In this document: positions 1 to 40,356 of the stretch, piece by piece
Numbering within the stretch: the first letter of the stretch is position 1
Layout of the letters: each line of letters begins with the position of its first letter
Source: Deltaproteobacteria bacterium PRO3
Lineage (GTDB): Bacteria > UBA10199 > DSSB01
Direction: 5' to 3'
DNA: 40,356 bases
Assembly: GCA_030263375.1 (NCBI GenBank)
Contig: SZOV01000018.1
Coordinates: 1-40,356 of the forward strand
Made by a program: the position numbers and the translations under genes
The notes under the pieces: generated by a model
The model's database searches: none
Told to the model about the DNA's origin: nothing
What the model saw: only the letters and a program-made list of their open reading frames with translations

Positions 1-525
1 AAGGCCCTGCGCCTGAGCGTCGACGTTTTGTTGGCCCTGGCCTCCGCGACGGTGGCGGAGGTGAAGAAGAACGGGAATCTCAGCAAGGTGAAGGACTTCA
101 TCACCCAGGCCCGAGCGAACGCGGCCCTGGCCAAGACGGCCTTGAGCGCCGCCCAAGAGACCAGCGCCGCGAGCCTACTCACCCAGGCCTACCAGGCGGC
201 GGTGGACTGGCGCTTCGCCCAGGCCCGGGGCTCGGTGTCCTTGGGCAAGGTCGACGACACGATCGTCCCGCTCAATGCCGGCCGCGAGCTGGCCAAGCAG
301 GGCGGGATCAAATTCGACGAGGCGGCGGGGCAGAGGCTGGTCGAGCAGGCCTTGAGGAAGGGAATCGAGCTGGAATTCACCGCCGCGGAGAAATTCGCCC
401 AGGCCGGCGACGCGGGGAACACGGAATTGCATTTGGAGCTGGCCCGCGACAATGCCCGGCGTCTGGGGGAAACATTCGACGAGAAACGCGCCGCCAAGAT
501 CGTGAAAATGCTGCCGTCGCCATAA
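1..525 (+). CDS. Helical-repeat protein, 3' end only
   Basis: The reading frame is open from the first base of the window, so the 5' end is missing and the TTG at 28 need not be the real start. The visible 174 codons are almost entirely alpha-helical and Ala/Leu/Lys/Glu rich, with no signal peptide in the visible part and no catalytic motif. The segment around LLTQAYQAAVDW resembles LQNLTQAYKMTVAL in the exported helical protein at 8870-9643. The two may be distant relatives or simply share a helical-bundle composition. I do not recognise a family. It stops 206 bp before the radical SAM gene and is probably a separate transcription unit. Confidence 0.6.
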   Translation, partial: KALRLSVDVLLALASATVAEVKKNGNLSKVKDFITQARANAALAKTALSAAQETSAASLLTQAYQAAVDWRFAQARGSVSLGKVDDTIVPLNAGRELAKQGGIKFDEAAGQRLVEQALRKGIELEFTAAEKFAQAGDAGNTELHLELARDNARRLGETFDEKRAAKIVKMLPSP

Positions 526-668
526 AAAGGATCATTCTTGCCTCCTCCGTCGGATACCCGGATTTCAAATTTTAGGATTTTCTCGGCCATTGCGAGATTC
601 TGGGACCTCTGTGGCCTGCCCCGGGTTCAAAATTTTGGAAAAGACGAATTATTTCGCTAAGCTGAAAA

Positions 669-677
669 TTATCCACA
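669..677 (+). promoter_or_regulatory. Single consensus DnaA box
   Basis: TTATCCACA matches the consensus DnaA box exactly. It lies in the 206-bp gap upstream of the radical SAM gene, 55 bp before its start. I see no cluster of boxes, AT-rich unwinding element or dnaA/dnaN genes, so this is not an origin. It may be a regulatory site or a chance match. Confidence 0.3.
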
Positions 678-731
678 GCCTCGTCTGCGTGTTTGACGCC
701 CACCCCTCCTTCTGTTTATAAGTGAGGGTCT

Positions 732-3350
732 ATGTCCGGCGCGGGTCTCAGCCCCCACATCTGGAAATCCCTCCTCCAAGAGGTCGAAAAACCGGGTCGC
801 TACCTCGGCAACGAGGTCAATTCGGTGACTAAGGACCCCGCGCGGGTGCGCCTGCACGTCGCCCTGGTCTTCCCGGACGCCTACGAGATGGGCGAGAGCC
901 ACGTCGGCTTGAAGATCCTCTACGACATCCTGAACCGCGATCCCGAGATTTGGGCCGAACGCGTCTACGCCCCCTGGACCGACATGGAGGCGGCGCTGGC
1001 GCGGCATCAAGTCCCGCTCTTCTCGCTGGAGTCCAAGCGCCCGCTAAAAGACTTCGACTTGATCGGCATCACGCTTCCCTACGAGCTGGTCTACACCAAC
1101 ATCATTACGATCTTGAAAAGCGGGGGCGTCCCGCTGTGGCAGAAGGATCGCGTCAAGGGCGACCCCGTCGTGATCGGCGGCGGCAGCTGCGCCTTCAACC
1201 CCGAGCCGATCGCCGATTTTTTTGACGCGGTGGTGGTGGGCGACGGCGAGGAGCTGATCTACAGTCTGGCGCGTCAAATCCTGGCCTATAAAGAAAGCGC
1301 GCAGACGCGCGAGGCATTGCTGCAAGACATGACGCGGAGCCCGGGCGTCTACGTCCCTTCTTTTTTTGAAGTGGATTACAAGGAAGGCGGCACCGTCCGC
1401 GAGATTCGGCCCAAGCTGCCCGGTTACGAGGGCGTTCGAAAGGCCACGGTCACCAATCTGGACCAGGCCCCTTATCCGCGCGCGCCGATTGTGCCCAACA
1501 TCAGCGTCATCCACGACCGCATCGGCGTCGAGGTGCAGCGCGGCTGCGTCCGCGGCTGCCGCTTCTGCCAGGCGGGCTACATCTACCGCCCCGAGCGCCA
1601 GCGCTCGCCGGACACGGTGAAGGACATCGTCGCGAAGTCGCTGGCGAGCACCGGCCAGGAAGAGGTCTCGCTGCTCTCGCTCTCGGTGGGCGACTACGAC
1701 TGCCTCAACCCGCTGCTCAACGATTTGTTCGACACCTACGAGCAGGACCGCGTCTCGATCTCGCTCCCGGCCACCCGCACCGAGACCCTCACCCCCGAGG
1801 TGATCCAGCAGGTGAAGCGCGTCAGAAAATCCGGCTTCACGATGGCGCCGGAGGCCGGCACCCCGCGGATGCGCCGCCTGATCAACAAGGGCAACGCGCG
1901 CGAAGACCTGATGCGTGCCGTCGACAACGTCTTTCGCGAGGGCTGGCGCTTGATCAAGTTCTACTACATGTGCGGCCTGCCGATGGAGACTGAGGCCGAC
2001 CTCATGGGCATCGCCGAAGAGGCCATCCAGGCCCTCGCGATCGGCCGGCGTTACACGCGCGGCGCCGAGATCCACGTCGGCTGCTCCTCCTTCGTGCCCA
2101 AGCCCTTCACGCCCTTCCAGTGGGAGCCCCAGCTCTCGATGGCCGAGGTCGAGTCCAAGCACGCGCAGCTCCGCCTGGCGCTGCGGATGCCGGGGATCAA
2201 GTTCAAGACCCACGGGCTGACGATGAGCTACCTCGAGGGCGTGTTCAGCCGCGGCGACCGCCGCCTGGCGCGGACCCTGGTGCGCGCCCACGAGCTGGGC
2301 TGCCGCTTCGACGAGTGGGACGAAAAATTGGATTTCGCGGCCTGGCAGCGGGCCTTCGCCGAGACGGGCCTGGACCCGGACTTCTACGTCACGCGCCGCC
2401 GCGAGCGCGACGAGGTGCTCCCTTGGGATCACCTGTTCGTCGACATGAAAAAAAGTTTTCTGTGGGAAGAGCTGGAAGCCTCGCACGACCTGGCGTTCAT
2501 CGAAGATTGTTCGACCGGGAAGTGCAGCGACTGCGGGGTCTGCGATTTTCGCAAGGTCCTCAACGTCAACTACCGGTATCTTCCCGAGACGGAGAAAGCG
2601 CAGGCTCATTCCACTCGGGGTCGCGTCCTCAAGACCGAAGCCGAGCAGAGCCTCGCCCATCCCCCGGCGGAGACCGAGCAGTACCGGGCTCCGCCGACAG
2701 TGCAAAGAATTCGCGCCCGATTCACCAAATTGGGCGAAGCCGCTTTTTTAAGTCACCTCGATCTGGCGACCTTGCTGCACCGGGCCCTGAAGCGAGCGAA
2801 GATCCCCGTGGGATACTCGCAGGGCTTCAACCCGGCGATGCGGGTCAGCTTGAGTCCACCCCAACCCGTCGGCGTCGAAAGCGAGGCCGAGTTCATGGAC
2901 CTCGAGCTGACCGCGTTCGTTCCGCCCGAAGAGCTCCTTCGGCGGGTCAACGAGGTCCTGCCGGCGGGGATCGCCCTCACCGAGGCCCGAACGCTTACGA
3001 CCAAGGTCCGCTCGCTCAACGCGGCGATGCGCGAACAGGTCTACGCGATCGACGTCCGCGGCGACGGGATCTCCGGCGACTTGCCCGATCGGGTCACGCA
3101 CTTAAAAAACTCACCGGAAGTTCGGATCGAGCGGCGGCGCGCGAAAGAACAAAAATCGGTCGATATTCGACCCTACATCAAGGATATCGAGGTGGTCGCT
3201 CCGAACCAACTTCATCTGGTGACCCGATTCGGCCAGACCTCCGGGAGCATTCGTCCCAGCGAGGTCTTGGAAGCCCTCTTCCCGGAAGGCAAGGGCGGCT
3301 GGTCGGCGAGCCGGATCCGCAAAGTGGATGCCCATTTTGAGGTCGAGTGA
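732..3350 (+). CDS. B12-binding-type radical SAM protein fused to DUF2344
   Basis: 872 residues. The N-terminal part matches the TIGR03960 type: a cobalamin-binding-like region, then a radical SAM core with the CX3CX2C cluster ligands at Cys272, Cys276 and Cys279 (GCVRGCRFCQAG). From about residue 656 onwards is a DUF2344/TIGR03936 domain (FLSHLDLATLLHRALKRAK...GFNPAMR). Family members are usually encoded next to rng, rplU, rpmA and obgE, exactly as here, which suggests a role in RNA or ribosome modification; the substrate is unknown. A CX2C-type Cys cluster (CSDCGVC) at about residues 598-604 may bind a second cluster or a metal. Start ATG 732 is preceded by GAGGG at 724-728. The gene ends 17 bp before rng, so they are probably co-transcribed. 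Confidence 0.9.
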   Translation: MSGAGLSPHIWKSLLQEVEKPGRYLGNEVNSVTKDPARVRLHVALVFPDAYEMGESHVGLKILYDILNRDPEIWAERVYAPWTDMEAALARHQVPLFSLESKRPLKDFDLIGITLPYELVYTNIITILKSGGVPLWQKDRVKGDPVVIGGGSCAFNPEPIADFFDAVVVGDGEELIYSLARQILAYKESAQTREALLQDMTRSPGVYVPSFFEVDYKEGGTVREIRPKLPGYEGVRKATVTNLDQAPYPRAPIVPNISVIHDRIGVEVQRGCVRGCRFCQAGYIYRPERQRSPDTVKDIVAKSLASTGQEEVSLLSLSVGDYDCLNPLLNDLFDTYEQDRVSISLPATRTETLTPEVIQQVKRVRKSGFTMAPEAGTPRMRRLINKGNAREDLMRAVDNVFREGWRLIKFYYMCGLPMETEADLMGIAEEAIQALAIGRRYTRGAEIHVGCSSFVPKPFTPFQWEPQLSMAEVESKHAQLRLALRMPGIKFKTHGLTMSYLEGVFSRGDRRLARTLVRAHELGCRFDEWDEKLDFAAWQRAFAETGLDPDFYVTRRRERDEVLPWDHLFVDMKKSFLWEELEASHDLAFIEDCSTGKCSDCGVCDFRKVLNVNYRYLPETEKAQAHSTRGRVLKTEAEQSLAHPPAETEQYRAPPTVQRIRARFTKLGEAAFLSHLDLATLLHRALKRAKIPVGYSQGFNPAMRVSLSPPQPVGVESEAEFMDLELTAFVPPEELLRRVNEVLPAGIALTEARTLTTKVRSLNAAMREQVYAIDVRGDGISGDLPDRVTHLKNSPEVRIERRRAKEQKSVDIRPYIKDIEVVAPNQLHLVTRFGQTSGSIRPSEVLEALFPEGKGGWSASRIRKVDAHFEVE

Positions 3351-3367
3351 TCCCCTCCTAAAATGAC

Positions 3368-4867
3368 ATGGCCAAAGAATTGATCGTGAACGTGACTTCC
3401 AAAGAGAAGCGCGTCGCCTACCTCGAGAACAACGTCGTCTGCGAGGTCTATTACGAGCGGGCGAAGGAAGTCGCCTACGTCGGCAACATCTACAAAGGCA
3501 AGGTGCAACGGGTGCTCCCGGGCATGCAGGCCGCCTTCGTCGAAATCGGCATGGAGAAGGCCGCCTTCCTCTACGTCAGCGACGTCAACGAGGAGCTGGG
3601 CGACGTCGACGCCAGCGACGAGGAGAAGGAGACCAAGCCCCGCAAGCGTTGGCGCGACCGCCAGCAGATTCAGGACCTGCTGAGGCCCGGCCAGGACGTC
3701 CTGGTGCAGGTGGCGCGCGGCCCGATCAGCACCAAGGGCGCGCGCGTGACCAGCCATATCAGCCTGCCGGGGCGCTCGGTCGTCTACATGCCGACCTGGG
3801 ACAAGATCGGCACCTCGCGCCGCATCGGCAACGACGAAGAGCGCCGCCGGCTGCGCGACATCATCCGCAGCTACCGGCCGGAGGAGGGCGGCTTCATCGT
3901 CCGCACCGCCTCGGAGGGCCTAAGCGAGGAGATGATCAAGAGCGACATCGAATACCTCTCGACCACCTGGCGGGAGATCATCGAGAAGACCCAGCGCACC
4001 CCGGCGCCGGCGCTGATCCACACCGAGCTCGACATCGTCCTGCGCCTGCTGCGCGACCTGTTCAGCTTCGAGATCGAGCGCATCGTGATCGACGACCGGG
4101 AGGAGTTCGAGAGCATCCTGGCCTTCGTCAAGCGCTTCCTCCCGCACATCGAGCACAAGGTCGAGTTTTACCGGGGTAAGGACCCGATCTTCGATCACTA
4201 CGGCATCGAGACCGCGATCAACCGGGCCCTGGGCGCGAAGGGCTGGCTGAAAAGCGGCGGCTACCTGATCATTGATCAGACCGAAGCCTTGACCACCATC
4301 GACGTCAACACCGGGCGCTTCGTCGGACGCAGCAACCTCGAGGACACCATCCTCAAGACCAACCTCGAGGCGGTGCAGGAGATCGTCTACCAGCTGCGCA
4401 TCCGCAACCTGGGCGGCATCATCATCCTGGACTTCATCGACATGGAGCGCCGCAGCTCGCGCGAGCGGGTCTACTCGGCCCTGCGCGAGGCCCTGCGCCG
4501 CGACCGCTCCAAGACGACCCTAAGCCGTATCACCGAGCTGGGCTTGATCGAGATGACGCGCAAGCGCACTCACGAAAGCCTGGCGCGGGTGCTCTGCGAG
4601 AGCTGCGCGGTTTGCGAGGGCCGCGGCTACATCAAGAGCCGCACGACGGTCTGCTACGAGATCTTCCGCCAGATCCAGCGCGAGGCGCAGGGCATCGACG
4701 AGAGCAAGATCTTGGTGCAGGTGCATCCTTCGGTCTACGAGGTCTTGAACGACGAGGAGCGGGAAGGGCTGATCGAGCTGGAAAAGAAGATCTACAAAAA
4801 GATCGTGGTCGAGCCGGTGGCCAGCTTCAACCCCGAGCACTACGAGGTGAAGGCGATCCGCGGCTGA
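3368..4867 (+). CDS. rng: Ribonuclease G (RNase E/G family)
   Basis: 499 residues, the usual length of RNase G without the long C-terminal scaffold of RNase E. The N-terminus carries an S1 RNA-binding domain (about residues 35-125, VAYVGNIYKGKVQRVLPGMQAAFVEIG). The catalytic core has the conserved Mg-binding aspartates in TTIDVNTG (Asp312) and LDFIDM (Asp355/Asp358). A CX2C zinc link follows (CAVCEGRG, Cys413/Cys416). The enzyme cleaves single-stranded AU-rich RNA and matures the 16S rRNA 5' end. Its place between the radical SAM gene and rplU-rpmA-obgE is a conserved arrangement. A small gene converges on its 3' end only 4 bp away. Confidence 0.95.
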   Translation: MAKELIVNVTSKEKRVAYLENNVVCEVYYERAKEVAYVGNIYKGKVQRVLPGMQAAFVEIGMEKAAFLYVSDVNEELGDVDASDEEKETKPRKRWRDRQQIQDLLRPGQDVLVQVARGPISTKGARVTSHISLPGRSVVYMPTWDKIGTSRRIGNDEERRRLRDIIRSYRPEEGGFIVRTASEGLSEEMIKSDIEYLSTTWREIIEKTQRTPAPALIHTELDIVLRLLRDLFSFEIERIVIDDREEFESILAFVKRFLPHIEHKVEFYRGKDPIFDHYGIETAINRALGAKGWLKSGGYLIIDQTEALTTIDVNTGRFVGRSNLEDTILKTNLEAVQEIVYQLRIRNLGGIIILDFIDMERRSSRERVYSALREALRRDRSKTTLSRITELGLIEMTRKRTHESLARVLCESCAVCEGRGYIKSRTTVCYEIFRQIQREAQGIDESKILVQVHPSVYEVLNDEEREGLIELEKKIYKKIVVEPVASFNPEHYEVKAIRG

Positions 4868-4871
4868 GCGC

Positions 4872-4988
4872 CTAGCGGAACCACTTCGGCAGGGTCATGA
4901 GGACGATCGTCAGGACGAAGCCCATCAAGGACAGGGCGAAATAGACCTTGAAGTAGCGGTCGACGAAGCCTTTGAGATACCGGGTCAT
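4872..4988 (-). CDS. Small single-pass membrane protein (38 aa)
   Basis: Start ATG at 4988 on the minus strand is preceded by a good ribosome site (AGGAG, 7 nt upstream). The 38-residue product begins MTRYLKGFVDRYFKVYFA and has one hydrophobic segment (about residues 16-31) ending in TLPKWFR. The basic N-terminus predicts an inner-membrane peptide. A longer upstream extension is possible in frame, but the ribosome site supports the short form. It is convergent with rng. I recognise no family. Candidate roles are membrane-anchored regulator or toxin-like peptide, but nothing in the sequence decides this. Confidence 0.5.
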   Translation of the reverse strand: MTRYLKGFVDRYFKVYFALSLMGFVLTIVLMTLPKWFR

Positions 4989-5015
4989 AAGGGATCTCCT
5001 GTAAATTATCCCGTT

Positions 5016-5048
5016 TTGTCGGGGCGAACCTTGGGTTTGCCCCGACAA
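5016..5048. repeat. REP-like palindrome
   Basis: A 15-bp inverted repeat (5016-5030 with 5034-5048, 3-nt loop) contains one mismatch that is a G-U wobble in plus-strand RNA. Its core GGGGCGAAC...GTTTGCCCC is shared with the palindrome at 35522-35550, suggesting a dispersed family. It lies 28 bp upstream of the small membrane protein gene, so it would fall in that gene's leader RNA if transcription starts further upstream. Confidence 0.5.
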
Positions 5049-5310
5049 TGCCTCTGCTAAAAATAGATTCAATTTTCAGGCCAACTTTGTACAATATTGT
5101 CGGCACCGGCGCGTGACGGGGTCTTTTTTGCAAGTATTTGAAATAATATGATTTTTTAATTTATTTCACGGCGGGATTAGGCCCCGCCCTGCAAAAATTA
5201 AGGAAAATCGGGGGTCCAAGACTTAAGGATTGGAAATTTAGAAGGAATTTGATGTGGCCCCGAGTCTCCGGACGGCGCGTCAAGGGGAGGTGTTTTCTCG
5301 ATCCCTCTTC

Positions 5311-5337
5311 TTGACTCGCTGGGGAAAAACGGATAAC
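5311..5337 (+). promoter_or_regulatory. Possible rplU-rpmA promoter
   Basis: TTGACT at 5311-5316 resembles a -35 hexamer, with a weak -10 candidate GATAAC at 5332-5337 (15-bp spacer). The roughly 400-bp gap 4989-5391 must hold the rplU promoter because rng and rplU are separated by a minus-strand gene. The rest of the gap is AT-rich at 5050-5240, with a palindrome at 5016-5048 and no gene. The leader could hold an L21-type regulatory RNA, but I see no clear structure. Confidence 0.25.
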
Positions 5338-5391
5338 TCTTCGCGCCCTCGCATCTCTTTTGGGGCGCGGGCTTTGCGCAAAGGATTGGAT

Positions 5392-5706
5392 ATGAAGTAC
5401 GCGATCATCGAGACCGGCGGCAAGCAATACAAGGTCTCCGAAGGCGAAAAGGTCAAAATCGAAAAGGTCCCCGAGGGCGTGGTCGGTCAGTCGATCGAAT
5501 TCACCCGCGTGCTCCTGGTGGGCGGCGAGACCCCCGTGATCGGGACCCCGGTCGTCGAGACCGCGAAGGTCGCCGGCGAGATCGTCGCCCAGGCCAAGGA
5601 CAAGAAGGTCATGGTCTTCAAGAAGAAGCGCCGCAAGGGCTATTCGAAGCATTTCGGGCATCGGCAAGAATTCACCGAAGTCCTGATCAAACAAATTTCG
5701 GCTTAG
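5392..5706 (+). CDS. rplU: 50S ribosomal protein L21
   Basis: 104 residues, full length for L21. The start MKYAIIETGGKQYKV is the standard L21 N-terminus, and AAGGA upstream of ATG 5392 supports it; an open frame further upstream is leader. The C-terminal KKRRKGYSKHFGHRQ region is the conserved rRNA-binding basic stretch. It binds 23S rRNA in the large subunit and is co-transcribed with rpmA 12 bp downstream. Confidence 0.97.
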   Translation: MKYAIIETGGKQYKVSEGEKVKIEKVPEGVVGQSIEFTRVLLVGGETPVIGTPVVETAKVAGEIVAQAKDKKVMVFKKKRRKGYSKHFGHRQEFTEVLIKQISA

Positions 5707-5718
5707 AGGTTATTTGTC

Positions 5719-5976
5719 ATGGCACATAAGAAAGCAGGCGGCTCCAGCAAAAACGGACGCGACTCCAACGGGCAACGGCGCGGCGTGAAGGTCTACGGCG
5801 GCCAAAACATCCCCGCGGGCTCCATCCTCGTGCGGCAATGCGGCACCAAGATCTACCCCGGCAAGAACGTCGGCCAGGGCAAGGACTTCACCCTCTTCGC
5901 GAAGGTCAGCGGCGTGGTGAAGTACGAAGAGTTCGGCCGCGACAAGAAGCGGGTGAGCGTTTATCCGTCGGCTTGA
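5719..5976 (+). CDS. rpmA: 50S ribosomal protein L27
   Basis: 85 residues, full length. The N-terminus [16 protein letters not shown] is the classic L27 tail that reaches the peptidyl transferase centre. It has no Firmicutes-type cleavable extension. The body carries the conserved GVKVYGGQ and GNILVRQ-like (AGSILVRQ) motifs. An intrinsic terminator follows directly, so rplU-rpmA form one transcription unit and obgE is expressed separately or by read-through. Confidence 0.97.
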
Positions 5977-6000
5977 AGCCGAAGCGATTTTTAATCAAGA

Positions 6001-6032
6001 CCCCGCAGTGAAATCGCTGCGGGGTTTTTTTT
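6001..6032 (+). terminator. Intrinsic terminator after rpmA
   Basis: A 10-bp stem (CCCCGCAGTG with CGCTGCGGGG, one G-U pair) and an AAAT loop are followed by eight T residues. It lies 25 bp past the rpmA stop. Confidence 0.9.
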
Positions 6033-6125
6033 CGGCCTTTACCTCCAATTTCGATTTTCCCATGCCAATTTCGCCTCGTGCTCGCACGGGCATGGGTGGA
6101 TCGTAGGAGAGGTTAAGGAAATGAA

Positions 6126-7118
6126 ATGAAGTTCATCGACGAGGTCCACATCACAGTGCGCGGCGGCGGGGGCGGGGATGGCTGCGTCTCCTTCCGGCGG
6201 GAGAAGTACGTCCCGCGCGGTGGGCCCGACGGCGGCAACGGCGGGGACGGGGGGGCGGTGGTTTTTCAGGCCGACCCGGGATTGTTGACCCTGCTGGACT
6301 TCCGCTACCGCAAGATCTTCGAAGGCGAGCGCGGCGGCCACGGCCTGGGCGCCAACCGCTACGGCCGCACCGGGCGCGACGAGGTGGTACGGGTCCCGGT
6401 CGGCACGGTCGTCAAGGACCCGGAGAGCGGCGAGGTCTTGGCGGATCTCATCGAGCCCGGCCAGCGCTACCTGGCCGCCAAGGGCGGCCGCGGCGGCCGG
6501 GGCAACCTCTCTTACGTCTCCTCGGTCAACCGCGCCCCCCGCCAGTCCACGCCGGGCAAGGCGGGTGAGGAGCGCGAGCTGACCCTCGAGCTCAAGCTGT
6601 TGGCCGACGTCGGTCTGATCGGCCGGCCCAACGCGGGAAAGTCGACCCTGATCTCGCGCATCTCGGCGGCCAAGCCGAAGATCGCCGACTATCCCTTCAC
6701 GACCTTGACACCGCAGCTGGGCGTGGTGAAGGCGGGTCTAAAGAGCTTCACGGTCGCCGACATCCCCGGACTGATCGAGGGCGCCCATGAGGGCGCGGGC
6801 ATGGGCGTCAAGTTCCTGCGCCACATCGAGCGGACCCGGGTCTTCCTGCACCTGATCGACTTGAGCGACCCGGAATATCCGGACCCTTGGAAGTCCTATC
6901 AAATGATCGACAAGGAGCTCCTGGCCTACTCTCCCGAGTTCAAGAAGCGCCTGCGCTGGGTGGTCTTCACAAAAATCGATTTGCTCTCCGATCCGAAGGT
7001 ATTACAAAAGGCGGAGAATGCCTTCGCCGCGAAGAAATTGAAGACCTTCGCGCTCTCCGCGGTGACGGGGCAGGGCGTGGACAAGTTGCTCCGCGCCCTG
7101 GAGAAAGAGATTTTGTAG
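6126..7118 (+). CDS. obgE: Obg family GTPase (ribosome assembly)
   Basis: 330 residues. The glycine-rich Obg fold occupies about residues 1-159 (RGGGGGDGCVSFRREKYVPRGG...). The G domain follows: G1 GRPNAGKST (166-174), G3 DIPGLIEGAHEG, G4 TKID and G5 SAVTG. The protein ends soon after G5, so the variable C-terminal OCT domain is absent, as in many proteobacterial Obg proteins. It acts in late 50S assembly and stress control. The start ATG 6126 follows AAGGA at 6115-6119. proB begins 15 bp downstream, which suggests co-transcription. Confidence 0.96.
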   Translation: MKFIDEVHITVRGGGGGDGCVSFRREKYVPRGGPDGGNGGDGGAVVFQADPGLLTLLDFRYRKIFEGERGGHGLGANRYGRTGRDEVVRVPVGTVVKDPESGEVLADLIEPGQRYLAAKGGRGGRGNLSYVSSVNRAPRQSTPGKAGEERELTLELKLLADVGLIGRPNAGKSTLISRISAAKPKIADYPFTTLTPQLGVVKAGLKSFTVADIPGLIEGAHEGAGMGVKFLRHIERTRVFLHLIDLSDPEYPDPWKSYQMIDKELLAYSPEFKKRLRWVVFTKIDLLSDPKVLQKAENAFAAKKLKTFALSAVTGQGVDKLLRALEKEIL

Positions 7119-7133
7119 GGAAATTTTGCAAAT

Positions 7134-8273
7134 ATGCGGTCCGCCTTAAAGAACAAAAAGCGCATCGTCCTGAAGATCGGCTCCTCGATCCTGACCGACG
7201 CCGAGGGCCGCCTCGACCCCAAGGTTTTCCAGCGCCTCGCTTCCGAGGTCGCCGAGCTGCGCGCGGCGGGCAAGAAGGTGATCCTGGTCAGCTCCGGCGC
7301 CATCGCCGCGGGCATGAAGCGCCTGGGCTTTACGAAGAAGCCGCACCTGATCCCGCAAAAACAGGCGATGGCCGCCGCCGGCCAGACCGCCCTGATGCAC
7401 GAGTACGAGAAGGCCTTCGCCAAGCACGAGATCAACGTCGCCCAGATCCTGCTCACCCGCGACGACCTGGCCAATCGTCGCCGCTTCCTCAACGCGCGCC
7501 ACGCCATCGCCGAGCTGCTGCGCCTCGACGTGATTCCCATCATCAACGAGAACGACACCGTGGCGGTGCATGAGATCAAGATCGGCGACAACGACAACCT
7601 CTCCGCCCTCGTCACCAACGTGGCCGAGGCCGACCTGCTCGTCATCCTGACCGACATCGACGCGGTCTACGATGCGGATCCCAAGATCAAGAAAGACGCC
7701 AAACGCTTGGGCGTCGTCGAGAGCATCGACAAGGGCCTGTGGAAGGGCGCCTCCGACACGCTGCGCGCCGGCTCCACCGGCGGGATGCGCACCAAGCTCG
7801 AGGCCGCCGAGAAGGCCGCCGACTACGGCGTGACGACGATCATCGCCAACGGCCGCGAGCCCAAGATCGTCGAGCGCCTGCTCGCCGCCGAGGATTTGGG
7901 CACGGTGATCCTCCCGAAGGGAGGCACCGACCGACTCACCGCGAAGAAGCACTGGATGGCCTATACGCTTAGGCCCGCCGGCTCTCTGCTGGTCGACGCG
8001 GGGGCCAAGGAGGCCCTGATGGGGAAGGGCAAGAGCCTGCTGCCCTCCGGCGTCCGAGGCGTGGAGGGCGATTTCTCCCAGGGCGATCCCATCGACGTGA
8101 AGGTGGAAGGGGAAGAGCCCTTCGCCCGGGGCCTAAGCAGCTACAGCGCGAAGGAGCTCGGCCTCATCAAGGGATGCAAGACGAGCGAGATCGAGAAGCT
8201 TCTGGGCTACAAGTATTTCGACGAGGTGATCCATCGCGACGACCTGGTTTTGCTGGGCGATAAACCCCAATGA
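7134..8273 (+). CDS. proB: Glutamate 5-kinase with PUA domain
   Basis: 379 residues. The amino acid kinase domain (about 1-265) shows KIGSSIL near the N-terminus, VSSGAIAAGMKRLG, the substrate loop NENDTVAVHEIKIGDND and the nucleotide-binding LTDIDAVYDADP. A C-terminal PUA domain (about 285-365) is present, as in E. coli ProB. It phosphorylates L-glutamate in the first step of proline synthesis and is normally feedback-inhibited by proline. proA is not in the window. obgE-proB adjacency is common in many bacteria. Confidence 0.96.
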   Translation: MRSALKNKKRIVLKIGSSILTDAEGRLDPKVFQRLASEVAELRAAGKKVILVSSGAIAAGMKRLGFTKKPHLIPQKQAMAAAGQTALMHEYEKAFAKHEINVAQILLTRDDLANRRRFLNARHAIAELLRLDVIPIINENDTVAVHEIKIGDNDNLSALVTNVAEADLLVILTDIDAVYDADPKIKKDAKRLGVVESIDKGLWKGASDTLRAGSTGGMRTKLEAAEKAADYGVTTIIANGREPKIVERLLAAEDLGTVILPKGGTDRLTAKKHWMAYTLRPAGSLLVDAGAKEALMGKGKSLLPSGVRGVEGDFSQGDPIDVKVEGEEPFARGLSSYSAKELGLIKGCKTSEIEKLLGYKYFDEVIHRDDLVLLGDKPQ

Positions 8274-8295
8274 GTCGCGGCGGCGTAGGAGCCTT

Positions 8296-8814
8296 ATGAT
8301 CGCGAAAATTTCCGTCTTGGTCCTATTGTGCCTCGCCCCCGCCCCGGCCCGGGGCCAGGCGAGCGAGACCGCCATCGTCAAGCAGGCCGTGCAGCTCCAG
8401 CAGGACGCCCCGGCCGACACGCGCATCGCCGATTTCTTCGAGCAGATGAAGGCCAATCCCCTCGACCCCGGCGTGCACGTCAAGCTGGGCGATATCTATT
8501 ACGAGCGGGCCCTCTACGAGCTGGCGATCCAGTCCTACCGCCACGCCCTCGAATTGCAGCCTAAGCTCGCGACGGCCCACCTCGGCCTAAGCCAGGTCTT
8601 TCGCAAAAAGAAAATCCCCGCCCTCGAGCTCGCCGAGATGGAGGCCGCGGTGGCCGACGCCCCCGAAGACCCCGCCCTGCGCCTGAAGCTGGGCACCCTC
8701 TATATGGAGCCGGCGCACTTCGACTACAAGAGGGCCAAGAGGCAATTCGAGGCTTTGAAGAAAATGCAGTCCCCCCTGGCCCTCGAGTTGGGCGCCAAGA
8801 TGGGATTGGACTAA
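8296..8814 (+). CDS. Exported TPR-repeat protein
   Basis: 172 residues. A signal peptide of about 20 residues (MIAKISVLVLLCLAPAPARGQ) has a likely cleavage after ARG or GQA. The body contains about two and a half tetratricopeptide repeats (KLGDIYYERALYELAIQSYRHALEL; HLGLSQVFRKK...). It is probably a periplasmic protein-interaction scaffold. AGGAG at 8287-8291 supports the start. It follows proB by 22 bp and precedes another exported helical protein, so the two may work together, but no function can be assigned. Confidence 0.75.
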   Translation: MIAKISVLVLLCLAPAPARGQASETAIVKQAVQLQQDAPADTRIADFFEQMKANPLDPGVHVKLGDIYYERALYELAIQSYRHALELQPKLATAHLGLSQVFRKKKIPALELAEMEAAVADAPEDPALRLKLGTLYMEPAHFDYKRAKRQFEALKKMQSPLALELGAKMGLD

Positions 8815-8869
8815 TCCCGCCGATTGCAGTACCTTTTCTGTCCCAATCTCCAATGACGGGAGGCTTCCG

Positions 8870-9643
8870 ATGCGATCCATCGTTTCACTCGCTTTGGCCC
8901 TTTGGCTGGCGGCCCCGGCCGCCCTCAGCGCCCAAACCGGAGGGGGCGGTTCCAACTCCAAGAGCGCCCTGGAGCTGGGCCAGACCCCGACCGACGTCTC
9001 CGTCGAGGTCGAAAACACCGTCCAGAGCGGCATGAGCCGCATCATCGACGGCATCAAGGAGGCCGGCGATCTGGTCAAGAAAAACGATTGGGAAGACGGC
9101 GACGCCAAGCTGCAAGAGGTGCGCGATTTTATCCGCCAGGCCATGGACAAGATGAAAACAGTGGCGGGCGACGAGGAGCGCGAGCTGAGCTTCGGCAAAA
9201 TTTTGCATTACCTTGACGAGGCCGACTACGCGATCGATCAGCGTCGAAAATCCCCGGCTTTGCAGAATCTCACTCAGGCCTACAAGATGACGGTGGCCCT
9301 CTCCAAGAGCCCCGTCCTGAAACTGGTCGCCTCGAAGGTCTCGCTCTACCTCGCCAACGAGCAGATCCAAAGCAAGAACTACGCCAGCGCGGGAGCCTTC
9401 CTCGACCGGGCCATCGACAGCTTGACCGCGGTCCAGCAGGACCCCAATCTCAACCAAAAAGAGATCAACGCGCTGAAGAACTCCATCGTCATCGCCCACC
9501 AGCAGGTCATCAACGGGCAGCGCTACGACGGCAGCTACATGAGCAAGCTCTACCAGCGCGCCACCGCCGCGACCAGCAACGCGCTCTACCAGTACTACGA
9601 CATGTGGACGCGGACCCCGGTGCCCTGGGAGGCCTGGGAGTAG
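8870..9643 (+). CDS. Exported helical protein, unknown function
   Basis: 257 residues with a clear signal peptide (MRSIVSLALALWLAAPAALSAQ). The mature part is a continuous series of amphipathic helices (IIDGIKEAGDLVKKNDWEDG; LHYLDEADYAIDQRRKSPAL; AGAFLDRAIDSLTAVQQD), TPR-like in rhythm but without a clear TPR consensus. GGGAGG at 8858-8863 supports the start. Its stop overlaps the GTG start of the cytochrome gene by one base (TAGTG), so translation is probably coupled and the two products are likely functionally linked. It partly resembles the protein ending at 525. I recognise no family. Confidence 0.7.
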   Translation: MRSIVSLALALWLAAPAALSAQTGGGGSNSKSALELGQTPTDVSVEVENTVQSGMSRIIDGIKEAGDLVKKNDWEDGDAKLQEVRDFIRQAMDKMKTVAGDEERELSFGKILHYLDEADYAIDQRRKSPALQNLTQAYKMTVALSKSPVLKLVASKVSLYLANEQIQSKNYASAGAFLDRAIDSLTAVQQDPNLNQKEINALKNSIVIAHQQVINGQRYDGSYMSKLYQRATAATSNALYQYYDMWTRTPVPWEAWE

Positions 9644-10605
9644 TGCCGGCAACGCGCTTCTATCAAAGGCCGGGTTTTTATTTCCTGCTCTTCGGCTTGT
9701 TCCTCGCGGCGCTGCTGCTCTCGGAAGGCTCGCCCTTCCGTGGGGAAAAGGCCTCGATGGCGCCGAGAGAGAACCCCCACGCGGTCGGGCCGCCGCATGA
9801 ATTCCCGGCACGTTTTCTCTTGGCCGCGCAGGATCCCAAGCAGGCCGAATCCATCCAGCTGGGCGCGGAGATTTTCTATCAAACGCCGAAGTTCGCCGCG
9901 AAATACGTCGGCAACGGACTTTCCTGCAACAGCTGCCACTTCCAGGGCGGCACCCAGCAGGGCATGCTGGGCCTGGTCGGCGTCGCGCTGAAATATCCCG
10001 AGTTCGACCCTCGGGCTGGACGGGCCGTTACCCTGCAGGAGCGGCTCCAGAGCTGCTTTTTGCGCAGCCTGAACGGCAAGGCCCCGTCGGAAGGAAGCGC
10101 CGTCCTCCAAAACCTCTTCGACTACGTGAGCTATCTCTCGACCGGCGTCGCTAAGGACCAGCTCTTGGAGTGGCGCGCCTTGGATTGGATCCCCGCCTCC
10201 GAAAAGATCCCCATCGACAAGCTCAACCCGGCGACCGGCCGCGCGCTCTTCGAACAAAAGTGCGCCGCCTGCCACGGTCGGAGCGGCGGCGGCGACGGCT
10301 GGGCCCCGGCCCTCTGGGGAGACAAGACCTTCAACGACGGCTCGGGCTTGGCGCGGGTCTACACCTTGGCGGGCTTTCTCTACCGGGCAATGCCGCTCTC
10401 TTCGCCGACGAGCCTGAGCCTCGAGCAGGCCCAGCAGGTCGCCGCATATCTCGATGCGCTTGTCCGCCCGGCCTTTCCGGGCAAGGCCCAAGACTATCCC
10501 GGCGGGGATATCCCGCCGGACGCCGTGTATTACCCGCAAAAATACCCGAAAAATCCCCTCGCCGAGCGTCTGAAGGGCGAGGGGGCCGCATCCGAGACAG
10601 ACTGA
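9643..10605 (+). CDS. Membrane-anchored dihaem cytochrome c, TsdA-like
   Basis: 320 residues from the GTG that overlaps the previous stop; GGGAGG lies at 9627-9632. A single N-terminal membrane segment (FYFLLFGLFLAALLL) precedes two haem-binding CXXCH sites: CNSCH (Cys95, Cys98, His99) and CAACH (Cys207, Cys210, His211). The first domain has NGLSCNSCHFQGG and RLQSCFLRSLNGK, typical of the thiosulfate dehydrogenase (TsdA)/SoxA-like family. Cys138 in QSCF falls where characterised TsdA enzymes supply a cysteine haem ligand. By analogy it would oxidise thiosulfate to tetrathionate or carry out the reverse in the periplasm. The activity itself is inference, since family members also include electron carriers of other use. 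Confidence 0.8.
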   Translation: MPATRFYQRPGFYFLLFGLFLAALLLSEGSPFRGEKASMAPRENPHAVGPPHEFPARFLLAAQDPKQAESIQLGAEIFYQTPKFAAKYVGNGLSCNSCHFQGGTQQGMLGLVGVALKYPEFDPRAGRAVTLQERLQSCFLRSLNGKAPSEGSAVLQNLFDYVSYLSTGVAKDQLLEWRALDWIPASEKIPIDKLNPATGRALFEQKCAACHGRSGGGDGWAPALWGDKTFNDGSGLARVYTLAGFLYRAMPLSSPTSLSLEQAQQVAAYLDALVRPAFPGKAQDYPGGDIPPDAVYYPQKYPKNPLAERLKGEGAASETD

Positions 10606-10720
10606 TTTCGGTCAGTGATGCGTTTCGGCCTTACGCTTATAAAAGCTTTAACAGGCTGTTGGAAAACCTCCGGCGACTCGGCCGATTCGTTTTTCCACAG
10701 TCTCATAAAAGGAGGCCATG

Positions 10721-11068
10721 ATGACTTCATTATTAAAGATGTTCTGCTCCATTTTAGCCCTGGGTTTTCTGTTTGTCTTCGCGGCCCCGGCATATTCCCA
10801 AAGCGACCCTGATCGCCAGGCGATGATCGAGCGCCACGAGAAGATGGCCAAGGCCCATCAAGAAATGGTGAAGTGCCTCAAGTCGAAGAAGAGTCTCGAC
10901 GAGTGCCGCGCCAAAATGAAGGAAAGCTGTCCCATGATGCAAGGCGGGTCCTGCCCGATGATGGGCGAGGGGGCCGCCTGCGGCAAGGACGGCGGCGGGG
11001 CCTGCTGCCCCATGTGCACGGGCGCGGGCTGCGGTCAGGGTCCGGGACCCCATGGGAAAGGCAGGTAA
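10721..11068 (+). CDS. Exported Cys/Met-rich small protein
   Basis: 115 residues from ATG 10721, five bases after GGAGG at 10711-10715. An alternative ATG at 10718 is too close to that site. A signal peptide (SLLKMFCSILALGFLFVFAAPAYSQ) is followed by a short helix (RHEKMAKAHQEMVKCLKSKK) and a tail in which cysteine, methionine and glycine dominate (SCPMMQGGSCPMMGEGAACG, then CCPMCTGAGCGQ). Repeated CPMM/CPM motifs suggest binding of soft metals such as copper(I), but no homologue is recognised. It lies downstream of the TsdA-like cytochrome with a 115-bp gap. Confidence 0.65.
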   Translation: MTSLLKMFCSILALGFLFVFAAPAYSQSDPDRQAMIERHEKMAKAHQEMVKCLKSKKSLDECRAKMKESCPMMQGGSCPMMGEGAACGKDGGGACCPMCTGAGCGQGPGPHGKGR

Positions 11069-11082
11069 GTCGGGAGAGGCGT

Positions 11083-11697
11083 TTATACTTCCCTGCGAAA
11101 CAGGCTGTAGAGAAACTGCTGCAAGGTTCCTCCCGGCGTTCGGTGCGCTTCGCTTTCGCGGCGCAGGCATTCGAATTCCGACCCCAAGGTCTGCTGCAGG
11201 GTTTCCTGGCTGTAGCGTTGGACGGGAAGACCGCTGCATCTTTCCGGGCCCTCCAATGAGAAACTCGCGATCATGACGTAACCCGGATTGGAGAGGGAGT
11301 TTCGCAGCGTTTCAAGGTAAAGCTTCCGGTCCGCCGGATCCGTCAAAAAGTGGAAGACGGCCCGGTCATGCCAGAAGCGGTAGCGTTGCGGAGCGCGGAA
11401 GCGCGTGACGTCGGCTTCGACCCATTGAACGGCGTCCGCCGCGGCGCCCATCCTTTGCCTGGCCGTCTCCAGGGCCTTTTTCGAAATATCCAGGACGGTT
11501 AGGTTGCGATAGCCCAAGTCGTAAAGGACGGAGGCAAGCTTGGAGGCGCCTCCCCCCACGTCGATGATGGGGTCTTCCTTGCCCAAGCCGGCGGACTCGA
11601 TCATCGCCAGCGAGCGTGCGGGATTTTCTTGGTACCAGCTGACTTCTTCCGGCTTTTTCCGTTCGTAGACCGATTCCCAGTGGGCTTTGAGGTTCAT
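11083..11697 (-). CDS. Class I SAM-dependent methyltransferase
   Basis: 204 residues. It opens with HWESVYERKKPEEVSWYQE, characteristic of a family of small class I methyltransferases. Motif I is IIDVGGGASKLASVLYDLG (SAM binding), followed by LTVLDISKKALETAR (acidic motif II) and WVEADVTRF (motif III). HDRAVFHFLTD is the post-III region. The substrate is unknown; relatives are often annotated only as methyltransferase domain proteins or thiopurine-methyltransferase-like. It converges with the Cys/Met-rich gene (14-bp gap) and diverges from the ABC exporter. Confidence 0.85.
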   Translation of the reverse strand: MNLKAHWESVYERKKPEEVSWYQENPARSLAMIESAGLGKEDPIIDVGGGASKLASVLYDLGYRNLTVLDISKKALETARQRMGAAADAVQWVEADVTRFRAPQRYRFWHDRAVFHFLTDPADRKLYLETLRNSLSNPGYVMIASFSLEGPERCSGLPVQRYSQETLQQTLGSEFECLRRESEAHRTPGGTLQQFLYSLFRREV

Positions 11698-11886
11698 CTT
11701 CCGGCGAACCTATCCCGGAAGGGTTTTTTTTCCAACCCAACTTTTTCCTTTTCGGCCCAAAGCCGCGTGGGCCGGGTGAAGGTGTATGGAGCCGGATTTA
11801 CTCTGGCGGGAATAAAACCAGTTTTTCAACGGCCTCCTAGAGAATCCTTGTGCTCCGGAGACACTTGCGAAAAGATAAGCGGCATC

Positions 11887-13761
11887 TTGAGCCGAGACTC
11901 CAAAAAAATCGAAAAACTGCGCCGCCGAGCCAAGGAGCGGCGAGACGAAAAAACCCACCGCCAGGCGCGGCGCTACCAAAAGCACCTGCAAAGCCGGTGC
12001 TGGCGGCGCTTCCTGGGCTACCTGGGCGCCTATCGCGGCAGGATCGCGGGCATCGTCGCGCTGATCCTCTTGACCGCCCTCTTCGAGATCGTCCTTCCCC
12101 AAATCGTCCGCTTTGTCCTGGACGTGGTCGTGCCGCGCAAGGACTATCGCCTGCTCGGCTGGACCATCGCGGCGGGGGCCGGCTGCTACCTCCTGCACGC
12201 CGCGTTCCGCTACCTCGAGCAGCGCAGCGTGGTGGATTTTTCGCTGCGGCTCGTCGCCCACATTCGGCGCGACCTCTTCGCCTATCAACTCTCGCTGCCG
12301 CTGGATTACTTCGAGAAGAACGGGCCGGGCCGCCTGCTCTCGAAGCTCACCTACAGCACGACCATGATCAAGCTCCTGGTCGAGACCTTCGCCTACACCT
12401 GCCTGCGCACCCTAGTCCTGATCGCTTTGATCGTCATCGCCGCGGCCTTCATCGACCTCAAATTGACCCTGATCCTTCTCCTCTTGGCTCCCCTCGTCGC
12501 GATTTACATCCGCCGGCTCAATCGTTACATGAGCGAGGTCGCCTCTCAGCTGCAGACCAAGAACGACCAAATTCTGCAGGTCCTGCAGCGCGTCTACAGC
12601 TCGATTAGAATCTTCCAGGTTTTCGGCAACCCAGAAAAGGAAGTCCGCCGCCTCGACGAGCTGTTGCAGGGCGATTTGGCCTTCCGCCTCAAGCGGACCA
12701 TGGTCTACGCCGGCAACAACATCCTGATCCACTTGCTCACCGCGATCATTGTCCTGGGTGCGCTTTGGTACGGAGGGGCCCAGATCATCCAAGGCAAGCT
12801 CAGCCAGGGCGACGTCATGGCCTACGTCATCTATCTCAGCATGCTGCTTTACCCGGTGGCCGAGTTTGTGCGGGCCAGCGCCTTCCTGCAGGCCGGAAAG
12901 ATCGGCGTGCGCACCGTCTTTTCGGTCTACGAAAACCACGCGCCGCTGCCTGAGCCCGCCCATCCCGTCGAGGCCCGCGAGATTCGCGGCGACCTCGAGT
13001 TTCGCAACGTCTGGTTTTCCTATCCGGGCGGTGGGCCGGGCTTGAAGCACCTGAACTTGAAGGCCAAGGCCGGGCGACGGCTCCTCGTGGTCGGCGCCAG
13101 CGGGAGCGGGAAATCGACCCTGCTCAATCTCCTGCTGCGCCTCTATGACCCGGAGCGCGGCAGCGTCTGCGTCGACGGAATCCCCGTCCAGCGCTTCCGC
13201 CTGCGCGACCTGCGGAGCCTCTTCACCGTCGTCCTGCAGGAGGAGCTGCACGCGGAGGACAGCGTGATGGAGAACCTCTACCTCGCGGAGGAGGCCGATT
13301 GGGCGGCGAAGGTGGAAGGGACGCTCGGCTGGACGCGGCAATTGGGGATAGACCGCAAGCTCACGCGGCGCCACAAGAAGCTCGGCGAGGCGATGGGCAG
13401 CGGCGGGCTCGGCTTCTCGAGAGGGGAGCTGCAAAAGGTCGCGCTGCTGCGCGCGGCGCGGCGCCCGGCCCCGATCGTTCTGCTCGACGAGCCCACCGCC
13501 TCGATGGACCCCCGATCGGAACGCCAGGCCTTGGAGAAGATGGGGGAGTGGTTCCGCGGCAAGACGGTCCTCATGATCTCGCACCGCCCGGTCCCCGAAT
13601 TCCAGGCGGATTGGATCGCGGTGCTGCGCGAGGGCCGGATCGAGGCCCAGGGTAGCCACTTCTACCTGCTCAAGCACTCGGCGTATTATCGGGACCTGCT
13701 CCGGAGGCCAGGGCCTCCCGAAGCCAGCGCGCCAGACGGCGCAGCCGATGCAGGGGCCTGA
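11887..13761 (+). CDS. ABC exporter half-transporter, MsbA-like
   Basis: 624 residues from the TTG at 11887, chosen because an extended open frame runs upstream into the divergent methyltransferase. TTG 11848 and GTG 11776 are alternatives and ribosome sites are weak throughout. A Lys/Arg-rich head (about 45 residues) precedes a six-helix exporter membrane domain. The nucleotide-binding domain follows with Walker A GASGSGKST, Walker B IVLLDEPTASMD and H-loop MISHRP. The signature is degenerate: FSRGELQK replaces the usual LSGGQ, keeping Ser and one Gly. It probably acts as a homodimer exporting lipid or peptide. The last 92 bp overlap, tail to tail, the reverse transcriptase gene. Confidence 0.85.
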   Translation: MSRDSKKIEKLRRRAKERRDEKTHRQARRYQKHLQSRCWRRFLGYLGAYRGRIAGIVALILLTALFEIVLPQIVRFVLDVVVPRKDYRLLGWTIAAGAGCYLLHAAFRYLEQRSVVDFSLRLVAHIRRDLFAYQLSLPLDYFEKNGPGRLLSKLTYSTTMIKLLVETFAYTCLRTLVLIALIVIAAAFIDLKLTLILLLLAPLVAIYIRRLNRYMSEVASQLQTKNDQILQVLQRVYSSIRIFQVFGNPEKEVRRLDELLQGDLAFRLKRTMVYAGNNILIHLLTAIIVLGALWYGGAQIIQGKLSQGDVMAYVIYLSMLLYPVAEFVRASAFLQAGKIGVRTVFSVYENHAPLPEPAHPVEAREIRGDLEFRNVWFSYPGGGPGLKHLNLKAKAGRRLLVVGASGSGKSTLLNLLLRLYDPERGSVCVDGIPVQRFRLRDLRSLFTVVLQEELHAEDSVMENLYLAEEADWAAKVEGTLGWTRQLGIDRKLTRRHKKLGEAMGSGGLGFSRGELQKVALLRAARRPAPIVLLDEPTASMDPRSERQALEKMGEWFRGKTVLMISHRPVPEFQADWIAVLREGRIEAQGSHFYLLKHSAYYRDLLRRPGPPEASAPDGAADAGA

Positions 13762-15088
13762 GCAGCGGCGCCGGCTTCGGCCTTTCCTCGGCCTCCGAGA
13801 AATATCGCTCCCAATCCTGATAAGGCCCCAAGGGACGCCGGTGGCGGACGCGGTGGTAGGCGCCGGAGAAGCTGCGGTATTTTTCCTCGCGAAACCAGGC
13901 CTCCGGGACCTTTTGCCGGTTCTTCGGCGTGACCTCGCGGGTGACGCAGATCCGGATCCGGTCCTTCACGAAGCGGTCCAGCTCGCGCAAGTCCCGGTCG
14001 TCGTCGAGGAAGGGAAAACTCTTGATCCAGGCCAGCAGGTTGTCGGCGTGCCCCATCTCGATTTGTAGATCTTTCAGGATTCGGCGCAGCAGGGCCCGCC
14101 TCTCCTCGGGGCTGCGATTGGGCGAGTCACGGTATCTCTCGCGCGTGAGCCGCGACTTGATCCATTCGCGGTAGCGGCGGAGCGCCTTCTCGCCGACCCG
14201 GATGCGCCCGCGGTCGAACTTGTATCCCAGGTAATGGAAGGGCTTGTCGGCGGATTGCAGCAGCGTCTTGTCGGGAGAGAGCTTCAGGCCCCGCTCCGTC
14301 ACGCAGGCCTCGATTTCGCGCGCCGCGGCTTCGATCCGGCCCGCGTCGGGATCCATCGCCAGGATGTCGTCGCCGTAACGGAGATAGAAGATGCGCTCGC
14401 GGTACATCCGGTGGTCGAGGTCCTCGAGATAGAAATTCGCCAGCAGCGGGGTCAGCGGGGAGCCGGTCGGGACGCCGAGGTCGGGGACGACGAGCTCGCC
14501 GCGAAAGTAGCGCTTTTGCCTCAGGAAAGTCTTCAGCAGGCCGAGCAGCTCCGGCTCGCCCGGAAAGCGCGCGGCGAATTTCTCCAGCAGCAGGTCGTGG
14601 CGGATGTGCTCGGTGTAGCTCTGGATGTCCGTCTTGAAGAGGCGCAGACCGCAGCCGTGCCGCTTGAGGAAGCCCCGGGCCCGCTTCAGGGCGGCGCCCT
14701 GGTGAAAGCGGGGATCCCAGCGGTAGGAGTAGAGGTTGGGGGCGAAGCCCGCGTCCAACTCCGGCCACAGGACCAGGGCGAGGGCCTTCTGAATCACCTT
14801 GTCGCGGAGGCTGGAGAGGTAGACGTCGCGCATCTCCCCCTCGGCGTTCTTGGGGACTTGGCGGTGGAGCTGGGGGAGGAACTCGCGGTCGCCGTGGAGC
14901 AGGAACTGGCGGCAGTCCTCGAGATATTCTTCGAGGCGCTGCTCGAAGTCGCGGATCGAGAGGCCGTCGATGCCGGGAATGAATTTCCGCAGGGTCGTCC
15001 CGTCGGGGAGCACGAATTTTTCGATGCTTTGATAAAAAGACTCCAAGATGTGTTTCTTCCGGGTCAGTTTTTGAAACAGAGAAACCAT
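13670..15088 (-). CDS. Stand-alone group-II-like reverse transcriptase
   Basis: 472 residues. An RT0-like N-terminus (PGIDGLSIRDFEQRL) is followed by the fingers (RDKVIQKALALVL, NLYSYRW), motif A KTDIQSYTEHI with Asp154, motif B GVPTGSPLTPLLANFYL, motif C RYGDDILAM with catalytic Asp240/Asp241, motif D RGLKLSPDKTLL and motif E FHYLGYKF. A group-II-maturase-like thumb and a basic 130-residue tail complete it. No HNH endonuclease domain and no intron domain V were seen, so it is not an obvious mobile group II intron. The ATG at 15088 has no Shine-Dalgarno (pyrimidine-rich leader) and sits in a hairpin. TTG 15043 is a possible alternative start. Its neighbours suggest an ncRNA-templated RT (defence or domesticated), but its class is unassigned. 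Confidence 0.9.
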   Translation of the reverse strand: MVSLFQKLTRKKHILESFYQSIEKFVLPDGTTLRKFIPGIDGLSIRDFEQRLEEYLEDCRQFLLHGDREFLPQLHRQVPKNAEGEMRDVYLSSLRDKVIQKALALVLWPELDAGFAPNLYSYRWDPRFHQGAALKRARGFLKRHGCGLRLFKTDIQSYTEHIRHDLLLEKFAARFPGEPELLGLLKTFLRQKRYFRGELVVPDLGVPTGSPLTPLLANFYLEDLDHRMYRERIFYLRYGDDILAMDPDAGRIEAAAREIEACVTERGLKLSPDKTLLQSADKPFHYLGYKFDRGRIRVGEKALRRYREWIKSRLTRERYRDSPNRSPEERRALLRRILKDLQIEMGHADNLLAWIKSFPFLDDDRDLRELDRFVKDRIRICVTREVTPKNRQKVPEAWFREEKYRSFSGAYHRVRHRRPLGPYQDWERYFSEAEERPKPAPLLRPLHRLRRLARWLREALASGAGPDNTPSA

Positions 15089-15095
15089 CTTGGAG
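15034..15095 (-). terminator. Terminator-like hairpin enclosing the RT start codon
   Basis: On the RT strand, CTCCAAGATGGTTTCT (15095 down to 15080) pairs with AGAAAC-A-CATCTTGGAG (15057 down to 15041): 16 base pairs with a single bulged A and a 22-nt loop. TCTTTTT follows at once. The 5' arm contains the predicted RT initiation codon (15088-15086). It could terminate the upstream RNA, attenuate RT expression or block initiation. The alternative is a chance inverted repeat, but a 16-bp near-perfect match followed by a T tract is unlikely to be random. Confidence 0.55.
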
Positions 15096-15320
15096 GGGGA
15101 GCGCTACGCCGAAACTATCGCCCCAAGGGGCGACCTGTGAATCGTAAGACAAATGGGGCACCCCCGAAAGGGAGTGCAAATGGGGCCTTACAAATAATCC
15201 CCCCGATCGTCTCGGGGGTATCCACCCACGGCTTCAGACCCTTACCCGAGGGGAGCGCGAAGGCTCTATTTCTGAAGCGCCGGTGATCGCGGGTAAGAAG
15301 GCGCCTCCCCGGACGCCTTC
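15034..15320 (-). ncRNA. Candidate structured RNA upstream of the reverse transcriptase
   Basis: Read on the RT strand, the roughly 245-bp gap between the lipoprotein gene and RT is packed with hairpins: 15297-15320 (7-bp stem GAAGGCG/CGCCTTC), 15231-15278 (8-bp stem GCTTCAGA/TCTGAAGC around a 32-nt loop), 15200-15218 (7 bp, 5-nt loop), 15158-15177 (8 bp with one G-U pair) and 15118-15133 (TCGCCC/GGGCGA). The stem at 15158-15177 is fully paired only in minus-strand RNA; on the plus strand it has an A-C mismatch, favouring transcription with the RT. The 10-mer GCCCCATTTG occurs twice flanking that stem (15177-15186 and 15150-15159), and TAAG/CTTA closes around it. No promoter is recognised and ends are estimates; the 15297-15320 hairpin may instead belong to the lipoprotein transcript. 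Confidence 0.4.
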
Positions 15321-15333
15321 GGTTTCGGCAAAA

Positions 15334-15882
15334 TTATTGGATCTTCAGGCTGCCGTTGTAGATGTCCGTCTCGATGAAGGAGACCAGGCGGTCGTTGCCG
15401 CGGTCCTTTTCGGTGATGGCCACGCCTTTTTCGACCTTCATCCCCGGAGTGATGATCAGGTTTTTACTCTTCACCACGGACATCGGCAAAATCAAGGTAT
15501 ACATCTTCTTGGGATCGCTACCGCATTCCTCGCTGGGCGCGGCCAGATTGATGAAGAGCGTCTTCTTATAAGAATCCTTGGCCGAGGTGCCGGTGGTGCA
15601 GACCTTGTAGCCCGCCAGATTGTAGAAGCGGAAAGGCAACATCTCTTTGGTGCTGGCGGCGACGTTGGGCGTCTTGCGGCTGCCCTTGCCGTGCTCTTTG
15701 ATCGTGCCCGGCAACTCCGAGGGGTTTTGCGCCGTCGAGACCTTTTCGGGGGTCGAGGACTGCGGTTGGCTCGCGGTCACCGCGCTGTTGTTGTTGGTGG
15801 CGTTCGGGGCCCCGCCGCCGCTGCAGGCGGCCAGAGCAAGACCCAGGGACAAAGAGACACACAGGTTTTTCAGTGAGAACAT
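15334..15882 (-). CDS. Lipoprotein of unknown function
   Basis: 182 residues. Start ATG at 15882 is preceded by GGGGAG 8 nt upstream. A lipoprotein signal (MFSLKNLCVSLSLGLALAAC) gives lipidation at the Cys of LAAC. A low-complexity Ser/Thr/Asn/Gln linker follows, then a domain with two cysteines (YKVCTTG; SEECGSD) probably forming a disulfide and a beta-rich end. No family is recognised. It is the nearest same-strand gene upstream of the RT and its putative RNA, and could share a transcript with them. Confidence 0.7.
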   Translation of the reverse strand: MFSLKNLCVSLSLGLALAACSGGGAPNATNNNSAVTASQPQSSTPEKVSTAQNPSELPGTIKEHGKGSRKTPNVAASTKEMLPFRFYNLAGYKVCTTGTSAKDSYKKTLFINLAAPSEECGSDPKKMYTLILPMSVVKSKNLIITPGMKVEKGVAITEKDRGNDRLVSFIETDIYNGSLKIQ

Positions 15883-16210
15883 CGTGAAACTCCCCTTTAG
15901 ATAGGTGACCTCGGAACAAATAGATGCCGCCACGGATAGCGACAAGCACCCGGAATTATCAAGGGCCAAAGGGCCCTTTACCCCGAATTTCAACCCTGTG
16001 GGGCCTTTTTCGGCACTTGGGGGCTCCAAAGTTTCGTATTAAAAGGAGATGAAGATTCCGTGGCTGGGGCAAGAATCGGTGTGTCCTGAAAATCCGTTAT
16101 TTTTCATGGCGTTCAGTTGTTCGATCTTCGAGAAGGAGAATTCTGTGCAGATATTTTCTTGGAAGCCCCTTGTCGCGCGGCTAAACTAGGCCCATCTCGG
16201 AGGGGTGTTC
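15883..16210. other. Divergent intergenic region, no gene seen
   Basis: This stretch separates the divergent lipoprotein and lipase genes and should hold both promoters. It contains a 12-bp palindrome AAAGGGCCCTTT at 15968-15979. A GC stem ending in GGGGCCTTTTT (about 16000-16010) could act as a plus-strand terminator. A 46-codon plus frame at 16049-16189 has its Shine-Dalgarno abutting the ATG and is not convincing as a gene. Confidence 0.4.
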
Positions 16211-17200
16211 ATGTCCAATCCATCCATGCGCGGCCGCGCGGCGGCCTTTCTTTTTGCGGGTCTCTTGACGCTCTCCTCCTGCGGCGGAACGCCTCCCGAC
16301 ACGGGACTGGGCAACAGCGGCGGCGGCGGGGACCTCGGCGCCTCAGCTCCGGACTCGGGCGACAATTTCAGCCTCAACCTGGCCCTGGAATTGGCCCGAT
16401 TGGATCTCCAGGCCTACCAGATGTTGAACGACTTCGAGAACGGGCAGCCCTTCTCGCTCCCCGCCCCCTACACCCTGGTGCAGACCTACCTGACCGACGA
16501 GCCCTTCGAGGGAGAGAATTTCGGCGGCATGGTGCCCATCGCCTACGTCGCGACCCAGGGTCCGAATATCTATGTCGTGTTCCGCGGCACCAAGACCGTC
16601 GTCGAGTGGTTCGACGACGCGCAGCTGGGGCAGGTGCCCTATCCCTTTCTCGCCGGCGGGGGCCTGACGGAGCAGGGCTTCACGAGCGTCTACGCGACGA
16701 TCCACGCCGAGATCGTCCAGACGGTGAATCAACTGGCCCAGTCGGGGGATTTCACGGCGCTCTACGTGACCGGTCACAGTCTCGGCGGGGCGCTGGCGGT
16801 GCTGGCGGCGCCGGAATTGGCCAAGGCGACGCCCTTCTCTTCTCCCGTCATGTATAGCTTCGCCGGCCCGCGGGCCGGCAATCCCAAGTTCGGGCTCGGC
16901 ACCTACGACCCCAACGTCGCGACCAGTTGGCGCGTGGTCAACACCAACGACCTGATTCCAAAATTGCCCAACCAGGTGACGGTCGTTTTCGAGGGCGGCA
17001 CCTACAAGACCTATTTCTACCGGCACGTCGAGACCGAGCTCGACATCACCTTCGGCAATCCCGTCTCGGGACCCACGGATATCACCGACATCGAGTTCAA
17101 CCACTCCCTGTGCAATTACTACAACACGCTCTGCGCGGAGACCGCCGACCCCCAGGCCTGCGAGCAGCAGGCGGGCGGGGCGGACGGCTGCAACACCTAG
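16211..17200 (+). CDS. Class 3 lipase, lipoprotein or exported
   Basis: 329 residues from ATG 16211, five bases after GGAGGGG. An in-frame GTG at 16205 lies inside that ribosome site. The N-terminus has a lipoprotein-type signal ending LTLSSC. The alpha/beta-hydrolase core carries the lipase 3 motifs: VFRGTKTVVEWFDD before the nucleophile elbow VTGHSLGGAL (Ser190), the FAGPRAGNPKF region, and NTNDLIPKLP with the likely catalytic Asp. The catalytic His is probably in the ELDITF...NHSLCNYYNT region (FNHSL). A C-terminal cluster of four cysteines is probably disulfide-bonded. It should hydrolyse acylglycerols or phospholipids outside the cytoplasm. Confidence 0.88.
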   Translation: MSNPSMRGRAAAFLFAGLLTLSSCGGTPPDTGLGNSGGGGDLGASAPDSGDNFSLNLALELARLDLQAYQMLNDFENGQPFSLPAPYTLVQTYLTDEPFEGENFGGMVPIAYVATQGPNIYVVFRGTKTVVEWFDDAQLGQVPYPFLAGGGLTEQGFTSVYATIHAEIVQTVNQLAQSGDFTALYVTGHSLGGALAVLAAPELAKATPFSSPVMYSFAGPRAGNPKFGLGTYDPNVATSWRVVNTNDLIPKLPNQVTVVFEGGTYKTYFYRHVETELDITFGNPVSGPTDITDIEFNHSLCNYYNTLCAETADPQACEQQAGGADGCNT

Positions 17201-17237
17201 GCTTGAGAAATGTTCCCTTTGCCGCAGCCGGTCAGCG

Positions 17238-17606
17238 CTATCGCTCTGGGTCGCGGTGTACGGTCTGCGGGGAGAAGGCCGGCAGGCAGAGGGCGATGTA
17301 TTCCGCCCCTTCCGGGTCGGGGCTGCTGTAGCGCACCCACTCGCCCTTGGCGGCGATCACCGCCTGGCCCGCGCCGACCTTCAGGCTGCCGCCCTCGAAC
17401 TCCACAGTCAGCGCTCCCTTCAGGACCAAGGTGTACTCGTCGAATTCCGGCCGTTGGCCGGGTTCGGTCCAACCCGCCGGGCTCTGCATGTGGGCGAGGC
17501 TCAAGGCCTGGGTGCCCGTGTTCGCCCTGCCGACGTATTCGCGGATGACCTTGGGTTTGTTGCCGACGGCCGGGATGACGGTGGGATGGGGGATGAGACG
17601 GGGCAT
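17238..17606 (-). CDS. Cupin-domain protein
   Basis: 122 residues from ATG 17606; a longer open frame upstream overlaps the LssY-like gene and is rejected. It is a single small cupin barrel with RPEFDEYTLVLKGALTVEF and LKVGAGQAVIAAKGEWVRYSSPDPEGAEYIALCLPAF split across the two cupin motifs. The usual metal-binding HxH of motif 1 is not evident (EFDEY in its place), so metal-dependent catalysis is uncertain. It could be a sugar or small-molecule binding or isomerase-like cupin. It converges with the lipase gene. Confidence 0.8.
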   Translation of the reverse strand: MPRLIPHPTVIPAVGNKPKVIREYVGRANTGTQALSLAHMQSPAGWTEPGQRPEFDEYTLVLKGALTVEFEGGSLKVGAGQAVIAAKGEWVRYSSPDPEGAEYIALCLPAFSPQTVHRDPER

Positions 17607-17691
17607 AGGGGCCTTTCTTTGGATTTCGGTTGGCGTTTTCGAGCTTCCCCGGCAAAATACCCCAAATTCCCACGGAAGGAAAACACCCAGG

Positions 17692-19008
17692 ATGGCCATG
17701 AAACGACTACGCCGGGCGCTGCTGTTCGCCCTTCTCCTGCCGCTGCTCGGCGGCGCCTGCGCGAAGTTTCGTCCCCATTCCTCCCGGGACGCCGAGTTCC
17801 ACCAGCGCGTCCAGACCCAGGAGCAAGGCAAGCTGAAGGTCTCCGTCGCGGCGCTGAGCGACAAGGAGAGCAAATATTACTTCGGCGTGCCGCTGGCGAA
17901 AAAGCGGATCCAGCCGGTCTGGCTGAAGGTGGTCAACGACGACGTGAAGCCGTACTGGCTTATGCCCATCGCCATGGACCCGGATTACTACTCGCCCAAC
18001 GAGGCGGCCTACCGGCACCACTTCGGCCACGCCAAGCGCGACCAGGCGAAGATGGACGAGTATTTCAACGACCAGCAGATCGATTTTTACGCGCCGCCCG
18101 GGAAGACCACCGAGGGCTTCGTCTACGTCAATGTCGACCAAGGCGCCAAGGAGGTCAGCGTCGAGCTCTTGGCCGAAGACGACTTGAAGCGCTTTTCCTT
18201 CGTGGTGCCGGTGCCGGGCCTGAAGGCCGATTTCCAAACGGTGGATTTCGACAAGCTCTACAAGCCCGAGGAGATCCGCGAGGTCGATCTGACCACCCTG
18301 CGCAAAGAGCTGGAGGCCTATCCCTGCTGCACCTTCAACAAGAAGGGCCAGGGCGGCAAGGGAGACGCGGTCAACCTGGTCTTCGTCGGGGACGACGAGG
18401 ACCTGATCACCAGCTTTATCCGGCGCGGTTGGAAGGAGACGGCGGCGCAGGACAAGGGTTCGTCCTGGAAGATGTTCAAGGCCTTTTTCTTTCACACGCC
18501 ATACGAAAACGCCCCGATGAGCAAGCTCTACCTCTTCGGGCGGGGGCAGGACATGTCCTTCCAGAAGCCCCGGCGGACCATCCATCAGCGCAATCACCTC
18601 CGGTTGTGGATGACCCCGCTGCGTTACCTGGGCAAGCCCGTTTGGATCGGCACGATCAGCCGCGACATCGGCATTCGGGGGACCCTCAAGTCGCCCTTCT
18701 TCATGACGCACAAGATCGACTCCGACGTTGACGAGGCCCGCGACTTCGTCCTGCAAGACCTGCTGTATTCGGAGGCCATCGGCAGCTTCGGCTACGTCAA
18801 GGGCGTGGGCGAATACACTTACGAGCATCCTCGGAAAAACTTCATGGACGACACCTGGTACACCGACGGCCTGCGCATCGTCGTGATGTTTACGGATTAC
18901 CCGACCTCGGTCCTGGACGCGAAGCAGCTGAAGTGGGAGACGCCCCCCTCGGAGCATCGGGATTTCTTCCTCAACAATCCGGAGTACCTCGAGCCCGACT
19001 CGAAGTGA
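17692..19008 (+). CDS. LssY C-terminal domain lipoprotein
   Basis: 438 residues. A lipoprotein signal (MKRLRRALLFALLLPLLGGAC) is lipidated at Cys of GGAC. The first half is a beta-rich domain (LKVSVAALSDKESKYYFGVPL...; PIAMDPDYYSPNEAAY). From about residue 215 is the LssY C-terminal domain: VNLVFVGDDEDLITSFIRRGW, YENAPMSKLYLFGRGQDMSF, RNHLRLWMTPLRYLGKPVWIG, then a D-x-D-E-x-R-D type motif (DSDVDEARDFVLQDL). The domain occurs in LssY-type membrane proteins but its reaction is unknown. Start 17692 was chosen over 17698; GGAAGGA at 17674-17680 lies 11 bases upstream. Confidence 0.82.
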   Translation: MAMKRLRRALLFALLLPLLGGACAKFRPHSSRDAEFHQRVQTQEQGKLKVSVAALSDKESKYYFGVPLAKKRIQPVWLKVVNDDVKPYWLMPIAMDPDYYSPNEAAYRHHFGHAKRDQAKMDEYFNDQQIDFYAPPGKTTEGFVYVNVDQGAKEVSVELLAEDDLKRFSFVVPVPGLKADFQTVDFDKLYKPEEIREVDLTTLRKELEAYPCCTFNKKGQGGKGDAVNLVFVGDDEDLITSFIRRGWKETAAQDKGSSWKMFKAFFFHTPYENAPMSKLYLFGRGQDMSFQKPRRTIHQRNHLRLWMTPLRYLGKPVWIGTISRDIGIRGTLKSPFFMTHKIDSDVDEARDFVLQDLLYSEAIGSFGYVKGVGEYTYEHPRKNFMDDTWYTDGLRIVVMFTDYPTSVLDAKQLKWETPPSEHRDFFLNNPEYLEPDSK

Positions 19009-19011
19009 GGC

Positions 19012-19803
19012 TTATTTGGCCAAGTCGCGCAACGGGCCCTTGTGGTTGATGAGGTCCTTGAGTTCGGCGTAGCCGATCTCGACCTCGGTAGGCCCGTAGA
19101 CGTAGGCCGCGACCTCATAGGGATTGAAATAGAAGATCAGCCCGTCGGCGCCCGCGGCGAAGTTCTCGTTGAGCCGAAACTTCCCGCCGGGGAAGTCAAA
19201 GCCGGCCTCCTCCAGGCCCTGGCCCTCGGGGATCTTTCGGACCTCACGGAATTTCTTTTCGCCCAAGGCGTTCAGCTTGTCGAGGTAGCCGGGGAGCAGG
19301 AGCTCGTCCAGCGTGTAGGGTGCGCCGTTCTCGGGATTGAGGCTGACCAGCGTGCGGCTCGAGTTGGGGTGGGCCCCGCCGAGGAACTGCGTCTCCCGGA
19401 AGGAGAGGCTGAGAATCTTGGGGTCCTCGACTAGGACGTCGACGTTGCGCTCCAGGCTCCAAACTTGGGGCGCGTTGGAGAATTGCCGGCGATAGGCCTG
19501 GAAGTCCGCGAAGAAGTCCGCGGCGAAGCCCTCCAGATTGTCCGCCTTCTTTTCCCCGGTGGGGGCGAGCAGAAAGTCCATGACGCGCCGGTTAATCGCC
19601 TTCAGCCCGGCGGGATTCGGCCCCTGGGTAAAGACGGGGTAGGAGAATTTCAGATAAGTGCAGTTTTCGTCCGCCGGACTGCATTGGTTGAGGCCGCGGG
19701 AGAATGCCTCGAACTGGTGGCGCAGCGGCGCGCTCCGCTGGCAGGCGGCGAGGGAGATCAGGCAGAGCAGGGCGATCCATAAATGAAGCATTGGGCGACG
19801 CAT
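19012..19803 (-). CDS. DUF3298/DUF4163 lipoprotein (RsiV-like domain)
   Basis: 263 residues. AAGGAGG five bases before ATG 19803 confirms the start. The lipoprotein signal ends ISLAAC. The body has the DUF4163/DUF3298 layout: LKFSYPVFTQGPNPAGLKAINRRV, then FRETQFLGGAHPNSSRTLVSL (the GGAHPN motif), then FNPYEVAAYVYGPTEVEIGY. In RsiV the same fold binds lysozyme; other members are uncharacterised periplasmic proteins. It converges with the LssY-like gene, 3 bp apart. Confidence 0.85.
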   Translation of the reverse strand: MRRPMLHLWIALLCLISLAACQRSAPLRHQFEAFSRGLNQCSPADENCTYLKFSYPVFTQGPNPAGLKAINRRVMDFLLAPTGEKKADNLEGFAADFFADFQAYRRQFSNAPQVWSLERNVDVLVEDPKILSLSFRETQFLGGAHPNSSRTLVSLNPENGAPYTLDELLLPGYLDKLNALGEKKFREVRKIPEGQGLEEAGFDFPGGKFRLNENFAAGADGLIFYFNPYEVAAYVYGPTEVEIGYAELKDLINHKGPLRDLAK

Positions 19804-19940
19804 AGCGGCCTCCTTGGCTGGCCCAGGTATAAACCCGGCGGGGGCCTCCGGTCCCGAGTTTTTTTACGGCGTCTCATTGCCGGCTTCCCTTCCCCGTCAA
19901 TCCGGGTACAATCGAAGCCCACAACTTCCAGGAGTCGGCC

Positions 19941-20537
19941 ATGCGAACATTCTTGAAACGTGGTCTCGTGACAGCGGCGTCCCTTCTTTGTCTGGCCCTT
20001 CCATCGGCCGGACACGCCAAAGAGGAGTCCAAGGACGCGAAGTCCGGCAAGGCCAAGGGCAAGGTCCAGTGCACGATGGCCTTCGAGCTGCGCAGCTGGG
20101 CCGTCTTCTACAAATCCGGCAAGGGCGAGGGGACCATTACTTGCAGTAACGGGCAGAAGGCCGACGTCAAGATCCGCACCCACGGCGGCGGGGTCCAGTT
20201 CGGGAAGAACAACATCGCCAACGGCTCGGGGAAATTCTCTCCTGTCAAAAAGCTCGAAGAGCTTTATGGCAAATACGCCTCGGTCGGCGGTCACGGCGGG
20301 GCGGTGAAGTCGCGGATCGGGCAGTCGCTTTCGAAGGACGACATCTCGCTCAACATCAAGGGGACCGGCACCGGCGTCAACTTCGGTTTTGACTTCGGCA
20401 GCCTTCGCATCTCGCCGATGTCGGCCGAGGACAAGGAGGAGTGGGAGGAGCGCGAGCGGGAGGAGGCCGAAAAGGAGGCCAAGAAGCAAGCGGATGAGGC
20501 CAAGAAGGCCGCCGAAAAAAAGGAGGATGCGAAATGA
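19941..20537 (+). CDS. Exported protein with charged coiled-coil tail
   Basis: 198 residues. A signal peptide (RTFLKRGLVTAASLLCLALPSAGHA) is followed by a Lys-rich stretch. A beta-rich glycine-rich domain comes next (about 40-155) with two cysteines (VQCTMAFEL, TITCSNGQ) and many Gly (KIRTHGGGVQFGK, KGTGTGVNFGFDFGS). The last 40 residues are Glu/Lys/Ala only (EEREREEAEKEAKKQADEAK) and form a probable coiled coil. No family was recognised. The GST start overlaps its stop (ATGA), so the two are translationally coupled. Confidence 0.7.
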   Translation: MRTFLKRGLVTAASLLCLALPSAGHAKEESKDAKSGKAKGKVQCTMAFELRSWAVFYKSGKGEGTITCSNGQKADVKIRTHGGGVQFGKNNIANGSGKFSPVKKLEELYGKYASVGGHGGAVKSRIGQSLSKDDISLNIKGTGTGVNFGFDFGSLRISPMSAEDKEEWEEREREEAEKEAKKQADEAKKAAEKKEDAK

Positions 20538-21154
20538 AACTCTGCTACATGCCCGGCAGTTGCGCCCTGGCGCCGCACATCGCCCTGCACTGGATCGGCA
20601 AACCTTTCGAGATCTGGAAGATCGATCGCGAGCTGCTGCAGGACGCGCAGTACCTCAAGATCAACCCCCTCGGCAAAGTCCCCGCCCTGATCGAGGACGA
20701 CGGCGCGACGCTCACCGAGTGCGGAGCGATTTTAACCTACCTCGCGGAGAAATTCCCCGAGGCCCGGCTCGGCCCCGGCGAGGGGATCCGCGCGCGCTAC
20801 GAGATGAACCAATGGATCTCGCACTTGGGTGGCAACGTCCACCCGGCCTTCTATCCCTTCTTCCTGACCGCCCGTTACCACCCTGATCCGGCTCAGCATG
20901 CCGCCGTCAAGGAACATGTTCAGGCGCAGATCTACAAGCAGATGGACCTCATGGAGCGCCAGATGGCGGGACGCGACTGGGTCTTGGAGGGGCGGAGGAC
21001 GGTCGTCGACGCCTACCTCTTCGCGCTGTTCCGCTGGAACAAGCGACTGCCGCGGCCGATGACGGAGTATCCCAACCTCCTGCGCTGGTACCGGAAGATG
21101 GGCGAGGATCCCGGCGTGGGGCGCGCCCTCGCCGAGCAGGGACTCGAACTGTAA
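20534..21154 (+). CDS. Glutathione S-transferase, beta-class-like
   Basis: 206 residues. The N-terminal thioredoxin-fold domain has the PGSCALAPHIAL motif; the Cys at residue 10 corresponds to the catalytic-site cysteine of beta-class bacterial GSTs. NPLGKVPAL supplies the cis-Pro loop and LTECGAILTYLAE the glutathione-contacting acidic-Ser/Cys turn, here Cys in place of the usual Ser. The C-terminal helical domain (about 90-206) is complete. It conjugates glutathione to electrophiles or acts in oxidant defence. It starts 4 bp inside the previous gene, an unusual partnership between a cytoplasmic enzyme and an exported protein. Confidence 0.9.
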   Translation: MKLCYMPGSCALAPHIALHWIGKPFEIWKIDRELLQDAQYLKINPLGKVPALIEDDGATLTECGAILTYLAEKFPEARLGPGEGIRARYEMNQWISHLGGNVHPAFYPFFLTARYHPDPAQHAAVKEHVQAQIYKQMDLMERQMAGRDWVLEGRRTVVDAYLFALFRWNKRLPRPMTEYPNLLRWYRKMGEDPGVGRALAEQGLEL

Positions 21155-21184
21155 AAAAAAGGGCCGCCGCTTGCGCGACGACCC
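21153..21184 (-). terminator. Terminator of the acidic surface-protein gene
   Basis: On the minus strand GGGTCGTCGC-GCAA-GCGGCGGCCC forms a 10-bp stem with two G-U pairs and a tetraloop, followed by eight T residues. It abuts the stop codon of the convergent GST gene. Confidence 0.85.
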
Positions 21185-21210
21185 ATTCCCTTACCACTTC
21201 TCCTCTGAAA

Positions 21211-22014
21211 CTACTTCTTTCGGATCCGGCGTAAGGGCGAAATCATCAGCGCCGCGGCGAAGAGGGCCCAAGGCGCCAGGTCGGTGGTGCCGCTGCCGGC
21301 GCCGCCCAGGGCGCAGCCCATGTTGCCGCTGCCCTCGAAGTACCAGGCGGGGTAATCGAAGGGGCTGTTAGCCTCATCCACCGCGATCTCGCCGTCGGCC
21401 TCGAAGCCGTCGACCTTGGTCGCTTCGGGGATTCCGTTTAGCTCGTCCTCCGAGGGAGTCTCTTCCTCCGCCGCCGGAGTATCCTCGCCTTCTTCCGTCG
21501 GTTCCTCGGTCTCATCCGAAGGCGGCTCTTCCTCGTCGCCGGGCTCTTCCGCGTCGTCGGAGGGCTGTTCTCCCTCGTCCGTGGGGCCTTCGCCTTCGTC
21601 GCCGGGCTCTTCGGTTTCGTCCGCCGGCTCTTCGCCTTCGTTCCCGGGCTCCTCGTGTTCGCCCTCCTCGCAGGGCTCTTCGGTTTCCTCGCCGGGTTCT
21701 TCCTCTTCGCCGGGGACTTCATCGCCCGGGCAAACGCCCAAGGCATCCTCGACGCCGGGGATCTCGCCGTTCACATGCGCCATGTGCGCGTTGATCAAGG
21801 CCTGGTTGGCCGTGCAGATGGTGTGGGGGTTATGGTTGATATTGTGGCAAAAGCAGACCTTGTCGGAAGGCCCCTCATCCTCCTCGACAGGGACGTCCTC
21901 GAGGACGGCATCGGAGGCCGGAGGGATTTCGCTATAGCGTGCCTCCGCCTCGATCGATTGGAAGAAAAGGCCCATCGCCAGGGCCGCCATGAAAAGAAAG
22001 TTGCGCTTGTTCAT
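21211..22014 (-). CDS. Acidic surface protein with CH...HxxH domain and C-terminal anchor
   Basis: 267 residues; AGGGGAG upstream of ATG 22014. A signal peptide precedes a short domain with VCFCHNINHNPHTIC and ALINAHMAHVNG...LGVC, matching a recurrent secreted motif of the form CH-x-(N)PHTI-x(5,6)-A-x(2)-AH-x(2)-H-x-(D)-x-G-x-C. Here the usual HGD is HVN. Residues about 95-200 are a low-complexity Glu/Pro/Asp/Gly stretch (EEPGDEGEGPTDEGEQPSDD type). The end shows GNMGCALGG, a hydrophobic segment APWALFAAALMISPL and RRIRKK, a sorting-tag layout shared with the proteins at 31818 and 37561. Function unknown; cell-surface display is likely. Confidence 0.75.
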   Translation of the reverse strand: MNKRNFLFMAALAMGLFFQSIEAEARYSEIPPASDAVLEDVPVEEDEGPSDKVCFCHNINHNPHTICTANQALINAHMAHVNGEIPGVEDALGVCPGDEVPGEEEEPGEETEEPCEEGEHEEPGNEGEEPADETEEPGDEGEGPTDEGEQPSDDAEEPGDEEEPPSDETEEPTEEGEDTPAAEEETPSEDELNGIPEATKVDGFEADGEIAVDEANSPFDYPAWYFEGSGNMGCALGGAGSGTTDLAPWALFAAALMISPLRRIRKK

Positions 22015-22466
22015 CCTACACTCCCCTAAAAGAGACGGTTATGGTTTCAGTGACGCCCCTTCCTTCATTCCGCTTGTGGCGAAAGCAAAGCGCGTGCCAA
22101 GGGCGGCGCCAGGCGGCCGGTGCGCGGTCTCCGAAAATTTTCCAAAAAAGTTGCGCGGCCGCGGGCGGGGTTTTTTCGGCCGGAGGGGCGGCGGCGCCGG
22201 GACGATGGCCAAAAATGCGCGTCGGCGGGCAGGCGAAAAAAAACGATCGCCAAGAAATTTTTTTCCGCGCGGGCTTCGCGGGGGCGGGAGAAAAAAAATT
22301 TTCAGCGGGTCTCGTGGAGGGAGGAAACGAATAATTCTGTGCAGAAGGCGGGGCCGCGATCGGGAATGGAGGCCTCGCGCGCGCCGGACGAGGGCCTAAG
22401 ACTGAGGATGGAAGTCACCAAGCCCCGCCTTGTTTTGTACAAGGCGCCGCGCCGCGGGAGGCGCGA
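22015..22466. other. Gene-free region with alternating A/T tracts and G/C runs
   Basis: About 450 bp between two minus-strand genes. Open frames here are short, low-complexity and have no ribosome sites. Composition is odd: oligo-A and oligo-T tracts of 6-8 bases alternate with CG-rich blocks (22120-22320). An inverted repeat CCGAAAA/TTTTCGG spans about 22130-22180. A CGCCTTG/CAAGGCG hairpin at 22426-22446 lies just after the beta-helix gene (downstream on its strand) but has no T run. Confidence 0.4.
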
Positions 22467-23489
22467 TCAGCGGGCGAAGGGCCCGCCGAAGGCGCCGATG
22501 TCGTTGCGCGTCCCGTCGGGGTTGTTGAAGCTGGGGCTGGGATCGCCGGCCTGGATGGCGGGCGAGCCGGGTTGCAGGAAGAAATCGCCGCCCGTCGGGT
22601 CGAAGAAGAGCGGGTCGGACGAGAAGTTGTTCGAGATCAGGTCCGAGCCGTCCAGGTTGTTGGCCTCCGCGGCCGTCAGGTCCAGGCCGTTGAGGTAGAA
22701 GTCGGAGGCGGAGTTGCCGAAGCAGATGTTGTATTGGATCTGCGCGGCGGTGACGGGGTCGGTGTCGGCGAAACCGGCGCCCTCGCCGGCGAAGCCGTTT
22801 TGGTAGAAAATGTTGTTTTCGTAGACGCCGTCGGCGCCGAAGTTGAGCCGGACGCCGTCGGAGTCTCCGAAGGCCACGACGTTGTTGTTGAAGGTGACGG
22901 TGGAATCGTCGTTCTCGACCTGGGCCGGACCGTCGTTGCCGGTGTCGCCGCTGCTGGCGTTGCCGTAGACGATGAGGTTGTTCAGGATGAGGCCGTCGGA
23001 ATTGCGCAGGTAGATGCCGGTGCCGGCCTCGCTGGCCCGGTTGCCGACGACGATCAGGTTGCTCAGGATGCCGCTGGAGTTTTCGGCATAGATGCCGCCG
23101 CCCAAGTCGGTGTTGCCGTTGGTGATCATCAGGTTGGAGATGACGCCGCTGTTGTAGTTGAAGAGGTTGAGGACCTGGTCGTAGCCCTCGGCGTCGATGA
23201 TGGTGTTTTCGGGATCCTCGCCCTTCAGGCTGACGCCGTTTTTCAGGAAGATCGGGAAGTACTCGCCGTTGGTCGAGGGGGAGTAGGTGCCCCGCTTGAG
23301 GAAGATGGTGTCGCCCGGCTGGGCCAGGTCGATGGCGGCCTGGATGGTGTAAATGTCGTCGTAATCGTCGCAGTAATAGTACCCGTAATAGGGGTCGTAG
23401 CACTCGTCGATGAAGAGGGTCTCGCAGGCGGTGAGGCCCGCGACGGCGGGGAAAACCGCGAGTAAATTCCAAATTTTAGCTAATTTCAT
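22467..23489 (-). CDS. Right-handed beta-helix lipoprotein
   Basis: 340 residues from ATG 23489. The lipoprotein signal (KLAKIWNLLAVFPAVAGLTAC) is followed by a Tyr/Asp/Cys-rich patch (DECYDPYYGYYYCDDYDD). The body is a parallel beta-helix: IQAAIDLAQPGDTIFLKRGTY at the cap, then repeated turns such as GVISNLMITNGNTDLGGGIY, GILSNLIVVGN, GLILNNLIVYGN and YENNIFYQNG. It resembles pectate-lyase-fold/DUF1565 or right-handed beta-helix proteins that bind or cut polysaccharide. The C-terminal SPAIQAGDP...DIGAFGG is the usual end of such proteins. No catalytic set is evident. Confidence 0.85.
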   Translation of the reverse strand: MKLAKIWNLLAVFPAVAGLTACETLFIDECYDPYYGYYYCDDYDDIYTIQAAIDLAQPGDTIFLKRGTYSPSTNGEYFPIFLKNGVSLKGEDPENTIIDAEGYDQVLNLFNYNSGVISNLMITNGNTDLGGGIYAENSSGILSNLIVVGNRASEAGTGIYLRNSDGLILNNLIVYGNASSGDTGNDGPAQVENDDSTVTFNNNVVAFGDSDGVRLNFGADGVYENNIFYQNGFAGEGAGFADTDPVTAAQIQYNICFGNSASDFYLNGLDLTAAEANNLDGSDLISNNFSSDPLFFDPTGGDFFLQPGSPAIQAGDPSPSFNNPDGTRNDIGAFGGPFAR

Positions 23490-23668
23490 GACCTTGGCCT
23501 TCTTGGGGAGCTGGAGCGCTCGACGGCTCCCCAAAGCCCTATGAGTGGGCGGACTTGTAGAAAGGTTAAGGGATCGCGGAAAAAAAGGGAAGGGCGGCGG
23601 GCGAGGGCCTTTGATTTTCGGGAAGGAGGGACTTATCCTTCCGGCTCACCAAGAGCAAGGAGTCCCTC

Positions 23669-24115
23669 ATGCCGAATACGATCCGTTTGCACCGCGTCTT
23701 TCGAGCCCCGCCCGAGCGCGTCTACCGCGCCTTCCTGGACCCCGCCGCCCTGGCTAAGTGGCTGCCGCCCAACGGCTTCACTGCCCAGGTCCATCGCCTC
23801 GACGCCAAGGTTGGCGGCAGCTACCAGATGTCGTTCACGAATTTCTCTAACGGACAGAGCCACTCCTTCGGCGGCGAGTACCTCGAGCTGGTGCCCAACG
23901 AGCGTCTGCGCTACACGGACCGATTCGACGACCCGAATCTGCCCGGCCTGATGGAGACGATCGTCACCTTGAAACCGGTGTCCTGCGGGACGGAGCTGCA
24001 GGTCGTGCAAGAGGGCGTGCCGGACATCATCCCGGCCGAGGCTTGTTACGTCGGGTGGCAGGAGTGCCTGGTGCTGTTGGGGAAATTGGTCGAGGCGGAG
24101 ATTAAAGAACCGTAA
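23669..24115 (+). CDS. SRPBCC (AHSA1-like) domain protein
   Basis: 148 residues; AAGGAG at 23657-23662 supports ATG 23669. The START-like fold of the AHSA1 (activator of Hsp90 ATPase) family is clear: VFRAPPERVYRAFLDPAALAKWLPP at the N-terminus, GGSYQMSFTNFSNGQSHSFGGEYLELVPNERLRYTDRF in the middle and EACYVGWQECLVLLGKLVE in the last helix. Bacterial members bind small hydrophobic ligands in a central cavity; the ligand is unknown. It lies alone between divergent and convergent neighbours, so it is a single-gene unit. Confidence 0.88.
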   Translation: MPNTIRLHRVFRAPPERVYRAFLDPAALAKWLPPNGFTAQVHRLDAKVGGSYQMSFTNFSNGQSHSFGGEYLELVPNERLRYTDRFDDPNLPGLMETIVTLKPVSCGTELQVVQEGVPDIIPAEACYVGWQECLVLLGKLVEAEIKEP

Positions 24116-24150
24116 AAAACCCCGCGCACTTCAGGGTGGGCGGGGTTTAA
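24112..24150. terminator. Bidirectional terminator
   Basis: A 9-bp perfect stem (AAACCCCGC 24117-24125 with GCGGGGTTT 24140-24148) separates the converging SRPBCC and small AT-rich genes. The minus strand reads into six T residues, the plus strand into TTTAATAT. Confidence 0.75.
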
Positions 24151-24176
24151 TATAAACTCATTTATCGGATTATTAT

Positions 24177-24386
24177 TCAGAATGATTTTATTTTAATAGT
24201 ATTACTTAAGTCCGCGCTTTTTTCTATTACACCTATGTATTTTCGATCCTGGCTAAACACAGCAGGGGCTGGATGAAAAATTAGGTTTGGTTCTTTATCG
24301 GAGTATTCTTGTTCCAGCGCAGGTCCAGGAGGATGGCCTGGTTTATATATATAATCTCCATCCCGAATCCATTCATATATTGTCAT
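24177..24386 (-). CDS. Small AT-rich gene downstream of nrdJ (69 aa)
   Basis: 69 residues. ATG 24386 has a strong ribosome site (AGGAG, 8 nt). The product starts MTIYEWIRDGDYIYKPGHPP and contains NLIFHPAPAVFSQDRKYIGVIEK. It has no signal peptide or membrane helix and is mildly basic at the end. Its DNA is much richer in A/T than all neighbours, suggesting recent acquisition or a fast-evolving gene. It starts 14 bp after the nrdJ stop and may be co-transcribed with it. No family recognised. Confidence 0.6.
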   Translation of the reverse strand: MTIYEWIRDGDYIYKPGHPPGPALEQEYSDKEPNLIFHPAPAVFSQDRKYIGVIEKSADLSNTIKIKSF

Positions 24387-24400
24387 AATTATTTCTCCTT

Positions 24401-27400
24401 TTACGAGCACCCCATCGAATTCCCGCAATTCAGGCACTTGTAACAGGCCCCGTTGCGCACCGTGATGTGGCCGCATTGGTCGCAGAAGGGGGCGTCGCCC
24501 ATCATCGTGGAGAGGTGGTCGCTTAAGGTGTTTTCTGCCTTGCCCTCGACGGGCTCGGCGCGCTCGCCCTGGATCACCGCCAGCTGCGGCGGCGAGGAGG
24601 GCTTGGCGGTCGGCTCGGCGACCTTCTCGATCTGCGCCTTGGCGCTGGCCAGGTCCAGGAGCTGCTGGTCATTGGGCTTCACCTGCACCAGGTCGGTGCG
24701 GCCCATGTACTCCAGCCCCAAGAGGCGGAAGATGAAGTCGATGATCGAGGTCGCGAACTTGATGTTCGGGTGGTCGACCGGCCCCTGCGGCTCGAAGCGG
24801 GTGAAGGTGAAAACGTCGACGAACTCTTTGAGCGGCACGCCGTACTGCAGGCCCAGGGAGACCGCGATCGCGAAGCAGTTCATCATGCTGCGGAAGGCGG
24901 CGCCCTCCTTGTGCATGTCGATGAAGATCTCGCCCAGGGTGCCGTCTTCGTACTCGCCGGTGCGCAGGTAGACCTTGTTGCCGCCGACGCGCGCCTCCTG
25001 CGTGAAGCCGCGGCGCTTGCGGGGCATGCGGCGGCGTTGCAGGGCGGGCGCGGCCGCGACCGCCGAGGTCTCTTCCCTCGCTTCTTCCTTCTTGTCGCTC
25101 TTGGTGGAGAGCGGCTGGCTCAGCTTGCAGCCGTCGCGGTACAGGGCCACCGCCTTGAGGCCCAGCTTCCAGCCCTCCATGTAGATCTCCTCGATGTCCT
25201 CGACGCTCGCCTCTTCCGGCAGGTTGACCGTCTTGCTGATGGCGCCCGAGAGGAAGGGCTGGGTGGCCGCCATCATCCGGACGTGGCTCATCGGGGCCAG
25301 GAAGCGCTTGCCGTATGGACCGCACTTGTTGGCGCAGTCGAAGATCGGCAGGTGGTCGGGGTTTAAGTGCGGCGCGCCCTCGATGGTCATGCGGCCGCAG
25401 ATCACGTCGTTGGCCTCGGTGACCTGCGCGGCGCTGAAGCCCAAGGCCGAGAGCAGGTTGAAGGAGGGATCCTTGTATTTTTCCTTCTTGAAGCCCAGGC
25501 GCAGCAGGGTCTCGTCGCCGATGTTCCAGGCGCTGAAGGCCTGGGAGATGTCGAAGACCCCTTCCAGCGTGCCCTCGATCTTCTCGATTTCGCTCTCGGT
25601 GAAGCCCTTGGCGTGCAGGCTGTCGCGGTTGACGTGCGGCGCGCCGTGCAGGCTGGAGGTGCCGCGCACGTAGGTGACGATGTCGGCGATCTCGCGGGCC
25701 GAGTAGCCCAGTTTCTTGAGCGCGGCGGGCACCGACTGGTTGATGATCTTGAAGTAGCCGCCGCCGGCCAGCTTCTTGAACTTCACCAGGGCGAAGTCGG
25801 GCTCGATGCCGGTGGTGTCGCAGTCCATCAAGAGGCCGATGGTGCCGGTGGGCGCCAGGACCGTCGCCTGGGCGTTGCGGTAGCCATGCTGCTCGCCCAG
25901 CTTGAGGGCGTCGTCCCAGTCTTCTTGGGCGGCTTTCAGCAGCTCGGCGGGGCAGGCGGCGCCGTCGATCTTGTAGGCGGCGTCCCGGTGCATGCCGATG
26001 ACTTCCAGCATGGGCTCGCGGTTCATCTCGAAGCCGGGGAAGGGCGCCTTGGCGGCCGCGATCTCGGCGGAGGTTGCGTAGCCATGGCCGCAGAGGATGG
26101 CGGTGAGCGCCGCGGCGGTCTGCCGGCCCTCTTCGGAATCGTAGGGGATGCCCTGGATCATCAGGGCGGAGCCCAGGTTGGCGTAGCCCAGGCCCAGCGG
26201 GCGGAAGTCGTGGCTGTTCTGCGCGATACGCTCGGTCGGGTAGGAGCTGAAGTCGACCAGGATCTCCTGCGCCAGGATCAGGGTGCGGATCGCGTGGCGG
26301 TAGCCCTCGACGTCCCAGCTGCCGTCCTCGTTCAAGTACTTGGTCAGGTTGATCGAGGAGAGGTTGCAGGCCGTGTCGTCCAAGAACATGTACTCGGAGC
26401 AGGGATTGCTGGCGTTGATGCGGCCGGTGTTCTTGCAGGTGTGCCACTTGTTGATCGTGCTGTCGTACTGCACGCCGGGATCGGCGCAGGCCCAGGCGGC
26501 GAAGGCGATCTGCTTGAAGAGGTCGCGGGCCTGCAGCGTGTCGACCACCGCGCCGGTGGTGCGCATGTAGGTCTTCCACTCCTTGTCCTCGGTCACGGCG
26601 TTCATGAACTCGTCGGTGACGCGCACCGAGTTGTTGGAATTTTGCCCGCCGACCGTGCGGTAGGCGTCGCCGTTGAAGTCGCTGGAGTAGCCGGCGGCGA
26701 TCAGGGCCGCCACCTTGCGCTCTTCCCGGACCTTCCAGTTGATGAAGTCGACGATCTCGGGGTGGTCCATGTCGAGGCAGACCATCTTGGCCGCGCGCCG
26801 CGTGGTGCCGCCGCTCTTGGTGGCGCCGGCGCCGCGGTCCAGCACCTCGAGGAAGCTCATCAGGCCCGAGGAGGTGCCGCCGCCGCTGAGCTTCTCTTGG
26901 TGGCCGCGGATCTTGGAGAAGTTGGAGCCCGTGCCCGAGCCGTACTTGAAGAGGCGCGCCTCGTTTTTGGCCAGGTCGAAGATGCTCATCAGGTCGTCGT
27001 CGACCGCCTGGATGAAGCAGGCCGAGCACTGCGGATGCTCGTAGGAGTTGACGGTGGTGCCGATGCTGCCGTCCTTCGGGTTCCAGAAGTAGTTACCGCC
27101 CGAGCCCTCGATGCCGTATTCTTGGTAGAGGCCGCAGTTGAACCATACCGGCGAGTTGAAGGCCCCGCGCTGGGTGATGAGGAGGTATTTCAGCTCGTCC
27201 TCGAAGGCCTGCGCGTCCTCCGGGCTCGCGAAGTAGCCGCCCAGGTTTTCGCCCGCGACGCGGATGCTGTGGGCGATGCGGTGCACGACCTGCTTGGCCG
27301 AGGTCTCGCGGCCGGTCTTGGGCACGCCCGCCTTGCGGAAGTACTTCGAGACGATGATGTCGGTGGCCAGCTGGCTCCAGCCCTTGGGGATCTCCGCGTT

Positions 27401-27586
27401 GTCCATCTTGAAGACCACCGAGCCGTCGGGATTGGTGATGACCGAAGTGCGGTACTCGTAGGAGAGGGACTCCAGCGGGTCTTTGCCGGCCTCGGTGTAG
27501 CGGCGGTTGATCTTCAGTCCCTTGCCCTTGCCGGTAGTAGCGGCGCGGCGATTGGAGCGGACGGACGGTAGGGCCTTCACGGTCAT
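24401..27586 (-). CDS. nrdJ: B12-dependent (class II) ribonucleotide reductase
   Basis: 1061 residues from ATG 27586, confirmed by AGGAGG six bases upstream. It reduces ribonucleotides to deoxyribonucleotides with adenosylcobalamin as radical source, so it works with or without oxygen. Visible motifs are the redox cysteine region [20 protein letters not shown] (Cys187/Cys190), [16 protein letters not shown], the NPCSE active site (thiyl-radical Cys396) with the [12 protein letters not shown] stretch, and [16 protein letters not shown]. The C-terminus ends in a cysteine cluster (CDQCGHIT...[14 protein letters not shown]), the shuttle/zinc-ribbon tail of the large NrdJ type. It is preceded by a NrdR-regulated-looking promoter. 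Confidence 0.97.
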
Positions 27587-27669
27587 GGGGATCCTCCTCG
27601 AGATGATGAAGTGACGCGGGGCGGCAAGACGCCATAAACCCCTAAAACTCAACAATTTTTAGTTTTTTG

Positions 27670-27698
27670 ATTATAGAACCTGGGAAGAAAAACCACAA
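27670..27698 (-). promoter_or_regulatory. nrdJ promoter
   Basis: On the minus strand a perfect TATAAT (27675 down to 27670) lies 17 bp from TTGTGG (27698 down to 27693). This gives a leader of about 75 nt before the nrdJ ATG. The -35 hexamer overlaps the proximal NrdR-like box. Confidence 0.65.
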
Positions 27699-27708
27699 TA
27701 TCTTGTAT
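27693..27708. promoter_or_regulatory. NrdR-like box 1
   Basis: CCACAATATCTTGTAT matches 13 of 16 positions of the NrdR box consensus ACACWATATATWGTGT. It overlaps the nrdJ -35 element, the position expected for a repressor of ribonucleotide reductase genes. Confidence 0.65.
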
Positions 27709-27724
27709 CTTTTCCGTCTTGTCA

Positions 27725-27740
27725 TAACTAGATGCTGTGG
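27725..27740. promoter_or_regulatory. NrdR-like box 2 (weaker)
   Basis: TAACTAGATGCTGTGG matches 10 of 16 consensus positions. It starts exactly 32 bp from box 1, the three-helical-turn spacing typical of paired NrdR boxes. The spacing is the main support. The rest of the 301-bp gap 27587-27887 holds no gene and should also contain the lgt promoter. Confidence 0.45.
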
Positions 27741-27887
27741 TCAACGGAAAATCTCTCGGCGCCGGCAAAAAGTTGGGAAAATGAAGCCAGACGCGGCTTT
27801 CGCGAAGGGGATTTTCTTGAGCACCGGCCAGATTGTTTGCTTTGCCGAAGCGTTCCCGAACGTTAAGAATAGCCGGAGGAGTTTTGC

Positions 27888-28703
27888 ATGCCGCCAGCGG
27901 CCTTGGCCTTTCCGCAAATCGACCCCTTTCTGTTCCGCGTCGGACCCGTGGGCTTAAGCTGGTACGCCTTCATGTACCTGCTCGGCTTCACCTGCGCATA
28001 TTTCCTGCTGCGCTATCGCTACCGCCGGGGCCTGTTCCACCTGCCGCAGGCGGGCGACGTCTCGTTGCTGGTCACTTATTGCTTCTACGGCCTCATCCTC
28101 GGGGCGCGCGTGGGCTACGTCGTCTTCTACAACCCGCAATTCTACCTCGAGCACCCTTGGGAGATCCCGGCGATCTGGCACGGCGGGATGAGTTTCCACG
28201 GCGGCCTGGCCGGGACGATCTTGGCGATGTACCTCTTCGCGCGGCGGGTGCAGCTGCCCTTCTATCACGTCGCCGACAACGTCGGGCTCTGCGCGCCGAT
28301 CGGCTTGGGCTTCGGGCGCATCGGCAACTTCATCAACGGCGAGCTCTACGGCCGCGTCAGCGACGCGCCTTGGGCGATGGTGTTTCCGAGCGGGGGGCCG
28401 AGGCCGCGGCACCCCTCGCAGCTCTACGAGGCCTTCCTCGAGGGGCCGATCTTATGGCTGATCCTCTACGCGACCTCGCGCCTGCAAAAGAAGGACGGCT
28501 ACGTCTCCTGCATGCTGCTGGTCGGCTACGGGGTCCTGCGCTTCATCGTCGAGTTCTTCCGCGAGCCCGATCCCCAGCTGGGGACGATCCTGGGCCCCCT
28601 CTCGATGGGGCAGCTGCTCTGCCTGGCGATGATCCTGGCCGGTTTTGTCTTGATGGTCCTGCTGCCCGCGCCGCGGCCGGGAGTCCCGAACGCGGCGCGG
28701 TAA
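27888..28703 (+). CDS. lgt: Prolipoprotein diacylglyceryl transferase
   Basis: 271 residues; GGAGGA at 27875-27880. It is a multi-pass inner-membrane enzyme with the conserved N-terminal LSWYAFMYLLGF region, HGGMSFHGGLAG, and the Lgt signature GRIGNFINGELYGR with its phosphatidylglycerol-contacting Arg and essential Asn/Glu. HPSQLYEAFLEG supplies the later conserved His and Glu. It attaches diacylglycerol to the lipobox cysteine of prolipoproteins. At least five lipoproteins with clear lipoboxes are encoded in this window, so substrates are plentiful. lspA and lnt are not in the window. Confidence 0.96.
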   Translation: MPPAALAFPQIDPFLFRVGPVGLSWYAFMYLLGFTCAYFLLRYRYRRGLFHLPQAGDVSLLVTYCFYGLILGARVGYVVFYNPQFYLEHPWEIPAIWHGGMSFHGGLAGTILAMYLFARRVQLPFYHVADNVGLCAPIGLGFGRIGNFINGELYGRVSDAPWAMVFPSGGPRPRHPSQLYEAFLEGPILWLILYATSRLQKKDGYVSCMLLVGYGVLRFIVEFFREPDPQLGTILGPLSMGQLLCLAMILAGFVLMVLLPAPRPGVPNAAR

Positions 28704-28718
28704 CAAACGGAGGTCCCA

Positions 28719-29156
28719 ATGAAGCTGAAAATTTCTCGCTGCCTGCTCTTGTTCGGTTTCTGGCTCGTGCCCCCACCGGGCCTCGCCGAGGAAGCCCTCC
28801 GCGCATTTTGGACCTTGGATTACGGCGACGGCAGCGCCAACCAATACCATTTCGAGCAGAGGTCGAAGGATGCGGCCGTGAGCTTCCGCTACGTCCCCGT
28901 CCGCCCCGAAGAGAGCTCCACCGGGATGTACAGCGGCGGCGAGCCCCGGCAGGGACGGCTGACGGCCAGGCAGGCCCGCGAGCTCAAGCAGCGCTTGGCC
29001 GAGCTGGAATCCGACGCCGAGCTGCGCGTCGAGGAACGCGGCAAGGGCACGGGGGCCTTCACCGTCCAAACGCCCGAGGGGACGCGGAGCTTTCTGATTC
29101 GGATGGGTCCCGAGATCCGCCGTTTCGACGAGTTTTTGAAAAAGCTGGGGTCTTAA
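28719..29156 (+). CDS. Exported protein of unknown function
   Basis: 145 residues; GGAGG before ATG 28719. A signal peptide (LKISRCLLLFGFWLVPPPGLAEE) precedes a small domain that starts FWTLDYGDGSANQYHFEQ and ends FLIRMGPEIRRFDEFLKKL. A helical charged stretch (RQARELKQRLAELESDAELR) lies in the middle. The layout is typical of small periplasmic proteins, but no family is recognised. It follows lgt by 15 bp and is probably in the same operon. Confidence 0.7.
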   Translation: MKLKISRCLLLFGFWLVPPPGLAEEALRAFWTLDYGDGSANQYHFEQRSKDAAVSFRYVPVRPEESSTGMYSGGEPRQGRLTARQARELKQRLAELESDAELRVEERGKGTGAFTVQTPEGTRSFLIRMGPEIRRFDEFLKKLGS

Positions 29157-29174
29157 GCCGGGCGGGCGCCCGGC
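29157..29174. repeat. Perfect inverted repeat between convergent genes
   Basis: GCCGGGCG and CGCCCGGC are separated by two bases and fill almost the whole 20-bp gap between converging genes. No T run follows on either strand, so it is at most a weak terminator. Confidence 0.4.
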
Positions 29175-29176
29175 GC

Positions 29177-29647
29177 TCAGCCGGCGGGCGGGCGATCCAA
29201 AAGCTTGACCGCGAGGTAGAGCAAGGCGGTGACCGTGACCGCCGCCCCCACGGCCAGCCCCCATATCGCCGAGCTCAAGGGAAGCGCCAGCAGGCAGGCG
29301 TCCTGCGGGTGGGCGGGGTTGTAGCGAACCGCCGGCGGATCCGGCAATCGATCCAGGAGGGCCTGACGGTTTTTCCGGCTGCTCGTGACCCAGCCCACGC
29401 GATAGAGGCGGTCGCAAACGTAATCGCGCCCTTCCACTTGGTAGCGGTATTTCACCAGGGCCTCGTATTGAAAGGCCGGCGCCGCGGTGCGTCCCGCGCG
29501 GCCGTCCGGGGAGCGCTCCACCTTACGTTCTAAAAATTCCCCCGTCGTCGTCGGCCAGCCGCGCACGGTCCCGCGCTGCCAAAGGACGTAGGCGCTGTAG
29601 ATTAGGGCGGCGATGCCGAAGGCCAGGTAGAGCAGGGCGTAGAGCAC
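29177..29647 (-). CDS. DUF3592-type membrane protein
   Basis: 156 residues from GTG 29647 (weak ribosome site, so the start is tentative). Two membrane helices, LYLAFGIAALIYSAYVLW at the N-terminus and WGLAVGAAVTVTALLYLAV near the C-terminus, flank an extracytoplasmic beta domain. That domain has GWPTTTGEFLERKVER, VKYRYQVEGRDYVCDRLY and VRYNPAHPQDACLL, the conserved DUF3592 features. Function unknown. It converges with the exported protein gene. Confidence 0.82.
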   Translation of the reverse strand: MLYALLYLAFGIAALIYSAYVLWQRGTVRGWPTTTGEFLERKVERSPDGRAGRTAAPAFQYEALVKYRYQVEGRDYVCDRLYRVGWVTSSRKNRQALLDRLPDPPAVRYNPAHPQDACLLALPLSSAIWGLAVGAAVTVTALLYLAVKLLDRPPAG

Positions 29648-29761
29648 GCGATGTCGATATCACGAAGCGCCCCGGATCGCCACGACGGCCTCCGAGTTTC
29701 GGTCTCGGGCGAAAGGCGAGGGCCTTCGGCCTTGGCTGATTTTTTTGCGGGAAAAGCTCGA

Positions 29762-31558
29762 TCAGGGTTTTTTGGTCGGGGGCTCGGGGCAAGGGTAGCT
29801 TTCCGAATCGGTGAAACAAAGCGCACCCTCCGCGTCGTAGCGCAGCGGGATGCCCTGGCGCTCGAAGGTGCGGTTGGCGCCCTCCCACTCCTCCAGCTTC
29901 CGCTTCTGCAGGACCCAACGCCGGATGTTGAGCCCTAGCTTGCCGTTGGAGGCCGCCTCGGCGAGCACGGCATAGGCCGCCTCGCGCTTGTCGCCTTGCA
30001 GGGAGGGATCGAGGCGGGTGAGGAAGACGTCGAGGTCGAGGGCCGGGTCGACGCCGGGCAGCGTGTTGGGCAGCTTGGCCGCGCCGTCGCCGCGTTTTTG
30101 ATATTCTCGGTAGAGATTGCGCGCCCCGTAGGTCTCGGCCACGACCTGCCGGGACTCGCGGGCCTTGGGGAAGAGCTTCAGCGCGTATTGCGGCATTCCG
30201 CGCTGGGTCATGTCGTGGACGTTGAAATAATGCAGCGGGGTCTTGACCAGCGCCAAATCGCCCAGGCCGATGGTGCTTACCTTGAGGCTTGTCTTCGTGG
30301 TCCACCACAGGCCGCGCCCGAAGGCCTGGCCGCCGCGCAGGGCCTGTCTCGCGAATCCGAGCTTGGGCTTGGCGAGGGCGGCGGTCGCCTCGAGGGTCTC
30401 CGCGGCCTTCGTCGCCTCGACACCTTCCGCCGCGGCGAGGACCGGTTTCGGACCCGGACGGCCCCAGAAGAGCTTTCGGTTGGCGAGCAGCAGCGCGAAG
30501 CTGTTCTGCAGGGTGGAGGAGGTCAGCTCGCCGCCGAACTCGCGCCACGAGCCGGGCATGATTTTTCCGTCGAAGCCGGTGAGGCCCTTCAAGACCTTCG
30601 TCGATCCCCAATGCATGACGCCGCCGGCCAAGAGCGTCATCGGGACGCGCGCGATGCCGCGGCGCTTGGCCAGCCAGGCCACGGTGGAGAGGCGCCGGGT
30701 CAGGGCGACGCTGGGCGCGAGGGCGAGCAGGTCGATGGCGATCGAGCTCCCGCCGTGGTCGAACATGTCGCTGATGACGTATTCGGTCGAGAGGCGCTTG
30801 CCCTCGAGGTAGGCGCTCAATTGCTTCGCGCGTGGTTCGGTGTTCGGATACTCGGCGGCGATCTGCGCCAGGGCCCAGGAGGTCCCGAAATGCTTGCGGT
30901 CGCGGTGGATCTCGGCCAGGCGCAGGAGCTGGTCGGCCAACAGGCCGGGGTCGGTTTCTTGGAAGGCGGCGGCCAGCTCGGCGAGCGGGGTCCTCTGGGT
31001 TTGGGCGAAGCAGTCCCAGACCTTCCGCACCTCGGGGTCGAAGCCCGCCTTCGCGGCGGCGACGGCCTTGTCGAGGTCGGTCCCGCCGTCGAGGATCAGG
31101 CGGGATTCGATCGCCTCGATGGCCTGGGTCAATTTGGCGCTTTGCGACTCCGAAAAAGAGCAGGGCCCGGCCGCGTCCTTCCCCAAGGCCTTGAGGACGA
31201 AGGCCAGCTGGCGCGCGTGGAAGACGGCCTCATGGTTTTTAATCTGGCCCAGGACTTCGCCGGCGAGATGGTTGTCGGCGATGGGCTTAAGCTCGAGCTT
31301 GGCGGTGTCGAGGTGGCGGTCTTGGTAGAGACGCAGCCCGCGGGTCAGCTTCAGGCGTCTTTCATCGACCCCCATCAGTCGCAGGGGATCGTTCGGGTTT
31401 TGTTGGTATTTCACCTCGGTCGGCGGCGGGGCCCCGGGACTCGAGGGCGGCAGGGGCGGCTTCGGCTCCGCGGGCTTCGCGGGCGGGACGCCGGGCTGGA
31501 GATGTTGGGCGGGTCGAGTTGCGGACGAGGCATCCCCGACCCCTGGTGGTGCCCCCAT
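29762..31558 (-). CDS. Large uncharacterised protein (598 aa)
   Basis: 598 residues; AAGGA nine bases before ATG 31558. No signal peptide. A Pro/Ala-rich head (about 1-48) is followed by a helical TPR-like region (KLTRGLRLYQDRHLDTAKLELKPI; FGTSWALAQIAAEYPNTEPR). A central hydrophobic stretch (SSIAIDLLALAPSVALTRRLS and RVPMTLLAGGVMHWGS, about 275-325) could be membrane-associated. A basic helical part and a C-terminus ending in a Cys pair (GALCFTDSESYPCPEPP) complete it. I do not recognise the family. The composition suggests a lineage-specific protein built from a repeat scaffold plus a membrane-interacting domain. Confidence 0.65.
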   Translation of the reverse strand: MGAPPGVGDASSATRPAQHLQPGVPPAKPAEPKPPLPPSSPGAPPPTEVKYQQNPNDPLRLMGVDERRLKLTRGLRLYQDRHLDTAKLELKPIADNHLAGEVLGQIKNHEAVFHARQLAFVLKALGKDAAGPCSFSESQSAKLTQAIEAIESRLILDGGTDLDKAVAAAKAGFDPEVRKVWDCFAQTQRTPLAELAAAFQETDPGLLADQLLRLAEIHRDRKHFGTSWALAQIAAEYPNTEPRAKQLSAYLEGKRLSTEYVISDMFDHGGSSIAIDLLALAPSVALTRRLSTVAWLAKRRGIARVPMTLLAGGVMHWGSTKVLKGLTGFDGKIMPGSWREFGGELTSSTLQNSFALLLANRKLFWGRPGPKPVLAAAEGVEATKAAETLEATAALAKPKLGFARQALRGGQAFGRGLWWTTKTSLKVSTIGLGDLALVKTPLHYFNVHDMTQRGMPQYALKLFPKARESRQVVAETYGARNLYREYQKRGDGAAKLPNTLPGVDPALDLDVFLTRLDPSLQGDKREAAYAVLAEAASNGKLGLNIRRWVLQKRKLEEWEGANRTFERQGIPLRYDAEGALCFTDSESYPCPEPPTKKP

Positions 31559-31755
31559 GGGTGAAAATCCTTATCAAGGTGAATTTAAGGGAGAATTTCT
31601 CCGCTCCCCAGGCAGCCCCCGACGCCCTTCGGCCTCGAGGTCCCCCTAATTCTGGAATCGGCAAGGATCCCGCTTTGTTGCGGGTCATCGCATGACGTGC
31701 GGCGTCGTAATAGAGACCAGGGGCGCCGGGCGTCAAGCGGTCAATATTTCCCGGG

Positions 31756-31794
31756 AAAAAATAAAAAGCCCCCCGGCCGGCTCGGCCGAGGGGC
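31756..31794 (-). terminator. Terminator of the DUF4215-repeat protein gene
   Basis: On the minus strand an 11-bp stem (GCCCCTCGGCC with GGCCGGGGGGC, one G-U pair, 5-nt loop) is followed by TTTTTATTTTTT. It lies 24 bp past the stop. Confidence 0.9.
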
Positions 31795-31817
31795 CAGGAA
31801 TAGGCTCCCCCTATTTC

Positions 31818-33926
31818 CTAGGCTCGCTTGCGGCGCCAGGCCGTCAGGCCCGCCGCTGCGAAGAGGAATCCCAGGCCGCTGGCCGGGGGAAAACTCGAAG
31901 TCCCGGTGCCGAGCGAACAACCGCCCCCGTCGGGGTTGAGCGGGGAATTGGTGCTGGTCCCGCCGCCCTGCAAGACCGGCAGCGGGAAGCACTGCGAGGA
32001 GCACTCGTCGTCGTCCTCCAGGTTGCCGTCGTCGCACTGCTCGCCGGCCTCGACGATGCCGTTGCCGCAGACGGCGGCGGGCGGATTGGTCGAAGGATTT
32101 CCTCCGGGCCCCTCGACTTGGCAGGAGGCGTTGCAGCCGTCGCCGTTGCTCAGGTTGCCGTCGTCGCAACCCTCGACGCCGCTGCGCAGGAAGCCGTCCC
32201 CGCAGGCCGCGTTTTGGCAGGTCCCCGCGTTGCCGCTGGGGCAGGCGTCGCTGGTGTTGCTGTTGCCGTCGTCGCAGGCCTCGCCGGGGTCCAGGTTGCC
32301 GTCGCCGCAGCTGTCGAAGCGGGTGCAATTGTTGACGCAGGCCGCGCCGCTGATCGCGGTGTCGCAGAGCTCGACGCCCTGGCGGACGAAGCCGTCGCCG
32401 CAGAAGGCGAGCTGGCAGCTGCCGGAGGGCCCGCTGGGGCAGGCGTCGTTGGTGGCGTTGTTGCCGTCGTCGCAGCCCTCGACGCCCTGGCGGATAAAGC
32501 CGTCGCCGCAGAAGGAAGGCCGGCAGGTCCCGGCGGGGCCGCTGGGGCAGGCGTCGGTCAGGTCGTTGTTGCCGTCGTCGCATTGCTCGGTGCCGCCCTG
32601 CTGGTTCCAGAGGAAGCCGTCGCCGCAGCGGGCGGGCTGGCAGTCGCAGCAGGCGTCGTTCTGGTTGGCGTTGCCGTCGTCGCAGACCTCGGTGCCGCCG
32701 TCGGTGTTCCAGACGATGCCGTCGCCGCAGGTCGCGTCTTGGCAGGTGCCCGAAGGCCCGCTGGGACAACTGTCGTTGAGGACGGCGTTGCCGTCGTCGC
32801 ACTCTTCGGTGCCGCCCTCCTGGTTCCACTCGAAGCCGTCGCCGCAGGTGGCGGGCTCGCAGTTGCCGGTGGGGCCGCTGGGGCAGGCGTCGTTGATATT
32901 GGTGTCCCCGTCGTCGCAATTTTCGCCGAAGTTGGTGAGGCCGTTGCCGCAGAAGGCGATGTTGTCTTCGTAGAAGGCCTCGCAGCCCTGCGCGGCCTGC
33001 GTGCAGTCGGCGAGGCCCTCGTCCGAATCGTTCCCCTGGCCCAAGGTGTAGCAGAAGACCGCCCCGCGTCCCTCGCCGGGCGGGATGCTGCCCAGATTGG
33101 CGGCGATGGTGACGGCGAAGTCTTGATTGGGAATGCCCCCGGTCAGATCGCCGACCTCCCCGAGGACGCCGTTGAAGAAGGCGACGCGCTCGGCGTCGGC
33201 GTCTTCGAGGATCTGGCAGGAACCGAAGGCGCCGCTGCAGCTCTCCAGGCGGTATTGGGCCAGGGCGCCGCGCACCAGACCGACGCCGACGGTGGTGTTG
33301 GTGGGATCGAGCGGCGGGGCCTCCTGCTGGAAGACCATCGGGATGCCCGTGCTGTCGTCGTAGCCCACCCGCGCGTCGGCCGACTTGAGGTCGACGTCGA
33401 AGTCGTTGGAGAGCCCGATGCGCGCCGTGACCGCGCCGCTGCTGTTGTTGACCACCCGGTATTCCACGATCACGAAGCGGTCGCCGGGCGCGTCGGAGGT
33501 GTAGGTCACCTGCTGGACGGTCAGGCCCGTTTCTCCGCCCACGAAGGAGACGGGGGTCAGGGGGGAGTCGTCCGCCAGGCCGATCTCGCCGGCGGCGCCG
33601 CTGAGCGGCAGGGCCGAGAGCTCGAAGAGCTGGATCCCGCTCCCGCCGCCGAAGTCCTGCTCGGCGTAGCCGTTGTCGACCCGCTGGGCGATGCCGTCGT
33701 TGGCGTAGACGAAGAGCGTGCCGATCGCGGACTGATCGACGTCGCCCAAATTGAGGTAATAGGAGAGGTCGTTGCCGCCGTTATTGACGGAGCCTCCCGC
33801 GTCGTCGGTGTAGAAGCTGTTGGTGGGGTCTCCGGCGAAGGTATGCCGGATGTCTCCGGCGCGGGCGACCGGCGCAGCGGCGCCGGCCATGGCCAGGCAG
33901 GACAAGGCGATCCAAGTGCGTTTCAT
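31818..33926 (-). CDS. DUF4215 (myxo-disulfide) repeat surface protein
   Basis: 702 residues from ATG 33926 (AGGAG seven bases upstream). A signal peptide ends near APVARAG. Residues about 25-315 form a beta-rich domain (DIRHTFAGDPTNSFYTDD; RFVIVEYRVVNNSSGAVTARIGLSN), probably a surface or adhesin-like fold. Nine CGDG/CGNG...CDDGN repeats follow (about 325-650), each with Asp/Asn-rich loops likely to bind calcium and with paired cysteines. The end is GGGCSLGTG, a hydrophobic segment LGFLFAAAGLTAW and RRKRA, a C-terminal anchor as in MYXO-CTERM-like proteins. It is probably displayed on the outer surface. Confidence 0.88.
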   Translation of the reverse strand: MKRTWIALSCLAMAGAAAPVARAGDIRHTFAGDPTNSFYTDDAGGSVNNGGNDLSYYLNLGDVDQSAIGTLFVYANDGIAQRVDNGYAEQDFGGGSGIQLFELSALPLSGAAGEIGLADDSPLTPVSFVGGETGLTVQQVTYTSDAPGDRFVIVEYRVVNNSSGAVTARIGLSNDFDVDLKSADARVGYDDSTGIPMVFQQEAPPLDPTNTTVGVGLVRGALAQYRLESCSGAFGSCQILEDADAERVAFFNGVLGEVGDLTGGIPNQDFAVTIAANLGSIPPGEGRGAVFCYTLGQGNDSDEGLADCTQAAQGCEAFYEDNIAFCGNGLTNFGENCDDGDTNINDACPSGPTGNCEPATCGDGFEWNQEGGTEECDDGNAVLNDSCPSGPSGTCQDATCGDGIVWNTDGGTEVCDDGNANQNDACCDCQPARCGDGFLWNQQGGTEQCDDGNNDLTDACPSGPAGTCRPSFCGDGFIRQGVEGCDDGNNATNDACPSGPSGSCQLAFCGDGFVRQGVELCDTAISGAACVNNCTRFDSCGDGNLDPGEACDDGNSNTSDACPSGNAGTCQNAACGDGFLRSGVEGCDDGNLSNGDGCNASCQVEGPGGNPSTNPPAAVCGNGIVEAGEQCDDGNLEDDDECSSQCFPLPVLQGGGTSTNSPLNPDGGGCSLGTGTSSFPPASGLGFLFAAAGLTAWRRKRA

Positions 33927-34081
33927 GCGAATGCTCCTCTTAAGCGGACGTCGTTCAGGTAAAAAGCCCCCGAGCAAAGCCCTTCGCACTGGATTAGGAT
34001 GCGTGGATGGAAGACTGGGAAGGATTCCTTTGTAGCAATGACCGTTCGGATTTGTAAAGGAAAAGCGCTGGTTTCGCGCCG

Positions 34082-34118
34082 AAAAAAACGGGGGCGGGTG
34101 AAGGTGTCACCCGCCCCC
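34082..34118 (-). terminator. Terminator of the fatty acid hydroxylase gene
   Basis: A perfect 12-bp stem (GGGGGCGGGTGA / TCACCCGCCCCC, 5-nt loop) is followed on the minus strand by G and seven T residues, 20 bp after the stop. Confidence 0.9.
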
Positions 34119-34138
34119 TTGGGTGTTGGTGGTAAAAC

Positions 34139-34756
34139 TTAGGCCTTGGGACGATAGATGGTACCGAAGACGTAGTCCCAGATCGGCGTCGTCACCCCGA
34201 AGGTCCCGTTGGGATCCTTGTAATGATGCAGGAGGTGGTAGCGCTTGAGATAGCGGAAGAAGGCGTTCTTCGGCTGGTACTGGTGGGCCCCGTAATGCGC
34301 CCATTCGTATAAGACGTAGCCGAGAAACACGCCGGCCACCACCAGCATGGCCAAGCTGACGCTCCAAGTGAAGGCCAGGGCCACCAAGAAGATGACGGGA
34401 GAGAATCCCAAGCTCACGAGAGGCGGCGCGATGACCAACTCCCGGACGTCCATGTCCCGGTGATGGGCCATGTGCAGCGCCGAGGCCATCGTTCGCCAGG
34501 GCTCTTTCACCTTGACCAGGTGAAAGACGAAGCGGTGCAGGAAGTACTCGATGAAGGTCCAGTAGAGCAGTCCGCCGACCAGGGCCAGGGCCACCGTCCC
34601 GGCGGACCGAGGCTGCCATTCCAGCGAGATTCCGACCAAGAGCAGGGCGATGGGCGTGAACAGCCAAGTCGGCCCGATCGGGTGGGAAAAGCGGAAAAAT
34701 AACCGTTGCTTCCAGTCGAGAGCGGGCTTTAATGAAGTTTCCATAGCGAGTTTCAT
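34139..34756 (-). CDS. Fatty acid hydroxylase / sterol desaturase superfamily
   Basis: 205 residues from ATG 34756, preceded by AAGGGGG; a longer open frame upstream overlaps the divergent regulator and is rejected. Four membrane helices are apparent. The di-iron histidine motifs are clear: HRFVFH, HMAHH, HYGAHQY and HLLHHY, followed by FGVTTPIWDYVFGT. Members hydroxylate or desaturate membrane lipids such as ceramide or fatty acyl chains, or carotenoids (CrtZ-like). The lipid substrate here is unknown. It diverges from a TetR regulator with a palindromic operator between them, so it is probably repressed by that protein. Confidence 0.9.
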   Translation of the reverse strand: MKLAMETSLKPALDWKQRLFFRFSHPIGPTWLFTPIALLLVGISLEWQPRSAGTVALALVGGLLYWTFIEYFLHRFVFHLVKVKEPWRTMASALHMAHHRDMDVRELVIAPPLVSLGFSPVIFLVALAFTWSVSLAMLVVAGVFLGYVLYEWAHYGAHQYQPKNAFFRYLKRYHLLHHYKDPNGTFGVTTPIWDYVFGTIYRPKA

Positions 34757-34772
34757 GGTTACCCCCTTACAA

Positions 34773-34788
34773 GTAACCAATCGGTTAC
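34773..34788. promoter_or_regulatory. Operator for the TetR regulator
   Basis: GTAACC-AATC-GGTTAC is a perfect 6-bp inverted repeat in the 76-bp gap between the divergent hydroxylase and TetR genes. Another GGTTAC half-site lies at 34757-34762. The ACC-N-GGT core matches TetR/AcrR-type operators. Its position 17 bp upstream of the hydroxylase ATG suits repression of that gene and autoregulation. Confidence 0.6.
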
Positions 34789-34832
34789 CATTCTTGTTTG
34801 TTGCGGGCAATTTGTCAATCGGAGATTCGGCA

Positions 34833-35525
34833 GTGAAGAAAAATAAAAAGGGCGAAGGCAGGGCGGGCGCGGGGAAGGCGAAGGAGCCGCGCCTCAAGCG
34901 CGACCCGGTGAAGACGCGCGAGACCATCCTGGCCTGCGCGACCAAGGCCTTCGCCCGCGCCGGATTTCTCGGCACCAGCCTGAGCGAGATCCTCGAGAAG
35001 GCCAAGGTCAACAAGCGGATGATCTATCATTACTTCGGGGCCAAGGAGGGCCTGTACCGCGCGGTGCACATCCAGCAGTGGCAGGCCTTGGAGGCCTGGT
35101 TCGCGGTGCGCTTAAGCCAGAGCTCGAGGGGCGGCGCCTTCCAATTGGAGAGCGAGGCCCTGCTCGATGAGGCCCTGACCATCTTTCACGAGTTCATCGG
35201 GCACAATCAGACCTTTGTCCGGCTGATGATGTGGGACGGCTTGGAGGGAGGCGGCGTTTCGCGCAGCATCTGGAAGGACATCCGCGGACCGATCTACCAC
35301 CGCATGGAGGCCTTGGTGCAGGCGGCCCAGGCCGCGGGTCTGATGACGACCGAGCTCAAGCCCGACCACCTGATCGTCACCTTCATGGGCGCGATCTCCT
35401 TCTACTTCGCCTACGCCAACAGCCTGGAGGACATCTTCCAGCGCCCGCCGCTCAGCCCCGAGATGCTGGCGGAACGTAAAGAGCAGGTGATGAAGATCTT
35501 CCACTTGGCCCTGAGGAAGACGTAG
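34833..35525 (+). CDS. TetR/AcrR family transcriptional regulator
   Basis: 230 residues from GTG 34833, with GGAG at 34821-34824. A Lys/Arg-rich leader precedes the TetR helix-turn-helix: RETILACATKAFARAGFLGTSLSEILEKAKVNKRMIYHYFGAKEGLYRAV (split here as helices 1-4 at about residues 32-80). The C-terminal ligand-binding domain is helical (about 90-230). The fatty acid hydroxylase gene is divergent with a shared operator, so it probably controls a membrane-lipid modification in response to a lipid-like ligand. Confidence 0.92.
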   Translation: MKKNKKGEGRAGAGKAKEPRLKRDPVKTRETILACATKAFARAGFLGTSLSEILEKAKVNKRMIYHYFGAKEGLYRAVHIQQWQALEAWFAVRLSQSSRGGAFQLESEALLDEALTIFHEFIGHNQTFVRLMMWDGLEGGGVSRSIWKDIRGPIYHRMEALVQAAQAAGLMTTELKPDHLIVTFMGAISFYFAYANSLEDIFQRPPLSPEMLAERKEQVMKIFHLALRKT

Positions 35526-35550
35526 GGGCGAACACGAGGTTCGTCCCTAC
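35522..35550. repeat. Palindrome covering two converging stop codons
   Basis: A 12-bp stem (GTAGGGGCGAAC 35522-35533 with GTTCGTCCCTAC 35539-35550, one G-U pair in plus-strand RNA) contains the stops of both the TetR gene and the acyltransferase gene. It shares the GGGGCGAAC core with the palindrome at 5016-5048. No T run follows, so it looks more like a REP-type element than a classic terminator. Confidence 0.5.
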
Positions 35551-37229
35551 CGGGTCCGCAATCTTTCCGATACTTCCTGCAGCAGCGCCTTCCAGGATCC
35601 CTCGTCCGACTCCTGGCTCTGCAAGGAAATGTAGAGCCGCAAGAAACGCTCCCACAGCTCCGGCGCCAGCGAAAAAATCCGATCCAGCAGGATGAAGGGA
35701 CGGCTGTCGCCCGAGGCCTCCGCCGCCCGCAGGCGCTCCAGCGCGGCCGCGACCTCGGGGCCCGCGATGCCGAGCTTTTCCAGCTCGACAGGGAGGCGCT
35801 GCAATAAATAGGCGTGCCATTCGGTGGCCTGCAGGAGCTTGCGGTCGATCTCGACCTGCAGCTGCTGGCTGAGCCGCGCGTAGAGGCACTCCGCCTCGGT
35901 CTGCGGCTCTTGGCCCTGGGGCGCCGCGGCGCCCGCGACCAAGTCGGTGGAGAGCTCCCAGACGGGCAGGATCCTGAAATGCACTTCCGCCTCCGACTGC
36001 GCCTTGAAGCTGCCCTTCGGCCCCGCGATCGCGCTGCCCATGATCCCCGTCACCAGGACGTTGAGCTTGCTCTCGCCGCGCTGCCTAAGCGCGAGCAGGG
36101 TGTCGAGGATCAGGTGCGCCGTGCCGGGCTTGAGGTGGCCCAGCGGCTGGTCCCAGGTCTTCTTGGTGAAGGTTGTATAGTAGCCCGCGTCCAACCGCTC
36201 GCCGGAGGGCGAGCGCATGAAGTAGGCGCGGGTGCCCTGCGGATAGACGGCGATCTCGACGTCGCTGTTCACGAGCTTCTCGGCGGCCTCCTGCATCGCG
36301 GCCCACCCCTTGCCCTTCTCGCGGTTGACGAAGATCATCCCGGCGTTCTCGATGACCTTCCCCAGGCCGATCCAGGAATAGATGATCGGGTTGTCGATGA
36401 AGTGGTCCTTGGCCGCGATGAAGCGCGGCCGCAAGTGCCGGCCGTCGGACTTGTGGATCGAGCCTAGCGCGAAGAAATTGAGCGCGAAATCGAGGTAGCT
36501 CTTGTGGTTGAAAAGCAGCAGCGTCTTGCCCTCGATCGGCGCGATGCGCCGCGCGCCATGGATTTGCAGGTGGCATTGGAAGATCTGCGCGACCCGCGAG
36601 CCCCAGAGCCGAGCCAGCCCGTCGAAGGCGTCGCGGCCGTACTCGGGGCCGACGCGTTTGAAGGCCATGATCGCCATCCGCGCCAGGGTGCTGGTGGCCA
36701 ACGCGGACTCGACGATCGGCCAGCGGGAAAGCACCGGCGGTTTGCCGCTGCGATAATCGGTGTCGCGGAAGTCGATCTCGCGCAGCCCCGAGACCGGGAA
36801 GGTCGGCGGCCAAGGGCTCAGGCTGATGTAGAAGAGGTTGAAAAAATCCTCCGGGTGGGTGTTCGAACGGCAGCGCGCGATCTCGGCCAGCTTGAGGCGG
36901 ATGCCGTCGCGGTAGCGGATGGTGATGATGGCGAGCAGGTTGTAGAAGACGATCAGCGAGGAGGCGAGCAGGGTCTCCTGGCTCAAGGGGGATTCGTAGA
37001 GCCAGAGGTAGACGACGATGCCGAGCAGCACGACCGAGAGCAGGCGGTCGCGGAAGGGCCCCAGCAGGTACTCCCAACGGCCGATCTTTAAGAGGACGGG
37101 ATGGAAGGAGACGGGGAAGAATTTTTTTTTCGGGGCCAGGACGGCGCGCAGGGGCCGGCTGAGCAGCCGCAGGAAGGGCGTCAGGAAAAAGAATAAGGAA
37201 ATCAAGGCGACCCAGGATAAAAGGCCCAT
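35547..37229 (-). CDS. PlsC-type acyltransferase, membrane-bound
   Basis: 560 residues. The N-terminus has membrane segments (LLSWVALISLFFFLTPFLRLL; LLSVVLLGIVVYLWLY; LLASSLIVFYNLLAIITI). The acyltransferase domain (about 225-420) shows block I NHKSYLDF (His242, Asp247: HX4D), block II-like NAGMIFVNRE and block III VYPQGTRAYF. The C-terminal 130 residues are helical and of unknown role. It probably acylates a lysophospholipid or similar lipid at the inner membrane. It converges with the TetR gene; being next to a fatty acid hydroxylase locus suggests a lipid-modification neighbourhood. Confidence 0.87.
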   Translation of the reverse strand: MGLLSWVALISLFFFLTPFLRLLSRPLRAVLAPKKKFFPVSFHPVLLKIGRWEYLLGPFRDRLLSVVLLGIVVYLWLYESPLSQETLLASSLIVFYNLLAIITIRYRDGIRLKLAEIARCRSNTHPEDFFNLFYISLSPWPPTFPVSGLREIDFRDTDYRSGKPPVLSRWPIVESALATSTLARMAIMAFKRVGPEYGRDAFDGLARLWGSRVAQIFQCHLQIHGARRIAPIEGKTLLLFNHKSYLDFALNFFALGSIHKSDGRHLRPRFIAAKDHFIDNPIIYSWIGLGKVIENAGMIFVNREKGKGWAAMQEAAEKLVNSDVEIAVYPQGTRAYFMRSPSGERLDAGYYTTFTKKTWDQPLGHLKPGTAHLILDTLLALRQRGESKLNVLVTGIMGSAIAGPKGSFKAQSEAEVHFRILPVWELSTDLVAGAAAPQGQEPQTEAECLYARLSQQLQVEIDRKLLQATEWHAYLLQRLPVELEKLGIAGPEVAAALERLRAAEASGDSRPFILLDRIFSLAPELWERFLRLYISLQSQESDEGSWKALLQEVSERLRTR

Positions 37230-37249
37230 GCGTCCTCACATCTAACTTA

Positions 37250-37261
37250 TTGATATATCAA
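37250..37261. promoter_or_regulatory. Palindrome upstream of the acyltransferase gene
   Basis: TTGATATATCAA is a perfect 12-bp palindrome 20 bp upstream of the acyltransferase ATG, inside an AT-rich promoter-like stretch (37240-37280). It could be an operator, or part of the promoter. The rest of 37230-37560 has a terminator at 37326-37361 and no gene. Confidence 0.35.
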
Positions 37262-37325
37262 AAGATTTTCTTAATAAAACGAATCGGGGCGGGGGGTCAA
37301 GCGGGTTTCGGCGGCGGGAGACGGC

Positions 37326-37361
37326 AAAAAAAGAAGGCGTCGCGCTGGAGCGGACGCCTTC
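37326..37361 (-). terminator. Minus-strand intrinsic terminator
   Basis: GAAGGCGTC and GACGCCTTC form a 9-bp stem around an 11-nt loop. On the minus strand seven T residues follow; on the plus strand only a pyrimidine stretch (CTCTTCTTCT) does. No annotated minus-strand gene lies upstream of it for nearly 3 kb, so it may end a small RNA or antisense transcript, or insulate the acyltransferase promoter. Confidence 0.6.
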
Positions 37362-37560
37362 CTCTTCTTCTATCTTTCTAAACGCGGGCTGGAAGCCCTT
37401 GAGAGTATTTTCGGTCCTTTCCCGATAACGTTTCGCGATTTCCCCGTCACGCTATCTTCACGCAACCTCCGGCAAAATTCCCCGATATTGTACACAGGTT
37501 ATTACCTCTGTCGGGGAGGGGCCTGTCCCGTGCCGGGCTATTAACGATTTGGAGGCTTTC

Positions 37561-39279
<1,719 letters not shown>

Positions 39280-39309
39280 GCGGGCCCCTCAGCGGCATCA
39301 AGCATTCGA

Positions 39310-39342
39310 GGCCTCCGGGCGTTCCCCGGGGGCCTTTTTTTT
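39310..39342 (+). terminator. Terminator of the thrombospondin-repeat gene
   Basis: A 10-bp stem (GGCCTCCGGG with CCCGGGGGCC, one mispair/G-U) and a CGTTC loop are followed by eight T residues, 30 bp past the stop. Confidence 0.9.
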
Positions 39343-39473
39343 GCCGCAGCGCGACAAATCGAGCTCTTGTTTTTGGCCGACGGTTTGCAGGGGACGCGAA
39401 AAAATATTTTCGCAGAAACGGGCAGCTTTCTGGCCGGGATATTCGATAGAATTAGGAGGGTAATCGGGCCGGT

Positions 39474-39504
39474 TTCGGGGACTATGCCTTTACAAGTCCC
39501 CGAA
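39474..39504. promoter_or_regulatory. Inverted repeat upstream of the FHA gene
   Basis: TTCGGGGACT and AGTCCCCGAA are perfect 10-bp arms separated by 11 bases, ending 36 bp before the FHA start. CTTTTGG follows, so it could be a weak terminator, a leader hairpin or an operator. A 12-codon frame starts in the loop (ATG 39483) and ends before the FHA gene; it lacks a well-placed ribosome site. Confidence 0.35.
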
Positions 39505-39540
39505 CTTTTGGCACTAATCGAATAGCCCTGGGGTCCCTTG

Positions 39541-39921
39541 ATGTTGGGAGAGTTGACTTCCAAAATTAAGCTGCATCAGCGTCCGATGTCCGTCAACGAG
39601 GCGCTGCGCAGCGCGCGGCTGGTTCGCAAGAACTTTGAAGTGCCGCTCGTGTTCCGCGGCGCCGGTCCCTTGCTGATCGGCCGCGACGAGCGCCTTGTCA
39701 CGCTCGTGATCAACGACGCCTTCATCTCCCGCACCCACGCCGCGATCATCCAAGAGGACGAGGACTTCTACGTCCAGGACCTCAACAGCAAAAACGGCAC
39801 CTTCCTCAACGGCGAGCGCCTGCCGCCCGGCCAGCGCTCCGCGCGCCCGCTCAAGCACGGCGACCGCATCATGTTCAACACGGTCGAGTTCGAGTTCATC
39901 ATCCCGGAAGAGAGCGTGTGA
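39541..39921 (+). CDS. FHA-domain protein
   Basis: 126 residues from ATG 39541 (an in-frame TTG at 39538 is less likely). A 25-residue leader precedes one FHA domain with the phosphothreonine-binding residues visible: GPLLIGRDERLVTLVIND, then ISRTHAAII, then DLNSKNGTFLNGERL, ending GDRIMFNTVEFEF. FHA domains bind phosphothreonine peptides, so a Ser/Thr kinase partner is expected but not present here. A response regulator follows 48 bp downstream, suggesting a signalling locus. Confidence 0.93.
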   Translation: MLGELTSKIKLHQRPMSVNEALRSARLVRKNFEVPLVFRGAGPLLIGRDERLVTLVINDAFISRTHAAIIQEDEDFYVQDLNSKNGTFLNGERLPPGQRSARPLKHGDRIMFNTVEFEFIIPEESV

Positions 39922-39969
39922 GGCTGCCGCAGGCTGGCCTATTCCGCGCGATTCCTCTATAACCTCCGC

Positions 39970-40356
39970 GTGGCCCCGAAGATCCTCATCCTGGAGGACG
40001 AATCCTCCATCGCCGACAACATCCGCTATGCCCTCGAGGCGGAAGGCTTCGCGGCGCTTTGGTTCAGCACGCTGAAGGAGGGCCGCGAAGCCCTCGCGCG
40101 GGGCGGGATCGACTTGGTCGTCCTCGACGTCGGCCTGCCGGACGGCAACGGCTTCGACTTCTGCCGCGAGCTGCGTAAGACCAGCGCGGTGCCGGTGATC
40201 TTCCTGACCGCCCGCTCCGGCGAGGTCGATCGCGTCGAGTTCGTAGCGCATCGGGTTCGGGGCGGTGGAGAGTTCGACGATCGTCGCCGTCTCCATGCCG
40301 AGGTCCGGCCGGTTGAGGATGCGCTTGAGGAGGCGTTCGATGAGTGTCCGAAACGT
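39970..40356 (+). CDS. CreB-like response regulator, truncated at window end
   Basis: The frame starts at GTG 39970 (no clear ribosome site). A receiver domain is seen: ILILEDESSIADNIRYAL (acidic pair at 9-11), VVLDVGLPDG with phospho-acceptor Asp53, and VIFLTARSGEVDRV with Thr80. The last motif is especially like CreB (FLTARS-EVDR). After Val89 (about 40237) the expected G-x-E-x-GADDY-x-x-KPF segment is missing and the sequence continues as EFVAHRVRGGGEF, unlike any receiver domain. The opposite strand there reads as a plausible protein (IERLLKRILNRPDLGM). So the gene is either disrupted or joined to foreign sequence at the edge; the DNA-binding domain is not visible. Confidence 0.75.
   Translation, partial: MAPKILILEDESSIADNIRYALEAEGFAALWFSTLKEGREALARGGIDLVVLDVGLPDGNGFDFCRELRKTSAVPVIFLTARSGEVDRVEFVAHRVRGGGEFDDRRRLHAEVRPVEDALEEAFDECPKR

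What the first reader, a model, noticed from the sequence alone, without database searches (positions are those of the whole stretch)
13670..15320. Stand-alone reverse transcriptase with a compact multi-hairpin RNA immediately upstream
The RT has complete catalytic motifs (Asp154, YGDD at 238-241), a group-II-like thumb, no endonuclease domain and no visible intron domain V. Directly upstream on the same strand, about 245 bp without a gene is filled with at least four stable hairpins. One contains a G-U pair that forms only in RT-strand RNA, and two copies of GCCCCATTTG flank one stem. Systems with an RT plus an upstream templating or priming ncRNA include retrons, DRT2/DRT9 defence RTs and diversity-generating retroelements. 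The motifs seen (GVPTGSPLTP, YGDD, group-II-type RT0) do not clearly place it in those classes, so this may be an undescribed ncRNA-RT pair. The function is inference.
Basis: partly seen in the sequence, partly recalled or inferred. Interest (0 to 1): 0.8.

Follow-up and report, generated by a model that had tools for sequence, protein, structure and literature searches.

The report
Reverse transcriptase with conserved structured RNA
A bacterial reverse transcriptase is paired with a folded RNA encoded directly in front of it, and the pair occurs twice in each of two related species, always beside a membrane-exporter gene; it looks like an undescribed relative of the anti-phage enzymes that copy their own RNA into DNA.

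Summary
The RT (13670-15088, minus strand) is an intact 472-aa RVT_1 protein, and the gap in front of it encodes a 224-nt RNA-like element (15107-15330). Its best profile is the defence-RT group UG26, level with or above generic RT; control group II RTs score the opposite way.

The genome carries a second copy (43% identical RT), and a sister species carries orthologues of both. All four leaders fold into one architecture: closing stem P1, hairpin P2, forked P3, hairpins P4-P6. A likely pseudoknot joins J2/3 to the P3b hexaloop, and a hairpin (P7) covers or encloses the RT start codon. Covariation is strong: between orthologous leaders, 14 of 17 pairs changed on both sides stay paired (4.3 expected). 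A model of the P3 fork gives one weak extra hit, directly upstream of a distant tandem RT.

All four RTs lie convergent to an MsbA-like ABC exporter found nowhere else in the family. No group II intron, retron motif or DGR repeat was found.

Best reading: a UG26-like RT and cis-encoded ncRNA form a ribonucleoprotein that makes cDNA, as in DRT2/9/10, with the exporter as candidate partner. The RNA structure is well supported; templating, defence and the exporter's role are inferred.

The parts
13670..15088 (-). Reverse transcriptase RT-A, 472 aa, UG26-like, catalytic motifs intact
15107..15330 (-). Structured RNA element (proposed ncRNA), 224 nt, P1-P6
   Evidence: Same fold in four loci, covariation; coordinates
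15322..15329 (-). P1 closing stem, 5' strand GCCGAAAC (3' strand GTTTCGGC at 15108-15115)
15297..15320 (-). P2 hairpin
   Evidence: five double changes against the orthologue
15290..15296 (-). J2/3 strand TTACCCG, complementary to the P3b hexaloop (proposed pseudoknot)
15228..15281 (-). P3 forked stem with hairpins 3a (15253-15266) and 3b (15239-15252); conserved basal G.U pair; hexaloop CGGGTA at 15243-15248
15200..15218 (-). P4 hairpin
15142..15193 (-). P5 hairpin with an internal loop made of the two GCCCCATTTG copies
15117..15134 (-). P6 hairpin GTCGC..GGCGA, alike in all four loci
15041..15096 (-). P7 hairpin with the RT start codon in its 5' strand
   Evidence: -26.5 kcal/mol, z = -5.7; AA:TT in A is GG:CC in B
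11629..13761 (+). MsbA-like half-size ABC exporter ORF (homology from about 11902), convergent with the RT, 3' ends overlapping by 92 bp
15334..16029 (-). Predicted lipoprotein ORF directly upstream; accompanies copy A only (53% identical in G014)
15333..15362 (-). Weak promoter-like site (TCTACA-18-AATAAT) just upstream of the RNA 5' end
   Evidence: 9 of 12 consensus matches; consensus match only

Best explanation
The locus is a ribonucleoprotein system: a UG26-like reverse transcriptase and a cis-encoded 224-240-nt ncRNA (P1-P6 with a J2/3:P3b pseudoknot). The RT is proposed to bind the folded RNA and copy a short unpaired stretch of it into cDNA, as the RTs of DRT2, DRT9 and DRT10 do, most likely for phage defence. 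The adjacent, co-duplicated MsbA-like ABC exporter is the candidate membrane partner or effector, in the place that the SLATT protein holds in DRT10. The hairpin at the RT start codon (P7) probably limits RT translation, perhaps with feedback by the RT. Shown here: conserved RNA architecture with covariation, its constant place upstream of the RT, the RT's nearest profile, and RT-exporter co-occurrence. Inferred: RNA binding, templating, cDNA, defence, the exporter's role, translational control.
For: Four leaders fold independently into the same layout. Compensatory changes exceed permutations: 14 of 17 double changes kept in A (mean 4.3, none of 20,000 reach 14), 4 of 4 in B (P = 0.0026). A P3-fork model built from the four loci has its top hit on the contig of a distant RT directly upstream of that RT; covariation score 0.494 against 0.202 shuffled. 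Pseudoknot partners change on both sides between A, B and G039. The best RT profile is UG26 in RT-A, RT-B and G039, unlike group II controls. The exporter family is found only at the RT loci in seven family genomes. Class 2 UG RTs use cis-encoded ncRNA templates (PMC13174585); DRT2, DRT9 and DRT10 ncRNAs are of similar size and complexity (PMC12596737, PMC12489045, PMC12632851).
Against: Only two species and four loci, plus one weak distant hit that would not be significant genome-wide. No evidence of transcription, RNA binding or cDNA. No template region identified: no A-B-A' pattern is shared by A and B. UG26 itself has not been characterised in the papers I could search, and 155 bits may mean a neighbour of UG26 rather than a member. 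The neighbourhood is housekeeping genes, not a defence island. The exporter is convergent, not in the RT's operon, and the exporter beside the G039 RT is not its orthologue.
Confidence: 0.5

Rival explanations
1. The leader is only a cis-acting regulatory element: the RT or another factor binds its own 5' UTR to control translation, and the RT copies some other RNA or none.
For: The start codon lies in or under a strong conserved hairpin, P7, and the leader is contiguous with the RT coding sequence. Group II RTs are known to control their own translation from a similar site (own knowledge).
Against: Six helices with a closing stem and a pseudoknot over 224-240 nt are more than a translational switch needs, and P1-P6 close before P7. 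The nearest characterised RT groups with such leaders use them as templates (PMC13174585).
Confidence: 0.25
2. A degenerate group II intron or a domesticated group II RT with intron RNA remnants.
For: RVT_1 core and 146 bits to the group II RT model. The G039 relative lies just downstream of an ORF-less group II intron.
Against: No group II RNA in the window at either threshold; score far below the cut-off of 300; group II controls show the opposite profile order; the tree puts the module outside a 99/98 group II clade.
Confidence: 0.05
3. A diversity-generating retroelement or a retron.
For: Both are RTs with a nearby template RNA.
Against: No second copy of the leader in the genome; DGR RTs form a separate 99/99 clade; GVPTGSPLTP in place of the DGR-type IPIGNLTSQ; the retron motifs NAxxH and VTG are absent by direct reading; retron models far below cut-off.
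Confidence: 0.04
4. RT and ncRNA are a pair, but the ABC exporter is only a passenger that happened to be duplicated with them.
For: All four loci may stem from one duplication; the exporter is convergent; the ABC exporter beside the G039 RT is not the orthologue, and ABC exporters are common.
Against: In seven family genomes neither gene is found without the other at the thresholds used; the RT-exporter pairing is kept in both copies while other neighbours differ; another RT of this kind in the class also abuts an ABC exporter.
Confidence: 0.4

Closest known systems
UG26 (unknown-group RT, PADLOC RT_UG26)
   Same: Best profile for RT-A, RT-B and the G039 RT, nearly full length
   Different: Scores of 155-192 bits only level with or moderately above the generic RT profile; no characterised UG26 system or ncRNA was found in the papers I could search
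DRT10 (UG17 RT + SLATT + 137-nt ncRNA; PMC12632851)
   Same: RT, cis-encoded multi-helix ncRNA and a membrane-protein neighbour; UG17 is the second-best UG profile for the window RT
   Different: MsbA-like ABC exporter instead of SLATT; the ncRNA lies directly upstream of the RT and is larger; no A-B-A' template pattern shared by copies A and B
DRT2 (PMC12596737)
   Same: ncRNA upstream of the RT with several stem-loops and a pseudoknot of five Watson-Crick pairs
   Different: Much lower profile score (61 bits); different helix layout; no sign of a rolling template
DRT9 (UG28; PMC12489045, PMC12483538)
   Same: ncRNA immediately upstream of the RT; 188 nt with six stem-loops
   Different: 69 bits; no poly-U template seen in the leaders
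Group II intron RT/maturase
   Same: RT fold and motifs; 146 bits to the group II RT model
   Different: No intron RNA, score below the family cut-off, separate clade

Membership tests
UG/DRT defence RT, UG26 in particular | RT sequence falls in the UG26 group | tested here: inconclusive
   Best PADLOC profile (155 bits) but level with generic RT (153.5); group II controls differ clearly. No UG26 reference sequences were available for a tree
UG/DRT class 2 | Structured ncRNA encoded in cis next to the RT | tested here: met
   Conserved fold with covariation at four loci
UG/DRT class 2 | ncRNA templates (repetitive) cDNA | not testable with these tools
   Needs RIP-seq and cDNA sequencing
UG/DRT class 2 | Phage defence | not testable with these tools
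   Context here is housekeeping genes, no other defence-system hit of note
DRT10 | SLATT partner protein | tested here: not met
   The neighbour is an ABC exporter; no SLATT match among the neighbouring ORFs scanned
Group II intron | Intron RNA domains around the ORF | tested here: not met
   Rfam, both thresholds
Group II intron | RT at or above the curated cut-off of the group II RT model | tested here: not met
   146 bits against 300
Diversity-generating retroelement | Template repeat with a variable-repeat copy elsewhere | tested here: not met
   No second copy of the leader in the genome
Retron | RT motifs NAxxH and VTG; retron RT model score | tested here: not met
   Motifs absent by direct reading of the translation; best retron model 37.8 bits against a cut-off of 235

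The most novel reading that the evidence does not exclude
A new tripartite system in which a UG26-like RT makes cDNA from a new family of pseudoknotted ncRNA, and the product gates, or is moved by, a dedicated MsbA-like ABC exporter, giving reverse transcription a signalling or transport role at the membrane.
Probability: 0.15. Interest if true: 0.9.

Novelty: new variant of a known kind. Interest (0 to 1): 0.62.

Why it matters
The class 2 UG reverse transcriptases studied so far use a cis-encoded RNA to make an unusual DNA, and each studied group has brought a new mechanism. This gives an unstudied branch (UG26-like) a defined RNA with mapped helices and a likely pseudoknot, predicted boundaries for RIP-seq and cDNA tests, and a new kind of membrane neighbour. 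Two diverged copies per genome are a natural test of which parts the RT needs.

Tried and rejected
1. A 212-nt element between the tandem RT and the exporter in G039 (L059:7048-7259) looked to me by eye like the same architecture. The P3-fork model did not support it and placed its hit upstream of the RT instead, so I dropped it.

2. Full-length model R1 over 46 phylum genomes: apart from the four training loci, the best extra hit (G026, 22 bits) lies at the junction of a recG-like gene and the next gene, without an RT; treated as chance.

3. Relatives in viral contigs, phages, plasmids and genome contigs: none closer than about 30% identity except the sister species itself.

4. AlphaFold on the three-sequence alignment gave mean pLDDT 48 and was not used.

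5. DGR template/variable repeat: no second copy of the leader.

6. A DRT10-like A-B-A' template: the GCCCCATTTG repeat of copy A is not kept exactly in its orthologue, and short CCAA repeats in the J5/6 segment of copy B have no counterpart in A; a lead only.

7. A Cupriavidus plasmid hit with two RT pieces proved to be a group II-type RT and fragments.

Full report
What is there. The RT ORF at 13670-15088 (minus) is 472 aa and intact, with KTDI (D154), GVPTGSPLTP and YGDD at 238-241. RVT_1 is its only Pfam domain. In front of it lie a gene-free gap (15089-15333) and then a predicted lipoprotein ORF on the same strand. The gap encodes a 224-nt element at 15107-15330 that folds at -111.7 kcal/mol, z = -5.2 (coordinates). 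Rfam has no credible match for it.

Relatives. The window's genome carries a second RT of this kind (G000:C16, 43% identity). A species of the same genus, G014, carries orthologues of both. Copy B is complete on contig C28. Copy A appears as an N-terminal half at the end of C28 and a C-terminal half at the end of C95; the N-half lies beside the same lipoprotein, and the C-half beside the same exporter, as in the window. That the two halves are one gene split by the assembly is my reading. G014's contig is public record JAIOPF010000003.1, a MAG titled Deltaproteobacteria. No other close relative was found in 46 genomes of the phylum, in GTDB contigs, viral contigs, plasmids or phages. The third genome of the genus (80% complete) has no match, which says little.

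The RNA. The four leaders were folded one by one and gave the same layout: closing stem P1; hairpin P2; a forked stem P3 carrying two short hairpins, 3a and 3b; hairpins P4, P5 and P6; then the 3' strand of P1. Lengths are 224, 240, 224 and 223 nt; z-scores are -5.2, -6.8, -3.3 and -2.9. Copies A and B are about 50% identical in the leader. To test pairing without a structure-guided alignment, I projected the fold of one leader onto the other through a plain sequence alignment. Between the A orthologues (62% identity), 17 pairs changed on both sides and 14 stayed canonical; permuting the changed letters gave a mean of 4.3 and never reached 14 in 20,000 trials. Between the B orthologues (74% identity) it was 4 of 4 (P = 0.0026).

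Distant test. A covariance model of the P3 fork, built from the four loci only, was run over the 12.6-kb contig of the nearest more distant RT (G039, 27% identity). Its top hit (20.3 bits, E = 0.004; next best 8.1 bits) is at L059:4507-4558, directly upstream of that RT, inside a 140-nt element with an 11-bp closing stem. The E-value is for that contig; over the whole genome the hit would not stand alone, and the phylum scan did not report it. With it, the fork shows 9 pairs with double changes and a covariation score of 0.494 against 0.202 shuffled (0 of 500) and 0.08-0.16 slid; the basal G.U pair is kept in five of five. That alignment was fitted to the model, so these figures lean towards it.

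Pseudoknot. The strand between P2 and P3 complements the 3b hexaloop: UACCC:GGGUA in A, UGUCC:GGACA in B, GGACU:GGUCC in G039. Shuffling the strand gives P = 0.01 (a1), 0.09 (a2), 0.01 (b1), 0.004 (b2) and 0.04 (G039) for Watson-Crick pairing; allowing G-U, G039 is 0.17. I noticed this pairing after seeing the sequences. Two of the five pairs change on both sides between A and B, as a true helix would show.

Start-codon hairpin. P7 (15041-15096) has the RT start codon in its 5' strand (CCAAGATGG/CATCTTGG; -26.5 kcal/mol, z = -5.7). Copy B has CCGGGATGG with CATCCCGG or TATCCCGG in the same place, again over the ATG; in the A orthologue the same stem encloses the start codon.

What the RT is. 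PADLOC's UG26 profile is best for RT-A (155 bits), RT-B (171) and the G039 RT (192), level with or above the generic RT profile (153-159). Three control group II RTs from plasmids score 259-277 for the generic profile and 89-113 for UG26. NCBIfam's group II model gives 146 bits against a cut-off of 300. In a tree the module RTs form a 100/100 clade outside group II (99/98) and DGR (99/99); the places of the long-branched G039, G011 and Bdellovibrionales RTs are unresolved. I call it UG26-like, not UG26.

The exporter. At all four loci a half-size MsbA-like ABC exporter lies convergent to the RT. In seven family genomes it is found at E <= 1e-60 only at those loci; the next exporters in G012 and G039 score around 1e-21. 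Its signature motif reads FSRGE or YSRGE in place of the usual LSGGQ, while Walker A and B look normal (direct reading). In G039 a different ABC exporter follows the RT. That fits a functional link but could be chance, since ABC exporters are common.

How it most likely works. Class 2 UG RTs polymerise cDNA templated by cis-encoded ncRNA (PMC13174585). [quoted passage not shown] The leader here resembles these in place, size and complexity. I infer that RT and leader form a ribonucleoprotein that writes a short cDNA, with the exporter as candidate partner and P7 limiting RT output. The template is unknown; the unpaired J2/3 and J5/6 segments, conserved within each copy, are candidates, though J2/3 is partly in the pseudoknot.

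Limits. The evidence is two species, four loci and one weak distant hit. There are no transcript data, and defence was not tested; the window's other genes are largely housekeeping. The main rival, at 25%, is that the leader acts only on the RT's own mRNA. The exporter-as-passenger rival (40%) is compatible with the RT-ncRNA pairing and concerns only that one part.

Noticed in passing
L059 (G039:C24) 4474-7035: An 854-aa ORF with two RT domains; the first reads YSDN where YxDD is expected and the second is degenerate, and an ABC exporter follows. A tandem RT with a damaged first active site is odd and recalls the two-RT DRT3 systems.
   Followed up: partly
L059 3762-4350: An ORF-less group II intron (Rfam RF02001, RF01998 and RF00029) lies directly upstream of the tandem RT's leader.
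   Followed up: no
L059 7048-7259: A 212-nt element between the tandem RT and the exporter, closed by a 10-bp stem and containing a perfect 30-bp hairpin; not supported by the P3 model.
   Followed up: partly
L028, L029 (G014) and L027 (G000): In G014 copies A and B lie head to head within about 4 kb, while in G000 they are on separate contigs. The same ABCF-type gene sits near copy A in G014 and near copy B in G000, so the region has been rearranged.
   Followed up: partly
L029 2294-4075: The G014 copy-A exporter lacks about 33 residues right after Walker A compared with the window's copy; deletion or assembly error not resolved.
   Followed up: no
window 11629-13761 (+): The exporter has FSRGE (YSRGE in copy B) where ABC proteins usually have LSGGQ; it may be altered in ATP use.
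   Followed up: no
L088 1-1128 (G011:C88): Another RT in the class whose best profile is UG26 (122 against 104 bits for generic RT), cut by the contig end, so its leader is unseen.
   Followed up: partly
L031 3779-6957: A Bdellovibrionales RT with a YLRYGDD motif is followed by a large predicted membrane protein; its relation to this group is unresolved.
   Followed up: no
window 37549-39279 (+): Protein resembling the cell-cell cohesion protein MtsC (165 bits, below the cut-off of 350).
   Followed up: no
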